NCBI GenBank assembly: GCA_020436025.1 | Contig: JAGQYP010000013.1 | Span: 1-64,000, forward strand | Direction: 5' to 3' | Origin: Crocinitomicaceae bacterium | GTDB taxonomy: Bacteria; Bacteroidota; Bacteroidia; Flavobacteriales_D; Crocinitomicaceae | DNA: 64,000 bases | Part shown: in pieces, positions 1-64,000 of the stretch | How positions within the stretch are numbered: position 1 is the stretch's first letter | Layout of the letters: each line of letters starts with the position of its first letter | Program-made: the position numbers and the translations under genes | Notes under the pieces: generated by a model | The model's database searches: none | Told to the model about the DNA's origin: nothing | What the model saw: the letters and a program-made list of their open reading frames with translations, nothing else

Positions 1-373
<373 letters not shown>

Positions 374-533
374 ATAAAGATTTTGAATTTTCTTAGGACT
401 CTCGATGTGTTTTAATAACCTTATACGCTATTTCAAACCTTTTTTCAATCTTATCAAAGAACTCTTTTGTAACTAGAAAAAGTCTACCCTTTCCTAACCT
501 TAAAAACGTCGCTCCGTTTTTATTTTGGGAGTG

Positions 534-563
534 CAAAGATATAAATCTTTTTTCTCCTCGCAA
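534..563 (-). promoter_or_regulatory. rRNA promoter P1 (TTG-19-TATCTTTG)
   Basis: Minus strand: TTG at 563-561, a 19-nt spacer, then TATCTTTG at 541-534, matching the Bacteroidota sigma-ABfr consensus TTG/TAnnTTTG. It is followed by GCACTCCC, so the start should lie near 527-530. Spacer and core are identical in design to P2 and to the promoter upstream of rpsL. Confidence 0.85.
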
Positions 564-659
564 TACTTATTCGAAAGTTTTTTTAAAAAGTTTTTTTTAA
601 CCCCCTAAATCAACCTCTCATTACCTCAATTCTACGCTGCATATTTTCAAATGCGGGTG

Positions 660-689
660 CAAAGATACAGCGTTTTTCATTCCGCACAA
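660..689 (-). promoter_or_regulatory. rRNA promoter P2 (TTG-19-TATCTTTG)
   Basis: Minus strand: TTG at 689-687, a 19-nt spacer, TATCTTTG at 667-660, then GCACCCGC. It sits exactly 126 bp upstream of P1 and shares the extended AGTATTG block around the -33 element with it. Confidence 0.83.
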
Positions 690-733
690 TACTTTATTAA
701 AAAAAAATTCATCTTTTTTTTTAACCCACTTTT

Positions 734-750
734 AAGGTCTTGATAACCTT
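734..750 (-). terminator. weak hairpin after sensor kinase gene
   Basis: AAGGT (734-738) and ACCTT (746-750) form a 5-bp stem with a 7-nt loop just after the sensor kinase stop codon. A clean U-tract is lacking, so read-through into the rRNA promoter region is possible. Confidence 0.3.
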
Positions 751-771
751 CTGTTTACATTTGATTTTTTT

Positions 772-3765
772 TTAGTGCTGAACCCTTATGATAATCTTTG
801 TCCCCATCGGATTCCCTAGTTCATCTTTCAAATCAACTATCTCGAAAGACTTAAAATTTTGACCTTTATTCATGTTGTCTAATCTTTCCTGAGTAACACT
901 TAAAGCTGTTGACCTATGATAATTTGCTATCTGGCTTTTTTGCTTTTCAGCATTTTCGCGTCCCTGCCCATTGTCTTCTACTTCGAATTGAATATACCCA
1001 TCACCAGAGATAAAAGATATTTTGATTTTCCCTTTACGTTCTTTTAATCCTTTTAAGCCATGTATGATTGCATTTTCTACAAATGGTTGAATCATCATTG
1101 GAGGTAAAATATCTTCATCAAGATCTACTCCCTCCTCTACAACTATTTCATATTCAAAATCCTGCCGACTAAACTTCTCAATTATTAAATAATTTTCCAA
1201 CGTTTTAATTTCATCTGAAATAGAAATCAAGCGTTCTCTTGAATTTTCTAATATCTGTCTCATCAATTTTGCAAATTTACTTAGGTAGTACTTTGCCGAC
1301 TTTTCATCCTTTTCTATAATCAGGTGTTGAATCGTATTCAATGAATTGAAAATAAAATGTGGGTTCATTTGCAATCTCAATGCCTTCTGTTCCAACTCAA
1401 TTAATGATTTTTCCATTTCAAGTTTATCTCTCAATTCTCTCCCTCTTTTTCTAGAACGATTCACAAAAAGTAAAACAACACCTATCAGAACAACCAAGCC
1501 TCCACCCCAAACCATAATCAAAAACCAACTTTCCTCCCAATAAGGTTTTTTAATCGCAAAACTAAACTGAATCGGCTCACTCCAGTCTTCTCCCACTCCA
1601 GCGCGGACATAGAATACATAACTACCAGGCCTAAGATTACTATAAGTAATAGAGCTATTGTCTGACGGTTCGGACCACTCAGAATCAAAACCTTTTAATT
1701 TCCATTGGTATTTAACTTTATCTGGAGCTGGTAAAAAAACTGAACCGAAACTGAATGAAAGTGAATTTTGATGGTATTCTAAATCTGAGGTTTCCGAGAA
1801 CAACGTATCGTAAAAAAGCTTTATAGAATTAAAAAAAACAACAGGAGGGGCATTTGTTTTTTCAATTTTTTTAGGCTGATATACCGAAAGGCCATTAACC
1901 GTTCCAAACCATAAATTATTTTCAGAATCCAAAAAACTCGCATTCAAGCTAGTTTCTATTCCCGTAAAACCTTCTTCTGCTCCAAAATGTTTGACTTCAA
2001 GATCTTTAGAAGGGAGTAATTTTAATCGATCTACCCCTTTTTCTGTTCCCACCCAAACATATCCTAAATGATCAGATTGAATTTGATAAATATTATTGGA
2101 ACTCAAACCTGAAATCTTTCTGTAAAAAACAACTGAATCTTCAATGATACATCCAAGTCCCTTTTCAGAGGCAAACCATAATTCTCCATTTGCTCCTTCT
2201 TCGATGGAGGTTATTTTATTAGGAACAGTTGAATTCTCAATATTTAAATATGTCAATTCACCCTTTGACAATATTCCAATTCCTTTATCGTTCGTTGCTA
2301 AAATTAAATCTCCTTTGGAATTGAAGAACATGTGATTGATTCGCTGACTAATCTCTCCCCTCCCTCTTACTTTAAGTTTATTGAAGAAAATTCTAGGAAA
2401 AGTATCTAGCATAACTTTTGCTTTGATTAGTCCATCTCCAAGAGTTGAGATATAGATTTCTCCATTTTTATCTTCTGCAAAACAATTGACCCAAAGCGTA
2501 GATGGAAAAAGTTTGCCTGAATCAAAATTCAGTATGGTATCAAATGATTGAACAAAAATTTCTCTTTTAAGGTCCTTTGATTCACTTCTACGAAAATATA
2601 CTGACATTCCTTTCCCTTCTGTACCAATCCAGATCAGCTGATTTTTTGATTCGAAAAGTGCCTTTACTTTTACATCATGAAATCCAGTCTTACCATTGTA
2701 AACATAATTCATAGTATCATTTATTCTCATGACTCCTCCACCAGAAGTAGCAACCCAAAGCTCTCCGACTTTAGATTTTAAGACCGAATAAATATAATCT
2801 CCATTCAAGCCAGAATTCTCTGTATAATGTAAAAATTGAGATCCCGAATATTGATTTACTCCGCCTCCACTGGTTCCGATCCAGATTTGATTCCAATTAT
2901 CCTCAAAAATGCACTTTACATGATCATTGGATAGTCCTTCATTTTCTCCAAAATGTTCCCACTTTTTGTCATTGGCATCATACCTGTATACACCTTTCCG
3001 TTGCGTCCCTATCCAAAGATTGATTCTACGATCAACAAATATTTCCGTAATGATAAGATCTTGAAACATTTCCAAAGTATCCTTAACAAGGTCGTAGCCA
3101 TTTCCAGACTTATTAAAGACTAAAATTCCTTTACCATAGGAACCCATTAATAATTTACCCTGATAGGAAACCACTTTAGTAATATGCTTTGTCTCAATCT
3201 TCTCAGGCAGAATTTTATCTGAAAGATCAGAAATAGAAACCATTCCTTTATTTGTGGATAGAATCAATCTTGTATCCATCAGAAATAAATCCTCAGGAAT
3301 AAAATTCTTCAAGTCGATTTCTTCAGTTATTCTTTGCAACGAATCTCCAACAAACGTGTAAATATGTTGATCTGTGACCACATATAATTGTTTTTGTATT
3401 TTTTTCAAAATTCTTACTGGTTCAGATAGAGGTATGCTCCTAATTACTGAATTCCGTTTAGAAGACAGAATTGAAAGACCATTATTGGATCCTGCGAAGA
3501 TTGTATCTCCTGAAGAGGACAGAGCATTGACCGTATTTGAAAGCAAACCTTCTGAAATCGTAATTGTAAAAAATTCTTTTCCATCAAACTTGCAAAGCCC
3601 TCCTCCTTGAGTTGCCATCCATAAATAACCCTGGTTATCTTGAGTGATTGAAAAAACTTGTGATTGAGCCAAACCTTCTCTTACTGAAAAAGACTTAAAT
3701 GAAGTTTCTTGACCGATCAAAATCAGAGTAAAACAGAAGAATACTATACTAAGAAAAATTTTCAC
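772..3765 (-). CDS. two-component regulator-propeller sensor histidine kinase (LytS/YehU type)
   Basis: About 997 residues. A signal peptide (MKIFLSIVFFCF...) precedes many regulator-propeller repeats (motif VWxGTxxGG, WIGTxxxG) that fill about residues 25-630. A Y_Y_Y-type beta-sandwich follows (about 650-740), then one membrane helix near 745-767. The cytoplasmic His_kinase module has the phosphoacceptor in QMNPHFIFNSLN (His about 803) and an HATPase_c domain with PFVENAIIHG and DNGQGREN. In this family a periplasmic propeller senses a ligand and the kinase usually signals to a LytTR regulator, but none is adjacent. The start is GTG. I chose GTG at 3765 over GTG at 3780 because it gives a canonical signal peptide and has a -7-like element (TATTTTAG) 4 nt upstream. 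The gene points toward the 16S gene with only about 400 bp between. Confidence 0.9.
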   Translation of the reverse strand: MKIFLSIVFFCFTLILIGQETSFKSFSVREGLAQSQVFSITQDNQGYLWMATQGGGLCKFDGKEFFTITISEGLLSNTVNALSSSGDTIFAGSNNGLSILSSKRNSVIRSIPLSEPVRILKKIQKQLYVVTDQHIYTFVGDSLQRITEEIDLKNFIPEDLFLMDTRLILSTNKGMVSISDLSDKILPEKIETKHITKVVSYQGKLLMGSYGKGILVFNKSGNGYDLVKDTLEMFQDLIITEIFVDRRINLWIGTQRKGVYRYDANDKKWEHFGENEGLSNDHVKCIFEDNWNQIWIGTSGGGVNQYSGSQFLHYTENSGLNGDYIYSVLKSKVGELWVATSGGGVMRINDTMNYVYNGKTGFHDVKVKALFESKNQLIWIGTEGKGMSVYFRRSESKDLKREIFVQSFDTILNFDSGKLFPSTLWVNCFAEDKNGEIYISTLGDGLIKAKVMLDTFPRIFFNKLKVRGRGEISQRINHMFFNSKGDLILATNDKGIGILSKGELTYLNIENSTVPNKITSIEEGANGELWFASEKGLGCIIEDSVVFYRKISGLSSNNIYQIQSDHLGYVWVGTEKGVDRLKLLPSKDLEVKHFGAEEGFTGIETSLNASFLDSENNLWFGTVNGLSVYQPKKIEKTNAPPVVFFNSIKLFYDTLFSETSDLEYHQNSLSFSFGSVFLPAPDKVKYQWKLKGFDSEWSEPSDNSSITYSNLRPGSYVFYVRAGVGEDWSEPIQFSFAIKKPYWEESWFLIMVWGGGLVVLIGVVLLFVNRSRKRGRELRDKLEMEKSLIELEQKALRLQMNPHFIFNSLNTIQHLIIEKDEKSAKYYLSKFAKLMRQILENSRERLISISDEIKTLENYLIIEKFSRQDFEYEIVVEEGVDLDEDILPPMMIQPFVENAIIHGLKGLKERKGKIKISFISGDGYIQFEVEDNGQGRENAEKQKSQIANYHRSTALSVTQERLDNMNKGQNFKSFEIVDLKDELGNPMGTKIIIRVQH

Positions 3766-3769
3766 TTGG

Positions 3770-3777
3770 CTAAAATA
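3770..3777 (-). promoter_or_regulatory. -7-like element 4 nt before sensor kinase start
   Basis: TATTTTAG on the minus strand differs from TAnnTTTG at one base and ends 4 nt before the GTG at 3765. It is counted with the leaderless-type starts described in the findings. Confidence 0.4.
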
Positions 3778-3839
3778 CACAAATGGAGACTTGTTTAAAA
3801 AGACTTTTTATTATTCGATTTAAATCACGTATTAAACGC

Positions 3840-3866
3840 AAAAGGCCGGTTTAATACCGACCTTTT
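3840..3866 (-). terminator. hairpin terminator
   Basis: AAAAGGCCGGT (3840-3850) pairs with ACCGACCTTTT (3856-3866) with one mismatch and a 5-nt loop, directly downstream of the interrupted DUF4389-like gene. The A/T ends let it act in either direction. Confidence 0.75.
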
Positions 3867-3888
3867 AGTATTATTTATTATTTAATAT

Positions 3889-4539
3889 TTAAGAATCTAG
3901 TAGATCATCACTTGCTGGTACTGCAGACCCAGATCCTTCATTTCTTTCAGCATCTGTCATCTTACCAGAGAATGGAGGATATTCGTGATTCATGAAATTC
4001 ATGAAAAAGTTTACTCTAAGAGACCAACGTGCAATCCCTACCATGTAGTCGTGCCAAGGTTTTGGATATTTCCCGGTAATAGCGATGACTAACCATGCAA
4101 AATACATAAGCAACATTGCAGGAATCATGTAGAACATCAATACAATTCCATGAGGAATGATAACGTAGAAAAACCCAAATAAAAATCTCATCCAAGAAGA
4201 AGCGAAAGGAATCTTTTCAGGGTTAGTGGCTTCTAATGTTACATAATCATCTTGACCATTTAATCCAAAAGCTGGATATCCATCACACAAATTCATTAAT
4301 CGAGCCGATACTCTTTGATTCCATCTGTTATATTTTAGAACAAAATCAAAAATTCCTTATGGATATTTACCCGTAAATAAAACTGAAAGCATGGCGATGA
4401 ACTGAGCAAACATCACCCCTATTCCAATAAACATTAGTGGAATCATGTGCGGAATTCCAATGTAGATAATTCCGAAAAAAGTTCTTAAAAGTGCCTCCCC
4501 TCTGGAAAACTCTTCAGCATGTTTAATATCAAATTTCAT
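3889..4539 (-). pseudogene. DUF4389-like two-repeat membrane protein, interrupted by an in-frame TAA at 4357-4359
   Basis: Two open stretches (4539-4360 and 4356-3889) lie in the same frame, separated by a single TAA codon. Together they form about 216 codons made of two homologous halves. Each half has FxGxxYxxIPH, two hydrophobic helices, GKYP, an RW...RV segment and a (D/E)YPxF or GYPAF box. The stop falls straight after GKYP in repeat 1, where repeat 2 has GKYPKPWHDY, so the ancestral codon was probably Lys AAA (one substitution). Sequence after the stop (GIFDFVLKYNRWNQRVSARL) still matches repeat 2, so decay is recent, or this is a sequencing error or read-through. A second product could start at ATG 4296. 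The family is known only as a membrane protein with no firm role. The DUF4389 assignment is from memory of the GKYP/RW/YPPF pattern. Confidence 0.75.
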
Positions 4540-4650
4540 AATTGTAATTTTAGTTTGACTAAATATAGTAGTTATATCAACACAAGCAACTTATTAATCA
4601 TCTAAATATCAAATATATACATCCATAGTTTTTTTTCGTGGAAACAAAAA

Positions 4651-4674
4651 AAGCCAGCTACACTGAGCTGGCTT
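4651..4674 (-). terminator. rho-independent terminator of glnN
   Basis: AAGCCAGCT (4651-4659) pairs perfectly with AGCTGGCTT (4666-4674) around a 6-nt loop. On the minus strand it is followed by a run of seven Ts, about 20 bp after the glutamine synthetase stop. Confidence 0.92.
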
Positions 4675-4695
4675 CTAATTAAATTGTCCAAATAT

Positions 4696-6882
4696 CTATT
4701 TAGTAAAAAGGATTTCACGAAGTTTTGGTAATGGCCAATATTCATCATCTACCATCATTTCTAATTTATCACAATGATATTTAATGGGATCGAATAATGA
4801 CTTTACCTCGTCACAATAAGCTATTGCTTTCTTTTTATTGTCTGTAAGTTTATTCACTTTCTTCCTGTTCTGAATCATTTGGTGGACAAGTTTATCCAAC
4901 TCGATCAAGTGCTTCGATATTTTTTCTAAAAAGGAAATTTGAGTACTTGCATGATCTTTGAATTTCGCTCCAAAAATATCTTTCATGCCCTGTACATTTT
5001 TAATCAATTGATTCTGATACTTCACTGTAGCAGGAATCACGTGATTGATAATCATGTCGCCTAGAACTCTAGCTTCAATTTGAAGCTTCATGATATAACT
5101 TTCAAATTCAATTTCTTGTCTTGCTTTTAATTCGATTGGTGTAAGAATCTTCAGATCTGAAAACAACTGTTGAACTTCCTTTTTTTCGTAAATCTCCATT
5201 GCACGGGGAGTATCTTTTAAATTTGATAGCCCTCTTTTTTCAGCTTCTTTCACCCATTCCTCACCATATCCATTTCCTTCGAATCGGATTTTTTTGGATT
5301 CCTTAATTAATTTTTGAAGCTCTTTAAGAATGGCCTCATCTTTCTTATCTCCTGCATCAATTCTGGTATCCACTTTTGCTTTAAACTGGATTAATTGATT
5401 CGCCACGATTGTGTTTAAAACGATCATTGCTTTTCCACAGTTATCAGCAGAACCTACAGCCCTAAACTCAAATTTATTTCCAGTAAATGCAAAAGGAGAA
5501 GTTCTATTTCGATCAGTATTATCAAGAAGAATTTGAGGTATTTTTCCAATATTCAATTTCAAAGCTGTCTTATCTTCTGGAGTCATTTTACCGGCCTTGA
5601 CACTCTTTTCCAACTGATCCAGTAGGTCTGTCAATTGAGATCCAATGAAAACAGAAATGATTGCAGGCGGCGCTTCATTTGCTCCCAATCGGTGATCATT
5701 ACTTGCAGAGGCAATTGCTGCCCTTAGAAGATCTGCATTATCATGGATTGCTTTTATTGTATTAACGAAGAAAGTTAAAAACTGAATATTCGATTTTGGA
5801 TTCTTGCCTGGCTTCAATAGGTTAACTCCTGTGTTTGTTCCTAAGGACCAGTTATTGTGCTTTCCTGAACCATTCAATCCAGAAAAAGGTTTCTCGTGGA
5901 ATAAAATTCTGAAATCGTGCTTTCTAGCAGTTTTCTCAAGCAAATCCATCAATAATAAGTTATGATCATTTGCCAAGTTAGCCTCCTCAAACATTGGTGC
6001 ACATTCGAACTGCATTGGAGCTACTTCATTGTGTCTTGTTGTAACAGGAATCCCTAATTTTAAAGCTTCTTGCTCAAAATCTTTCATAAAAGAAGTTACT
6101 CTTTCAGGAATAGATCCAAAATAGTGATCATCCAATTGTTGACCTTTTGCTGGATTATGTCCGACCAATGTTCTTCCCGTCAATACTAGATCAGGTCTTG
6201 CATTATAAAGAGCCTTATCGATGACAAAGTATTCTTGTTCCCAACCTAGAGTTGCGTTAACCTTAGTCACATTTTTATCAAAATACTGGCAAATATCCGT
6301 TGCAGCATTATCAATTGCGTGTAATGCTTTAATTAAAGGCATCTTATAATCCAATGCTTCACCTGTGTAAGAGATGAAAATAGTTGGAATACAAAGTGTG
6401 TTACCAATTACAAAAGCAGGCGAAGAAGGATCCCAAGCGGTGTATCCTCTTGCTTCAAAAGTATTTCTGATTCCTCCATGAGGGAATGATGAAGCATCTG
6501 GTTCTTGCTGAACTAAAAGTGATCCTTCAAAACGTTCGATGGCTTTTCCTGGACCCACCGGTTGAAAAAATGCGTCATGTTTCTCAGCTGTGGATCCTGT
6601 CAATGGCTGAAACCAGTGAGTATAATGTGTAGCTCCTTTTGAAATTGCCCAGTCTTTCATGGCAGCAGCGATTTGATCTGCTATTCTTTGATCAATTTTA
6701 GATCCATCATGAACAGAGTTCACTACAATATCATAAGCTTCTTCCGTTAAATACTCTCTCATTCTATCTATGTGAAAGACATTTTCACCAAAGTATTCAC
6801 TAATTCTTTGAGAACCGAAATTTACCTCTTTCGGTTTTCTGTGCATGACATCCTGCAACGCAAAACTTCTAATTTTGGACAT
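4696..6882 (-). CDS. glnN: glutamine synthetase type III
   Basis: Makes glutamine from glutamate, ammonia and ATP in the cytoplasm. The 728-residue length and the N-terminal block (FGENVF, HRKPKEVNFG) are those of the GSIII class common in Bacteroidota and cyanobacteria, much longer than GSI (about 470). Catalytic-core motifs visible are TRHNEVAPMQFE, NGSGKHNNWSLGTN and RTSPFAFTGNKFEFR, and the long C-terminal helical region of GSIII is present. It stands alone, with a strong terminator downstream and a TACCTTTG -7 element 18 nt upstream of the ATG. With gdhA (25671) it provides both routes of ammonia assimilation within the window. No PII or NtrC gene is nearby. Confidence 0.96.
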   Translation of the reverse strand: MSKIRSFALQDVMHRKPKEVNFGSQRISEYFGENVFHIDRMREYLTEEAYDIVVNSVHDGSKIDQRIADQIAAAMKDWAISKGATHYTHWFQPLTGSTAEKHDAFFQPVGPGKAIERFEGSLLVQQEPDASSFPHGGIRNTFEARGYTAWDPSSPAFVIGNTLCIPTIFISYTGEALDYKMPLIKALHAIDNAATDICQYFDKNVTKVNATLGWEQEYFVIDKALYNARPDLVLTGRTLVGHNPAKGQQLDDHYFGSIPERVTSFMKDFEQEALKLGIPVTTRHNEVAPMQFECAPMFEEANLANDHNLLLMDLLEKTARKHDFRILFHEKPFSGLNGSGKHNNWSLGTNTGVNLLKPGKNPKSNIQFLTFFVNTIKAIHDNADLLRAAIASASNDHRLGANEAPPAIISVFIGSQLTDLLDQLEKSVKAGKMTPEDKTALKLNIGKIPQILLDNTDRNRTSPFAFTGNKFEFRAVGSADNCGKAMIVLNTIVANQLIQFKAKVDTRIDAGDKKDEAILKELQKLIKESKKIRFEGNGYGEEWVKEAEKRGLSNLKDTPRAMEIYEKKEVQQLFSDLKILTPIELKARQEIEFESYIMKLQIEARVLGDMIINHVIPATVKYQNQLIKNVQGMKDIFGAKFKDHASTQISFLEKISKHLIELDKLVHQMIQNRKKVNKLTDNKKKAIAYCDEVKSLFDPIKYHCDKLEMMVDDEYWPLPKLREILFTK

Positions 6883-6900
6883 TTTTTATAAAATTTTTGA

Positions 6901-6908
6901 CAAAGGTA
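6901..6908 (-). promoter_or_regulatory. glnN promoter -7 element
   Basis: TACCTTTG on the minus strand matches TAnnTTTG and ends 18 nt before the glnN ATG. No clear TTG -33 element is seen at the usual spacing. Confidence 0.55.
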
Positions 6909-7006
6909 TGATATTTTAGGGGGTAGTCTATTAAAAAATAGATAATTATTTATGAACACCCCTAAATTTTTGTGTTAATTCTCGAAAAAAGATATTTTTA
7001 TTCGAA

Positions 7007-7468
7007 TTAGCCTAAAATTTCCCAGGTATGATCAGCTAAAAGTTTTACAGAAGCAATGATTTCCCAATTTGACATATTTTTAGAAAACTGAGTTTGTTCA
7101 GGAGGAATCAAACTTAGAATATGCGTTCCATTTTCTCTTTGATAAAGGTGATATACATGATTGATTAATGGTTGAAAGCGCATTTCTGCTGCATAAATGA
7201 TTTCAGAAACCTCTTTTCGCTTTTCAATTTTCCGTGCTTGTTCAGCCAAAAGCTGCATTTGTTCATATATCTGATGCAATTGCATATCAGTTTGGGACTC
7301 CATGGCTGCCATGGCATTCCCTTTTATTCGACCTTTGTCTTCAGGTTTGACAATGGCTGACCCCAAATGGTGAGGATATTCAATAGAATTTGGAGATTCA
7401 GTTATCTTATCGGGATCGATAGGATTGATAAATTGTTTCTTCTTTTCGTTTGCCTTTTCGTCTGTCAT
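7007..7468 (-). CDS. DUF2452 family protein
   Basis: A 153-residue soluble protein without signal peptide. The block NPIDPDKITESPNSIEYPHHLGSA, followed by a helical Q/E-rich centre (about residues 60-95) and a C-terminal HVYHLYQRENGT segment, is the pattern I associate with the Bacteroidota DUF2452 family. Its function is unknown. It reads alone: the unknown two-gene operon upstream ends at 7521, 52 bp before this ATG, and a -7 element (TAAATTTG, 7473-7480) lies only 4 nt before the ATG, suggesting its own leaderless transcript. Confidence 0.75.
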   Translation of the reverse strand: MTDEKANEKKKQFINPIDPDKITESPNSIEYPHHLGSAIVKPEDKGRIKGNAMAAMESQTDMQLHQIYEQMQLLAEQARKIEKRKEVSEIIYAAEMRFQPLINHVYHLYQRENGTHILSLIPPEQTQFSKNMSNWEIIASVKLLADHTWEILG

Positions 7469-7472
7469 GCTT

Positions 7473-7480
7473 CAAATTTA
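7473..7480 (-). promoter_or_regulatory. -7 element 4 nt before DUF2452 start
   Basis: TAAATTTG on the minus strand matches TAnnTTTG exactly and is followed by AAGC and then the ATG. The expected transcription start falls on or next to the start codon. Confidence 0.6.
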
Positions 7481-7520
7481 AGGATAACTATCCCTGTAAA
7501 CAGTACATGAGCTAAAAAGT

Positions 7521-8948
7521 TTAATTGAAATTATTTATATCCCATGGAGCTGCATTTCTTTGAGGAAAATCAGCTCTACCAAATTTTTGCTCATAATATC
7601 CTTCTCCAAATTTATCATTCATCATTTTGACAATCCTTTCTTCCACCTTGTATGACTCCGGATTAAACATTACATTTTTATCGTGAATAGTTGATTCAAA
7701 TTCTGAAATTGTATTGGCCGAAAGAAATTGAAGAGGAACCGCTTCAGGATAAACTTTATTTTTAAGAAATTCAGTATAAAACTGAGAATAATCGATGTGG
7801 TTTCCCTCTACCTCCCATTTAAATATTTCGTGGTTAAACATTTCTAAAAAAGTGACACCAAAATATTTTTCAAGTTGTTTTTCCTCTTGTTTGATGATAC
7901 CTGGCATACAATTTTTAATGTATTCGGCATGCTCTTTCTTTTCGTTGTAAGTAGCCATCATGGTATAAGGCGCATAAGAAGGAAAATATTGACTATTTGC
8001 AATTATCAAACTATCAAGATGGTCTAAAATATTGAAGAATCGATCTTTCAATTCATTCCAATAGATTTTCTTTGGTTCTAACTCCCTACAAATTCTATTA
8101 TCTGCTAAAGTAACTTCAAGAGAATTAGGAACCCCAAATTTAGCTTTAGAAGCAAGAGTATCAAAAGCTAAAAGAATTCTTTCCTTTTCTTCTATTTCAA
8201 ATGGATTTGTCTTCCAGGCTTTTGCCATATCTAATTGATAAACCATTCCGTCTCTAACAACAGCACTACCTTCCATCGCCTTATCCATGCCCTTCTCAAT
8301 CTGAATTTTCAGAAATAAAGGCAAAGTCATTCCAGGTTCTTCACCTAGTTTTATTAATGCCTCAATTGGCTCAATCAATCCTTTTTCATCAAACAAAGCG
8401 TCCATTTCTTTGTGGATTAACTCAGATCTTTTTCGCCCATCATTTTGATCTGCTTCACGAGCTTCTTCTAACGCTTCATTCATCTTTGAATCAAACATTG
8501 GCGAATTTGTAATGCCTCCATATTGATCTGAGTTCCTTTTAAGATAATCCATGGTTTGCTGGGTACTAGCTTCTTGAGAATAACCTTCTGCAATTGCAAT
8601 TGCTTCTTGCTTTCCTTCCCTTATTCTTTGAACAGCATACCTTAATGCATCTACGGTTTGCTTTAATAATGTTGCATCATCATATCCTGTTTCTTCTTGA
8701 GTTGCTTGAGCTTCAGATGCCAATGCTTTACCATAGTGATCAGAAAAAGTCCCGAAAAGATTCTCTTGCATGATCGCACCATTAAACTCATTGATGTCAC
8801 TTAACTGCTGCCCTAACTCTTCCATACGGCTAAGAGCCCCATTCATTTTATCAACATCCTCCCCTTGAAGGCCTTTACTTTCGATGTCTTTTGCCATACC
8901 TCTAAAAGTATCAAGCATGGCATTTAATATCATTGGATCAATTGGCAT
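7521..8948 (-). CDS. hypothetical protein, second gene of an unknown two-gene operon
   Basis: I do not recognise this 475-residue protein. It has no signal peptide or membrane segment, is acidic and looks mostly alpha-helical. An N-terminal region of short helices rich in Q, E and M covers about residues 1-190. A central region has WKTNPFEIEEKERILLAFD, and an aromatic-rich C-terminal half contains YFPSYAPYTMMATYN and PAWPWDI-like ending (AAPWDINNF). It starts 12 bp after the stop of the 217-residue gene upstream, so the two are almost certainly co-transcribed. No enzyme motif, Walker box or Zn cluster is visible. A structural or complex-forming role is possible but unsupported. Confidence 0.8.
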   Translation of the reverse strand: MPIDPMILNAMLDTFRGMAKDIESKGLQGEDVDKMNGALSRMEELGQQLSDINEFNGAIMQENLFGTFSDHYGKALASEAQATQEETGYDDATLLKQTVDALRYAVQRIREGKQEAIAIAEGYSQEASTQQTMDYLKRNSDQYGGITNSPMFDSKMNEALEEAREADQNDGRKRSELIHKEMDALFDEKGLIEPIEALIKLGEEPGMTLPLFLKIQIEKGMDKAMEGSAVVRDGMVYQLDMAKAWKTNPFEIEEKERILLAFDTLASKAKFGVPNSLEVTLADNRICRELEPKKIYWNELKDRFFNILDHLDSLIIANSQYFPSYAPYTMMATYNEKKEHAEYIKNCMPGIIKQEEKQLEKYFGVTFLEMFNHEIFKWEVEGNHIDYSQFYTEFLKNKVYPEAVPLQFLSANTISEFESTIHDKNVMFNPESYKVEERIVKMMNDKFGEGYYEQKFGRADFPQRNAAPWDINNFN

Positions 8949-8960
8949 TTTCTTTTTCTT

Positions 8961-9614
8961 TTAAATAATTCTTTTGTATTGTTCTAACTTTTCTTCAAGG
9001 TGCTGCTTGGAATAAGGCACTAATCTGAAATGGTGAGGATTTAAATTTTCCTCAGGATGATAACTCCAATTCGGATCCCAATCTCGATTGTTTTTTTCTA
9101 AGTGATTTTTTGATTCTTTTATTCTATTGACTGCTGTCTCTACTCTTCTTTGCATTGATGACTTATAGCTTGATGGAACCTCAGCATTAGAATATATTTC
9201 AATATCATCCATGTACTTCCATTCATCGGAAATAAAATATCTTACACTTTCATCCATCGATATTTCGATACTATTCTTATTTTCTTCTTCTTGTGCAACA
9301 GTAATTACTTCTTGAGTAGTCGAAAGCGATTTGCACTTTTCTAAAATTCGATTTGCGGCTAAAACACGAACTGGTTCACCTAACTCATCAAAATACTTTT
9401 TACGCATGGTATACTCATCAATTGTTAAATTGACTGCATTTTGCTCATTCAAGTTCCCTAATTTTTCTTTGAATTCTCCCAATTCTGCACAAGAGTTCAT
9501 AGCCTCGTACATGGCATTTTCAGTTTGATAAGTATTAGGATAATTGGGATTGTCTTCATAGCGCTCTTTGCGCACTTTATAATATTCCTTGTATTGGGTT
9601 AGCAAATCGCTCAT
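8961..9614 (-). CDS. hypothetical protein, first gene of an unknown two-gene operon
   Basis: I do not recognise this 217-residue protein. It is soluble, charged and helical, with many Tyr and Glu residues (KEYYKVRKERYEDNPNYPNTYQ at the start), a central helix pair and a C-terminal WDPNWSYHPEENLNPHHF segment. Like its partner at 7521-8948 it lacks export signals and catalytic motifs. The 12-bp gap to that gene and shared style suggest partner proteins of one complex. No matching -7 element is evident in the 280 bp upstream (9615-9894), which it shares with the divergent stress-protein gene. Confidence 0.78.
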   Translation of the reverse strand: MSDLLTQYKEYYKVRKERYEDNPNYPNTYQTENAMYEAMNSCAELGEFKEKLGNLNEQNAVNLTIDEYTMRKKYFDELGEPVRVLAANRILEKCKSLSTTQEVITVAQEEENKNSIEISMDESVRYFISDEWKYMDDIEIYSNAEVPSSYKSSMQRRVETAVNRIKESKNHLEKNNRDWDPNWSYHPEENLNPHHFRLVPYSKQHLEEKLEQYKRII

Positions 9615-9894
9615 GGTCTCTTTTTTTGGGTAAGTTAATAATTATCAAATGACTAAGACAAAGTTTGGTTATTTTTTTTTATCTTATTCAAATCATAATG
9701 TGCTCAAAATGAAAATATTGTAAAAACCCTCTACCTAAAGGGATTAGAAGAGATTTATCATCGACTACAAACATTTGTCTGCTAAAAAAATTCTTCAAGA
9801 ATAACATTCGAATTGCCGAATTTCTGTTATTTTGCCGTTGTCAATTAAATTATATCACTATATTTAAAGTATTCTCTAATATTTATAAATCATT

Positions 9895-10713
9895 ATGAGC
9901 GCCTCACATCCCATCTTGATTCCTGTTGATTTTTCTGAACCTTGTTTAGCAGCTGTTAAACATTCTTACAGTCTTGCAAAGGCAGAAAACTGCAAAATAA
10001 TGTTGCTTAATGTTCAAGCTAAAGGAGCTCCTTCCAACGGACAAGTTCAAGCTCAATTGCAAAAATTAGTTGAGCAAATAAAATCAGAATCCGGAGTTGA
10101 GGCAGAATACAAAATCGTACCTGGAAATAAAGTAGCTAACCTTATTTTGAAAGTTGCTAAGGAGATAGAACCTAGATACATTATTATTGGATTAGATAAA
10201 AAAGGTGATTCTAATGAATTTATTGGATCTATGACTTTTAGAGTTATTTCAAGATCCAACGCACCAGTACTTTGTATCAACAAAGACAGGGATATGAAGT
10301 TCAAGAAAATTGTGATGCCTATTGATTTATCTAAATCTAGTCGTCAAAAACTTCCGAAAGTTTTACATATCGCTCAACTTACCGATGCTGAAGTTGACAT
10401 TTTACTTGTTTTGGAAGAGAATCATCCTCTAAATAAGCAAAAGTTGATTCTCTATGGTAACCAAGTTGCAGATATGCTATCCAAGAAGAAAGTAAAGAAT
10501 GTAACTCATTTTGTTACTGGTGGAAAATACCACAGAATGATTACCAAACATGCTGATAAGGTTGGGGCAGATTTGTTAGTTATCATGACTCAAGCTGAAT
10601 ACACTTACATGGAATTGTTCGTCGATAAAACAGCAATGCACATCATCAATGATACAACCATTCCGGTATTAAGTCTTCGTCCATTAAAAATTGAAGGAAG
10701 AACTTATTTTTAG
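9895..10713 (+). CDS. universal stress protein, two tandem Usp domains
   Basis: A 272-residue cytoplasmic protein with two UspA folds. Domain 1 spans about residues 4-135 (ILIPVDFSEPCLAAVKHS start, FIGSMTFRVISRSNAPVLCI end). Domain 2 spans about 140-265 (KKIVMPIDLSKSSRQ start, TTIPVLSL end). Domain 1 keeps the distal GS of the ATP-binding GxxG...G(S/T) motif. Domain 2 has lost the glycines (AEYTYMELFVDKTA), so at most one site may bind ATP. Usp proteins are induced in stress and growth arrest. The gene stands alone, followed 23 bp later by the protease gene on the same strand. Confidence 0.92.
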   Translation: MSASHPILIPVDFSEPCLAAVKHSYSLAKAENCKIMLLNVQAKGAPSNGQVQAQLQKLVEQIKSESGVEAEYKIVPGNKVANLILKVAKEIEPRYIIIGLDKKGDSNEFIGSMTFRVISRSNAPVLCINKDRDMKFKKIVMPIDLSKSSRQKLPKVLHIAQLTDAEVDILLVLEENHPLNKQKLILYGNQVADMLSKKKVKNVTHFVTGGKYHRMITKHADKVGADLLVIMTQAEYTYMELFVDKTAMHIINDTTIPVLSLRPLKIEGRTYF

Positions 10714-10736
10714 TAATTTAGAGGAAAATTTAGCAC

Positions 10737-13058
10737 ATGAAATTTTCCATTACAATCCTTTTCCTAGCCGTATTTTCAAGTTTCAATGTACTTGTTGGCC
10801 AAACTGAAAATTGGGGTCCTCCGGTAAGTAAACTATTATCTGAATCGTTAATTTCAATGGATGAAATACAATCCGTTGAGATGCCAGTCTTTGATCTCAT
10901 GCAATGTCGATATGAAGATTCCATTAATGATCAGAACAAAATTGGTCCCTGGAGATTTGGTTATTCTCATGAAGTTGATCTCAATCTAAATAATTCAGGG
11001 ACTTGGGAAACCATTCCTGGGAGAGGCAGATTGTGGAGATTAAAAATTCATTCAGAAGGGGCCATGAGTTTAAATTTCTTATTTGAAAACATGTTCATCC
11101 CTGAAAATGGTGGATACATTGTAATATATAACGAAAATGAAGAAGTGAATTTCTTTTATTATTCTTCTCAAAATAATTTAGACCACAAAAAATTAGGAAC
11201 TGAATTAACCTTGGGAGAAACTGCAATTATCGAATTCTTTGAACCACAGAATCAATTTGGAAATGCAAGTCTCGAAATTACGAATGTGATCCATGGTTAT
11301 CGTTCATTGGATTTGTTTGCTCAATCCATGATGAGAGCTTTAAATAGTTCGGGAGACTGTAACATAGATATTTTATGTCCTGAAGGAAACGGATGGGAAA
11401 TGCAAGCCAAGTCAGTTGCAATGATTGTTACAAATGGAAATGGAATTTGCTCTGGAGCTTTAGTCAACAATACTCAAAATGATGGAACGCCTTATTTTTT
11501 AACCGCTAATCATTGCGGTAACGACCCATCCAACTGGGCATTCCGATTTAACTGGGACTCCCCTAATCCATCTTGTGCAACTACCACTCCTTCAACGGAT
11601 GGGCCAACCAATATGCAGACCTCCAATGGAGGGGTTTTCAGAGCGAGTAATGTAGGATCAGACTTCTTTTTATTGGAAATTTCTAATCCTCCTCCAGCAA
11701 GTTGGGACATTTATTATTCAGGATGGGACAGAACCGATATCATTCCAGATAGTGTTATAGGAATCCACCATCCATCGGGCGATGTTAAGAAGATCTGTAA
11801 ATACTTAACTCCACCAGTACAAACCCAATTTGATGCAGGAAATGGAAATGCTGAATGTTGGCAAATTCCAGATTGGACTATGGGAGTTACTGAAGGAGGT
11901 TCTTCAGGATCACCTCTATTTGACGACAACCACAGAATTATAGGGCAACTCTACGGAGGTCAAGCCGCGTGTTCTAATTCTCCTACCACTGTAGATAATG
12001 ATCTTCCTGATTATTACGGTAGATTTGGAATTTCCTGGGATGGAGCTAATTCCGCAGAAAGATTAAAAGACTGGTTGGATCCAACTGGGACAGATACAAA
12101 TTATATCGACGGGTATTATCCTTTAACAATTTCCAATAACCATGATGCCTTCGCGGTGGTAGTTCAAAATTTGCCTACAGATATTTGTGGCAGTAATGCT
12201 GCAAGTCCATCATTAAACCTGAGAAATAATGGTCTGCAGGTATTAACTAGCTTAACCATAAAACTTGATGTTGATGGTTCTGTAACAACAATTCCATGGA
12301 CTGGAAACCTTGCTTCTGGTGCATATGAAACCGTTCCACTTGGCAATATTACTTTTTCAGACGGAGACTCTATAGAAGTGAAAATTTATACTGAAAATCC
12401 AAATGGAAACCAAGATGAAAATACAATTAACGATACGATCACATCTTATATTGATGTCAAATCAGTGGGAGAGCTCATTACTTTGACCATGGAAACTGGT
12501 TGTAATGCCGATGAAAATGGAATCTATATTGAAAATGATCAGGGAATTTTAGTGGAAACCATTGCCGTTCAGGGTACACTAGGTTCAAGCATGTTTTTTG
12601 GAGAGAATATTAGCAGAGATGTTTGTTTAGTAGAAGATTGTTATGATTTGGTAATTACCGATAGTGCTGGAGATGGTTGGCCAAGTGTTTGGACTTGCTT
12701 TGCAAATACAAGTTTGGTAATCACTTATAATTCGAATCAACTTGTAAATGAAACTACTTTTAGTTTTACAAATGAAATTCGTTATCCGTTCTGCACTGGT
12801 ACAGCTTCCATAGATGAATTAGATTTGAATGAAGTTAATGTCTACCCTAATCCAACTTCATCTATTATCAACTTCAATTTACCTGAAGGGTTGATTAAGG
12901 ATTTTTCTGTGGAGGTTTTAGATCTTTCAGGACGAATTCTCAATAAATATTCTCAGGTGGATCAAATAAATTTGAGCCATTATTCTCAAGGAACCTATTT
13001 ATTGAAAATGCAATTAGCTGACAAACTAGTGAGCATTCAGAAGGTTATTAAGCAGTAA
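10737..13058 (+). CDS. T9SS-exported trypsin-like (lysyl-endopeptidase-like) serine protease
   Basis: A 773-residue secreted protein. A signal peptide (about 1-22) and a pro/beta-sandwich region (about 30-195) precede an S1-type protease domain (about 205-465) resembling Achromobacter and Lysobacter lysyl endopeptidase. The catalytic triad is visible: His about 259 in LTANHCG, Asp about 309 in VGSDFFLLE and Ser about 390 in EGGSSGSPLF. Further beta-sandwich modules (about 470-680) are followed by a type A T9SS sorting domain (about 700-773) with VNVYPNPTSS, DLSGRIL and GTYLLKM. The export route is therefore Sec and then T9SS, with cleavage or anchoring at the outer membrane. It is convergent with the lipoprotein gene, with stops 2 bp apart. 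Confidence 0.93.
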   Translation: MKFSITILFLAVFSSFNVLVGQTENWGPPVSKLLSESLISMDEIQSVEMPVFDLMQCRYEDSINDQNKIGPWRFGYSHEVDLNLNNSGTWETIPGRGRLWRLKIHSEGAMSLNFLFENMFIPENGGYIVIYNENEEVNFFYYSSQNNLDHKKLGTELTLGETAIIEFFEPQNQFGNASLEITNVIHGYRSLDLFAQSMMRALNSSGDCNIDILCPEGNGWEMQAKSVAMIVTNGNGICSGALVNNTQNDGTPYFLTANHCGNDPSNWAFRFNWDSPNPSCATTTPSTDGPTNMQTSNGGVFRASNVGSDFFLLEISNPPPASWDIYYSGWDRTDIIPDSVIGIHHPSGDVKKICKYLTPPVQTQFDAGNGNAECWQIPDWTMGVTEGGSSGSPLFDDNHRIIGQLYGGQAACSNSPTTVDNDLPDYYGRFGISWDGANSAERLKDWLDPTGTDTNYIDGYYPLTISNNHDAFAVVVQNLPTDICGSNAASPSLNLRNNGLQVLTSLTIKLDVDGSVTTIPWTGNLASGAYETVPLGNITFSDGDSIEVKIYTENPNGNQDENTINDTITSYIDVKSVGELITLTMETGCNADENGIYIENDQGILVETIAVQGTLGSSMFFGENISRDVCLVEDCYDLVITDSAGDGWPSVWTCFANTSLVITYNSNQLVNETTFSFTNEIRYPFCTGTASIDELDLNEVNVYPNPTSSIINFNLPEGLIKDFSVEVLDLSGRILNKYSQVDQINLSHYSQGTYLLKMQLADKLVSIQKVIKQ

Positions 13059-13060
13059 AC

Positions 13061-13492
13061 CTAGTTATAAATATATTTCAAGGGAGTGTCGAATCCGTCC
13101 AATAAAAGGATGATTTCACTCCCTTTTTCTTTTTTATAGGCAAGATCCTGAATGTCGATTACGAATTGCTCTTCATTCATTTTTCTACAGGCTCCCTCCT
13201 TTTTCAAAATAAATTTCATGGATCTTTTTGGGGGCATGGATTTCATAATATTCTGATTACCTATTAAACTACCTTGCGTGCTAGTACATCCGCCAGAATA
13301 TCTAATTGAAAGAACTAAAATATTCTTTTCTATCCGAGCATCCATGATTGTATATTCATCTGATTCTTGATTAACATCTCCCAAAACGGCTTTTAATATA
13401 TCTCTGGGATCAGATGAGGAAACATTTATTTTCTCTTTTGTACTTCCGCAGGAAAGTAAGAGTGAGACAATTAAAAAACTAAGCCATTTCAT
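13061..13492 (-). CDS. lipoprotein of unknown function
   Basis: A 143-residue protein with a lipoprotein signal (SLLLSC, Cys about 16). The mature part has a GGCTSTQGSL segment and a second Cys in EGACRKMNEEQF. The two Cys may form a disulfide. The fold is not recognised. It is the last gene of the operon running from meaB, starting 2 bp after the outer-membrane-protein gene stop. Confidence 0.78.
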   Translation of the reverse strand: MKWLSFLIVSLLLSCGSTKEKINVSSSDPRDILKAVLGDVNQESDEYTIMDARIEKNILVLSIRYSGGCTSTQGSLIGNQNIMKSMPPKRSMKFILKKEGACRKMNEEQFVIDIQDLAYKKEKGSEIILLLDGFDTPLKYIYN

Positions 13493-13494
13493 AT

Positions 13495-14058
13495 TTAAAA
13501 AATTAATCCAATAGCAAGGTTTACAGAATGATTAAAACCTTTGGTTGACTGAAACATTCTTGTAATTGCGGGTTGGTAAAAAACATCCAAAGTGAAACAA
13601 CTGACTTCAATACCTGTGCTAATTAATCCGCTTAACTGGTATTTATTATACACCAATTGGTCTGCAGATTGTTTGGCTTGGAGTCCGAAGGTAAAAACAA
13701 AACTATTTTGTATACCTCCTTGAAAATTCCACTTGAACAATGGTTTATTGACAAGAATCACACCAACGGTCATTGGGATATTTAATCCAGTAGTGTTGGT
13801 TCGTTTATGTCCCATGAAAGATGAGTTGAAATAAGGACTGTAATTGAATAGTAACCCCATGTCCATTATGAGATATTTACGAGTAATTCTTCCTGTAAAA
13901 CCTAATTGAGAATTGAAATTATATCCATTATTAATTTTTTCATCTCCAATAAGAAAGTTCTTACCTGCAGCAATTTTAAATCCATATTGGAAATGCCATC
14001 TTTGAGCATATCCCAATGAACAAAAAATTAGCGCTATAAATACGATCAACTTTCTCAT
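13495..14058 (-). CDS. outer membrane beta-barrel protein (PorT-like)
   Basis: A 187-residue protein with signal peptide (MRKLIVFIALIFCSLGYAQ) and alternating beta strands ending in an aromatic-terminal strand (NLAIGLIF). This is typical of small Bacteroidota barrels of the PorT/OmpW style. There is no TonB box or enzyme motif. Its ATG overlaps the sulfatase stop by 4 nt, so it is translationally coupled to the sulfatase. Confidence 0.75.
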   Translation of the reverse strand: MRKLIVFIALIFCSLGYAQRWHFQYGFKIAAGKNFLIGDEKINNGYNFNSQLGFTGRITRKYLIMDMGLLFNYSPYFNSSFMGHKRTNTTGLNIPMTVGVILVNKPLFKWNFQGGIQNSFVFTFGLQAKQSADQLVYNKYQLSGLISTGIEVSCFTLDVFYQPAITRMFQSTKGFNHSVNLAIGLIF

Positions 14059-15656
14059 GCTGGGAAATAATAGGTTTCACCGTCAATTACAAACTTACGG
14101 TCCATGATTCTTGGCCATAATGGTTTTTCGGGCAATTGTTTGATCCAAGACTTCAAAATTGCCTTCAGGCTCTCCACTTTTTCTGGTTGAGTCTCTTTCA
14201 AATCAAACTCTTCGTAAATATCCTTTTCAATATCATATAAATGCATCCACTGATCTCGTTCAGAATACAGAATCTTAAGGTTGTTATAGCGCATTCCTTC
14301 AATGTGATTACTTCTCCAAAAAATCTTATCATGTGGAGCCGTATTTGCCTTAAAATGGGGTAATAGATCCACTCCATCCAAAATTCTATCTTTGGGTGGT
14401 GCTATCCCACAATTTATCAAACTTGTCATAAAAATATCTGTAGTAGAAATAGGATGTTCAAATTTCATGCTTTCTGTTTTTCCTTTCCAATACATTGCCA
14501 TCGGGACATTCACTCCTCCGTCAAAATGGGTTAATTTCCCTCCTTTATATCTCCCGTTATCTGTGGCTTTTGTATACGAGGCTCCTCCGTTATCACTTAA
14601 AAAATAAATGATGGTATTCTCTTCCAATCCTAAATCCTTAACTTCTTTCATGATATCTCCAACAGCATCGTCTAAAGCTGCAATCATGGCTAAGTAAACT
14701 CTCCTGTTGGAATCTTTTACTTCTGGAAACCTGTCATAATATTCTTGAGGAGCTTGAAATGGAACGTGAGGTGCATTAAAAGCGACATACATGAGGAAAT
14801 TGGAATCCTTGTTTCTTCTCATAAAATCAATTGCTCGATCTCTCAAAGCAAATGTCAGATACTCTTTTTCAATTACTTTTTTATCATTTTCCCGAATTGC
14901 ACTTGAACCATATCTTGCTGTATTCCATTGATGCTCACTTGAAAAATCATCCTGAATAAAATTGACATAACCAGGAGTTTTGTGCTTTGGCGTATATAAA
15001 GAAAATGCTCCATAAAAACCATATTGCTCTTCAAAACCCTTTGAATTAGGAACATAAGAATTGAAATTTCCTAGATGCCATTTCCCAAATATGGCGGTGT
15101 GATATCCAACAGCTTTAAAGATTTCCGCTATGGTAATCTCGGAGTTCGGAATTCCCTGTTTTGCAATTTGTCCTGGTCCTGGATAAGAATGATCTGTTGA
15201 TACTCGCCAATCTCCTAATTTCTTGTTTTTACTTCCCATTCTGTATTCAAGTCCATTCGTGGGATAAAGGTCCATTGGCTGAGATTCAAAACCGAACCTT
15301 TGCTGATATCGACCGGTTAAAATAGCCGCTCTGGAAGGAGAACAAATTGGGGCGGTAACATAAGCATTATTAAAATGCACGCCTTCTTCGCTTATTTTGT
15401 CAATATTCGGAGTAGGCACGTCTGATTTAGGGTTGTAACAACTTACTTCATTTTTACCTAAGTCGTCGGCCATTATTAGAATGACATTATATTTTTTTGC
15501 TGGATCTTGTTTTAAGGATTTCAGATAAATCTCTTTTTTAGATAATTCAGTTGGATCATCTTTGATTTTCCACTCTTTATTTGTCGTCGTTAAGGGATAA
15601 CATCCGAGTAAAGCAGTTATGATCAATGCAATTCCTATTTTAAAAGAATTCCTCAT
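14055..15656 (-). CDS. sulfatase (arylsulfatase family lipoprotein)
   Basis: A 533-residue alkaline-phosphatase-superfamily sulfatase that hydrolyses sulfate esters. Visible features are a lipobox-like LLGC near residue 19, the metal site MADDLG, the formylglycine signature CSPSRAAILTGRY (modified Cys about 105), FGKWHLG, NAPHVPFQAP and LSDNGGA. The Cys-type site needs an anaerobic-type or FGE maturase, neither of which is in the window. No SusCD pair or other glycan enzyme is adjacent, so a polysaccharide-utilisation role is not supported by context. It overlaps the S4 gene by 4 nt upstream and the barrel gene by 4 nt downstream. Confidence 0.93.
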   Translation of the reverse strand: MRNSFKIGIALIITALLGCYPLTTTNKEWKIKDDPTELSKKEIYLKSLKQDPAKKYNVILIMADDLGKNEVSCYNPKSDVPTPNIDKISEEGVHFNNAYVTAPICSPSRAAILTGRYQQRFGFESQPMDLYPTNGLEYRMGSKNKKLGDWRVSTDHSYPGPGQIAKQGIPNSEITIAEIFKAVGYHTAIFGKWHLGNFNSYVPNSKGFEEQYGFYGAFSLYTPKHKTPGYVNFIQDDFSSEHQWNTARYGSSAIRENDKKVIEKEYLTFALRDRAIDFMRRNKDSNFLMYVAFNAPHVPFQAPQEYYDRFPEVKDSNRRVYLAMIAALDDAVGDIMKEVKDLGLEENTIIYFLSDNGGASYTKATDNGRYKGGKLTHFDGGVNVPMAMYWKGKTESMKFEHPISTTDIFMTSLINCGIAPPKDRILDGVDLLPHFKANTAPHDKIFWRSNHIEGMRYNNLKILYSERDQWMHLYDIEKDIYEEFDLKETQPEKVESLKAILKSWIKQLPEKPLWPRIMDRKFVIDGETYYFPA

Positions 15657-15859
15657 TTACAAATCTTGATTTCAACACCTTCAACTTCAATCAAATCCCC
15701 AATGATGAGTTTTTTTCTTTTTCTGGTTTCCACTTCTCCATTCACTTTGACTTCTCCTTCAGTGATAAGAATTTTCCCATGACCACCTGTCTGAGCAATA
15801 TCACAAATCTTCAAGAGTTTGATCAGTTCAATATACTCACCCTGCAATTTAAATTCCAT
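15653..15859 (-). CDS. small S4-domain RNA-binding protein (YbcJ-like)
   Basis: 68 residues that are almost entirely an S4 RNA-binding fold: LIKLLKICDIAQTGGHGKILI followed by GEVKVNGEVETRKRKKL and a C-terminal beta strand. Family members bind structured RNA, and the E. coli homologue YbcJ is of unclear role. The gene overlaps the meaB 3' end by 11 nt and the sulfatase start by 4 nt, giving tight translational coupling. Confidence 0.87.
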   Translation of the reverse strand: MEFKLQGEYIELIKLLKICDIAQTGGHGKILITEGEVKVNGEVETRKRKKLIIGDLIEVEGVEIKICK

Positions 15860-16805
15860 TGTATTTTTCTTTGAATTTTTGAATCAAAATATCCGAAGCC
15901 CGAAAGGAGTCTAACTCTCCTTTTTGAATCTGATCTAACAAAAGTTCTTTCTGTTTTAATAACTCTTTGTTTGATTCCATCAAATGAATGAGTCCTTTTT
16001 CAACCGATTTCTCAAACCAGAAAATATCTTGTTTTAACCTATTTGATTGAAACTCATTATTCGTTTGACATTTGGATTTGAAATCATCAATAATAGAAAT
16101 TATTTTATCCATTTTGTCATTAGATACAGAGCTTGAAGTTTCGACCTTGGGAAACCAAAATTTTCTTTTAGGAGGCAGATAATGAACCGCATTTTCATAT
16201 TCCTGACGTGCTAAGTTCGCTCTTTTTACATTGTCTCCATCTGCCTTATTTATCAAAATAAGATCAGCCATTTCCATTATCCCTCTTTTAATCCCTTGTA
16301 ATTCATCTCCAGCACCAGCGAGCATTAACAAAAGAAAAAAATCTGTCATGGAATTCACTTCTATTTCACTTTGACCTACCCCGACGGTTTCAATTAGAAT
16401 AACATCAAAACCGGCTGCTTCGCAAAGAAAAATAGTCTCTCTTGATTTTCTTGCTACTCCACCTAAACTTCCAGATGAAGCTGTTGGACGGATAAATGCA
16501 TTTTCGGATTGAGACAATTCGTTCATTCTAGTTTTGTCTCCTAAAATGGATCCTTTTGTAATCTCTGAGCTTGGATCCACTGCCAAAACAGCTACTTTAT
16601 ATCCCTTTTGAATCAAATGCATCCCAAATGATTCAATAAAAGTGCTTTTACCTACTCCAGGTACACCTGTTATTCCAATTCGAATGGATTTTCCGGATTT
16701 TGGATAGATTTTCTGAATCAATTCAGAGGCTTTGGATTCATCCTCTTCTTTGGTAGATTCTACTAGAGTAATTCCTTGACTTAAGGCAATAAGATTTCCC
16801 TTCAA
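15849..16805 (-). CDS. meaB: MeaB/ArgK-type G3E GTPase, methylmalonyl-CoA mutase chaperone
   Basis: At least 318 residues. It protects and reloads adenosylcobalamin-dependent methylmalonyl-CoA mutase. Seen are the Walker A GVPGVGKST (about 47-55), VDPSSEITKGSILGDKTRM, ETVGVGQSE and the base motif NKADGDN. The first triplet here is TTG at 16803-16805. In-frame coding sequence continues upstream to a stop at 16917-16919 and reads as the conserved MeaB N-terminus (HRTPSYLADEIL), with no ATG. CTG at 16905-16907 would give 352 residues, closer to family length. No mutase gene is adjacent. It heads a five-gene operon ending at 13061. Confidence 0.9.
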   Translation of the reverse strand: MKGNLIALSQGITLVESTKEEDESKASELIQKIYPKSGKSIRIGITGVPGVGKSTFIESFGMHLIQKGYKVAVLAVDPSSEITKGSILGDKTRMNELSQSENAFIRPTASSGSLGGVARKSRETIFLCEAAGFDVILIETVGVGQSEIEVNSMTDFFLLLMLAGAGDELQGIKRGIMEMADLILINKADGDNVKRANLARQEYENAVHYLPPKRKFWFPKVETSSSVSNDKMDKIISIIDDFKSKCQTNNEFQSNRLKQDIFWFEKSVEKGLIHLMESNKELLKQKELLLDQIQKGELDSFRASDILIQKFKEKYNGI

Positions 16806-16920
16806 AATTTCATCCGCTAAATATGAAGGTGTACGATGATCTGCAAGCTTTTTTCTTGAAGCTTTTAGTTTATCTAAATTGATCTTATTTCTATCAGAAT
16901 CTTCCAGAATTGGTTTTTAG

Positions 16921-16928
16921 CAAAAATA
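16921..16928 (-). promoter_or_regulatory. meaB operon -7 element
   Basis: TATTTTTG on the minus strand matches TAnnTTTG. The transcription start would fall near 16914-16916, upstream of the candidate CTG start at 16907 and far upstream of the TTG at 16805, which supports an extended MeaB N-terminus. Confidence 0.5.
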
Positions 16929-16941
16929 TCAATTATTAGGT

Positions 16942-16949
16942 GATATTTG
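16942..16949 (+). promoter_or_regulatory. -7-like element 4 nt before phosphoesterase start
   Basis: GATATTTG differs from TAnnTTTG only at the first base and ends 4 nt before the ATG at 16954. It lies 13 bp from the divergent meaB element. Confidence 0.4.
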
Positions 16950-16953
16950 CAGG

Positions 16954-17457
16954 ATGAAAATTATTTTGATCTCTGACACCCATGGTTATTTAGATCCAAA
17001 ATTGGATAAATACTTTAAGGAATGTGATGAAATTTGGCATGCTGGAGACATTGGAGACAAAAAGGTAGTAGAAAAACTAGAATCTTTGAAACCTACCCGA
17101 ATCGTATATGGAAATATCGATAGCCATGAGATTCAATTAATGACGAAGAAGGAACTTTGCTGGGAAATTCAAGGCTTAAAGTTTGCCATGACCCATATAG
17201 CCGGAAAACCAGGGAAATATTACCAAGAAGGAGGGAAATTTTTTCGTGAATCGAAAGCCAATGTCTTTATCTGTGGACATTCCCATATTTTGCTGGTTCA
17301 GTTCGATAAATATTTAAATGGACTTTGGTTAAATCCCGGTTCATGTGGAAATAAAGGGTTTCACAAGATCAAAACTTTTCTCCGGTTTGAAATCCTAAAC
17401 GGAAAAATTGAAAACATGGAGGCAATTGAAATTGGTCCTAGATCAGGTAATTTTTGA
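16954..17457 (+). CDS. YfcE/MJ0936-type metallophosphoesterase
   Basis: A 167-residue calcineurin-like phosphodiesterase. Metal-ligand motifs appear in order: SDTHG (about 7-11), HAGDIGD (about 30-36), YGNIDS (about 53-58), THIAG and ICGHSH, ending in LNPGSCG. These are small dimetal enzymes acting on phosphodiesters, and the true substrate is unknown. It leads a plus-strand run with bshB1 (12-bp gap) and two small lipoproteins. Confidence 0.92.
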   Translation: MKIILISDTHGYLDPKLDKYFKECDEIWHAGDIGDKKVVEKLESLKPTRIVYGNIDSHEIQLMTKKELCWEIQGLKFAMTHIAGKPGKYYQEGGKFFRESKANVFICGHSHILLVQFDKYLNGLWLNPGSCGNKGFHKIKTFLRFEILNGKIENMEAIEIGPRSGNF

Positions 17458-17465
17458 TATTTTTA
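17458..17465 (+). promoter_or_regulatory. -7-like element 4 nt before bshB1 start
   Basis: TATTTTTA differs from TAnnTTTG at the last base and ends 4 nt before the bshB1 ATG. It overlaps the end of the phosphoesterase stop region, so bshB1 may also be read from upstream. Confidence 0.35.
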
Positions 17466-17469
17466 CATT

Positions 17470-18186
17470 ATGAAAGTTGATATTCTTTGTATTGGGGCGC
17501 ATCCAGATGATGTTGAATTATCTTGTTCGGGAACGGTGTTGAAATCAATTGCACAAGGTAAAAAAGTAGCTCTCATCGATTTGACCGAAGGGGAATTGGG
17601 TTCGAATGGAACAATAGAAACTCGATATGCGGAAGCTGCCGAAGCGTCTAAAATATTAGGAATTTCTGATCGTGTCAATTTAAAAATGCAGGATGGATTT
17701 TTTGAAATCACAGAAGAAAATTTGCGCAAATTAATTGTTCAAATTCGAAGATTTCGACCAGATATTGTTTTGTGTAATGCAGTTTCTGACCGCCACCCGG
17801 ATCACGGTCGTGGAGGAGATCTTGCTTCCAGAGCATGTTTTCTTTCAGGATTGGTTAAAATTAAAACCGAATTGGAAGGAAAAACCCAAGAGAGATGGAG
17901 ACCAAAAGCCGTATATAGATACATACAAGATCGTTATTTGAAGCCTGACTTCGTAGTCGATATTACAGATTTTGTAGATCAAAAAATGGCCTCAATAAAA
18001 GCTTATAAGACTCAATTTTATGATCCGAAACATACTGGAATCAATACCCCGATTTCCGGTGAGAATTTCTTAACCGCTTTAAAAGGAAAATGGGCTGATT
18101 ATGGTCGTTCTATTGGGGTAGATTATGCAGAAGGATTTAATGTTGAGAGACCCATGGGAGTAGAAGACCTCTCCGATATTTTATAA
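17470..18186 (+). CDS. bshB1: bacillithiol biosynthesis deacetylase BshB1
   Basis: A 238-residue zinc-dependent LmbE/PIG-L deacetylase that removes the acetyl group from GlcNAc-malate in bacillithiol synthesis. The zinc-site motif GAHPDDVELSCSGT (about residues 10-23) and the second ligand motif SDRHPDHGRGGDLA are clear. The subgroup features LTEGELGSNGT and ETRYAEAAEASKILG are those of BshB1. This suggests the organism uses bacillithiol as its low-molecular-weight thiol. Its stop codon overlaps the next start (TAATG). Confidence 0.93.
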   Translation: MKVDILCIGAHPDDVELSCSGTVLKSIAQGKKVALIDLTEGELGSNGTIETRYAEAAEASKILGISDRVNLKMQDGFFEITEENLRKLIVQIRRFRPDIVLCNAVSDRHPDHGRGGDLASRACFLSGLVKIKTELEGKTQERWRPKAVYRYIQDRYLKPDFVVDITDFVDQKMASIKAYKTQFYDPKHTGINTPISGENFLTALKGKWADYGRSIGVDYAEGFNVERPMGVEDLSDIL

Positions 18187-18446
18187 TGATTAGGAGCTAC
18201 ATATTCATATTCATTTTATTGGGTTGTTCTTCAGAAAAAACAACTCCCAGTCAAGCTCCTGAGAAAGAATCGCAACCGAAAAACAAATCTCCTAAGGAAT
18301 TTGCTCTTGAATATTGTGAATGCATGAAAAATGATCAGGCTACCAAAAGTTGTGAATCCATTTTAAGTGAATTTCAGTCTACATTTGGAAAACAAAACAA
18401 GGAGGCTGAAAAAGAATTTTCAATTGAAATGCAGAACTGTTTGTAA
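18186..18446 (+). CDS. small Cys-rich lipoprotein, copy 1
   Basis: An 86-residue predicted lipoprotein (FILLGC lipobox, Cys about 14). A polar P/K/E-rich linker leads to a compact C-terminal domain with spacing FALEYCECM...C..I...F...C. It shares this Cys layout with the next gene (18486-18716), so the two are tandem paralogs. The four domain Cys could form two disulfides. Function unknown. It starts inside the bshB1 stop codon. Confidence 0.78.
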   Translation: MIRSYIFIFILLGCSSEKTTPSQAPEKESQPKNKSPKEFALEYCECMKNDQATKSCESILSEFQSTFGKQNKEAEKEFSIEMQNCL

Positions 18447-18485
18447 GAATTTCTTAAATTCAGAAAACAAAAGTTAGAACGCAAT

Positions 18486-18716
18486 ATGCTCAAAATCATC
18501 TGTTTTAGTGCCGTATCAAGTTTAATTCTCATCTCTTGTGGATCAAAAACTCCAGAAGATTATGCAAAAGAATATTGTCAGTGCATGCAACAATACCAAG
18601 ATAATCCTGTCAGATGTAAGGATATTCTTGAAGATGCGAAATCAGAATTCGGCGAAGACAATGAAGAAGCTAAAAAGGAATTTAAAAATGCGTATAAATC
18701 CTGTATGGAAGAATAG
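18486..18716 (+). CDS. small Cys-rich lipoprotein, copy 2
   Basis: A 76-residue predicted lipoprotein (LILISC lipobox, Cys about 18). The C-terminal domain YAKEYCQCMQQY...C..IL..A...FG..N.EAKKEF...C matches copy 1 position by position. Its linker is shorter. The stop is 2 bp from that of the convergent FG-GAP gene. Function unknown. Confidence 0.78.
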   Translation: MLKIICFSAVSSLILISCGSKTPEDYAKEYCQCMQQYQDNPVRCKDILEDAKSEFGEDNEEAKKEFKNAYKSCMEE

Positions 18717-18718
18717 AT

Positions 18719-20743
18719 TTAATTCTTTATAAATCGCATCGACTTATAAATTCCATTGATTTTAAATTGGACCATGTAAATTCCAGCTTCCCAATTTGAA
18801 ATGCTCACCTTTCCATCTCCAATCAATTCATCCCATATCTTTTTCCCATTTGAATCAAATACAGTTAATTGGGTATTAGAAGGAATATTCCCTTCAATAT
18901 TGATGAAATCATTCGCTGGATTTGGATATAGAAAGATCTCAATTTGACTATTCTCATTTATTCCCGCTAGAAATGGATTACTGGCATTGGAATAGGTAGA
19001 ACTAAAACTTGGTCTGGAAAGAGAGGAACACGGACTAGTGTTTAGAGCCATCACCCTATAATTTGTAATCGCATTACCAGTTGGACTAAAATCAGTAAAA
19101 GTTGTTGCTGAATTCAACACAGCAAAAAGCAAATCATAGGTTCCATCATTTTGGGGATCTCTAAAAACTCGATAAAAATCAAAATTATATCCTGAAGCCG
19201 GAGTCCAGTTTAAAACTACATTTCCAGTTGCATCATCAGAGTTTAAGTGAATCGTTGTATGTGCACTTGAAGAATCACTCTCTACTCCACAAATATTAAG
19301 AGTAGAAATTTTATACGAATAAGCCGTTTGATTAACATCAATTGGATCGTAGAATTCATTGATAGCGTAATATTGAGTTGCTCCGATTTTAGAATAATTA
19401 TTCATTCCGGCTATGGAACGGAATATATAAAACGAATCTACCAAAGTAGTTTTGATACCTTCCCATAAAACATAATTCCCTGTACTTGAACTATCCGAAG
19501 AAACAGCGCAAAGTGATTGATCTGTTTTGTGTGTACATATTTCATAATAATATGCCGCTCCTGATTTTACAGTGGTACCCGTTGCTTGGAGTGCACCAAT
19601 CACATAATTCAATCCATCCAAAGAACATGAATAACCGTATCTCCAGTTGAGCAATGCATCAGTTGAACACTGGTTGTATTCATGAATCCATTCATTCAGT
19701 ACAGCATCATATCGAATTAAATAATTTGATCCTCCATTACTTACGAATTCATCATTATTTAACGCGGTTACAATGGCGGTATTCCCTTCAATATCTACAT
19801 CAAATCCAAACCAATCGTCAATATTTACATCCGCTTGAAATAAAATCTCTTCTTCCGTCCATGTAGTACCAGATCTTCTAAAAATATATGCAGCTCCAGA
19901 AGAAGACACAGAATTATTGGCACCAAACGCACCAACGATTAATATCGAGTCGTTGATTGCGGTCGAAAAACCAAAACTATGAGAAGAAGCCCCATCAGAT
20001 GGAGATAATTTCTGTTCAAAAACCCATGTTGCTCCATTAAAAGCATAAACAAATGCTGTTCCTGCATCGGTAGCTGCATCATCATCTAAAGTAGCTCCAA
20101 CTATGAATCGATCTTTATGAATTGCCACAGAATAGCCAAAAAACTCATTTCCAAACTCAACAAAATTACTTGTCACTTTTTGCAATTCTGCCCAGTTATT
20201 ATTGTCCAAATGATAAACGTAAACAGCACCCGTATTAGGCGCAAGAGCATCATCTTTTGGCACTCCAACTACAATAGTGGTATCATCAATCGCAACAGAT
20301 CTCCCATATTCGTCTCCAGCGGCGCCAGATGATGCCAATAACTTCTTAACGAAAGTGAAATTAGAACCATTGTATTCATACACATAGGCCGCTCCAGCAT
20401 CAATACCTCCCTCATCATTTTTTGGTGCTCCAACTATTAAATGTGTTCCATTAAAATCAAGAGTTGCTCCAAAGAAATCATTAGAAGTTCCATCCGGAGA
20501 TTCGATTTCGGATTGAAAAACCCAACTTCCAGCTATTCTTTTAAAATATTGAAACGACCCAACACTGTCATTACCGGAAATATCCTTAAACGGTGCCCCC
20601 ACGATCAAAACATCTCCTTTTAAACAAGTAGCTCCTCCAAAACCATCTCCATTAACAAGACCTGAAGGTTGAATTTTTTCTTCATCAACTGCAAATAAAA
20701 ATTGAGAGAAAAGAATAACTGCAAACAAACAAAATAGCTTCAT
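18719..20743 (-). CDS. FG-GAP/integrin-like propeller protein with T9SS sorting domain
   Basis: A 674-residue secreted protein. The signal peptide MKLFCLFAVILFSQFLFA is followed by about seven repeats of the FG-GAP type (GDGFGGA...LIVGAPFKD, FGATLDFNGTHLIVGAPKND, YGRSVAIDDTTIVVGVPKDD). Two fibronectin-III-like modules follow (about 400-580). A type A T9SS C-terminal domain (about 600-674) has IFLYPNPANDFINIEG and GIYMVQFK. The open frame extends 30 codons further upstream, but I chose ATG 20743 because it begins the signal peptide and a TATATTTG promoter lies just upstream at 20759-20766, inside that extension. Likely a cell-surface binding protein. Confidence 0.87.
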   Translation of the reverse strand: MKLFCLFAVILFSQFLFAVDEEKIQPSGLVNGDGFGGATCLKGDVLIVGAPFKDISGNDSVGSFQYFKRIAGSWVFQSEIESPDGTSNDFFGATLDFNGTHLIVGAPKNDEGGIDAGAAYVYEYNGSNFTFVKKLLASSGAAGDEYGRSVAIDDTTIVVGVPKDDALAPNTGAVYVYHLDNNNWAELQKVTSNFVEFGNEFFGYSVAIHKDRFIVGATLDDDAATDAGTAFVYAFNGATWVFEQKLSPSDGASSHSFGFSTAINDSILIVGAFGANNSVSSSGAAYIFRRSGTTWTEEEILFQADVNIDDWFGFDVDIEGNTAIVTALNNDEFVSNGGSNYLIRYDAVLNEWIHEYNQCSTDALLNWRYGYSCSLDGLNYVIGALQATGTTVKSGAAYYYEICTHKTDQSLCAVSSDSSSTGNYVLWEGIKTTLVDSFYIFRSIAGMNNYSKIGATQYYAINEFYDPIDVNQTAYSYKISTLNICGVESDSSSAHTTIHLNSDDATGNVVLNWTPASGYNFDFYRVFRDPQNDGTYDLLFAVLNSATTFTDFSPTGNAITNYRVMALNTSPCSSLSRPSFSSTYSNASNPFLAGINENSQIEIFLYPNPANDFINIEGNIPSNTQLTVFDSNGKKIWDELIGDGKVSISNWEAGIYMVQFKINGIYKSMRFIKN

Positions 20744-20758
20744 AGTGAATATTTTACG

Positions 20759-20790
20759 CAAATATAAATCGATAAGTTGGAAGAGAGCAA
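20759..20790 (-). promoter_or_regulatory. promoter of FG-GAP protein gene
   Basis: Minus strand: TTG at 20790-20788, a 21-nt spacer, then TATATTTG at 20766-20759, ending 15 nt before ATG 20743. It decides the start of the downstream gene. Confidence 0.6.
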
Positions 20791-20881
20791 AAAAAAAGGG
20801 CTGAACTCTCAACCCAATTTCCATACCTAACAAAAGGTGTTAATAAATGATCCGTATGGTTCCTGTTACGACAGTGATTTA

Positions 20882-21457
20882 TTAATGTTTCACTTTTGCG
20901 ATAAAAAATAATTCTCTTCCCGATCTTGGTTCAATAGAATTATGGGCTTCCGTCATGGTAATCAATTCAAAATATTGGCTAAAAAGCTCTCTATATTCCT
21001 CTTCGCAGCCTCCGAATGGCGGTCCTCCATCAAATTCAGTGTTAAATAAAAGTCCGACCAATTTTCCTTCTTTTTTTAAAAGACTTTTCATTTTTACAAC
21101 ATATTTTGCTCTTAATTCTGGCAACAATGCACAGAAAAAAGTTTGTTCTAAAATGAGATCAAATTGACCATCAAACTCAAAAAAATCTTCGCAAATCAAA
21201 TTTTTCACTGGAAAATCGGGGCATTTCTTATGGAAATTTTGAAGTGCCAATTCAGATACATCCAAAGTAAAAACATTTTTAAATCCCTGATCCCAAAGAT
21301 AAATGGCTTCATGAGCATTGCCACATCCAGGTATTAAAATGGAAATTTCTTTATCTTCAATTTGATCAATATATTCTTTCAAAGGCTGGCTTACTTGACC
21401 TATATCCCAACCTGTTTGCCCATCCCTATACCTTTGATTCCAATAATTTTTATCCAT
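20882..21457 (-). CDS. TPMT-family SAM-dependent methyltransferase
   Basis: 191 residues from ATG 21457 (an upstream GTG at 21496 would add 13). The N-terminal WNQRYRDGQTGWDIG and the SAM-binding ILIPGCGNAHEA are hallmarks of the thiopurine S-methyltransferase (PF05724) group, as are LDVSELAL and EQTFFCAL. Bacterial members methylate thiol, selenium or halide substrates, and the substrate here is unknown. It is a single gene in a compact neighbourhood, divergent from the fatty acid hydroxylase. Confidence 0.88.
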   Translation of the reverse strand: MDKNYWNQRYRDGQTGWDIGQVSQPLKEYIDQIEDKEISILIPGCGNAHEAIYLWDQGFKNVFTLDVSELALQNFHKKCPDFPVKNLICEDFFEFDGQFDLILEQTFFCALLPELRAKYVVKMKSLLKKEGKLVGLLFNTEFDGGPPFGGCEEEYRELFSQYFELITMTEAHNSIEPRSGRELFFIAKVKH

Positions 21458-21526
21458 TTTTAATAAATTTTCTTGCAATTTCTTGATTTTCTGCACTCAT
21501 AATGTAAAACAAAAAAAGAAGTTGAT

Positions 21527-21534
21527 TAAATTTG
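21527..21534 (+). promoter_or_regulatory. -7 element of fatty acid hydroxylase gene
   Basis: TAAATTTG matches TAnnTTTG and lies 30 nt before ATG 21565. It overlaps an in-frame TTG at 21532, which makes that TTG an unlikely start. Confidence 0.5.
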
Positions 21535-21564
21535 TCGGCGAAAGCAACAAGAAATTTACACAAC

Positions 21565-22239
21565 ATGAAAGAGGTTAACGAAAGAAGAGATGACGTCGTT
21601 GTATACCCAAACGACAATTCTCCACAGTTATTTAAGAATAAATTCTTAGAGTTTCTAACCAAAACTCATCCAGCAGTTATTTTTATTATGTATTCAATTA
21701 TTGCTGGATTTTTAATGTGGTATTATTACACTGAAATAAATCCTAGCTGGCAATACATTGTGGGCTTCTTTTTCATTGGATTTTTCAGTTGGACTTTGGC
21801 TGAGTATTTAATGCATCGTTGGTTGTATCATAAGATAAAAGATGCTACCTATAATACTGGATTGCAATATCTTTTGCATGGAATTCATCACAAACATCCA
21901 AACGATCCGTCTAGGATGGTTTTACCACCCGTACCTAGTTTGATTATTGCGTCTATTTTCTTTTCCTTGTTTTACTTGATTATGGGGAATTATTCTTTCA
22001 TTTTTTCTCCAGGATTCATGATTGGATATAGCACCTACATGACCATTCATTATTCAACGCACATTATTGCTCCTCCAAATAATTTTTTCAAGTACATCTG
22101 GAATCATCACAACATTCATCATTATCAGCAACATGATAAAGCTTTTGGTGTGACTACTCCGATTTGGGATTTTGTTTTTGGAACGATGCCAAAAAAAGGA
22201 AGAAAAACTGTCAATATCATATACAAAAAGACAGCTTAA
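21565..22239 (+). CDS. sterol desaturase/fatty acid hydroxylase family membrane protein
   Basis: A 224-residue integral membrane di-iron enzyme. It has membrane helices around residues 30-75 and 120-155 and the His-box set EYLMHRWLYH, HGIHHKHP, HYSTH and WNHHNIHHYQQHD. The family introduces a hydroxyl or double bond into lipid chains. In Bacteroidota close relatives hydroxylate fatty acids of sphingolipids or ornithine lipids, but the substrate cannot be read from sequence. ATG 21565 was chosen over an in-frame TTG. Its TAA overlaps the opposite-strand TAA of the DUF3810 gene in the palindrome TTAA. Confidence 0.9.
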   Translation: MKEVNERRDDVVVYPNDNSPQLFKNKFLEFLTKTHPAVIFIMYSIIAGFLMWYYYTEINPSWQYIVGFFFIGFFSWTLAEYLMHRWLYHKIKDATYNTGLQYLLHGIHHKHPNDPSRMVLPPVPSLIIASIFFSLFYLIMGNYSFIFSPGFMIGYSTYMTIHYSTHIIAPPNNFFKYIWNHHNIHHYQQHDKAFGVTTPIWDFVFGTMPKKGRKTVNIIYKKTA

Positions 22240-23264
22240 TCATTCTTCTTTTTGAACGCTAAAATCAGGTCAATCATTCTGTCGTATTTAGGATCATAAA
22301 CGAAGAAACCAGACATTAATAGATCTTCAAACACATAAGGATTCCAAACGATGTTTACGTCTTTTATGTGATGAGCCAAATATTGCAAATAGATAATTCT
22401 TCCGGAATACTTTACAAAGGGATGCGATGAGCGCTCACATGCCATATAGGCTAGAAAGTTGGCAGTTCCTTCATCAGCAAAACCGTAGGCATGAGCCAAT
22501 TCATGCGCATATAAAAATGGAATATACAGCGGTCGAAATCCTCTATCCATGTTTGCTTCACCTAAAAATGGATTATAATACCCTGTAATTCCAAAAGACG
22601 AAAGGAATCCGAAAGGTTTAATAAATCTCATGGCTGGATTCCCAACAGGCTCATATCCAAAGTCCTTCATCACGTCCTCAAGGTTTTCTTTTACGATTTC
22701 ATCTAAATTTTCAGGAATATCTTTTAATGTGGGTACATTATTTTTATAAAATTTGATATTCATGCGGGTTTCAATCGCCTTTTTTCTTTGAATGTGAAAT
22801 TCTGTAAGAATCATGGCCTCTGTATTATGAGTCATTTCCAAATCTAGTTTTTGCTCAATGGGAATTCTATGGTAATTGAATCCCCACAAAAAAGAAAATG
22901 CCACAACTATTTTGGATGCAAATGAGAGTATAGAAATAATGAGAAGTTTAAACTTTAGCCCTAACGGAATCAGTTTGACCATAAAAACCAATCTTACCCA
23001 CATAAATACTCTGTAAATTAATGAACCCAAAATGAACATCAACAAGAAATAAAATAAGCTAAAAGGAATCAAACCTATTGTGTAATCAAAGCAATAGCGA
23101 ACTCCTATGAAAAACCCATTTGAATAATATGCTTCTACAAATTCTGGAAAGGCGGAAAGTACAAAATGCAAAGTCAGGGTGATCAATCCAGCAATAATCC
23201 AGATCACTCTGGTATCGATTAATTCTAGTATTTTTTTATGTCTTTTCTCTGCGTGATTCTTCAA
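22236..23264 (-). CDS. DUF3810 family membrane metallopeptidase-like protein
   Basis: A 342-residue protein with three N-terminal membrane helices (about 15-32, 50-75, 92-125). A soluble domain carries HELAHAYGFADEGTANFLAY, an HExxH zinc-site motif (His about 254 and 258) with a downstream Glu. This is the DUF3810 pattern of Bacteroidota, presumed to be a membrane peptidase, with no substrate known. No ATG precedes the first helix. The only usable start is TTG at 23262-23264, about 22 nt downstream of a TAATTTTG -7 element. Confidence 0.85.
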   Translation of the reverse strand: MKNHAEKRHKKILELIDTRVIWIIAGLITLTLHFVLSAFPEFVEAYYSNGFFIGVRYCFDYTIGLIPFSLFYFLLMFILGSLIYRVFMWVRLVFMVKLIPLGLKFKLLIISILSFASKIVVAFSFLWGFNYHRIPIEQKLDLEMTHNTEAMILTEFHIQRKKAIETRMNIKFYKNNVPTLKDIPENLDEIVKENLEDVMKDFGYEPVGNPAMRFIKPFGFLSSFGITGYYNPFLGEANMDRGFRPLYIPFLYAHELAHAYGFADEGTANFLAYMACERSSHPFVKYSGRIIYLQYLAHHIKDVNIVWNPYVFEDLLMSGFFVYDPKYDRMIDLILAFKKKND

Positions 23265-23286
23265 AATAGAATGCTTAGGATTAAGA

Positions 23287-23294
23287 CAAAATTA
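23287..23294 (-). promoter_or_regulatory. -7 element of DUF3810 gene
   Basis: TAATTTTG on the minus strand matches TAnnTTTG and ends 22 nt before the TTG start at 23264. Confidence 0.45.
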
Positions 23295-23320
23295 AGGGAA
23301 AAACTATTGGGGATTTGGAT

Positions 23321-25459
23321 TTAAGGAATTTTATAAGCAAATATTAGAATATCATCCACTTGCTCTTGAATTCCTCTCCATTCTTCAAAAAATTTATCCA
23401 GCTCTTCTTTTTGTTCCTCCATCGGTTTAGATGAAACATCTAAAAGCAGTTTTTTAAAGGGTTTTGTTCTAAGTTTCTTATTTCCTTCTCCTCCAAATTG
23501 ATCCGGATATCCATCTGTAAATTGATAAATAATATCTCCTGAATTTACCGGAATAATTACATTTTCAAATTCTACATTTCGATTATAAGAGTTTGAACCA
23601 ATTGAGGATTTTGTTCCCTTGTATTCCAATAAATCTCCATCTCGAATGATGTAAATAGGTCTCATAGCTCCAGAAAAATGGATTTCGTTTCTCTTTTTGA
23701 AATGAACAATCATAGAAAGATCCATTCCATCTTTAGGTTGCAAGCTATTCTGAGAGAATTGTAGGTACCCGTTCAGCCTCTTATTAAATAAATTAAGAGC
23801 TGTTGAAGGTTGAATCACTTTTTCATCATTTACTACATTATTGATGATATTGTAAGCAAACATACTCATAAATGCTCCCGGCACACCATGACCTGTACAG
23901 TCAATAGATAGCAATACTTCCGTATCACCGTAATTGTGGTACCAATAGAAATCTCCTGAAACAATATCCTTAGGTTTATGCAAGATGAAATAATCTTTCA
24001 AAAACTGTGAGATATACTCCTTCCTAGGAAGAATTGCACTCTGAAGTCTTCTTGCATACAGAATACTATCTGTAATATCCTTATTCTTAGATTCTAAGGC
24101 ATTTTTCTGTATTTCAATCAATCTATTTCGGTCCTCAACCAACTTATTTTGAAAAATAAGATCATTATGAGCTTCATGTCTTTCTTTAATTCTTTTACGA
24201 TTAAAAATGAGTCCTAGAATGAAAACCACAACGGTCAGGATGGCAATCGCGACGGCCCAAATTTTTTGGATGTGTTCCTTGTTTGAAATTGCATCTTGTT
24301 CCGCTTTTCTTGCTTTCAAGAGTTCATTTTCCTTTTCAATTTGCTCAGTCTTATATTTCTCTTGTAATTCATTGATCTTGTACGAAGTTTTTTCTCCAAA
24401 AACCATCTCTTTTACAGCCTGCAGATCATTTTGAATAAAAAATGCTTTTTTGTAATCCCCTTTCTCTTGATATACTTCTTTCAAATCTTCAAGAACTCGA
24501 ATCTCAATTTCCATCGATTTAATCTGTCTAGAAAGTGCAGCAGCTTTATTCAAATAATCGATAGCCATTCTATAATCCTTTTTCCGTTTTGAAATTTTTG
24601 AGATTACTTGAATTGCCTGAATTTCCCCTCTAATATTCTTGTTAAGCTGAGCCGATTCCTTCGCTTTTTTCGCATAAAACTCGGCCATTTTCAATTTCCC
24701 AAGCTGAGCTAGTACAAGACCTTTTCCTGCATATGCATCGGTTAGATTCGGATAATTTATTTCTCGTTCAAAAATCCGAATGGCACCTTCGTAAAATTCT
24801 AGTGCTTTCGGATATTTTCTCCTCATATAATAGATCTTACCTAGGTTGATCCAAGTGTTCGCAATAGCCAATGAATCTCCTCCTTCAAGTTTGATTTCAA
24901 GTGAGCGCTGATAATAACCCAATGCATCATCATACATTCTAAGAGCTTCATAAATCTCACCGATTCCATTCTCAACTTTCCCAATATCATTTCGAGAACC
25001 TTCATCTTCAAAATAATCCAATGCCTTGTGATAGGCCTTAAGCGCTTTGTCATAGATACCCATCTCAAAGTAGGCAATCCCCATTGCTCGATGCACCTCG
25101 CCTAAAGTCTCTAGATAATCTCCTGGAATAACTATTTTCGCTTTTCGATAATAATCGATTGCTGTCACATAGTCTTTTTTGTAATAAAATATCACACCCT
25201 TTCTATGAAGCCCAAGACCAATGTCGTAATCGCTTTTATCTTTTTTGGCAGCCTCAATATATTTATCAATGTAGTATAAGCTACTATCGTGGTTAACCTT
25301 GGTGTAAATAAAGAAATCTGAAATGTTTTTGTATAGCTTGTAATTGTCTGGCTGCTTGCGACTAGCCCTTTTCAGGGAGTCAAGAATAGGATGATCCACT
25401 CCTACAGAAAAGGAGAATTGCGCAATCATCACAAAACCTATAGCCAACAGTAATCGCAT
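23321..25459 (-). CDS. TPR sensor with SpoIIE-type PP2C phosphatase output
   Basis: A 712-residue signalling protein. The signal peptide (about 1-18) and eight or so tetratricopeptide repeats (about 35-370, e.g. GEVHRAMGIAYFEMGIYDKALKAYHKAL) are predicted to be periplasmic. One membrane helix (about 398-418) is followed by a coiled coil (about 420-465) and a SpoIIE serine phosphatase domain (about 470-712) with IVSGDFYW, DCTGHGVPGAFMS, DGMDLSM and FTDGYPDQFGG metal-site motifs. Such proteins dephosphorylate anti-sigma-factor antagonists. No anti-sigma or STAS gene is adjacent, so the target is unknown. A -7 element lies 5 nt before the ATG. Confidence 0.92.
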   Translation of the reverse strand: MRLLLAIGFVMIAQFSFSVGVDHPILDSLKRASRKQPDNYKLYKNISDFFIYTKVNHDSSLYYIDKYIEAAKKDKSDYDIGLGLHRKGVIFYYKKDYVTAIDYYRKAKIVIPGDYLETLGEVHRAMGIAYFEMGIYDKALKAYHKALDYFEDEGSRNDIGKVENGIGEIYEALRMYDDALGYYQRSLEIKLEGGDSLAIANTWINLGKIYYMRRKYPKALEFYEGAIRIFEREINYPNLTDAYAGKGLVLAQLGKLKMAEFYAKKAKESAQLNKNIRGEIQAIQVISKISKRKKDYRMAIDYLNKAAALSRQIKSMEIEIRVLEDLKEVYQEKGDYKKAFFIQNDLQAVKEMVFGEKTSYKINELQEKYKTEQIEKENELLKARKAEQDAISNKEHIQKIWAVAIAILTVVVFILGLIFNRKRIKERHEAHNDLIFQNKLVEDRNRLIEIQKNALESKNKDITDSILYARRLQSAILPRKEYISQFLKDYFILHKPKDIVSGDFYWYHNYGDTEVLLSIDCTGHGVPGAFMSMFAYNIINNVVNDEKVIQPSTALNLFNKRLNGYLQFSQNSLQPKDGMDLSMIVHFKKRNEIHFSGAMRPIYIIRDGDLLEYKGTKSSIGSNSYNRNVEFENVIIPVNSGDIIYQFTDGYPDQFGGEGNKKLRTKPFKKLLLDVSSKPMEEQKEELDKFFEEWRGIQEQVDDILIFAYKIP

Positions 25460-25464
25460 ACAAT

Positions 25465-25472
25465 CAAATATA
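25465..25472 (-). promoter_or_regulatory. -7 element 5 nt before TPR-SpoIIE start
   Basis: TATATTTG on the minus strand matches TAnnTTTG, followed by ATTGT and the ATG. A TTG lies 23 nt further upstream (25498-25496), slightly longer than the usual 19-21 spacing. Confidence 0.6.
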
Positions 25473-25615
25473 ACTATTCATCTCCTAATATCCTTCAACT
25501 TGCCACGGCTTTAGATAGAAGGTGGAAATGAGTCGCTTAACCATATGTTTTTTCACTTTAAAATCTACCGAGGTAAATAATATTTTAAAAATGAATAAAA
25601 CATTTTAAATTTATT

Positions 25616-25623
25616 TACTTTTG
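25616..25623 (+). promoter_or_regulatory. gdhA promoter -7 element
   Basis: TACTTTTG matches TAnnTTTG and gives a leader of about 40 nt before ATG 25671. No clear TTG -33 is visible. Confidence 0.5.
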
Positions 25624-25664
25624 TTTCCTACGTAAAAAAATCAAAAAAGATATTCTAATATTAA

Positions 25665-27023
<1,359 letters not shown>

Positions 27024-27042
27024 AAAACAAGATCTATAAAAT

Positions 27043-27071
27043 AAAAAAAGCCGCATTTAGCGGCTTTTTTT
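27043..27071. terminator. bidirectional terminator between gdhA and efp
   Basis: AAAAAAAGCCGC (27043-27054) pairs perfectly with GCGGCTTTTTTT (27060-27071) around a 5-nt loop. It gives a T-run on both strands and serves both convergent units. Confidence 0.95.
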
Positions 27072-27089
27072 ATTTCAAATGTATTCAAT

Positions 27090-27656
27090 TTATTCTTTTA
27101 CTCTTTCCATATAATCACCCGTGCGAGTATCGATTTTAATCTTGTCACCAATTTCACAAAATAATGGTACTCTAACCTCAGCACCTGTGTCGATAGTTGC
27201 CGGTTTAAGTGTATTGGTTGCCGTATCTCCTTTTACTCCAGGCTCTGTGTAGGTAATCTCAGCTTCAATATGAATAGGAAGATCCACTACTAAAGGTCTT
27301 TCTTCATCAGCATGAAACAAGATTTCCACCATCATCCCTTCTTGCAGGAATTCACTTTTATCAATCGCACTTTTTGGTAAAAAGATTTGCTCATAAGAAT
27401 CTGTATTCATGAAGTGGTATCCCTCCCCTTCTTCATATAAAAATTGATATTGTCTTCTCTCTACTCTAACAATGTCAATTTTATGTCCTGCCGAAAAAGT
27501 GTTGTCAATCACTTTTCCAGTTTCAATATTCTTTAGTTTTGTACGAACAAATGCAGGTCCTTTACCAGGTTTAACGTGTTGGAATTCAACAACACTTACA
27601 ATTTTCCCGTTAAAGTTGATACAAAGTCCGTTTTTAATTTCTGCTGTTGTAGCCAT
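27090..27656 (-). CDS. efp: translation elongation factor P
   Basis: A 188-residue three-domain tRNA mimic that relieves ribosome stalling at polyproline. The loop VKPGKGPAFVR carries Lys in the position modified in other bacteria. No epmA/epmB or earP gene is seen in the window. The central GHKIDIVRVERR and C-terminal DKIKIDTRTGDYMERV are typical. It is the last gene of the lpxD operon, 9 bp after the ABC ATPase, ending at the bidirectional terminator. Confidence 0.96.
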   Translation of the reverse strand: MATTAEIKNGLCINFNGKIVSVVEFQHVKPGKGPAFVRTKLKNIETGKVIDNTFSAGHKIDIVRVERRQYQFLYEEGEGYHFMNTDSYEQIFLPKSAIDKSEFLQEGMMVEILFHADEERPLVVDLPIHIEAEITYTEPGVKGDTATNTLKPATIDTGAEVRVPLFCEIGDKIKIDTRTGDYMERVKE

Positions 27657-27665
27657 AATCTAATC

Positions 27666-28277
27666 TTATTTGTGGTTTTCAATATTAATCTCTTTTTCGC
27701 AAAAAAAGAATTCTTTTTCAAAATTATTAGAACAGACCAAAATGATCCGATCTCTCATGTTTACTTTTATAATTGATTGATACCATTCCATCCCCTTTTC
27801 ATCCAAATTGGAAAGTGGCTCATCCAACAACAAAACAGGAGTTTCAGAATAAATTGCCAATCCTAACTTCACTCTTTGCTTCATTCCCGATGAATAATCT
27901 TTTATCAATTTCCCAGTCACATCAGGTAGATTAAACGCGCTATTCAAATCTTCATTTTCTGATATCTTTAAGCCCTTAAAACCTGAATGAAATTTAACCA
28001 ATTCGTCTAAAGTAAATTCTTCCGGAATATCTACGTAAGGGGCTGAAATAGAAATACTTTTGTAGAGTTGTGTTAAATCATATTTCCCTTGGTCAACAAT
28101 TATTCTTCCTTCAGTTGGTATACCAAAACCAGATACAATTTTAAGAAAAGTAGATTTTCCTGAACCATTGCTCCCTTTGATCACCCAATATGAATTTGAT
28201 TCAATTTCTGCCGAAACACCCCTGAAAATCCACTCCTTGTTGTAGCGTTTTCCGATATTTTCAAGAGCAATATTCAT
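27666..28277 (-). CDS. orphan ABC transporter ATP-binding protein
   Basis: A compact 203-residue ABC ATPase. Walker A GSNGSGKST (35-43), Q-loop region, signature YSSGMKQRVKLG (about 124-135), Walker B LLLDEP and the D-loop SNLDEKG are intact. The switch region reads ILVCSNN, so the usual His is missing. No permease gene is adjacent. Size resembles CcmA-like heme-exporter ATPases, but that is not established. It sits between lpxA (4-bp gap) and efp (9-bp gap) in the lipid A operon, so an envelope-lipid role is possible. Confidence 0.88.
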   Translation of the reverse strand: MNIALENIGKRYNKEWIFRGVSAEIESNSYWVIKGSNGSGKSTFLKIVSGFGIPTEGRIIVDQGKYDLTQLYKSISISAPYVDIPEEFTLDELVKFHSGFKGLKISENEDLNSAFNLPDVTGKLIKDYSSGMKQRVKLGLAIYSETPVLLLDEPLSNLDEKGMEWYQSIIKVNMRDRIILVCSNNFEKEFFFCEKEINIENHK

Positions 28278-28281
28278 TTTA

Positions 28282-29061
28282 TTAATTCAGTGGACCTCTT
28301 ATAATTCCTCGCTCAGAAGCATCAATGAAATTTAAAATATTGGATTTTATTTCACAATCAGGAATCTCATTACGAATAGCTTCAATTCCACTTGAGATGG
28401 TATTATTCTGAACATAAAGTTGTCTGTAAACATCCTCAATCAAACGAATGGTATCATCTGAAAAACCTCTTCTTCTAAGTCCAATAGCGTTAATACCTAC
28501 AAACGATATAGGTTCTCTCGCAGCTCTCACAAAGGGAGGGACATTTTTGCGAATCAAGGTGCCGCCTGCAATGAAAGCATGATCTCCGATATGGATAAAT
28601 TGTTGCGTTCCAGCTGCTCCTTCCAGTATTACATAATCACCTAACACATTGTGCCCTGAAAGTCCTGAATAATTTGCCATAATACAATGATCGCCCACAA
28701 TACAATCGTGTGCAATATGGACATAACCCATTAACAAACAATTCTTACCAATGACCGTTTTTTCTTTATCCGCTGTTCCTCTGTGAATGGTAACACACTC
28801 GCGAATAACCGTATTATCTCCAATTTCTACTGTGGAATATTCTCCAGCAAATTTTAAATCTTGAGGTACTGCTGAAATTACTGATCCAGGGAAAATTTGT
28901 ACATTTTTTCCAATTCTTGCTCCCGGGTATATTGTAACATTGGGTCCAATATGACTACCATCCCCAATTTCTACGTCTTCGTAAATAGTGGTGAATGACT
29001 CAATCGTAACATTTTCCCCAATTTTAGCATCAGGGTGAATTTGGGTCATTTGACTTATCAT
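28282..29061 (-). CDS. lpxA: UDP-N-acetylglucosamine acyltransferase
   Basis: A 259-residue cytoplasmic trimer that adds the first 3-hydroxyacyl chain in lipid A synthesis. It has left-handed beta-helix hexapeptide repeats over about residues 5-190 (IHPDAKIGENVTIESF), the catalytic His in VHIAHDCIVGDHC, and the C-terminal helical FRAARE-like segment (RAAREPISFVGIN). Its start overlaps the last base of the lpxC/fabZ stop, in an operon of three consecutive lipid A genes. Confidence 0.97.
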   Translation of the reverse strand: MISQMTQIHPDAKIGENVTIESFTTIYEDVEIGDGSHIGPNVTIYPGARIGKNVQIFPGSVISAVPQDLKFAGEYSTVEIGDNTVIRECVTIHRGTADKEKTVIGKNCLLMGYVHIAHDCIVGDHCIMANYSGLSGHNVLGDYVILEGAAGTQQFIHIGDHAFIAGGTLIRKNVPPFVRAAREPISFVGINAIGLRRRGFSDDTIRLIEDVYRQLYVQNNTISSGIEAIRNEIPDCEIKSNILNFIDASERGIIRGPLN

Positions 29062-30458
29062 TATTCTTTTTCCTTTACAATTTGAGCCAACATTAATGCT
29101 TCAGAAGCAATTTCTCCATTTACATAAGACCTTCCTCTCATTTCGACCAATCCTCTTCTAATCGGCCTTGTTAGAACCATTTCTACTACTAAGGTATCTC
29201 CTGGAATGACTTTCTTCTTAAATTTACACTCATCTATTTTCAGGAAATAGGTCATCCACTTTTCTGGCTCATCAACATTATGCAATGCTAAAATCCCGCC
29301 TACCTGGGCCATCATCTCAACCTGTAAAACTCCAGGCATTACAGGATTCCCAGGGAAATGTCCTTGGAAAAATGGTTCATTCATAGTTACATTTTTAATT
29401 CCATGAACGCTATTTTCATCCAAATGGATAACCCTATCTACGAGCAAAAATGGGTAACGGTGAGGTAGAATTCCCTCAATGTCATTAATATCTTTTACAG
29501 TTTTTGTAAGATCAAACTTCCTTCCAGCTTTTTCCTGCTTCTTAATCTGCTCTTTCAACACTTTGGCAAAACCAACATTCCCAGCATGACCAGGACGAGC
29601 AGCTAAAATGTGCGCTTTTATCGGTCGACCTACCAAAGCTAAATCACCAACAATATCTAATAATTTGTGGCGAGCAGGTTCATTCTCATATTTCAAATCT
29701 GTTGAATTTAAAACTCCAATTCCTCTAAATTCAACTTGTAACTCTTCCTTTCCTAGCTTTTTAGCAAGTGCTCGAAGTTCTTCTTCAGATACGTTCTCTC
29801 TTTCAACAAGAACAATCGCATTGTCCAAGTCCCCTCCTTTGATCAAATTATGATCAGCCAAATATTCCAATTCTCTTAGGAAACAGAAAGTTCTGCAGGG
29901 CGCAATTTCCTTTTTAAAATCCTCGAGCTTGTACATTGTAGCATGCTGAGTTCCTAGTACAGGTGAATTGTAATCCACCATTACCGTCAGACGATAATTT
30001 TCATCTGGTATTGCCAAAAATTCAACTCCTTTTTCTGGATCCTCCCAAGGAATATTTTCATCTAAAATGAAGTAATTCTTATCTGCATTCTGTTCAACAA
30101 TCCCTGTTTTTTCCAAAGCCTCAATAATCAATAGAGAACTTCCGTCCAAAATAGGCACTTCAGGACCATCAATTTGAATCAAAACATTGTCAATTCCTAA
30201 ACTATAAACAGCAGCAAGTAAATGTTCGATTGTGTAAACTTTTGCTCCATTTTTTTCAATCGTTGTTCCTCTTTCCGTTCCAACAACAAAATCGCAATCT
30301 GCTGGTATTTTTGGTTGTCCTTCTAAATCTATTCTCTGAAAAACATATCCGTGATTTTCCGGAGCCGGACAAATTGTAATGTTGGAAATTTCTCCAGTAT
30401 GTAATCCAATTCCGGAAATTTTTACTTCATCTTTAATTGTGCACTGCTTATCAGTCAT
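29061..30458 (-). CDS. lpxC/fabZ: bifunctional UDP-3-O-acyl-GlcNAc deacetylase / 3-hydroxyacyl-ACP dehydratase
   Basis: 465 residues fusing two enzymes. LpxC (about 1-305) has zinc ligands in YTIEHLLAAVYSLG, HKLLDIVGDLAL (His and Asp) and the catalytic GHAGN. FabZ (about 320-465) has LPHRYPFLLVDRV, HFPGNPVMPGVLQVEMMAQ with the His/Glu dyad. The fusion is a known Bacteroidota trait. It joins the committed step of lipid A synthesis with the fatty acid elongation step that competes for the same acyl-ACP. It overlaps lpxD and lpxA by one base each. Confidence 0.97.
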   Translation of the reverse strand: MTDKQCTIKDEVKISGIGLHTGEISNITICPAPENHGYVFQRIDLEGQPKIPADCDFVVGTERGTTIEKNGAKVYTIEHLLAAVYSLGIDNVLIQIDGPEVPILDGSSLLIIEALEKTGIVEQNADKNYFILDENIPWEDPEKGVEFLAIPDENYRLTVMVDYNSPVLGTQHATMYKLEDFKKEIAPCRTFCFLRELEYLADHNLIKGGDLDNAIVLVERENVSEEELRALAKKLGKEELQVEFRGIGVLNSTDLKYENEPARHKLLDIVGDLALVGRPIKAHILAARPGHAGNVGFAKVLKEQIKKQEKAGRKFDLTKTVKDINDIEGILPHRYPFLLVDRVIHLDENSVHGIKNVTMNEPFFQGHFPGNPVMPGVLQVEMMAQVGGILALHNVDEPEKWMTYFLKIDECKFKKKVIPGDTLVVEMVLTRPIRRGLVEMRGRSYVNGEIASEALMLAQIVKEKE

Positions 30459-31486
30459 TATTGTTCAAGTTTTTTTTCTACTTCTCCTAATCTTTTAGCC
30501 AACTCAGGTAACTTTCTAAATAGAGCTATTGCTTTTTTAAACTCACCTGCTGGAATCGCTGGTTGACCTATCAGCATGGCTCTTTCTTTTACAGAATTTG
30601 CAATTGCTGCTTTGGCAGCCACTAAAGTTTTATCCGCAATTTCTATATGACCGTTGACACCAACTTGCCCGCCAAACATAACGTTTTTACCTACCTTGGT
30701 TGAACCAGCAATACCACATTGAGCAGCCATTACTGTATTTTCTCCAATATCGCAATTGTGTGCGATATGAACCATGTTGTCTAGTTTGACTCCTTTTCTT
30801 ATATAAGTATTTCCTAGTGTTGCTCTATCTATGGTTACGTTTGCACCTAAATCCACATGGTCTTCAATAACCACTTTTCCAATTTGAGGCACCCTTTGAT
30901 AGTTATTTTCAGCATTCGGTGAAAACCCAAAGCCATCGGCTCCAATTACACAACCTGAATGAATTCTGCAATCTTTTCCAATTTGAGTATCCTGATAGAT
31001 TTTTACTCCAGCGAAAATAACAGTGTCATCTCCAACTATGCAGTTGTCTCCAAGATAGCATCCTGGATAAATCTTTACATTGTTTCCAATTTTAGTGCCC
31101 TCCCCAATGTAAGAAAAGCTACCGATATAAACATCTTGTCCGATTTCAGCTGTATCTGCAATCTTTACTGGCTCTTCGATTTGAGGTTGTTTCTCTCGCA
31201 TCTGATTGTACGCGTCCAATAATTTAGCAAAACAGGAATAGGCATCTTCTACTTTTACCAGTGTTAAGCTTTCTGGAAGTTGATCCTTAGCCTGAAAATC
31301 TTTTCCAACGATGACTATTGAAGCTCCCGTTGTATAAATATATTCTTCGTATTTCGGATTAGCTAAAAAAGAAAGCGTACCAGCTTTTCCTTCTTCGATT
31401 TTGGATAAATCATTAACCGTTTGTTCAGGGTTTCCAATAACTTCACCCTGCAACATACCCGCAATTTGCTGTGCTGAAAATTCCAT
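30458..31486 (-). CDS. lpxD: UDP-3-O-(3-hydroxyacyl)glucosamine N-acyltransferase
   Basis: A 342-residue trimeric acyltransferase adding the N-linked acyl chain in lipid A. The N-terminal uridine-binding domain (about 1-100, with [12 protein letters not shown]) is followed by hexapeptide repeats (about 105-300). The catalytic His lies in [15 protein letters not shown], then [10 protein letters not shown], and a C-terminal helix. It is the first gene of the lpxD-lpxC/fabZ-lpxA-ABC-efp operon. The -7 element TAATTTTG ends 4 nt before its ATG. Confidence 0.97.
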
Positions 31487-31490
31487 CGGT

Positions 31491-31498
31491 CAAAATTA
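31491..31498 (-). promoter_or_regulatory. -7 element 4 nt before lpxD start
   Basis: TAATTTTG on the minus strand matches TAnnTTTG, followed by ACCG and the ATG at 31486. It is probably the main promoter of the lipid A operon. Confidence 0.6.
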
Positions 31499-31567
31499 TA
31501 AATTTTTGTAGTTTATGAGAATGTTAAATTTCCTTTTTATTAACAATGAATTCCCAATAAAATTGCC

Positions 31568-32797
31568 TTAAGGAATATAACTCAACAAATATTTTTGAAC
31601 CGGGAAAGAAAATGTACTCAAACTAAAGTTATCAGAGGCTGCTACAAGGTCAACAACAACACCGTCTTTCATAAGAATATTGATAGAGCCTGAACTTAAA
31701 TCATAAGCGTTATTGACTAGATCATCCGTGTAGACAAAATAGGCAGATTCCTCATCTGTTAAACCGTATTTTAACTTAACGTTACCAAGTAGATCGTGAA
31801 AGCGACTTTCTGTTATTGGTGTATTTGTGATTTCAACTTTTGGCAATTCTCGATTAATCAATTTTTGAGAAAGCACGGATAAAGTTATGTCTTCATTATC
31901 CATCCAGACTTTAATAGCACCTAAAACATCATAATCATCCAATTTTGAAAATACTTCTAGCGCTTTTGGGTCTTTGGTGAAATCTTTAGTCGTAATGGTA
32001 TTCTTAAGGAAATAATTCAAATAGGGAGAAGCAAATAATTCTTGGCCATTTTGAACTAAAAACCGAGCTCTTTCTAAAATTTTGGACAATAAAATCTCAG
32101 CTGACAAGACCGTTTTATGCAGATAAACTTGCCAGTACATAATTCTTCGAGCAACTATAAAATTCTCTATAGAATAAATTCCCTTTTCTTCAACAACCAA
32201 TTCATCGTTCTTTACATTCAGCATTTTGATAATACGCTCTGAACCAATTACTCCTTCCGAAACACCCGTGTAAAAACTATCTCTTTTCAGATAATCAAGT
32301 CGATCCATGTCAAGTTGAGATGAAACCAATTGGTGCAAAAATTTTCGAGGATGTTTATTTGTGAAAATCTGAATACAGGTTTCCAGCCTACCATCGAATT
32401 CCTCATTTAACTTTTCCATGAACAACAAAGAAAGATCTTCGTGTGAAACTCCTTTCACAATTGTGTGCTCCAAAGTATGTGAAAATGGACCATGACCTAT
32501 ATCATGCAATAAGATAGCTAAAATGGCTCCCAACTTGTCTTTGGGATCAATAGTTGTCCCCTTTTTCTCAATAATGTCCAAAGCCTTTGTCATCAAATTC
32601 ATAGCACCGACGGCATGGTGGAATCTAGTGTGATGGGCACCAGGGTAAACATAGTAGGTTAAAGCCAGCTGCTTCACCCTTCTCAACCTTTGAAAATAGG
32701 GGTGTTGTATTATGTCGTAGATAAATTCATCTGGAAATGTAATAAACCCATAAATTGGGTCGTTAATAATCTTCTTTTTGTTACTTACCTTTGACAT
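31568..32797 (-). CDS. HD-domain phosphohydrolase (SAMHD1/dGTPase-like)
   Basis: 409 residues from ATG 32797. A GTG four codons upstream (32809) is less likely. The H...HD...D metal site is visible in GAHHTRFHHAVGAMNL and LLHDIGHGPFSHTLEH, then SQLDMDRLDYLKRDS, the signature of the dGTPase/SAMHD1 group. Likely a nucleotide triphosphohydrolase, substrate unproven. It is divergent from porX with about 50 bp between start codons. A TAGATTTG -7 element lies 25 nt upstream. Confidence 0.9.
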   Translation of the reverse strand: MSKVSNKKKIINDPIYGFITFPDEFIYDIIQHPYFQRLRRVKQLALTYYVYPGAHHTRFHHAVGAMNLMTKALDIIEKKGTTIDPKDKLGAILAILLHDIGHGPFSHTLEHTIVKGVSHEDLSLLFMEKLNEEFDGRLETCIQIFTNKHPRKFLHQLVSSQLDMDRLDYLKRDSFYTGVSEGVIGSERIIKMLNVKNDELVVEEKGIYSIENFIVARRIMYWQVYLHKTVLSAEILLSKILERARFLVQNGQELFASPYLNYFLKNTITTKDFTKDPKALEVFSKLDDYDVLGAIKVWMDNEDITLSVLSQKLINRELPKVEITNTPITESRFHDLLGNVKLKYGLTDEESAYFVYTDDLVNNAYDLSSGSINILMKDGVVVDLVAASDNFSLSTFSFPVQKYLLSYIP

Positions 32798-32822
32798 AAA
32801 TTGAATCACTGAATTAAGAGTT

Positions 32823-32830
32823 CAAATCTA
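32823..32830 (-). promoter_or_regulatory. -7 element of HD phosphohydrolase gene
   Basis: TAGATTTG on the minus strand matches TAnnTTTG and ends 25 nt before ATG 32797. It sits in the short divergent space shared with porX. Confidence 0.5.
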
Positions 32831-32846
32831 AATAAAAAATAGAAGA

Positions 32847-34394
32847 ATGAGTGTAAACATCCTATGGGCCGACGACGAAATTGAATTACTAAAACCGCAT
32901 ATCATGTTCCTTGAACAAAAGGGATATGAGGTATCAACCGTTACAAATGGTGCCGATGCAGTTGAAAAAGTTGAAAATGAAAAATTTGATATCGTCTTCT
33001 TGGATGAAAACATGCCAGGTTTAACAGGGTTGGAAACACTAACTAAAATCAAAGAAATTAATAATCTGATTCCGGTAATCATGATTACCAAAAGTGAAGA
33101 AGAGCATATTATGGAAGATGCTATAGGCGGAAAAATTTCTGATTATTTGATCAAGCCAGTAAATCCTAATCAAATTCTATTGAGCTTGAAAAAAAATCTG
33201 GATGAAAGAAAACTGGTAAGCGAAAAAACTTCTTCTAACTATCAAAGAGAATTTAGGGATTTAGGAATGCGAATTAATGACCGACTAGATTGGGAAGAAT
33301 GGATTGATGTCTATAAAAAACTTATTTACTGGGATCTGGAGCTAGAAAAATCTGGTGATCAAGGCATGCAAGAGGTTCTTAAAATGCAGAAAACAGAAGC
33401 CAATTCTCAGTTTAGCAGATTTATTGAAGACAATTATTTAGAATGGACTAATGAGGTTTCAGATGACAAACCTCCTATGTCTAATTCCATTTTGAAGGAT
33501 TGGGTTTTTCCTATTGCTGATCAATCTCCACTATTTCTTATTGTTATTGACAATTTGAGACAAGACCAATGGAAAGTACTGAAACCATTGATTTCGCCCT
33601 ATTTTAATATTGATGAGGAAAAATCATTCTTTTCAATTCTTCCAACAGCAACACACTATGCTAGAAACACACTTTTTTCTGGATTAATGCCTTCAGAAAT
33701 GGAGAAGAAACACAGAGATATTTGGCTAAATGAGGATGAAGAAGGAGGGAAAAACATGCACGAACAAGAGTTTTTAGAAGGTAATCTGAAAAGAAATAAC
33801 AAATCATATAAAACCTCTTACAATAAAATTACAAATCTAAATTCTGGCAAAAAATTAGTTGACAATTTCAATCAACTTGAAAATAACCACTTGAATGTAA
33901 TCGTCTACAATTTTGTTGACATGCTTTCTCATGCCAGAACAGAAATGGAAGTGATTAAAGAACTGGCCGACGATGAAGCTGCATACAGATCACTTACCCG
34001 TTCTTGGTTCGAACATTCGCCATTGAAAGAAGTAATGGTGAAAATAGCTGAAAAAGGTTTTAAAATGATCATCACAACAGATCATGGAACTGTCAGAGTG
34101 GATGAGCCTGTAAAAATAGTCGGAGATCGTAATACCAATACTAATCTAAGATACAAAGTTGGAAGAGGTCTTAGCTACAACGAAAAAGAAGTTTTCAGAA
34201 TTAAAAATCCTGAAGAGGGAAAACTACCTCAACATGCTTTAAGTTCTGAGTTTGTATTTGCAAAGAATGATCAGTTTTTTGTGTATCCAAACAACTACAA
34301 CCACTATGTTTCTTACTATCGAGACACCTTTCAGCACGGGGGTATCTCCATGGAAGAAATCATCATTCCCTTCGTTATCTGCTCGGCAAAGTGA
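32847..34394 (+). CDS. porX: PorX: response regulator fused to PglZ/alkaline-phosphatase-like domain
   Basis: A 515-residue cytoplasmic regulator of the type IX secretion system. The receiver domain (1-120) has the acidic pocket ADDE (9-10), phosphoacceptor Asp53 in FLDENMPG, and Lys in YLIKPVNP. A helical linker leads to a PglZ-type phosphodiesterase domain (about 200-510) with ATHYARNTLFSGLMP, TTDHGTVRV and DTFQHGGISMEE metal-site motifs. PorX works with the kinase PorY and sigma factor SigP in Porphyromonas. PorY is not in the window. The gene's stop overlaps the tsaE GTG start by 4 nt. It fits with the two T9SS cargo genes in this window. Confidence 0.95.
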   Translation: MSVNILWADDEIELLKPHIMFLEQKGYEVSTVTNGADAVEKVENEKFDIVFLDENMPGLTGLETLTKIKEINNLIPVIMITKSEEEHIMEDAIGGKISDYLIKPVNPNQILLSLKKNLDERKLVSEKTSSNYQREFRDLGMRINDRLDWEEWIDVYKKLIYWDLELEKSGDQGMQEVLKMQKTEANSQFSRFIEDNYLEWTNEVSDDKPPMSNSILKDWVFPIADQSPLFLIVIDNLRQDQWKVLKPLISPYFNIDEEKSFFSILPTATHYARNTLFSGLMPSEMEKKHRDIWLNEDEEGGKNMHEQEFLEGNLKRNNKSYKTSYNKITNLNSGKKLVDNFNQLENNHLNVIVYNFVDMLSHARTEMEVIKELADDEAAYRSLTRSWFEHSPLKEVMVKIAEKGFKMIITTDHGTVRVDEPVKIVGDRNTNTNLRYKVGRGLSYNEKEVFRIKNPEEGKLPQHALSSEFVFAKNDQFFVYPNNYNHYVSYYRDTFQHGGISMEEIIIPFVICSAK

Positions 34395-34810
34395 AAATAA
34401 TAATCCATTCATTAAAAGAAGTCCCTGAAAAGACAAAAGAATTTCTTCAGCTTCTTGAAGAGAGCGGAGAGAAAAAAATTGCTTTTTCAGGTAAAATGGG
34501 AGCCGGAAAAACTACTTTCATTAATGAATTGATCAAAGCCATGGGAGCCGAAAGCGAAGGATCTTCTCCAACCTTTTCTATTGTGGATGAACACTTTGCT
34601 CCAAACTATGGCATTATCAATCATTTCGACTTTTACAGAATAGAAAACGAAGAGGAAGTCTATGATATTGGCATTGAAGAATATTTATCGGATGAATCAT
34701 TTTGCTTTATGGAATGGCCGGAAAAAGTTGAAAACGTTTTGAGTAATCAATGCTTATGGGTAAATTTGTCAGAATCGGATGGAATTCGAATCCTAGAATT
34801 TGACTTATGA
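34391..34810 (+). CDS. tsaE: tRNA threonylcarbamoyladenosine biosynthesis ATPase TsaE
   Basis: A 139-residue P-loop protein needed with TsaB and TsaD for t6A37 modification of ANN-decoding tRNAs. Walker A is GKMGAGKTT (34-42). SPTFSIVDEH, HFDFYRIE and FMEWPEK follow in the usual order. It starts with GTG inside the porX stop (GTGA) and overlaps ald by 4 nt, so the three are translationally coupled. Confidence 0.95.
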   Translation: MKIIIHSLKEVPEKTKEFLQLLEESGEKKIAFSGKMGAGKTTFINELIKAMGAESEGSSPTFSIVDEHFAPNYGIINHFDFYRIENEEEVYDIGIEEYLSDESFCFMEWPEKVENVLSNQCLWVNLSESDGIRILEFDL

Positions 34811-36027
34811 TAACAGATCCTGAAACACTCAAAGCCCTCCTTAAAGAGTCCTCTTTACTTCCTAAAGAAGAAATGTTAGAAATTAGAAGAAAGCAAGGCT
34901 CTCTTAAAATTGGTATCCCGAAAGAGATTTCATTTCAAGAACACCGAGTACCTCTTTCGCCTGAGGCCGTTTCATTGCTAGTTTCAAATGGAAATGAGGT
35001 GTTGATCGAAACAGGTTCTGGATTGAAAGCTTCTTATTCCGATAATGATTACAGTGAAGCTGGAGCTCAAATCGCTTATTCACCAGAGGACGTTTTTAAA
35101 TGCGATTTGATTCTGAAAGTTGCTCCTCCTTCTGAAGAAGAAATAGATTACATGCCTGGAAATCAAACTCTGATTTCTGCACTTCAAATATCCGTGCATC
35201 CTAAATCTTCCCTTCAAAAATTAATGAAGAAAAAGATAACCGCTATCGCTTGGGATTATATCAAAGATGAGCATGGTATTTTCACGGTTGTTCGTGCAAT
35301 GGGAGAAATAGCAGGAAACACTGCCATTTTAATTGCTGCTGAAATCATGAATAATTATCAGCATGGAAAAGGTTTGATGCTTGGAGGTGTTGCCGGAGTT
35401 CAACCTACTGAAGTTGTTATTTTAGGGTCTGGTACCGTTGGTGAATTTTCTGCAAGATCTGCACTTGGATTAGGTGCCTCTGTGAAAATTTTTGATAATT
35501 CCATAACCAAATTAAGACGTGTTCAAAATAATTTGGGGCAACAGGTTTATACTTCAGTAATTCAACCTAAATTACTTGCAAAGGCTTTATTAAGAGCTGA
35601 TGTAGTAATTGGTGCCATTCGTGCTCCATTAGGTCGTACTCCTTGCATTGTTTCAGAAGACATGATTTCAAACATGAAAGAAGGTGCTGTTGTGGTTGAT
35701 ATTAGTATCGATCAAGGAGGTTGTTTTGAAACTTCTAGAGTAACGAACCATGACAACCCAACATTTGTGAAACACGGAGTGATTCATTATTGTGTCCCAA
35801 ATATCGCTTCTAGAGTTTCTAGAACTGCTACCTTAACGTTAAGTAATATTTTCTCTCCATTATTGCTGAAAATTTCGGACATGGGTGGCTGCAATGATGT
35901 AATTAAAACAGATCCAGGTCTTCGGTCAGGTGTATATGTTTACAAGGGTACCTTGACTTCTGAAATCTTGGGAGAAGTATTCGAATTACCTTACAAAGAT
36001 ATTGAACTGCTACTAGCAGCAATTTAA
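34807..36027 (+). CDS. ald: alanine dehydrogenase
   Basis: 406 residues, longer than the usual 370 because of an N-terminal extension (about 1-35) before the conserved KIGIPKEISFQEHRVPLSP. It catalyses NAD-dependent oxidative deamination of L-alanine to pyruvate and ammonia. The N-terminal AlaDh/PNT domain contains the catalytic-site motifs ISALQISVHP and AWDYIKDEHG. The Rossmann domain has VVILGSGTVGEFSARSALGLGA, then VDISIDQGGCFET. It overlaps tsaE by 4 nt. Confidence 0.94.
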   Translation: MITDPETLKALLKESSLLPKEEMLEIRRKQGSLKIGIPKEISFQEHRVPLSPEAVSLLVSNGNEVLIETGSGLKASYSDNDYSEAGAQIAYSPEDVFKCDLILKVAPPSEEEIDYMPGNQTLISALQISVHPKSSLQKLMKKKITAIAWDYIKDEHGIFTVVRAMGEIAGNTAILIAAEIMNNYQHGKGLMLGGVAGVQPTEVVILGSGTVGEFSARSALGLGASVKIFDNSITKLRRVQNNLGQQVYTSVIQPKLLAKALLRADVVIGAIRAPLGRTPCIVSEDMISNMKEGAVVVDISIDQGGCFETSRVTNHDNPTFVKHGVIHYCVPNIASRVSRTATLTLSNIFSPLLLKISDMGGCNDVIKTDPGLRSGVYVYKGTLTSEILGEVFELPYKDIELLLAAI

Positions 36028-36032
36028 TTTAC

Positions 36033-36710
36033 ATGAATTTAAAGTTCGGAAGAAGAATCAAATATTACCTCATTGGTTTAGGAATGGGGTTGGTAATGAC
36101 ATTTTTTATCTTTGGAAACAGAGGTTGTTCGTGGCTACCCGAAAATAGAGTTAAAGAACAAATTGAAAAAGGTGTCCTTGTTCGTTCCGATTCCATGAAG
36201 TGCGTATTAGAATGCAATGAAATATCTGATGACTTTGTGTTTGAATTGATCGAAAAAGGTGAAGTTCTTTTCTCTGAAAGTGAAACTCAAAAGGAACCCA
36301 AGATATATGTGATTGAATATAAAAACGTAAAAATTCACTTTTCAATGGATGAAGATTCCGTTTCTTCAATTGTAAATATTAATGGAAAAGAAGGGTGCAA
36401 TTGTTCAGGACAAGCTGTCAAACCTGTGAAAATGACTGACACTATGATCAAGGCTTTCCTGGCTAATAGAGATTATGAAATTGACTCGAAAACCAATTGT
36501 CTTCGAGAATGTTTAAATGCCAAGAAAAAGGATATATTCAAATTCTTAGAGCGATCGGAAGCCAAAGAAAGTAAGATCAAAAGAGATAATAAGAATCCGA
36601 CTTTTGATTTTATCTCAGGAGATACGGTTATCACGGTAGAACATGGAGTTAGGAAAAACAGATTCATCAAGATACAATTTCCTGGGCTTGAAGACTGCGA
36701 ATGCAACTAG
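36033..36710 (+). CDS. tandem DUF4258-like protein
   Basis: A 225-residue protein with an N-terminal membrane helix (about 10-30) and two homologous domains. Repeat 1 (about 45-130) has MKCVLECN...FELIEKGEVLFSES and ends GCNCSG. Repeat 2 (about 140-225) has TNCLRECL...FKFLERSEAKES and ends DCECN. The Cys pairs are in matching positions and may form disulfides or bind metal. Single-domain DUF4258 genes next to ald are, to my recollection, common in Flavobacteriia, and here the domain is doubled. Its TAG shares the palindrome CTAG with the stop of the convergent BNR gene. Confidence 0.75.
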   Translation: MNLKFGRRIKYYLIGLGMGLVMTFFIFGNRGCSWLPENRVKEQIEKGVLVRSDSMKCVLECNEISDDFVFELIEKGEVLFSESETQKEPKIYVIEYKNVKIHFSMDEDSVSSIVNINGKEGCNCSGQAVKPVKMTDTMIKAFLANRDYEIDSKTNCLRECLNAKKKDIFKFLERSEAKESKIKRDNKNPTFDFISGDTVITVEHGVRKNRFIKIQFPGLEDCECN

Positions 36711-38890
36711 TAAGGGTGTTTCCAAACCCCTCTCCCTCGGGTTCCTACATAGATAAACTTTCCATCACCCGAAACAGCCACTTGTTTGATGAGCACATTT
36801 GGAAGACCTTCCCCAAATTTCTTCCATTCATCCATGGCTTCTAAATCCAAATAGTAAAGTCCTTGATTGGTACCGACAAACAATCTATTTCTTTTGGTAT
36901 CCAAATAGGCTGCGGGTTTATCTAGATAAGCATTAGGTAGATTCCAGGTAATATTTTCACAATGTTTTCCCTTATTGCAATTGTATTTTTTACTTGTATC
37001 AAAACGATAGACCATTCCTTTTCCATATTCCTCATCCGATGCAATAAAATCTTCGGATCCTTTTACTAGAAATATTTCTTCGTCCTTTAAAGAATTGAAT
37101 TCTATATCTCCTAGCCAATTATTAATGGGCATTTCAATTTCTGTCCAATAATTCTCTATGGAATTAATATTTGAACTTAATGTCGAATCATTTTTGAATA
37201 ACTTATGCTGAACCTCTCCAGAATCACTCAATAACATATAGATATAAAGGGTTCCGGGCTTGTTTCGATTGACGTAAATATCATAAATATTGTATTTTTT
37301 GAATCCATGCGTTTGGTTAAAATCAGAAATCGGGTAATATTCTGATAATCCTCTGTTTTTGGACAAGATTACGTCATATCCTTCCGACAATCCCGGAGTG
37401 TATTTTCTCTTGTAATTAAAATAAAAGTGATTAGGTTCCTTGGTGTTCTGAGCAAAGGCCATACTCCATCCACTAGTGGTAAACCCGGCAGTTTTATGGA
37501 TATTAATGAAGGTCTTACCCGAATCTTGGGAAGCAAATAAACCTCCAATTCCGTGTTGATTAGAAAGGTAGACATACTTGTTATTTTCCCAATCGACATA
37601 AGAATTTAATCCATCTCCCGAAGTTATGTGACGCCAAACGCTGTCATTTGAATAGACCAAGCTTCCATCATGGAATAGTCCAACCGCTATAGGAAATCCA
37701 TTATATCCAACACCCATTCCCATAACTTCAGCTATCCCCATTCCTTCGCTCACATTTTCCCAATTCTCTCCGTGATCAATTGTTCGGTACAAACCGCCAT
37801 GAGTAAAAATGAAAAGATGATTTTCCTTTTCTGGATGATAAAAAATACCTTCAATATCTACATGGTATTTTCCTTGAACTGTTTTAAAGGTTTTCCCTCC
37901 ATCAATCGACTTTTGAAGTGTAACGCCATAGCCAGCAAAAATCTCACTTGAATCCTTAGGATTGACCGCTAGCGAAAGTCCAAATCCAAAAACGGCGTTC
38001 ATTCTTTCGTTTAAAATCACCATTTTCCCATTCCAATCTGAACGAATTAAAAAATCAGGTTTGGTCTCGAATTGAGCTAAATAATAAAATTGTTCACTAT
38101 TCCCCTTGACTACTTCAAATTTAATATGTGAAAGTCCTTTATCATCAAACGAATAAGGGATGTCTTGAAAATTATTTTTCTCAAAATTCAAAAATCTAAT
38201 AAACCATTTTCCTGTTTTTTCTTCTTTTCCCGAAACCAATAATCCATCATTAAATCTCTCAATATCAGACAATGAAGTTTCATAAAGAAGATTCTCCCAA
38301 GTTGGTTTTGCCGCATTAACATCCCCACAATAATACAAACCTTTATCTGTAGCAACATAACACTTAAAATCTTGTGTAAGGATCACTTTGAATAGAGAAG
38401 CGTAGCGATCAATCTCAAGATCTTTAAAATTCGCAATTCTACTCCATTTTTTGCCATGGTCAAAAGTGAGCATCACACCTCCTTCAACACCAATATTCCC
38501 TCCGTTTCTTGTAGGTTGAACAATAGATAAAGCAACAATAATATTTGGATCATTGGGATGAAAATCGAACCAAGCACACATACTACTAGCCCAGGTATCA
38601 GAACCTGAATTTACCCAGTTTTTACCCGCATCCCTTGAGAGAAATAGTCCACCATAAATAGAATTTGTCCCCCATTCATTTGTTTCTTTTGGGTGTATGG
38701 TGAAAAATTTGATTGGACCAACACCGGTAAGAGACCTTTCGCTTTCATTTCCTGGATAGTAATTTGGGCCAACTTCCTCCCATTTTGGAGTCATTAGGGT
38801 ACCCTTAAGACCTTTTGCCTTACTCTGATCAAGACGGATTTGTCCAAATACAAATACAGGTAAAAGAAATATGATGATTAGTATCCTCAA
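36707..38890 (-). CDS. secreted BNR/sortilin-like beta-propeller protein
   Basis: 727 residues. A signal peptide (about 1-16, MRILIIIFLLPVFVFGQ) is followed by many BNR/Asp-box-like repeats (LSRDAGKNW, TFDHGKKWSR, SIDGGKTFKT, TIDHGENWEN, SQDSGKTFIN) and an end WKKFGEGLPN...GRGVWKHPY. This is the fold of VPS10/sialidase-like ten-blade propellers. No catalytic sialidase FRIP motif and no T9SS sorting domain is seen. It is the last gene of the hutU-prodh unit, overlapping prodh by 4 nt, which is an odd partner for a surface protein. Confidence 0.85.
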   Translation of the reverse strand: MRILIIIFLLPVFVFGQIRLDQSKAKGLKGTLMTPKWEEVGPNYYPGNESERSLTGVGPIKFFTIHPKETNEWGTNSIYGGLFLSRDAGKNWVNSGSDTWASSMCAWFDFHPNDPNIIVALSIVQPTRNGGNIGVEGGVMLTFDHGKKWSRIANFKDLEIDRYASLFKVILTQDFKCYVATDKGLYYCGDVNAAKPTWENLLYETSLSDIERFNDGLLVSGKEEKTGKWFIRFLNFEKNNFQDIPYSFDDKGLSHIKFEVVKGNSEQFYYLAQFETKPDFLIRSDWNGKMVILNERMNAVFGFGLSLAVNPKDSSEIFAGYGVTLQKSIDGGKTFKTVQGKYHVDIEGIFYHPEKENHLFIFTHGGLYRTIDHGENWENVSEGMGIAEVMGMGVGYNGFPIAVGLFHDGSLVYSNDSVWRHITSGDGLNSYVDWENNKYVYLSNQHGIGGLFASQDSGKTFINIHKTAGFTTSGWSMAFAQNTKEPNHFYFNYKRKYTPGLSEGYDVILSKNRGLSEYYPISDFNQTHGFKKYNIYDIYVNRNKPGTLYIYMLLSDSGEVQHKLFKNDSTLSSNINSIENYWTEIEMPINNWLGDIEFNSLKDEEIFLVKGSEDFIASDEEYGKGMVYRFDTSKKYNCNKGKHCENITWNLPNAYLDKPAAYLDTKRNRLFVGTNQGLYYLDLEAMDEWKKFGEGLPNVLIKQVAVSGDGKFIYVGTRGRGVWKHPY

Positions 38891-40056
38891 GCTAATTTTC
38901 TCCTTTTTTTCTCTTTGATGATTAAACTTAATTCCCTCGATGTTTGACCGGCTATAGAAGTATTCTCTTCTGCTCGTCTAATCAAATAAGGCAGAACCTC
39001 TTTAACCGGGCCATAAGGAACGTATTTAGCCACATTGCAATTGTTTTTACTCAGATTGAATGAAATATGGTCGCTCATTCCTAATAATTGAGCAAAATAT
39101 ACTCTCTTATCGCTTCGATCTATTCCTTTTTTATCCAATAATTCTGCCAAATACAAAGAACTCTGCTCATTATGCGTTCCCGCACAAAAAGACAAATAAT
39201 CCAATTGATCAACTAAGAATTCTAAAGCCGCATTATAAGCATCATCGCAAGCTTGTTTTGTAGGATGAATGGGATCTGGATATCCTTTATCTTTAGCCAA
39301 CTGTCGTTCTTCTTCCATATAAGCTCCACGTACAAGTTTAACCGCATATTTGTAGCCCGATTCCTTCGCATTTTGAACTGCATTTTTCAAATGATCCAAC
39401 CGATCAACTCGGTACATTTGAACTGTATTATAAACAATTGCTTGCTCTCTATTGTATTTCACCATCATCGACGTCACCAGCCTGTCAATCGCATTTTGAA
39501 TACAAAAATCTTCTGCATCAATAAAAAGCGGAACTTTGTGATCATGAGCTGATTTACAGATTTCTTCAACTCTTCTTGTCACTTCCTTGAACTCCATTTT
39601 ATCGTTTTCAGATAGTTGATTGGATGGATCATTTAATTTCTCTAAAACAGAAAACGTAGCCACCCCTGTTACTTTAAATACTGAAAAAGGAATAGAATCT
39701 GATTCTGCAGCCTTCACGATGGTCGAAATGACCTCCTCTTTGGTCTTTTCCAAATCCTCACTTGACTCCTTTCCTTCAACCGAATAATCTAAAATGGTCC
39801 CAATCTTATAATTCCAAAGATTATTTATTGTTTGTTCACATTCTGCTTTGGTTTCTCCACCACAAAACTGTTTGAAAATAGTCTTCTTCACCATTCCTCT
39901 AATTGGAAATCTAATAGACAAGGCAAAATTCGTAGCCCATTTTCCAAACTTCACCATTTTCGGATTGGACACCATTTTAAATAAGCGATAGGCCCTTTTC
40001 AAATCTGCATCCGTCTTTGACTCAAATGCAACTTCCGTATTATCAAACGAAATCAT
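38887..40056 (-). CDS. proline dehydrogenase
   Basis: A 389-residue FAD-dependent enzyme oxidising proline to pyrroline-5-carboxylate. TIM-barrel motifs are FIDAEDFCIQNAID, YKYAVKLVRGAYMEEER, FCAGTHNEQSS and the C-terminal PYGPVKEVLPYLIRRAEEN, with Arg residues that bind the substrate carboxylate. It is monofunctional; the P5C dehydrogenase of PutA is absent from the window. It starts 19 bp after hutU, so His and Pro breakdown, both leading to glutamate, appear co-transcribed. Confidence 0.95.
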   Translation of the reverse strand: MISFDNTEVAFESKTDADLKRAYRLFKMVSNPKMVKFGKWATNFALSIRFPIRGMVKKTIFKQFCGGETKAECEQTINNLWNYKIGTILDYSVEGKESSEDLEKTKEEVISTIVKAAESDSIPFSVFKVTGVATFSVLEKLNDPSNQLSENDKMEFKEVTRRVEEICKSAHDHKVPLFIDAEDFCIQNAIDRLVTSMMVKYNREQAIVYNTVQMYRVDRLDHLKNAVQNAKESGYKYAVKLVRGAYMEEERQLAKDKGYPDPIHPTKQACDDAYNAALEFLVDQLDYLSFCAGTHNEQSSLYLAELLDKKGIDRSDKRVYFAQLLGMSDHISFNLSKNNCNVAKYVPYGPVKEVLPYLIRRAEENTSIAGQTSRELSLIIKEKKRRKLA

Positions 40057-40075
40057 ATCTACAATTACAAAATAT

Positions 40076-42073
40076 CTAATTTAATAGCTCGTCATCAACA
40101 ATATTAGGTAAGGTTACCTTGAGCTTAGGTTCCGCTTCCATGGCTCTTTTAATTGCAAAGATTGCTTCTTTATTTCGAGCCCAGCTTCTTCTTGAAATCC
40201 CATTATTTACATCCCAGAACAACATAGTCTTCAATCTTCTGGACGCGTCCTCAGATCCATCCAGCAACATTCCGAATCCACCATTGATCACTTCACCCCA
40301 ACCTACGCCTCCACCGTTGTGAATGGAAACCCAAGTGGCTCCTCTAAAACTATCGCCAATCACATTATGAATAGCCATATCTGCAGTAAAAGCGGATCCA
40401 TCATAAATATTGCTGGTTTCTCTAAACGGTGAATCTGTACCTGAAACATCATGATGATCTCTACCTAAAACTACTGGACCTATTTTACCAGCTTTTATCG
40501 CTTGGTTAAATGCTTCAGCAATTCTAATTCTTCCCTCAGCATCAGCATAAAGAATTCGAGCCTGAGATCCAACAACCAGTTTATTTTCCTGGGCACCTTT
40601 AATCCATCTGATATTATCCTTCATTTGCTGAATAATTTCATCGGGAGATTCTTTGATCATAGCTTCTAATACCTCACAAGCAATATTATCAGTCATTTCC
40701 AAATCCTCTGGCTTTCCTGAAGTACAGACCCACCTAAATGGACCGAATCCAAAATCAAAACACATTGGCCCCATAATATCTTGCACATAGGATGGATACC
40801 TGAAGTTCTTTCCTGATGCATCCATAATATCTGCTCCAGCTCTTGAAGCTTCTAATAAAAATGCATTCCCATAGTCAAAAAAGTAGGTTCCTTTAGAAGT
40901 GTGTTGATTGATTGCATTTGCCTGTCTGACAAGTGATTTCTGAACATGAATTTTGAAATTATCTGGATCATTGGCCATCATTTCATTCGATTCCTCTAAG
41001 GACAATCCGGCAGGATAATATCCTCCGGCCCAAGGGTTGTGTAAAGATGTTTGATCTGAACCTAAATCCACATATATATTTTCTTCCATGAATTTTTCCC
41101 AGACATCTACAATGTTTCCTACAAATGCAATAGATACTATTTCTTTACCTTCTTTAGCCTTTCTAACACGATCGACCAGTTGATCCAGATCATCAATCAA
41201 TTCATCTACCCAACCTTGTTCGTGTCTTTTATGCGCCGCTTTCGGATTTACTTCCGCGGTAACCGAAACACAACCTGCAATATTACCTGCTTTTGGTTGA
41301 GCTCCAGACATCCCTCCCAAGCCGGATGTTACAAACAATTTTCCAGCAAGTCCTTCACCCTCTTTTGAAATTTTTCTACCCGCATTAAGAACAGTAATTG
41401 TGGTTCCATGAACGATTCCCTGTGGACCGATATACATATACGATCCAGCAGTCATTTGTCCATATTGAGTAACTCCAAGAGCATTGAATTTTTCCCAATC
41501 ATCTTGTTTTGAATAATTGGGAATCATCATTCCATTTGTCACAACTACTCTAGGTGCATCTTTATGCGAAGGAAATAATCCCATTGGGTGACCAGAATAC
41601 ATAACCAATGTTTGATCTTCAGACATTTCTGACAAATATTTCATGGTTAACCTGTACTGAGCCCAATTTTGAAAAACTGCCCCATTTCCGCCATAGGTTA
41701 TTAATTCATTTGGATGTTGTGCCACAGCATGATCCAAGTTGTTCTGAATCATCAACATAATGGCTTTTGCTTGCTGACACTTTCCAGGATATGCATCTAT
41801 GGGTAATGCCTTAATCGTATATTCAGGCATTAAACGGTACATGTAAATTCTACCGTATTTTTCTAATTCCTCCTTAAACTCAGAAATTAATTCTCTATGT
41901 AATTCTGATGGAAAATACCGCAGTGCATTTCTTAGAGCCAGTTTTTTTTCATCAGCATCAAGAATTTCTTTTCTTTTTGGAGCGTGGTTAACTTTTGGAT
42001 CCAAAGTTCTCTTTGGTGGCAGAATCGCTGGAATTCCTTGTTGAATATCTTTTTGTATTTCTTGTAAGTTCAT
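40076..42073 (-). CDS. hutU: urocanate hydratase, long form
   Basis: Second step of histidine breakdown, converting urocanate to imidazolone propionate with tightly bound NAD. About 665 residues versus about 555 for the classic HutU; this longer form is common in Bacteroidota. Motifs seen are MYSGHPMGLFPSH, TAGSYMYIGPQGIVHGT, VTSGLGGMSGAQPKAG, DQTSLHNPWAGGYYPAGL and SIHNGGGVGWGEVINGGFG. ATG 42073 is preferred over ATG 42091, giving a start MNLQEIQKDI like relatives. Other hut genes are outside the window. Confidence 0.94.
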   Translation of the reverse strand: MNLQEIQKDIQQGIPAILPPKRTLDPKVNHAPKRKEILDADEKKLALRNALRYFPSELHRELISEFKEELEKYGRIYMYRLMPEYTIKALPIDAYPGKCQQAKAIMLMIQNNLDHAVAQHPNELITYGGNGAVFQNWAQYRLTMKYLSEMSEDQTLVMYSGHPMGLFPSHKDAPRVVVTNGMMIPNYSKQDDWEKFNALGVTQYGQMTAGSYMYIGPQGIVHGTTITVLNAGRKISKEGEGLAGKLFVTSGLGGMSGAQPKAGNIAGCVSVTAEVNPKAAHKRHEQGWVDELIDDLDQLVDRVRKAKEGKEIVSIAFVGNIVDVWEKFMEENIYVDLGSDQTSLHNPWAGGYYPAGLSLEESNEMMANDPDNFKIHVQKSLVRQANAINQHTSKGTYFFDYGNAFLLEASRAGADIMDASGKNFRYPSYVQDIMGPMCFDFGFGPFRWVCTSGKPEDLEMTDNIACEVLEAMIKESPDEIIQQMKDNIRWIKGAQENKLVVGSQARILYADAEGRIRIAEAFNQAIKAGKIGPVVLGRDHHDVSGTDSPFRETSNIYDGSAFTADMAIHNVIGDSFRGATWVSIHNGGGVGWGEVINGGFGMLLDGSEDASRRLKTMLFWDVNNGISRRSWARNKEAIFAIKRAMEAEPKLKVTLPNIVDDELLN

Positions 42074-42183
42074 TATCCTTGTTTTTATCATATAGAATTA
42101 TTGAATAGATAGGTGATTTCAATTATTCGTTTTATTTCAAGGATATCTTACCATAGCTTTTTTGAAGGCTCAAATTTAATCAA

Positions 42184-42214
42184 AAAAAGGCTCAATCAAT
42201 AGACTGAACCTTTT
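42184..42214 (-). terminator. terminator of carA-eno unit
   Basis: AAAAAGGCTCA (42184-42194) pairs with TGAACCTTTT (42205-42214), one G-U or mismatch, about 20 bp after the enolase stop. Runs of A/T flank both arms. Confidence 0.75.
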
Positions 42215-42232
42215 CCAAATGTTGTATTATTT

Positions 42233-44615
<2,383 letters not shown>

Positions 44616-44633
44616 ATTTTTTAATTGACTGGA

Positions 44634-44641
44634 CAAAATTA
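44634..44641 (-). promoter_or_regulatory. carA-eno promoter -7 element
   Basis: TAATTTTG on the minus strand matches TAnnTTTG, 18 nt before ATG 44615 and just after the ribosomal-operon terminator. It makes carA-eno an independent unit. Confidence 0.6.
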
Positions 44642-44660
44642 GAATTAATATTTATTTAAT

Positions 44661-44693
44661 AAAAAAGGGAGGTTATAATAAACCTCCCTTTTT
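44661..44693 (-). terminator. terminator of ribosomal protein supercluster
   Basis: AAAAAAGGGAGGTT (44661-44674) pairs with AACCTCCCTTTTT (44681-44693). A strong GC stem with A/T runs on both sides, 25 bp after the rplQ stop. Confidence 0.95.
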
Positions 44694-44717
44694 ATAAACG
44701 TATTTTCAACAAAGCAA

Positions 44718-45326
44718 TTATTCTTCAGTTTTTTCTTCTTCAGTTCCTTCTGCTTCGTCTTCTTTTTTCTCTTCTTTCGGAGCTTCTGCTTTTGGCTCCT
44801 CTTTCTTCTCTTCAACTGGTGTTTCTTCCGCTTTCACTTCAGCTTTTGGCTCTTCTTTCGCTTCCGCTTTAGTGTCAGCCGCAGGAGCTTCATCAGTCTT
44901 CGCTGTACCACCTCTTCTAGATCTTCTAGTAGTTTTCTTAGCTGGCTTAGCTTCTTGTAGCATCAATTCATTGAAGTCTACTAGCTCAATCATGCACATT
45001 TCTGCATTATCACCAAGTCTGTTTCCTGTTCTGATAATTCTAGTGTATCCACCGTTTCTATCAGAAATTTTAGGAGCTACTTCTCTGAATAATTCAGTAA
45101 CAGCATATTTATTTTGCAAATACTTAAATACGATTCTTCTTGAATGCGTAGAATCTGTTTTAGATTTAGTCAAAACTGGCTCAATATATTGTCTTAAAGC
45201 TTTCGCTTTTGCAACTGTTGTATTGATTCTTTTGTGTTCGATCAACGAACAAGCCATGTTTGAAAGCATTGCTTTTCTGTGAGCTGCTTTTCTTCCTAAA
45301 TGATTAATTTTCTTACCGTGTCTCAT
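44718..45326 (-). CDS. rplQ: 50S ribosomal protein L17 with acidic C-terminal extension
   Basis: 202 residues. The conserved L17 core is about 1-122 ([20 protein letters not shown], then [19 protein letters not shown]). After it come a basic stretch ([14 protein letters not shown]) and about 65 residues of low-complexity sequence rich in Glu, Ala, Lys and Pro. Typical L17 ends near 116-130. Last gene of the ribosomal cluster, followed by a strong terminator. The 130-bp gap to rpoA is larger than elsewhere in the cluster. Confidence 0.96.
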
Positions 45327-45431
45327 TTCTTTTAATTTGCGTCCAAGCCTGCTATAGTACTTGAACGAGTGTTTATAAAACCTAACCTTAATGTTTTTTT
45401 AGACTCCCTCACAAGGATTTTGAGAGTATAA

Positions 45432-45452
45432 AAGCCCCATATTAAGAGGCTT
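45432..45452 (-). terminator. weak hairpin between rpoA and rplQ
   Basis: AAGCC and GGCTT (about 45432-45452) form a 5-bp stem with a long loop, followed on the minus strand by TTTTAT. It may attenuate transcription after rpoA, since no promoter for rplQ is evident in the 130-bp gap. Confidence 0.4.
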
Positions 45453-45456
45453 CGAA

Positions 45457-46449
45457 TTATTCTTTATCTAATTTGTATTTAGATACGTTCATTCCAAATG
45501 ACAACCCTTTAGACTCAACTAAGTCTTCCAACTCAGTTAAAGATTTCTTACCGAAATTTCTGAATTTCAACAGATCATTCTTATTGTAAGAGACTAAATC
45601 ACCAAGAGTTTCAACATCTGCTGCCTTTAAACAGTTAAGAGCTCTAACTGATAAATCCATATCTACCAATTTAGTCTTCAACAACTGTCTCATGTGCAAT
45701 GAAGTTTCATCGAATTCTTCAGTTTCTGATTTTTCTTCAGTATCAATTGTAATCTTCTCATCAGAAAACAACATGAAATGGTGAATCAAAATCTTAGCAG
45801 CTTCTTTCAAAGCGTCTTTTGGATGAATTGATCCATCAGAAATGATATCAAAAACCAATTTTTCGTAATCAGTTTTTTGCTCAACTCTGAAGTTTTCAAC
45901 TGCGTACTTCACATTCTTAATTGGAGTAAAAATTGCATCGATAAAGATCGTACCGATTGGTGCATTAGCTGTTTTATTTTCTTCAGCAGGCACATAACCT
46001 CTACCTTTATTAATTGTTAACTCGATATCAAGCTTCACATTTGGTTCCATAGTACAAATCACTAAATCTGGATTAAGAACCTGGAATGCAGAAGTAAACT
46101 TTCCAATATCACCTGCAGTAAATTTATCCTGTCCTGTTACAGAAATAATTACCTGCTCTGAATCAGTACCATCAATCTGTTGTTTGAATCTTACTTGCTT
46201 CAAATTCAGAACCATTTCAGTTACATCTTCTACCACCCCTTTGATAGTTGAAAACTCGTGCTCAACACCCTCAATTTTAATTGAAGTGATTGCGTAACCT
46301 TCAAGAGAAGACAAAAGAGTTCTTCTCAAGGCATTACCAATTGTAACACCGTAACCTGGCTCCAAAGGACGAAATTCGAATTGTCCTGCGAAGTCATCAG
46401 ATTGAACCATAAATACCTTATCAGGTTTTTGGAAGTCTAGTATTGCCAT
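45457..46449 (-). CDS. rpoA: DNA-directed RNA polymerase subunit alpha
   Basis: 330 residues. Alpha NTD (about 1-235) has [23 protein letters not shown] for dimerisation and beta contact. A flexible linker ([12 protein letters not shown]) leads to the CTD (about 255-320) with helix-hairpin-helix motifs in [18 protein letters not shown] and [16 protein letters not shown]. Located in the alpha operon between rpsD and rplQ as usual. Confidence 0.98.
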
Positions 46450-46469
46450 TTTAATCTTTTCTTAGTTTA

Positions 46470-47075
46470 TTATTTAGAATACAATTCTACGATTAGTTGT
46501 TCCTTGATGTTCTCAGGAATCATTTCTCTTGATGGAACAGACATAAATTTACCTGTCATCGAAGACGAATCCCAATCTAACCAATCGAATTTTTGAGTGT
46601 TAGTGCTCAATGAAGACTGGATAATTTCCAAAGACTTTGATTTTTCTCTAACAGCAACAACATCACCTTCTTTCAATCTGTATGAAGGAATATTAACGAT
46701 TTCTCCATTAACAAGGATGTGTCTGTGATTTACCAATTGTCTTGCTTGTCTTCTGCTTGAAGCAACACCAAGTCTGAAAACTGTATTATCTAATCTAGAC
46801 TCACACAATTGTAATAAGTTTTGACCAGTAATACCTTTCATCCTGGAAGCAGTTTTGAAAAGGTTCGAGAATTGTCTCTCTAAAATACCATAAGTGTATT
46901 TTGCCTTTTGCTTTTCTTCCAACTGAATTGCATATTCAGACTTCTTTCCTCTTCTTTTATTAGGACCATGCATTCCCGGAGGGTAGTTCTTTCTTTCAAG
47001 AGCTTTATCTTCTCCAAAAATTGGTTCTCTGAACTTTCTAGCAATTTTTGATTTTGGGCCTCTGTATCTTGCCAT
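46470..47075 (-). CDS. rpsD: 30S ribosomal protein S4
   Basis: 201 residues. It has the N-terminal [19 protein letters not shown], lacking the zinc-finger Cys of some S4 proteins. An S4 RNA-binding domain (about 95-160) includes [32 protein letters not shown] primary assembly protein that nucleates the 30S body; in E. coli it also represses the alpha operon. Confidence 0.98.
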
Positions 47076-47092
47076 TTTTTAACTTTTTCTAA

Positions 47093-47479
47093 TTAAACTC
47101 TTCTTCTTTTCGGAGGTCTACATCCGTTATGAGGAAGTGGAGTAACATCAACGATTTCCGACACCTCAATTCCGCTATTATGAATCGTTCTGATAGCAGA
47201 TTCTCTTCCTGAACCAGGACCTTTAACATAAACCTTCACTCTTCTTAATCCAAGATCGTAAGCTTCTTTTGAACAATCCTGGGCAGCCATTTGTGCTGCA
47301 TAAGGAGTATTCTTTTTAGAACCTCTGAATCCCATCTTACCAGCTGAAGACCATGATAGTACTTCACCAGCATTGTTCGTTAAAGAAATAATGATGTTGT
47401 TAAATGATGCACTAATGTGAGCTTGCCCAACTGCATCAACTTTAACATTCTTTTTCTTTGCTTTATTAGATTTTGCCAT
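47093..47479 (-). CDS. rpsK: 30S ribosomal protein S11
   Basis: 128 residues with [22 protein letters not shown], the [11 protein letters not shown] loop and the C-terminal [16 protein letters not shown]. It is part of the 30S platform near the mRNA exit and the E-site. It sits 14 bp after rpsM. Confidence 0.98.
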
Positions 47480-47493
47480 ACTCTAATAGTTTA

Positions 47494-47868
47494 TTATTTA
47501 GTTGCTTTTTTCTTGTTAGCAACAGTTTTCTTTTTACCTTTTCTTGTTCTGGAGTTATTCTTAGTTCTTTGACCTCTTAAAGGTAACCCAGCTCTATGTC
47601 TAATTCCTCTGTAGCATCCAATATCCATTAATCTCTTGATGTTCAATTGAACTTCAGATCTTAACGCTCCTTCAACTTTGATTTCGTTTACTGCATTTCT
47701 GATCAAACCTTGTTGTTCATCTGTCCAATCATTCACCTTAATGTTGTGATCAATACCACAGGAATCCAAAATCTCTTGAGCTCTACTTCTACCAATTCCG
47801 TAGACATAAGTAAGCCCAATTACTCCTCTTTTGTTTTTCGGTAAATCTATTCCAGCAATCCTTGCCAT
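47494..47868 (-). CDS. rpsM: 30S ribosomal protein S13
   Basis: 124 residues with [51 protein letters not shown] and a Lys-rich tail. S13 is a head protein that contacts the P-site tRNA and the large-subunit bridge. It follows rpmJ by 13 bp. Confidence 0.98.
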
Positions 47869-47881
47869 AATCTTTACTTTT

Positions 47882-47998
47882 TTACCCTTGTCTTTGTTTG
47901 AACTTAGGGTTCTTTTTATTAATTACGTAAACTCTTCCTTTTCTTTTGACTATTTTACAGTCTTCAGATCTTTTCTTTACTGACGCTCTAACTTTCAT
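47882..47998 (-). CDS. rpmJ: 50S ribosomal protein L36, zinc-free type
   Basis: A short gene of 38 codons plus stop between infA and rpsM. The product begins [20 protein letters not shown] and ends NPKFKQRQG, unmistakable L36. Only one of the four zinc ligands (Cys14) is left, so this is the C-minus form that does not bind zinc. S14 in this cluster is also of the zinc-free type. Confidence 0.95.
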
Positions 47999-48007
47999 AA
48001 CAATTTC

Positions 48008-48226
48008 TTATTTGTATCTAAATGTTATTCTTCCTTTTGTTAAATCATAAGGAGACATTTCAACCTTTACTCGGTCTCCAGGTAAAATTTTAATATAATA
48101 CATACGCATCTTTCCAGAGATATGCGCGGTAATTACGTGGCCATTTTCCAACTCAACTCTAAACATCGCATTGGATAAAGCCTCAATAATTGTTCCGTCC
48201 TGCTCTATTGAAGTTTGTTTTGCCAT
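48008..48226 (-). CDS. infA: translation initiation factor IF-1
   Basis: 72 residues, a single OB fold: [65 protein letters not shown] spans it (shown by ends EQDG...TFRYK). IF-1 blocks the A site during initiation. It lies 9 bp after secY. The map gene often found between secY and infA is absent. Confidence 0.97.
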
Positions 48227-48235
48227 ATATACAAA

Positions 48236-49555
48236 TTAAACCATTCCTCCTCCAGAAATTTCACTTCTTCTTCCCTTGATCTTACCACCTTCCATCAAGC
48301 CGTCGTAGTGTCTCGATAGTAAGTAGCTCTCAATTTGCTGTAGTGTATCTAATACCACACCAACCATAATCAGAAGAGAAGTTCCACCGAAGAACATTGC
48401 AAAACCCTGAGTAACTCCCGCTTGCATAGCAAAAGCTGGAAGGATTGCAATAATACCTAGGAACAAAGCTCCTGGAAGTGTAATTTTAGACAACACGCTA
48501 TCAATAAATTCTGCTGTATGAGATCCTGGCTTAACTCCTGGGATGAAACCACCATTACGTTTCATATCATCCGCCATCTGCTTAGGATTGATCATAATTG
48601 CCGTATAGAAATACGTAAATACGATAATCACCACTGCAAACGTAAAGTTGTACCAAAACCCTTGAATATCTGTAAAAGATGCAAAAGCCGTTGATTGGAA
48701 ATAACTTGCAGCCATTAAAGGAATTGACATAATTGCTTGAGCAAAAATGATAGGCATAACCCCTGAGGAGTTTACCTTTAAAGGAATATAATCCCTAACT
48801 CCTTGTTCCGCAACATTTCCTCTACCGCCAACAACTCGTTTAGCATATTGCACAGGTATCCTTCTCACTCCCTGTACCAATAGAACAGTTAACAAGATAA
48901 CAACCAAGAAAACCACCATTTCAACAATGATCAGGAAGATATTTCCATCTTCTGTTTTCAAACTGACTTCCTGAAAGAAAGCCTGTGGTAATCCGGCAAG
49001 AATCCCAACAGTAATCAACAATGATATACCATTTCCAATTCCCCGGTCGGTAATCTTTTCACCAATCCACATCACAAACATGGTCCCAGCAATCAACAGA
49101 GAGACCGTTGATACCCACCAAAATGGGGTTGCATCAACTAATGCTTGTGGAGGTACAGTAAGAGAAATATAGCTTGGAGCTTGGAATGCACAAATGATGA
49201 TCGTCAACAACCTAGTATAGTTATTGATTTTCTTCCGGCCTGATTCTCCATCTTGCTGCATTTTTTGAATTTGAGGAACAGCAAAACCAAGTAACTGCAT
49301 AATGATCGACGCAGAAATATATGGCATAATCCCAAGTGCCAAAATTGATGCTCTTGAGAAAGCTCCTCCTGTAAACAAAGCAAGAATCGCACCTAAACCA
49401 GTTGTGCTACTCTCCAATTTTCCTGGATCAATACCAGGCAAAACAATGAAAGATCCTATTCTGTATACCAGAATCAATCCAAGCGTAAGAATTATTCTTT
49501 TTCTCAGCTCTTCGACCTTCCAAATGTTTTGTAGTGTATTTATAAATCTCTTCAT
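48236..49555 (-). CDS. secY: preprotein translocase channel subunit SecY
   Basis: 439 residues with ten hydrophobic membrane segments, the channel of the Sec machinery. Landmarks are the plug region after helix 1, GIMPYISASIIMQLL, and the cytoplasmic loops EKITDRGIGNGISLLI and YAKRVVGGRGN that bind SecA and the ribosome. It lies directly after rplO (15 bp). It exports the signal-peptide proteins seen here, including the T9SS cargo. Confidence 0.98.
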   Translation of the reverse strand: MKRFINTLQNIWKVEELRKRIILTLGLILVYRIGSFIVLPGIDPGKLESSTTGLGAILALFTGGAFSRASILALGIMPYISASIIMQLLGFAVPQIQKMQQDGESGRKKINNYTRLLTIIICAFQAPSYISLTVPPQALVDATPFWWVSTVSLLIAGTMFVMWIGEKITDRGIGNGISLLITVGILAGLPQAFFQEVSLKTEDGNIFLIIVEMVVFLVVILLTVLLVQGVRRIPVQYAKRVVGGRGNVAEQGVRDYIPLKVNSSGVMPIIFAQAIMSIPLMAASYFQSTAFASFTDIQGFWYNFTFAVVIIVFTYFYTAIMINPKQMADDMKRNGGFIPGVKPGSHTAEFIDSVLSKITLPGALFLGIIAILPAFAMQAGVTQGFAMFFGGTSLLIMVGVVLDTLQQIESYLLSRHYDGLMEGGKIKGRRSEISGGGMV

Positions 49556-49570
49556 TTGAAATAAGTAAGA

Positions 49571-50017
49571 TTACATCGATTTGACTTCTCCTCCGTTTTT
49601 CTCAATAGCTGATTTAGCTGAATCAGAAAATGCATGTGCAGTCACATTGATTTTCGCCTTCAATTCTCCTCTACCAAGAATTTTGATTTTGTCATTCTTC
49701 GATACTATTCCATTTTCGGAAAGGATCTCTGGAGTGATTTCTTTTACTTTTTTATTGTCCACAAGATGCTGGATTACATCAAGGTTGATTGCTTTATATT
49801 CAACTCTATTGATGTTTTTAAATCCAGACTTAGGAACCCTTCTTTGAAGAGGCATCTGACCACCTTCAAATCCGATCTTTCTTGAATATCCAGATCTAGA
49901 TTTAGCTCCTTTATGACCTCTTGTAGAAGTACCACCTTTTCCAGAACCTTGTCCTCTACCAATTCTCTTTCTCGCTTTTACCGATCCAGATGCTGGTTTT
50001 AAACTACCTAAATTCAT
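49571..50017 (-). CDS. rplO: 50S ribosomal protein L15
   Basis: 148 residues. The Gly/Arg-rich N-terminal arm (RIGRGQGSGKGGTSTRGHKGAKSR-like, here RKRIGRGQGSGKGGTS) penetrates the 23S rRNA, and GFEGGQMPLQRRVPK follows. The C-terminal globular part is typical. Located after rpmD, 17 bp downstream. Confidence 0.97.
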   Translation of the reverse strand: MNLGSLKPASGSVKARKRIGRGQGSGKGGTSTRGHKGAKSRSGYSRKIGFEGGQMPLQRRVPKSGFKNINRVEYKAINLDVIQHLVDNKKVKEITPEILSENGIVSKNDKIKILGRGELKAKINVTAHAFSDSAKSAIEKNGGEVKSM

Positions 50018-50034
50018 TTCTCTAAAATGTTTTA

Positions 50035-50211
50035 TTATTTAACAACTTCAACTAAATGACTAACTTTCTTAATCATTCCTTGAATCTGAGGTGTATCTTC
50101 TTTCTCTACAACTCTGTTCATTTTGTTCAATCCCAAAGCCACTAATGTCGCTTTTTGATCTTTCGGTCTATTAATACCGCTTCTTACTTGTTTAATCTTA
50201 ATCTTAGCCAT
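50035..50211 (-). CDS. rpmD: 50S ribosomal protein L30
   Basis: A short gene of 58 codons plus stop between rpsE and rplO. The product [20 protein letters not shown] followed by [20 protein letters not shown] and ending VSHLVEVVK is clearly L30, with the RSxIxRPxxQKxTLxALGLxKxN signature. Start ATG 50211 lies 11 bp after the rpsE stop. Confidence 0.96.
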
Positions 50212-50222
50212 CGTATTAAATA

Positions 50223-50738
50223 TTAACCGTTAAACACTTTATCCATGCTAACTCCTCTTTGTCTTGCAATTGTCGCAGCATCTCTCATTTCAGCCAAGGC
50301 AGAAATAGTTGCTTTAACAACGTTATGAGGGTTAGAAGATCCTTGAGACTTAGCTAATACGTCAGTAATCCCAACGCTTTCTAAAACAGCTCTCATCGCA
50401 CCACCGGCAATTACTCCAGTACCGTGAGAAGCAGGTTTCAACATAACTTTTGCTCCAGAATATTTCCCTTTTTGCAAGTGAGGAACTGTTCCATTGATCA
50501 CAGGAACTTTAATCAAGTTCTTTTTTGCATCATCAATTCCTTTAGAAATTGCTTCAGTAACTTCCTTAGCTTTCCCTAAACCGTGTCCTACAACACCATT
50601 TTCATTTCCAACAACAACAATTGCTGAAAAACTAAATGTTCTACCACCTTTGGTTACTTTGGTAACTCTGTTAATGGCAACCAGCTTATCTTTAAGCTCG
50701 ATATCTACCGATTTTACTTTATTACTGTTTTGTGCCAT
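50223..50738 (-). CDS. rpsE: 30S ribosomal protein S5
   Basis: 171 residues with [34 protein letters not shown] and the double-stranded-RNA-binding-like fold. [18 protein letters not shown] is typical. S5 acts in decoding fidelity and the mRNA helicase site. It starts 3 bp after the rplR stop. Confidence 0.98.
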
Positions 50739-50741
50739 AAC

Positions 50742-51095
50742 TTAAAATTTAAGACCAGCTTCTCTCGCAGCTTCCGCCAGCGACTTAACTCGTCCGTGAT
50801 ATAAATAACCATTTCTATCGAATACAATCTCAGTAATTCCGGCAGAAATTGCTTTTTCAGCGATTTCCTTTCCTACGATCTGAGCCTGTTCAGTTTTATT
50901 AACCTTTTCAGCAGCTTTATTTCCCTGTGATGAAGCTGATACAAGTGTTTTGCTGGTGGTATCATCAATAATTTGAGCATAGATTTGCTTATTGCTTCGA
51001 TAAACGCTCATTCTTGGTTTTTCTGTAGAACCAAAAATTTTCTTTCTGATTCTTCTTTTAACCTTAGCTCGTGCTTCTTCTTTATTAAATGCCAT
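50742..51095 (-). CDS. rplR: 50S ribosomal protein L18
   Basis: 117 residues from ATG 51095 ([19 protein letters not shown]); an ATG two codons upstream is less typical. It has [18 protein letters not shown] and [27 protein letters not shown]18 binds 5S rRNA together with L5. It starts 9 bp after the rplF stop. Confidence 0.97.
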
Positions 51096-51104
51096 GATCA
51101 AAAA

Positions 51105-51659
51105 TTATTTACCTGCAGCCTTACCTGCTTTTCTTCTAATAAATTCATCCTTATACTTGATACCTTTACCTTTATATGGTTCTGGTTTTCTTAGAGATCT
51201 AATCTTTGCAGCAACTTGACCAACTAATTGTTTGTCGTGTGACTCCAAAGTAACAACAGGGGCTTTCCCTTTTTCAGTTTCAGCAGAAACTTTGATCTCT
51301 GAAGGAATTTCAATTGCCACTGGGTGAGAGTATCCAATCACCATCTCCAACAATTGTCCTTTAGTCGTAGCTCTATAACCAACTCCGATAAATTCCAATT
51401 CTTTCTTAAATCCATTTGAAACACCTTCAATCATATTGTTGATAAGTGCTCTGTACAATCCATGCTTAGATCTGTGGTCAGCAACATCAGATGTTCTAGT
51501 AAGTGTAATCACACCTTCTTCTAGTTTTACCTGAACTGCTTCCGCATCAATAGCTTGTTCTAATTCTCCTTTTGGCCCTTTCACCTTCACTGAGTCAGAA
51601 GTAACATTTACTTCTACTCCTTGAGGTACTGTAATTGGCGCGTTTCCTACTCTTGACAT
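51105..51659 (-). CDS. rplF: 50S ribosomal protein L6
   Basis: 184 residues with two L6 repeats. Present are SRVGNAPITVPQGVEV, VKGPKGEL, FIGVGYRATTKGQLLEM and the C-terminal signature RKPEPYKGKGIKYKDE. L6 lies near the factor-binding site of the large subunit. Confidence 0.98.
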   Translation of the reverse strand: MSRVGNAPITVPQGVEVNVTSDSVKVKGPKGELEQAIDAEAVQVKLEEGVITLTRTSDVADHRSKHGLYRALINNMIEGVSNGFKKELEFIGVGYRATTKGQLLEMVIGYSHPVAIEIPSEIKVSAETEKGKAPVVTLESHDKQLVGQVAAKIRSLRKPEPYKGKGIKYKDEFIRRKAGKAAGK

Positions 51660-51679
51660 TTCTCTAATTGTTTAATCAA

Positions 51680-52081
51680 TTAATAAACGTAACAAAGAAC
51701 TTCGCCACCTACTTTCTCATTTCTTGCTTCTTTATCAGTCATCACACCTTTGGAGGTAGAAATCACTGCGATTCCAAGACCATTTAGAACTCTTGGTAAA
51801 TCAGAAGAAGAGCAATATTTTCTAAGACCTGGTTTAGAAACTCTTTCTAATTTAGTTATTGCAGATACTCTAGTGCTTGGGTTATACTTCAAAGCGATTT
51901 TGATGTTCCCTTGCTTGTTATCTGTATCTTCAAATTTGTAGTTCAAGATGTATCCTTTATCTAATAAAATCTTTGTGATTTCTTTTTTTACATTAGATGC
52001 AGGAATATCAACTACTTTTTTTCTTGCGCTGATCGCATTCCTTACTCTAGTTAAGTAATCAGCTATTGGATCTGTATTCAT
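51680..52081 (-). CDS. rpsH: 30S ribosomal protein S8
   Basis: 133 residues with [34 protein letters not shown] and the C-terminal [18 protein letters not shown] signature, ending [10 protein letters not shown]8 is a central-domain assembly protein and, in E. coli, represses the spc operon. Confidence 0.98.
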
Positions 52082-52101
52082 TACTTATACTTAAAATATT
52101 A

Positions 52102-52371
52102 TTACCAACTTGCTTTTCTAACACCTGGTATTTTCCCATCTAGAGCCATTTCTCTGAAAGTAACTCTGGAAATACCAAATTGTCTCATATATCCTCTTGG
52201 TCTACCTGTCAGGCTACATCTGTTATGTTTTCTGATGTAAGATGAATTTTTAGGAAGTTTTTGCAAAGCATCCCAATCACCTGCAGCTTTCAAAGCAGCT
52301 CTTTTCTCAGCATACTTTTCAACCATTCTTTCTCTTTTGCGCTCACGCGCTTTCATTGATTCTTTAGCCAT
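52102..52371 (-). CDS. rpsN: 30S ribosomal protein S14, zinc-free type
   Basis: 89 residues. It has the long form with [20 protein letters not shown] near the C-terminus and no CxxC pairs, so it is the zinc-independent class. Matches the zinc-free L36 in this cluster. Located between rplE and rpsH. Confidence 0.97.
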
Positions 52372-52374
52372 ATC

Positions 52375-52926
52375 TTAATTTTTTGTGAATGGGAATCCGA
52401 ACTCTGAAAGAAGTGCTTTTGCCTCTTCATCTGTATCAGCAGAAGTCACAAATGTGATATCCATTCCTAAAATTTTATTTACTTTATCAATATCAATTTC
52501 CGGGAAAATGATGTGCTCTTTCACACCCATGTTGAAATTTCCTCTTCCATCAAAACCTTTAACTTTAACACCTCTAAAGTCTCTTGTTCTTGGAAGTGAA
52601 ACAGAGATTAATCTGTCAAGAAATTCATACATTTTTTGCCCTCTCAAAGTAACTTTTGTTCCGATTGGCATACCTTTTCTCAACTTGAAATTCGAAACGT
52701 CTTTTTTCGAATAAGTTGCGATAGCTTGCTGACCAGTAATCATAGTAAGGTCTTCAATCGCAGCGTCGATAATTTTCTTATCAGCTACAGCTTCACCTAA
52801 ACCTTGAGAAAGGATGATCTTTTCAAGTTTTGGAACCTGCATAATCGACTTATAGTTGAAATCTCCTTTTAATTTAGGAACGATTTCATCTTCATACTTT
52901 TTTCTTAATCTTGGTACGTAACTCAT
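52375..52926 (-). CDS. rplE: 50S ribosomal protein L5
   Basis: 183 residues with [42 protein letters not shown], the [10 protein letters not shown] loop and the C-terminal [18 protein letters not shown]5 binds 5S rRNA and contacts the P-site tRNA. Confidence 0.98.
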
Positions 52927-52928
52927 GA

Positions 52929-53243
52929 CTATATTTCCTCCCCAGTTTTTTTAGAGTATCTAACTAGCTTACCATCTTTATTCTCTTTTCTTCCAATTCT
53001 TGATGCTGTTCCTCCAGAAACAATCATCAAGTTAGAAATGTGAATTGATGCTTCCGTTTCTTCAATTCCTCCTTGTGGGTTTGAAGCACTTGGTTTAACA
53101 TGTTTTTTAACGATGTTAACTCCTTCTACGATCGCCCTATTTTTGTTTTTGTCAATCTCAAGGACTTTTCCTTCGCTTCCTCTTGATTCTCCTGACAAAA
53201 CTTTTACAGAGTCTCCTACTTTAATGTGAAGTTTATTGTTCAT
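52929..53243 (-). CDS. rplX: 50S ribosomal protein L24
   Basis: 104 residues from ATG 53243 ([18 protein letters not shown]); an ATG three codons upstream is also open. It contains a KOW motif ([22 protein letters not shown]) and [10 protein letters not shown]. An assembly initiator of the large subunit near the tunnel exit. Confidence 0.97.
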
Positions 53244-53253
53244 AATCTTCAAT

Positions 53254-53622
53254 TTACAACACCTCCGGTGCTAGTGAAACAATTTTCATGTATTGCTTAT
53301 CTCTTAGCTCTCTTGAAACAGGGCCAAAGATACGTGTACCTCTCATCTCGTCGGCTGCGTTTAATAAAACAACCGCGTTATCATCAAATCTAATGTAAGA
53401 TCCATCAGCTCTTCTGATTTCTTTTTTCGTTCTAACTACTACTGCCTTGGCTACTGTACCTTTCTTAATATTACCAGAGGGCAATGCGCTCTTAACAGAA
53501 ACTACAATTTTGTCACCAACGGATGCGTATCTTCTTTTTGTACCACCAAGTACACGGATACACAACACTTCTTTGGCTCCACTGTTGTCAGCTACTGCTA
53601 ATCTAGATTCTTGTTGTATCAT
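53254..53622 (-). CDS. rplN: 50S ribosomal protein L14
   Basis: 122 residues with [46 protein letters not shown] and [15 protein letters not shown]14 forms an intersubunit bridge and is the binding site of the silencing factor RsfS. Confidence 0.98.
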
Positions 53623-53643
53623 TTCTTAAATAGAATTAAACTA

Positions 53644-53901
53644 TTACTTAGCTCTTTCAATAATTTCTACCAATCTCCAACACTTAGTTTTACTAAGCGG
53701 TCTTGTTTCCATGATTCTCACAGTGTCACCAATGTTACACTCTTCTTTTTCATCATGAGCAACAAATTTCTTCGTGTTCTTTACGAACTTCCCATACTTA
53801 GGGTGCTTCATTTTTCTTTCTACAGAAACCACGATAGACTTAGTCATCTTATCGCTTGTCACTACCCCAATTCTTTCTTTTCTTAAATTTCGCTTTTCCA
53901 T
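53644..53901 (-). CDS. rpsQ: 30S ribosomal protein S17
   Basis: 85 residues from ATG 53901 ([19 protein letters not shown]); six extra codons upstream are open but not conserved. It is an OB fold with [18 protein letters not shown] and the signature [22 protein letters not shown]. Confidence 0.97.
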
Positions 53902-53928
53902 TGTAAGCACATTTATCAATTAACGCGA

Positions 53929-54132
53929 TTATTTCGCGCTATTTTCTCTTTTAGTCAATTCTGTTTTCAGTCTAGCAATATCTCTTCTCATACCTCTAAG
54001 CTGAATAGGATTTTCTAACGTAGATACTTGATGAGAAAGTTTCAATTTTGTAAACTTTTCTTCCATCTCATAGATTTTATCCTTCAAATCTTCCATCGAG
54101 AATTGCACAATTTCTTCCTGCTTCATACTCAA
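53929..54132 (-). CDS. rpmC: 50S ribosomal protein L29
   Basis: 67 residues in two helices: MEDLKDKIYEMEEKFTKLK and NPIQLRGMRRDIARLKTEL. L29 sits at the tunnel exit and helps dock trigger factor and SRP. It starts 5 bp after rplP. Confidence 0.95.
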   Translation of the reverse strand: MSMKQEEIVQFSMEDLKDKIYEMEEKFTKLKLSHQVSTLENPIQLRGMRRDIARLKTELTKRENSAK

Positions 54133-54137
54133 AAATT

Positions 54138-54557
54138 TTAACCTTCGTAATCGTTTCTAACTACAAACTTCGTTTTCACAGGTAATTTTTGTGCAGCCAA
54201 TCTCATTGCTTCTTGAGCGATCTCCAAAGGAACACCTTCTGCTTCGAACATGATTCTTCCTGGTCTCACAACTGCTACCCAGTGACTAGGAGCACCTTTA
54301 CCTTTACCCATCCTTACCTCTGCAGGCTTAGAAGTTACAGGTTTATCCGGGAAAATTCTGATCCACACTTTACCTTCTCTTTTCATATATCTGGTAACCG
54401 CAATCCTTGCCGCTTCAATTTGTCTTGAAGTGATCCATCCCGGCTCCAATGTCTTTAGTCCGAAAGATCCAAAAGCGATCTGAGAACCTCTATGAGCGAT
54501 CCCTCTATTTCGACCTTTTTGTGCCTTTCTAAACTTTGTCTTTTTTGGTTGTAACAT
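54138..54557 (-). CDS. rplP: 50S ribosomal protein L16
   Basis: 139 residues with [38 protein letters not shown], the [18 protein letters not shown] loop and [10 protein letters not shown]16 stabilises A-site tRNA near the peptidyl transferase centre. Arg in the loop region corresponds to the residue hydroxylated in E. coli, but modification cannot be read here. Confidence 0.98.
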
Positions 54558-54577
54558 TTCTTAAATCTTTAAAATGA

Positions 54578-55276
54578 TTACTTTTTCTTTCTTTTATTGA
54601 ATTTCTTTGCTCCTTTAGCAGCAAGTCCAACATTAGGAGAAAGGTCTCTTTTTCCGTATACTTCACCTTTACAGATCCATACTTTGATTCCAATTCTTCC
54701 ATAAGTTGTATGTGCTTCACTGATTGCATAATCAATATCTGCTCTGAAAGTATGCAATGGTGTTCTTCCATCTTTATACATTTCACTTCTTGCCATTTCA
54801 GCACCATTCAATCTACCGCTGATCTTTACTTTAATTCCTTCAGCTCCCATTCTCATGGTTGAAGCAATTGCCATTTTGATCGCTCTTCTAAAAGAAATTC
54901 TTCCTTCGATTTGTCTAGCAATCCCGTCAGCAACCAATTTCGCATCAAGCTCAGGTCTTTTAATCTCAAAGATGTTGATTTGGATTTCTTTCTTAGTCAG
55001 TTTTTTCAACTCACCTTTCAATTTGTCCACTTCTTGTCCACCTTTTCCGATGATCACACCTGGTCTTGCAGTGTTTACTGTAACCGTAATCAGTTTAAGT
55101 GTTCTTTCGATAATGATCTTAGAAACACTTGCTCTGTTCAATCTAGCATACAGATATTTTCTGATCTTATCATCCTCAACTATCTTCTCTCTGTAGTTGT
55201 TACCGCCGAACCAGTTTGACTCCCAGCCGTGGATGTATCCTAATCTGTTTCCTATTGGATTTGTTTTTTGTCCCAT
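54578..55276 (-). CDS. rpsC: 30S ribosomal protein S3
   Basis: 232 residues. [15 protein letters not shown], the KH domain with [16 protein letters not shown] (about 65-80), and the C-terminal [24 protein letters not shown]3 shapes the mRNA entry tunnel with S4 and S5. Confidence 0.98.
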
Positions 55277-55288
55277 TTCTGAATCTTA

Positions 55289-55684
55289 TTAGTTTATACT
55301 ATCCACTACGATAGTTACGTGATTTGATCTTTTTCTAATTCTATGCGCTCTTCCTTGCGGAGCTGGTTGAATTCTTTTCAACATACCAGCAGAGCCAACT
55401 TCTACAGACTTTACAACAAGTTGTTCGTCTTCCAAGTTTTTATCTTCATTCTTTTGTTCCCAATTTGCGATCGCTGATCTCAAAAGGGTAGCTAATCTTC
55501 CAGAAGCCTCTCTTGGGTTGTGTTGAAGGATATTCAAAGCTTTGTTTACTTCGACTCCTCTTACCAAGTCAGCAACCATTCGCATTTTTCTTGGAGACAC
55601 CGGACAGTTATTCAACTTTGCAAAAGCAATGTTCTTTCTCTCTTCTTTTAGCTTCTCAGCTCTTAATCTTTTCTTTGCACCCAT
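55289..55684 (-). CDS. rplV: 50S ribosomal protein L22
   Basis: 131 residues with [20 protein letters not shown] at the start and [23 protein letters not shown], the beta-hairpin that lines the exit tunnel (macrolide region). No unusual insertion is seen in the hairpin. Confidence 0.98.
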
Positions 55685-55697
55685 GATTCAATGCTTT

Positions 55698-55973
55698 TTA
55701 CTTTTTCTTATCCTTTTTACCGGCGTGCCCTCTAAAGTTTCTGGTTGGTGAAAATTCACCGAATTTATGTCCAACCATATTTTCAGTTACGAAAACCGGA
55801 ATGAATTTATTTCCATTGTGTACTGCGATAGTAGCACCAACAAAATCAGGAGTAATCGTAGAGGCTCTAGACCAAGTCTTGATTACCGATTTTTTACCTG
55901 ATTCATTTTGCTCATCCATCTTCTTTTGAAGCTTGTAATGTACAAATGGAGGTTTTTTTAATGATCTACTCAT
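55698..55973 (-). CDS. rpsS: 30S ribosomal protein S19
   Basis: 91 residues with [37 protein letters not shown] and [21 protein letters not shown] head protein contacting S13 and the A-site finger. Confidence 0.98.
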
Positions 55974-55982
55974 GATTTCTGA

Positions 55983-56807
55983 TTATTTCTTTCTTTTCTC
56001 AATGATCAACTTATTCGAATACTTAGTCTTGGATCTTGTTTTGTATCCCTTAGCAGGTAAACCTTTTCTAGATCTAGGATGTCCTCCTGATGATCTACCT
56101 TCACCTCCACCCATTGGGTGATCTACTGGGTTCATAACAACACCTCTTACTCTAGGTCTTCTACCTTGCCATCTGCTTCTACCCGCTTTTCCTGAAACGA
56201 TAAGGTTATGCTCTGAATTTGAAACTGAACCGATCGTAGCTAAACAAGTAGTTAAGATCATTCTTGTTTCACCTGAAGGCAATTTGATGATAGCATATTT
56301 ACCATCTCTTGCGTTCAATTGAGCATAAGTACCAGCACTTCTTGCAATAGAAGCTCCTTTTCCAGGAATTAATTCAATATTATGAATTACAGTACCTAAT
56401 GGAATTTCAGAAAGGAACATTGCATTTCCTACATTAGGAGCTACTCCATTTCCTGATTCCACTACATCATCAACCTTAAGACCTTCTGGAGCGATGATAT
56501 ATCTTTTCTCTCCATCTTTGTAATAAAGCAATGCAATTCTTGCTGATCTGTTTGGATCGTATTCGATCGACTTAACAGTTGCTGGAATTCCGTGCTTATT
56601 TCTCTTAAAATCGATAATTCTATATCTTTTCTTATGACCACCACCAATATATCTCATGGTCATCTTTCCGTCGTTGTTACGACCTCCGGATTTTTTCTTT
56701 GAAGCCAATAAGCTTTTTTCTGGCTTATCTGTAGTAACAGAGTTAAAATCAGATATGATCTTGTGTCTCTGTCCCGGAGTCATTGGTTTTAACTTTCTTA
56801 ATCCCAT
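55983..56807 (-). CDS. rplB: 50S ribosomal protein L2
   Basis: 274 residues. N-terminal [31 protein letters not shown], and the C-terminal signature [22 protein letters not shown] with the conserved His near the peptidyl transferase centre. Located between rplW and rpsS. Confidence 0.98.
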
Positions 56808-56824
56808 TTCTAATAATCTTTTTA

Positions 56825-57124
56825 TTAAATGTTAGAATATAAGTCAATTGTTTCACCCTCCGCTACAGTAACAATCGCTTTCTTCCAAGCTTTTGTTCTA
56901 GCTTCAACAATCCCCTTATTCGTGTACTTAGTTTTTGCTTTTCCACCTCCGTAGTTCATCGTTCTTACATTATCCAATGTACATCCGTACAACTCTTCGA
57001 TAGCTTTTTTAATCTGCAATTTGTTAGCTCTTCTGTCAACGATAAAAGTGAATTTTCCATTCTCTTCAGAATCGTAAGATGCTTTTTCTGTAATTACAGG
57101 TTTGATTACAATGCTTCCCATCAC
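56825..57124 (-). CDS. rplW: 50S ribosomal protein L23
   Basis: 99 residues with [40 protein letters not shown] and [16 protein letters not shown]. It forms the main docking site for trigger factor and SRP at the tunnel exit. Confidence 0.97.
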
Positions 57125-57127
57125 TTC

Positions 57128-57754
57128 TTAGTTTAAAATGTTATCAATTTTATCGATTGAACTAACTGCAAAAACAACTTTGCTTGCATTCAAAATGTCG
57201 TACGTGTTCAATGAATCAGCAGTTACAACTTTTGTTCTTGGGATGTTTCTTGAAGACAACATCACATTTTTGTCATTTTCTGCAGTTACAAAAAGAACGT
57301 TCGATCCAGCAACTTTAAGGTTGTCAAGAATGCTTACAAATTCTTTAGTTTTTGGAGCTTTGAAATTCAAATCTTCCAATACAATTATATTATTCTCATT
57401 AGCCTTGTAAGTCAATGCAGACTTTCTAGCCAATCTTTTCACTTTTTTGTTCAATTTGAACCCGTAATTTCTTGGTCTTGGACCGAAAACACGACCACCA
57501 CCTCTAAAAACAGGAGACTTAATTGAACCAGCTCTTGCAGTACCAGTACCTTTTTGTTTTTTAATCTTTCTGGTTGATCCAGCAATTTCTGCTCTTTCTT
57601 TCGACTTGTGAGTTCCTTGTCTTTGATTCGCCAAGTATTGCTTCACGTCAAGGTAAATAGCGTGATCATTTGGTTCAATACCAAAAATAGAACTATTCAG
57701 ACTCACTTTCTTCGAGGTTTCTTTCCCCTTGATATCAACTACCTTTAATTCCAT
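57128..57754 (-). CDS. rplD: 50S ribosomal protein L4
   Basis: 208 residues with [22 protein letters not shown], the tunnel loop [28 protein letters not shown] and the globular C-terminal fold. L4 lines the tunnel constriction; in E. coli it also represses the S10 operon. Start overlaps the rplC stop by one base. Confidence 0.98.
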
Positions 57755-58371
57755 TATTTCTTAACAATTACGTATGAACCTTTAGCTCCAGGAATCGATC
57801 CTTTAACTAATAGCAAATTCTTCTCAGCCAATACTTTCAAAATAACAAGGTTTTCAACTGTAACTCTTTCGTTACCAGTTTGACCTGCCATTCTCATTCC
57901 TTTAAAAACTCTTGCAGGATAAGAAGCAGCACCAATTGATCCTGGAGCTCTTCCTCTGTTGTGTTGACCGTGAGTAGACTGACCTACTCCGCCAAATCCA
58001 TGTCTTTTAACAACACCTTGAAAACCTTTACCTTTAGAGGTTCCAGTAATATCAACATATTCACCTTCTTCGAAAATGTTTACATCAATAGTGTCGCCCA
58101 GCTTTACATCTTCAGCAAATCCGTCAACTTCAATCAATTTATGAAGTGGAGCAGTTTTTGCTTTCTTGAAGTGTCCTTTCAAAGCATTCGGAGTGTTCTT
58201 TTCTTTCATCTCTCCGAAACCAATCTGAACAGCTTCATAACCGTCTTTATCGGCAGTCTTAACTTGTGTAACTACACAAGGACCAGCTTCTATCACCGTG
58301 CATGGTGTTGCCTTACCCTCAGCACTGTAGACGCTAGTCATTCCGATTTTTCTTCCAATTATACCTGGCAT
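57754..58371 (-). CDS. rplC: 50S ribosomal protein L3
   Basis: 205 residues with [46 protein letters not shown] and [17 protein letters not shown]. The central Gln in the HGQH loop, methylated in E. coli by PrmB, is present. It starts 17 bp after rpsJ. Confidence 0.98.
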
Positions 58372-58388
58372 CCTTTACTTATTAAAAA

Positions 58389-58694
58389 TTAAACTTTAAT
58401 TTCAACGTCAACTCCACTTGGCAATTCCAATCTCATTAGTGCATCTACAGTTTTAGATGATGAAGAATAGATATCCATCAATCTTTTGTAAGCACAAAGT
58501 TCGAATTGTTCTCTTGCTTTTTTGTTTACGTGTGGAGATTTCAAAACTGTGTAAATTCTCTTGTGAGTTGGAAGTGGAATTGGTCCACTAACTACTGCAC
58601 CTGTTGACTTTACAGTCTTTACGATCTTCTCAGCCGATTTGTCCACTAGGTTGTGGTCGTACGACTTTAATTTGATTCTTATCTTTTGGCTCAT
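58389..58694 (-). CDS. rpsJ: 30S ribosomal protein S10
   Basis: 101 residues with [41 protein letters not shown] and [14 protein letters not shown]. It is also NusE, a partner of NusB at boxA in rRNA antitermination, relevant to the boxA-like site in the rRNA leader. tuf, which often precedes rpsJ, is absent here. Confidence 0.98.
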
Positions 58695-58705
58695 TTCTTT
58701 ATAAA

Positions 58706-60841
58706 TTAAGCTTCAATTTTACCTTTAACTTTAGCGATCACTTGATCAGCAACATTCTTTGGACACTCATCGTAGTGAGAAAACTCCATAGTAGAAGTAG
58801 CTCTACCAGAAGAAATAGTTCTCAACTGAGTTACATATCCAAACATTTCAGAAAGTGGAACTTTAGCTTTGATAACTTTCGCACCAGATCTATCATCCAT
58901 TCCTTCCATCTGACCTCTTCTTCTGTTCAAGTCAGCCACGATATCCCCCATATTTTCTTCTGGAGTAACAACTTCCAACTTCATGATTGGTTCTAAAAGA
59001 ACTGGTCTTGCTTGTGGAATTGCAGCTCTGTAGGCCATTTTAGCACAGACTTCGAATGAAAGAGAATCCGAATCCACTGCGTGGAAAGATCCATCATTCA
59101 ATTCTACTTTCATGCTATCCATTGGGAAGCCAGCAAGAACACCGTTTTTCATTGCTTCTTTGAATCCTTTTTCAACTGAAGGGATAAATTCTCTCGGAAC
59201 GTTACCACCTTTAATGTTGTTAATGAATTCTAATCCTTCTTTTTCAGGATTATCTTGAGGCATGATTTTCACAACGATATCAGCAAATTTACCTCTACCA
59301 CCAGATTGTTTCTTATAAACTTCTCTATGGTCAACGCTACCAGAAATTTTCTCTTTGTAAGAAACTTGAGGCTCACCTTCGTTCACTTCAACTTTAAATT
59401 CTCTTCTCAAACGATCGATCAAGATCTCTAAGTGAAGCTCTCCCATTCCTGAGATTACTGTTTGACCAGAATCCTCGTCAGTAGAAACTCGGAAAGTTGG
59501 ATCTTCTTCAGCCAATTTACCAAGAGCAATACCTAATTTGTCCACATCTGCCTGAGCTTTTGGTTCGATAGCGATACCAATAACTGGCTCTGGGAAAGTC
59601 ATTGATTCAAGAACGATAGGAGATTTCTCATCACACAGTGTATCTCCAGTTCTGATATCTTTAAATCCAACAGCAGCACCAATATCACCAGCACCGATAT
59701 TCTCGATAGCATTTTGCTTATTTGAGTGCATTTGGAAAATTCTTGAAATTCTTTCTTTCTTTTCAGTTCTAGTGTTCCAAACATAAGAACCAGCATCTAG
59801 TTGTCCAGAGTAAACTCTGAAGAAACACAATCTTCCTACGAAAGGATCCGTAGCGATTTTAAATGCCAAAGCAGAAAAAGGAGCATCATAACTTGGCTCT
59901 CTCTTCTCAGTTTGTTCTGTTTTTGGGTTTGTTCCTTCGATTGCACCAATATCCATTGGAGAAGGTAAGAATGCCATAACAGCATCCAACATCGTTTGAA
60001 CACCTTTGTTTTTGAATGCAGAACCACACATTACAGGTTGGATCGACATATCAATAGTTGATTTTCTAATCGCTGCATGCATTTCCTCAACAGTGATAGA
60101 ATCTGGATCTTCGAAGAATTTCTCCATCAAAGCTTCATCAGACTCTGCAACAGCTTCAACTAATTTCTCTCTCCATTCGTTAGCTTCATCCACTAGGTCA
60201 GCTGGAATATCGAAAAGCTCATAAGTCATCCCCATGTCTTCCTCGTTCCAAGAAACCCCTTTCATTGTGATCAAGTCAACCACACCTTTGAAATCGTCTT
60301 CAGCTCCGATTGGAATTTGAAGTGGAATTGGATTTCCACCTAATCTTTCTCTTACTTCAGTAACGCATCTGAAAAAATCCGCTCCAGCTCTATCCATTTT
60401 GTTAACAAAACAAATTCTTGGAACACCATATTTATCAGCTTGTCTCCATACAGTTTCAGACTGTGGCTCAACACCAGAAGCAGCACAAATCAATGCAACT
60501 GCACCATCCAAAACTCTTAAAGATCTTTCAACCTCAACAGTAAAGTCAACGTGACCCGGAGTATCAATAATGTTTACTCTATATTCTTTAGTAGCATCAA
60601 CAGCTTGTCCCTGAACAGTTGGGTATTTCCAGAAACAAGTAGTTGCAGCAGAAGTAATTGTGATACCTCTTTCCTGCTCTTGCTCCATCCAGTCCATTGT
60701 AGCAGCACCATCATGCACCTCACCGATTTTGTGAGAAATTCCTGTATAATAAAGGATACGCTCAGTAGTAGTCGTTTTACCGGCATCTACGTGGGCCATA
60801 ATCCCAATATTTCTAGTATATGTTAAATCTCTTTTTGCCAT
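58706..60841 (-). CDS. fusA: elongation factor G
   Basis: 711 residues. Translocation GTPase with G1 [14 protein letters not shown] (about 17-30), G2 [13 protein letters not shown]3 [17 protein letters not shown]4 NKMDRAG and domain IV sequence [25 protein letters not shown]. This is canonical EF-G rather than EF-G2. It lies between rpsG and rpsJ, 12 bp from each. Confidence 0.98.
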
Positions 60842-60853
60842 TGCTAATGTGTA

Positions 60854-61324
60854 TTAAAATCTGAAATGTGAGAATGCTTTGTTGGCTTCAGCCATTCTGT
60901 GTGTATCTTCTTTTTTCTTGTAAGCAGCACCTTCTTCTTTAGCAGCAGCAATAATTTCCCCTGCAAGTTTCTGTGCCATTGATCTTTCATTTCTTTTTCT
61001 AGCATAACCAATCAACCATTTCATAGCCAAAGATTGTTTACGGCTATCTCTTACTGGAGATGGAATTTGGAAAGTCGCACCACCTACTCTTCTAGATCTT
61101 ACCTCAACAGCAGGAGTTACATTATCCAAAGCTTTCTTCCAAGTCTCAAGACCATTAGCATCTTCTACTTTCGTATCTACGATCTCAAGTGCATCATAAA
61201 AAATCTTAAATGCAAGATTCTTCTTACCACTATACATTAAGTTGTTCACAAACTTTGTTACCAAAACATCATTAAACTTTGGATCTGGTAACGTAGGTAT
61301 TCTTTTCGCTTTTCTTCTTCTCAT
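60854..61324 (-). CDS. rpsG: 30S ribosomal protein S7
   Basis: 156 residues with [54 protein letters not shown] and the C-terminal [15 protein letters not shown]. It organises the 30S head and lies 12 bp after rpsL. Confidence 0.98.
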
Positions 61325-61336
61325 GACAAAGTGCTT

Positions 61337-61711
61337 TTATTTTTTTGGTCTCTTAGCTCCGTACTTAGATCTTCTCTGGAATCTTCCTTCAACACCTGCA
61401 GTATCAAGAGCACCTCTAACAATGTGATATCTAACCCCTGGAAGATCTTTAACCCTTCCACCACGGATCAAAACAATAGAGTGTTCCTGAAGGTTGTGAC
61501 CTTCACCACCTATGTAAGCGTTAACTTCCTTACCGTTCGTTAACCTTACCCTAGCAACTTTTCTCATCGCCGAATTTGGCTTTTTAGGTGTAGCGGTGTA
61601 AACTCTTACACATACTCCTCTTCGCTGCGGACAAGAATCAAGTGCAATCGACTTGGATTTCTTGACGTTCACGGTTCTACCTTTTCTTACTAACTGTTGT
61701 ATAGTTGGCAT
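61337..61711 (-). CDS. rpsL: 30S ribosomal protein S12
   Basis: 124 residues. [11 protein letters not shown] at the start, [20 protein letters not shown] and [15 protein letters not shown]. Lys at both streptomycin-resistance positions (TPKKPNS, RVKDLPG) is wild type, so no resistance allele is visible; Asp in the KDLPG loop is present. First gene of the supercluster, about 55 bp downstream of a strong promoter. Confidence 0.98.
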
Positions 61712-61768
61712 ATTTGCTTATAAATTTTTATACAATATACTTACACCCAAAATTTATTTTTGGGGGTG

Positions 61769-61798
61769 CAAAGATACTGCTTTTTTGTGATTATACAA
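61769..61798 (-). promoter_or_regulatory. promoter of ribosomal protein supercluster (TTG-19-TATCTTTG)
   Basis: Minus strand: TTG at 61798-61796, a 19-nt spacer, TATCTTTG at 61776-61769, then GCACCCCC. The -7 region and start region match both rRNA promoters almost base for base. I see no other strong promoter within the next 17 kb, though internal ones may exist. Confidence 0.85.
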
Positions 61799-61939
61799 GG
61801 CTAACCTAGAAAAAATCAGGATTTTTCAACATTTTTTTGTTTAGGTATACCTGATTGCCTTGTTATACAAGAAATTAGAGAAGAAAAAATATTTTAACTT
61901 TCTCATTTTGAAGGCGAATTTATGAATTCTAGTCACAAC

Positions 61940-61948
61940 TTATCCACA
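61940..61948 (+). promoter_or_regulatory. perfect DnaA-box sequence
   Basis: TTATCCACA matches the consensus DnaA box exactly, 40 bp upstream of the uvrD start. No second box or AT-rich unwinding cluster was seen nearby, so this is not an origin call. Confidence 0.35.
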
Positions 61949-61974
61949 ATACCCTAAAGTATTCCTGAAAAAAT

Positions 61975-61982
61975 TATTTTTG
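61975..61982 (+). promoter_or_regulatory. -7 element 5 nt before uvrD start
   Basis: TATTTTTG matches TAnnTTTG and is followed by CAAAT and the ATG at 61988. Another leaderless-type start. Confidence 0.6.
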
Positions 61983-61987
61983 CAAAT

Positions 61988-64000
61988 ATGAGTTATTTGG
62001 AAAAGTTAAATGAAGCACAAAGGGAAGCCGTAGTCCACACCGAAGGTCCCTCTATGGTAATTGCCGGTGCAGGCTCAGGAAAAACAAGGGTTTTGACCTA
62101 CCGAATTGCTCATTTACTTCATAACGGAGTAGATCCGTTTAGTATTTTGGCACTAACCTTTACCAATAAAGCTGCTCGAGAAATGAAAGAGCGGATCTCA
62201 AAAATTGTTGGGGACACGGATGCCAGAAACATTAGCATGGGAACTTTTCATAGCGTGTTTTCCAAAATATTAAGATTCAATGCAGACAAATTAGGATACC
62301 CTTCTAATTTTACCATCTATGATACTCAGGATTCAAGATCGTTAATTAAAACCATAATTAAGGAACTTGGAATGGATGACAAAATATATAAGCCATCAAT
62401 TGTACATGGAAGAATATCCAGTGCCAAAAATAATTTGATTGGTCCTGCCGCGTATGAAGCAAATGCTGAAATTGTCGGTGAAGACCGCATGAGTGGCAAG
62501 CCCAGATTGTTTGAAATCTATAAGATTTACAATCGAAGATGTTTTAAAGCTGGGGCGATGGATTTTGATGATCTCTTATTTAATACAAATGTTTTATTAA
62601 GAGATTTTCCTGAAGTTTTGCACTTCTATCAACATAAATTTAGATACATTTTAGTTGACGAGTACCAAGACACAAATTACTCTCAATATTTAATAGTTAA
62701 AAAGCTAGCTGCCGTTTTTGAAAACTTATGTGTAGTTGGAGATGATGCTCAGAGTATCTATGCTTTTAGAGGAGCAAATATTGAGAATATTCTGAATTTT
62801 AAGAAGGATTATCCTGATTTTAAATTATTCAAACTGGAGCAAAACTACAGATCCACTAAAACGATTGTAGGAGCTGCGAATAGCATCATTGAAAAAAATA
62901 AAAATCAGATCAAGAAAGATGTATGGACTGACAACACAGGTGGTCACAAAATCAAAGTTTTCCGAACACTAACTGATAATGAAGAAGGAAAAGTAGTCAC
63001 CAATCAAATTTGGGAGATCAAACAAACTGAAAATTGTGACTATGAAGACTTCACCATATTATACCGAACCAATTCACAATCTAGATCTTTTGAAGAGAGT
63101 CTGAGAAAATTGAATATTCCATATAAGATTTATGGAGGCTTGTCTTTTTATCAAAGGAAAGAAATCAAAGACATATTAGCCTATTTTCGGTTATCAGCAA
63201 ACTTGTCGGATGAAGAGAGTTTGAAAAGAATTATCAATTATCCGAAAAGAGGGATAGGAAAAACTACTATTGAAAATTTAGTCGTTGCGGCGAACCATTA
63301 CGAAGTATCAATTTGGAAGGTAATCTCAAATATTCAAAAATATCAGTTGAATTTCGCCTCGGGTGTCATGGCAAAGCTTCATCAATTCGTAACCATGATC
63401 AAGAGTTTTCATGTACGAATGGAATCTGAAGAAGCTTATACCCTAGCACAAGAAATAGCGAGTTCTTCAGGAGTTTTAAAGGATCTTTACGATGATAAAT
63501 CTCCAGAAGGAGTAGCTCGGTATGAAAACATAGAGGAATTGCTAGCCGGGATTAAAGAATTTTCTGAAAGCAGTAGTCAAGAAGAAGATGATCAAAAGCC
63601 GAATTTGGCTGACTTTATGATGGATGTAGCATTATTAACGGATGCAGACCAAGATAAAGAAGAAGATAAGAATAAAGTCACTTTGATGACTGTTCATGCC
63701 AGCAAAGGACTGGAGTTTCCATATGTATTCATTGTCGGCATGGAGGAAAATCTATTTCCTTCGCAATTGTCACTGAATTCGAGATCTGAATTGGAAGAAG
63801 AGCGCCGTTTGTTTTACGTGGCTGTTACTCGAGCTGAAAAACAAGCCTTTCTTTCTTTTGCTACAAGTAGATATCGATGGGGCAAACTGATTACTTCAGA
63901 AGCAAGCAGATTTATTGAGGAAATCGATGAATCCTATTTGGAATGGGAAAATCCATATGCCTCGAATGGAGGAGGTAGATCTCTTAATGCAGGAAGAAGA
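61988..64000 (+). CDS. UvrD/PcrA-family ATP-dependent DNA helicase (3' end outside window)
   Basis: 671 codons are visible and the frame is open at the right edge. A superfamily 1A 3'-5' helicase for nucleotide excision repair and replication-fork upkeep. Motifs in order: Q-motif LNEAQREAV (7-15), Walker A GAGSGKT (27-33), Ia TFTNKAAREMKER, II VDEYQDTN, III GDDAQSIYAFRGA, IV EQNYRST, V TVHASKGLEF and VI FYVAVTRAE. The order and spacing fit UvrD/PcrA rather than RecB or Rep. The start MSYLEKLNEAQ fits family proteins. It is divergent from rpsL. Confidence 0.96.
   Translation, partial: MSYLEKLNEAQREAVVHTEGPSMVIAGAGSGKTRVLTYRIAHLLHNGVDPFSILALTFTNKAAREMKERISKIVGDTDARNISMGTFHSVFSKILRFNADKLGYPSNFTIYDTQDSRSLIKTIIKELGMDDKIYKPSIVHGRISSAKNNLIGPAAYEANAEIVGEDRMSGKPRLFEIYKIYNRRCFKAGAMDFDDLLFNTNVLLRDFPEVLHFYQHKFRYILVDEYQDTNYSQYLIVKKLAAVFENLCVVGDDAQSIYAFRGANIENILNFKKDYPDFKLFKLEQNYRSTKTIVGAANSIIEKNKNQIKKDVWTDNTGGHKIKVFRTLTDNEEGKVVTNQIWEIKQTENCDYEDFTILYRTNSQSRSFEESLRKLNIPYKIYGGLSFYQRKEIKDILAYFRLSANLSDEESLKRIINYPKRGIGKTTIENLVVAANHYEVSIWKVISNIQKYQLNFASGVMAKLHQFVTMIKSFHVRMESEEAYTLAQEIASSSGVLKDLYDDKSPEGVARYENIEELLAGIKEFSESSSQEEDDQKPNLADFMMDVALLTDADQDKEEDKNKVTLMTVHASKGLEFPYVFIVGMEENLFPSQLSLNSRSELEEERRLFYVAVTRAEKQAFLSFATSRYRWGKLITSEASRFIEEIDESYLEWENPYASNGGGRSLNAGRR

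Follow-up and report, generated by a model that had tools for sequence, protein, structure and literature searches.

Surveys of the type made by Liu et al. reportedly describe bacterial pseudogenes in general. It has also been proposed by Belinky et al. (2021; PMC7918605) that in-frame stops lower expression on purpose in many bacterial genes. The gene described here belongs to the DUF4389 family (PF14333). A literature search for a characterised member of this family found none: DUF4389 was met only as a gene-list entry, and PF14333 nowhere.

Here, we describe a DUF4389 gene with a single in-frame TAA in a 64,000-nucleotide stretch of a Crocinitomicaceae genome (hereafter, the window). The source assembly is a draft (3.64 Mb, 192 contigs; completeness 97.89, contamination 2.54). 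Most probably, the TAA arose recently as an unremarkable nonsense mutation in a gene that the cell can spare.

An interrupted tandem DUF4389 gene

The gene at 3889-4539 of the minus strand reads as a single frame from its initial methionine to its terminal stop. Translation shows exactly one internal TAA, at codon 61 of 216 (window positions 4357-4359), and apart from this codon the frame contains no second stop and no frameshift. Around the TAA lie two open reading frames (ORFs): one of 60 aa at 4357-4539 and another, of 135 aa, that occupies 3889-4296 and has its ATG at 4296. The first-pass annotation had reported both the TAA and the two frames, and it was right in coordinates and anatomy. 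The features discussed below are:

3889..4539, minus strand: tandem DUF4389 membrane-protein gene, 216 codons long before its terminal stop and carrying one in-frame TAA (from translation, Pfam and the orthologue in genome G001)
4357..4359, minus strand: the in-frame TAA, codon 61; a sense codon in that column in 33/33 aligned relatives
4360..4539, minus strand: first open part, 60 codons, predicted strand and long membrane helix of repeat 1 (G001 model, H13-56)
4297..4356, minus strand: 20 codons from the stop to the next ATG, coding the RW..R helix of repeat 1 (from sequence; helix 61-81 of the G001 model)
3889..4296, minus strand: second open part, 135 aa from the ATG at 4296, including the whole of repeat 2 (DUF4389 at 31.4 bits, cut-off 25)
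4270..4467, minus strand: DUF4389 repeat 1, containing the stop (PF14333, 28.8 bits)
3970..4194, minus strand: DUF4389 repeat 2 (PF14333, 29.2 bits)
4610..4617, minus strand: promoter candidate TATATTTG, fitting TAnnTTTG, 78 nt ahead of the start codon; a lead only
3841..3866, minus strand: terminator-like hairpin followed by a short T run, directly downstream of the DUF4389 gene (fold of 3801-3888, -18.4 kcal/mol)
4696..6882, minus strand: neighbouring glnN, type III glutamine synthetase, 91% identical in G001
772..3780, minus strand: neighbouring two-component regulator propeller/histidine kinase; the start of a similar gene is at the equivalent place in G001

Read through, with an X at the stop, the frame matches PF14333 at 51.4 bits against a cut-off of 25 (E 1e-13), and each repeat alone scores above the gathering score of that family. 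Aligned to each other, the two halves are 36% identical over 56 aa (E 2e-9). Thus, the initial description of the gene as DUF4389-like, with homologous halves, holds on both counts. The motif TAnnTTTG, which TATATTTG fits, is the Bacteroidota -7 motif. The promoter-like and terminator-like sequences on either side of the gene are consistent with its transcription as a single gene.

Among the 52 frames of at least 150 codons in the window, 39 are terminated by TAA. TAA is thus an ordinary stop here, and on this ground an alternative genetic code was rejected.

We compared the locus with that of G001, the sole other genome of the genus in the comparison, which contained no genome of the same species. 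Both share the gene order DUF2452 - glnN - DUF4389 - propeller histidine kinase. The G001 orthologue at this locus is intact: it has an open frame of 217 codons and is 57% identical to the window copy over 1-216, compared with the 91% seen for GlnN. Coverage of G001 appears to be about 1, so its sequence may itself hold errors.

Two other sets of ORFs in the window were noted. On the minus strand, 7521-8948 and 8961-9614 (475 and 217 aa) lie in the same frame, 12 bases apart, without a Pfam match; an ORF resembling the end of the former sits upstream of DUF2452 and glnN in G001. On the plus strand, the adjoining small ORFs 18186-18446 and 18486-18716 (86 and 76 aa) have lipoprotein-like starts, similar C-x-C spacing and no Pfam match, and are probably tandem paralogues.

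In-frame stops among relatives and in control genes

The DUF4389 gene has a patchy distribution. Matches occur in 10/150 genomes of the family, 34/299 of the order, 27/395 of the class and 9/395 of the phylum, each count including the window's own genome. The order provided 31 full-length copies, with G001 counted in and three loci of the named collection left out; the copy in genome G345 is cut by a contig end. Four of the 31, the window copy among them, carry an in-frame stop; the copies occupy separate tree branches, and their stops fall at codons that all differ. Besides the TAA at codon 61 of the window copy, these are a TAA at codon 58 in G158 (locus L022) and, numbered within the match, a TAA at codon 9 in G240 (L021) and a TAG at codon 93 in G212 (L034). 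Because the G240 stop lies near the start, a downstream restart could rescue that copy.

No shared stop was found in the family of G158, where one of three genomes (G158 itself) has the gene, or in the genus of G212, where 7/17 have it and the two copies with stops, those of G212 and G308, have them at distinct positions. In both G212 (L074) and G240 (L075), which represent different genera, the DUF4389 gene stands beside a protein of ~230-260 aa, followed by a long frame that presumably resembles SecD/SecF. This common setting suggests an old vertical location in that family.

Two further copies have decayed. The copy in G107 retains about 32 codons, after which several stops follow, and that in G308 (L072) has one repeat's worth left, with a TAA. 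At its start, the one-repeat protein of L072 resembles repeat 1 of the related G345 copy, and at its end repeat 2; judging from these resemblances, it is possibly a fusion of the two repeats. An origin by recombination between repeats was a guess that we set aside: a 12-mer test of the G345 gene detected no exact repeat in it, and at the DNA level the second part matches weakly (65/111).

Over the matched part, copies in relatives are mostly single frames: 27/31 full-length copies in the order, 27/27 further loci in the class sample (26 genomes) and 8/8 loci in the phylum sample, the last two sets being free of internal stops. The first-pass annotation had raised the prospect that relatives might encode two separate proteins as a rule; those sampled do not. 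Several flagged stops proved to be ordinary ends of the gene, namely those at codons 193-195, past the conserved end, in G216, G220, G252 and G352; those at codons 193-196 in the class genomes G364, G433, G568, G612 and G726; and those in G902 and G965, which coincide with the close of the alignment or lie beyond it. The supposed remnant in G302 runs off its contig, which ends at 47413, and its 69 codons are open. A weak match in G073 (E 5.4e-4), located in a long, different frame, was dropped.

Adjacent genes served as controls. DUF2452, a shorter gene of 153 aa, has stops in 1/115 genomes with a strong match (best matches at E 1.9e-29 or better in 115 of 129 matching genomes, the 14 weaker being set aside; the count also excludes stop-containing secondary matches in G215, with two TGA, and G162, with two TAA). 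The frequency in DUF4389 is higher (4/31 versus 1/115; Fisher P = 0.007), also without the window copy, which was picked for its stop (3/30 versus 1/115; P = 0.028). The excess of the order over the rest of the class is not significant (4/31 versus 0/27 loci; P = 0.12). For glnN, stops occur in 1/33 matching genomes (G308 again, with two TGA), a count that alone is not decisive per gene. No stops were found among the ABC_tran matches listed in G000, G001, G158, G240 and G212 (35 of 42 being listed for the window's own genome). As these controls show few stops or none, the assemblies as a whole are not rich in stops. Thus, the DUF4389 family seems enriched for stops in the order, on small numbers, and there the gene appears to be dispensable and to have been lost repeatedly. 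Separately, the DUF2452 gene of G137 (C86, 524-943; 54% identity) has one TGA and four TAG in frame, and is a pseudogene, a misassembly or a case of changed code.

The main rival to a nonsense mutation is a consensus or assembly error, with the gene intact in the organism and the TAA a wrong base in the 192-contig draft. A single wrong base would suffice, and the remaining frame is perfect. We nevertheless consider this unlikely: in the same genome, the listed ABC_tran matches, glnN and DUF2452 contain no in-frame stop, and frame inspection shows no other gene of the window apparently split by one stop. Together these amount to a few thousand codons, a sample that a rare error could escape.

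It is conceivable, and in our view highly doubtful, that recurrent selection in the order favours nonsense mutations that silence or throttle the tandem DUF4389 proteins, so that the gene would toggle by point mutation and not simply decay. The membrane protein might, for instance, be costly or expose the cell to an attacker, and broken copies would leak some protein by read-through or restart, or be restored later.

The age of the stop and the fate of the protein

Modelled with AlphaFold, the intact G001 orthologue (mean pLDDT 85.3, 23 sequences) is predicted to be a helical membrane protein, with long helices at 13-56 and 111-157. According to this model, the intact protein is membrane-embedded and composed of two strand-helix-helix repeats. 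The stop lies within repeat 1, at the residue that opens helix 61-81. Foldseek found nothing in the PDB with an E value of 0.001 or less. The best VIA-align match, a light-driven sodium pump (Z 3.8, 106 aligned, rmsd 5.0), is within the chance range for helical models and was rejected.

Taken together, the sequence comparisons make it probable that this two-repeat gene recently gained one nonsense mutation and that its full-length protein is no longer made. The orthologue at the same locus in G001 is intact, and the stop is shared with none of the 33 aligned relatives, all of other species. Ribosomes would halt at codon 61, the 60-residue product, a strand and a membrane helix, would be non-functional, and the gene would be heading to loss, as appears to have happened independently elsewhere in the order. 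Among the four options that the first-pass annotation had left standing, fresh inactivation is thus the best supported. The annotation should then most likely show a single broken gene instead of two small proteins.

The residue that was lost is a different matter. It had been read as Lys from the equivalent place in repeat 2, which the alignment does not support. In the stop column, R is found in 13 of the 33 relatives, E in 7, K in 6, Q in 2, and N, P, L, V and S in one each. Since the two repeats agree at this position in only 6/33 relatives and the G001 orthologue has Gln, repeat 2 is no guide to the original residue.

Conserved residues past the stop have not been lost in excess. Among columns conserved at 90% or more, the window copy departs at 2/25, compared with 7/26 for the intact G001 copy. 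Its end branch is short (0.26; G001 0.59; median 0.26), and past the stop the NG86 dN/dS against G001 comes to 0.24, at a dS close to saturation. Because the frame is otherwise intact, the conserved columns are largely kept and the end branch is short, either the stop is recent or the protein still works. The lack of decay is as expected for a recent stop and so is not decisive. It counts to some extent against a recent pseudogene, because undamaged sequence past the stop fits ongoing function by read-through as well.

Under such read-through, the TAA would be decoded often enough to give some full-length protein, perhaps deliberately lowering expression. The preserved frame and conserved residues would fit this, as would the four full-length copies of the order that each carry one otherwise lone stop. 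Those four stops fall at four codons, none common to two genomes, unlike a programmed recoding site conserved at one position across species. Moreover, TAA is the usual terminator in the window, and UAA is the least leaky stop. We therefore regard read-through, an option that the first-pass annotation had kept, as the most improbable of the readings considered here.

Very improbable, too, is a split protein, in which ORFs 4357-4539 and 3889-4296 would both be translated and the parts assemble. The second ORF does hold a complete DUF4389 unit, and Pseudomonas aeruginosa has an annotated DUF4389 protein with one domain, about 113 aa long (PMC12054119). The NG86 dN/dS against G001 is 0.83 for the 20 codons from stop to ATG, compared with 0.18 downstream, as for an untranslated linker, on too few sites to weigh. 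Across those same 20 codons, however, all 90%-conserved columns are retained in the window copy, and G001 departs at one or more of them (A79S). The stop interrupts repeat 1 at the start of its second helix rather than falling between the repeats, and the first ATG comes 60 bases past the stop codon. Because no ATG, GTG or TTG occurs in the 20 codons between the stop and the ATG at 4296, the RW..R helix 61-81 would be in neither ORF. The first part (4360-4539) has no Pfam match alone. The ATG at 4296 is itself inherited, M being present in that column in 6/33 relatives, and the 20 nt upstream of it are less A-rich than those at the true start (7 versus 10 A). The suggestion of two working halves is therefore disfavoured. 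Since the second ORF is a full DUF4389 unit and single-unit DUF4389 proteins exist, a residual one-repeat protein may still be made from it.

Comparison with known systems

Alone, a single recently stopped DUF4389 gene matters little beyond the annotation fix. The more useful by-product concerns the DUF4389 family: in one order it appears to be dispensable and to have been broken repeatedly, while none of the 35 loci sampled beyond that order has an internal stop.

Full-length relatives occur in other Bacteroidia-like genomes as well as in two Ignavibacteriota metagenome-assembled genomes; within PF14333, the gene resembles these and differs from them in the stop in repeat 1. It resembles the tolerated or read-through stops of Belinky et al. 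(2021; PMC7918605) in that its frame looks conserved on both sides of the stop. The best cases in that paper share their stop between species, whereas the window stop is unshared in the sampled relatives. The likeness to young bacterial pseudogenes, such as those of Kuo and Ochman (2010; PMC2916853), goes further: there is a single inactivating change, the rest of the gene is intact, an intact orthologue is found nearby, and other copies in the order are absent or decayed. Thus, the window gene is most likely a fairly ordinary case of gene decay, set apart from young pseudogenes by the several independent breaks of the DUF4389 family in one order, at a frequency above that of the control gene.
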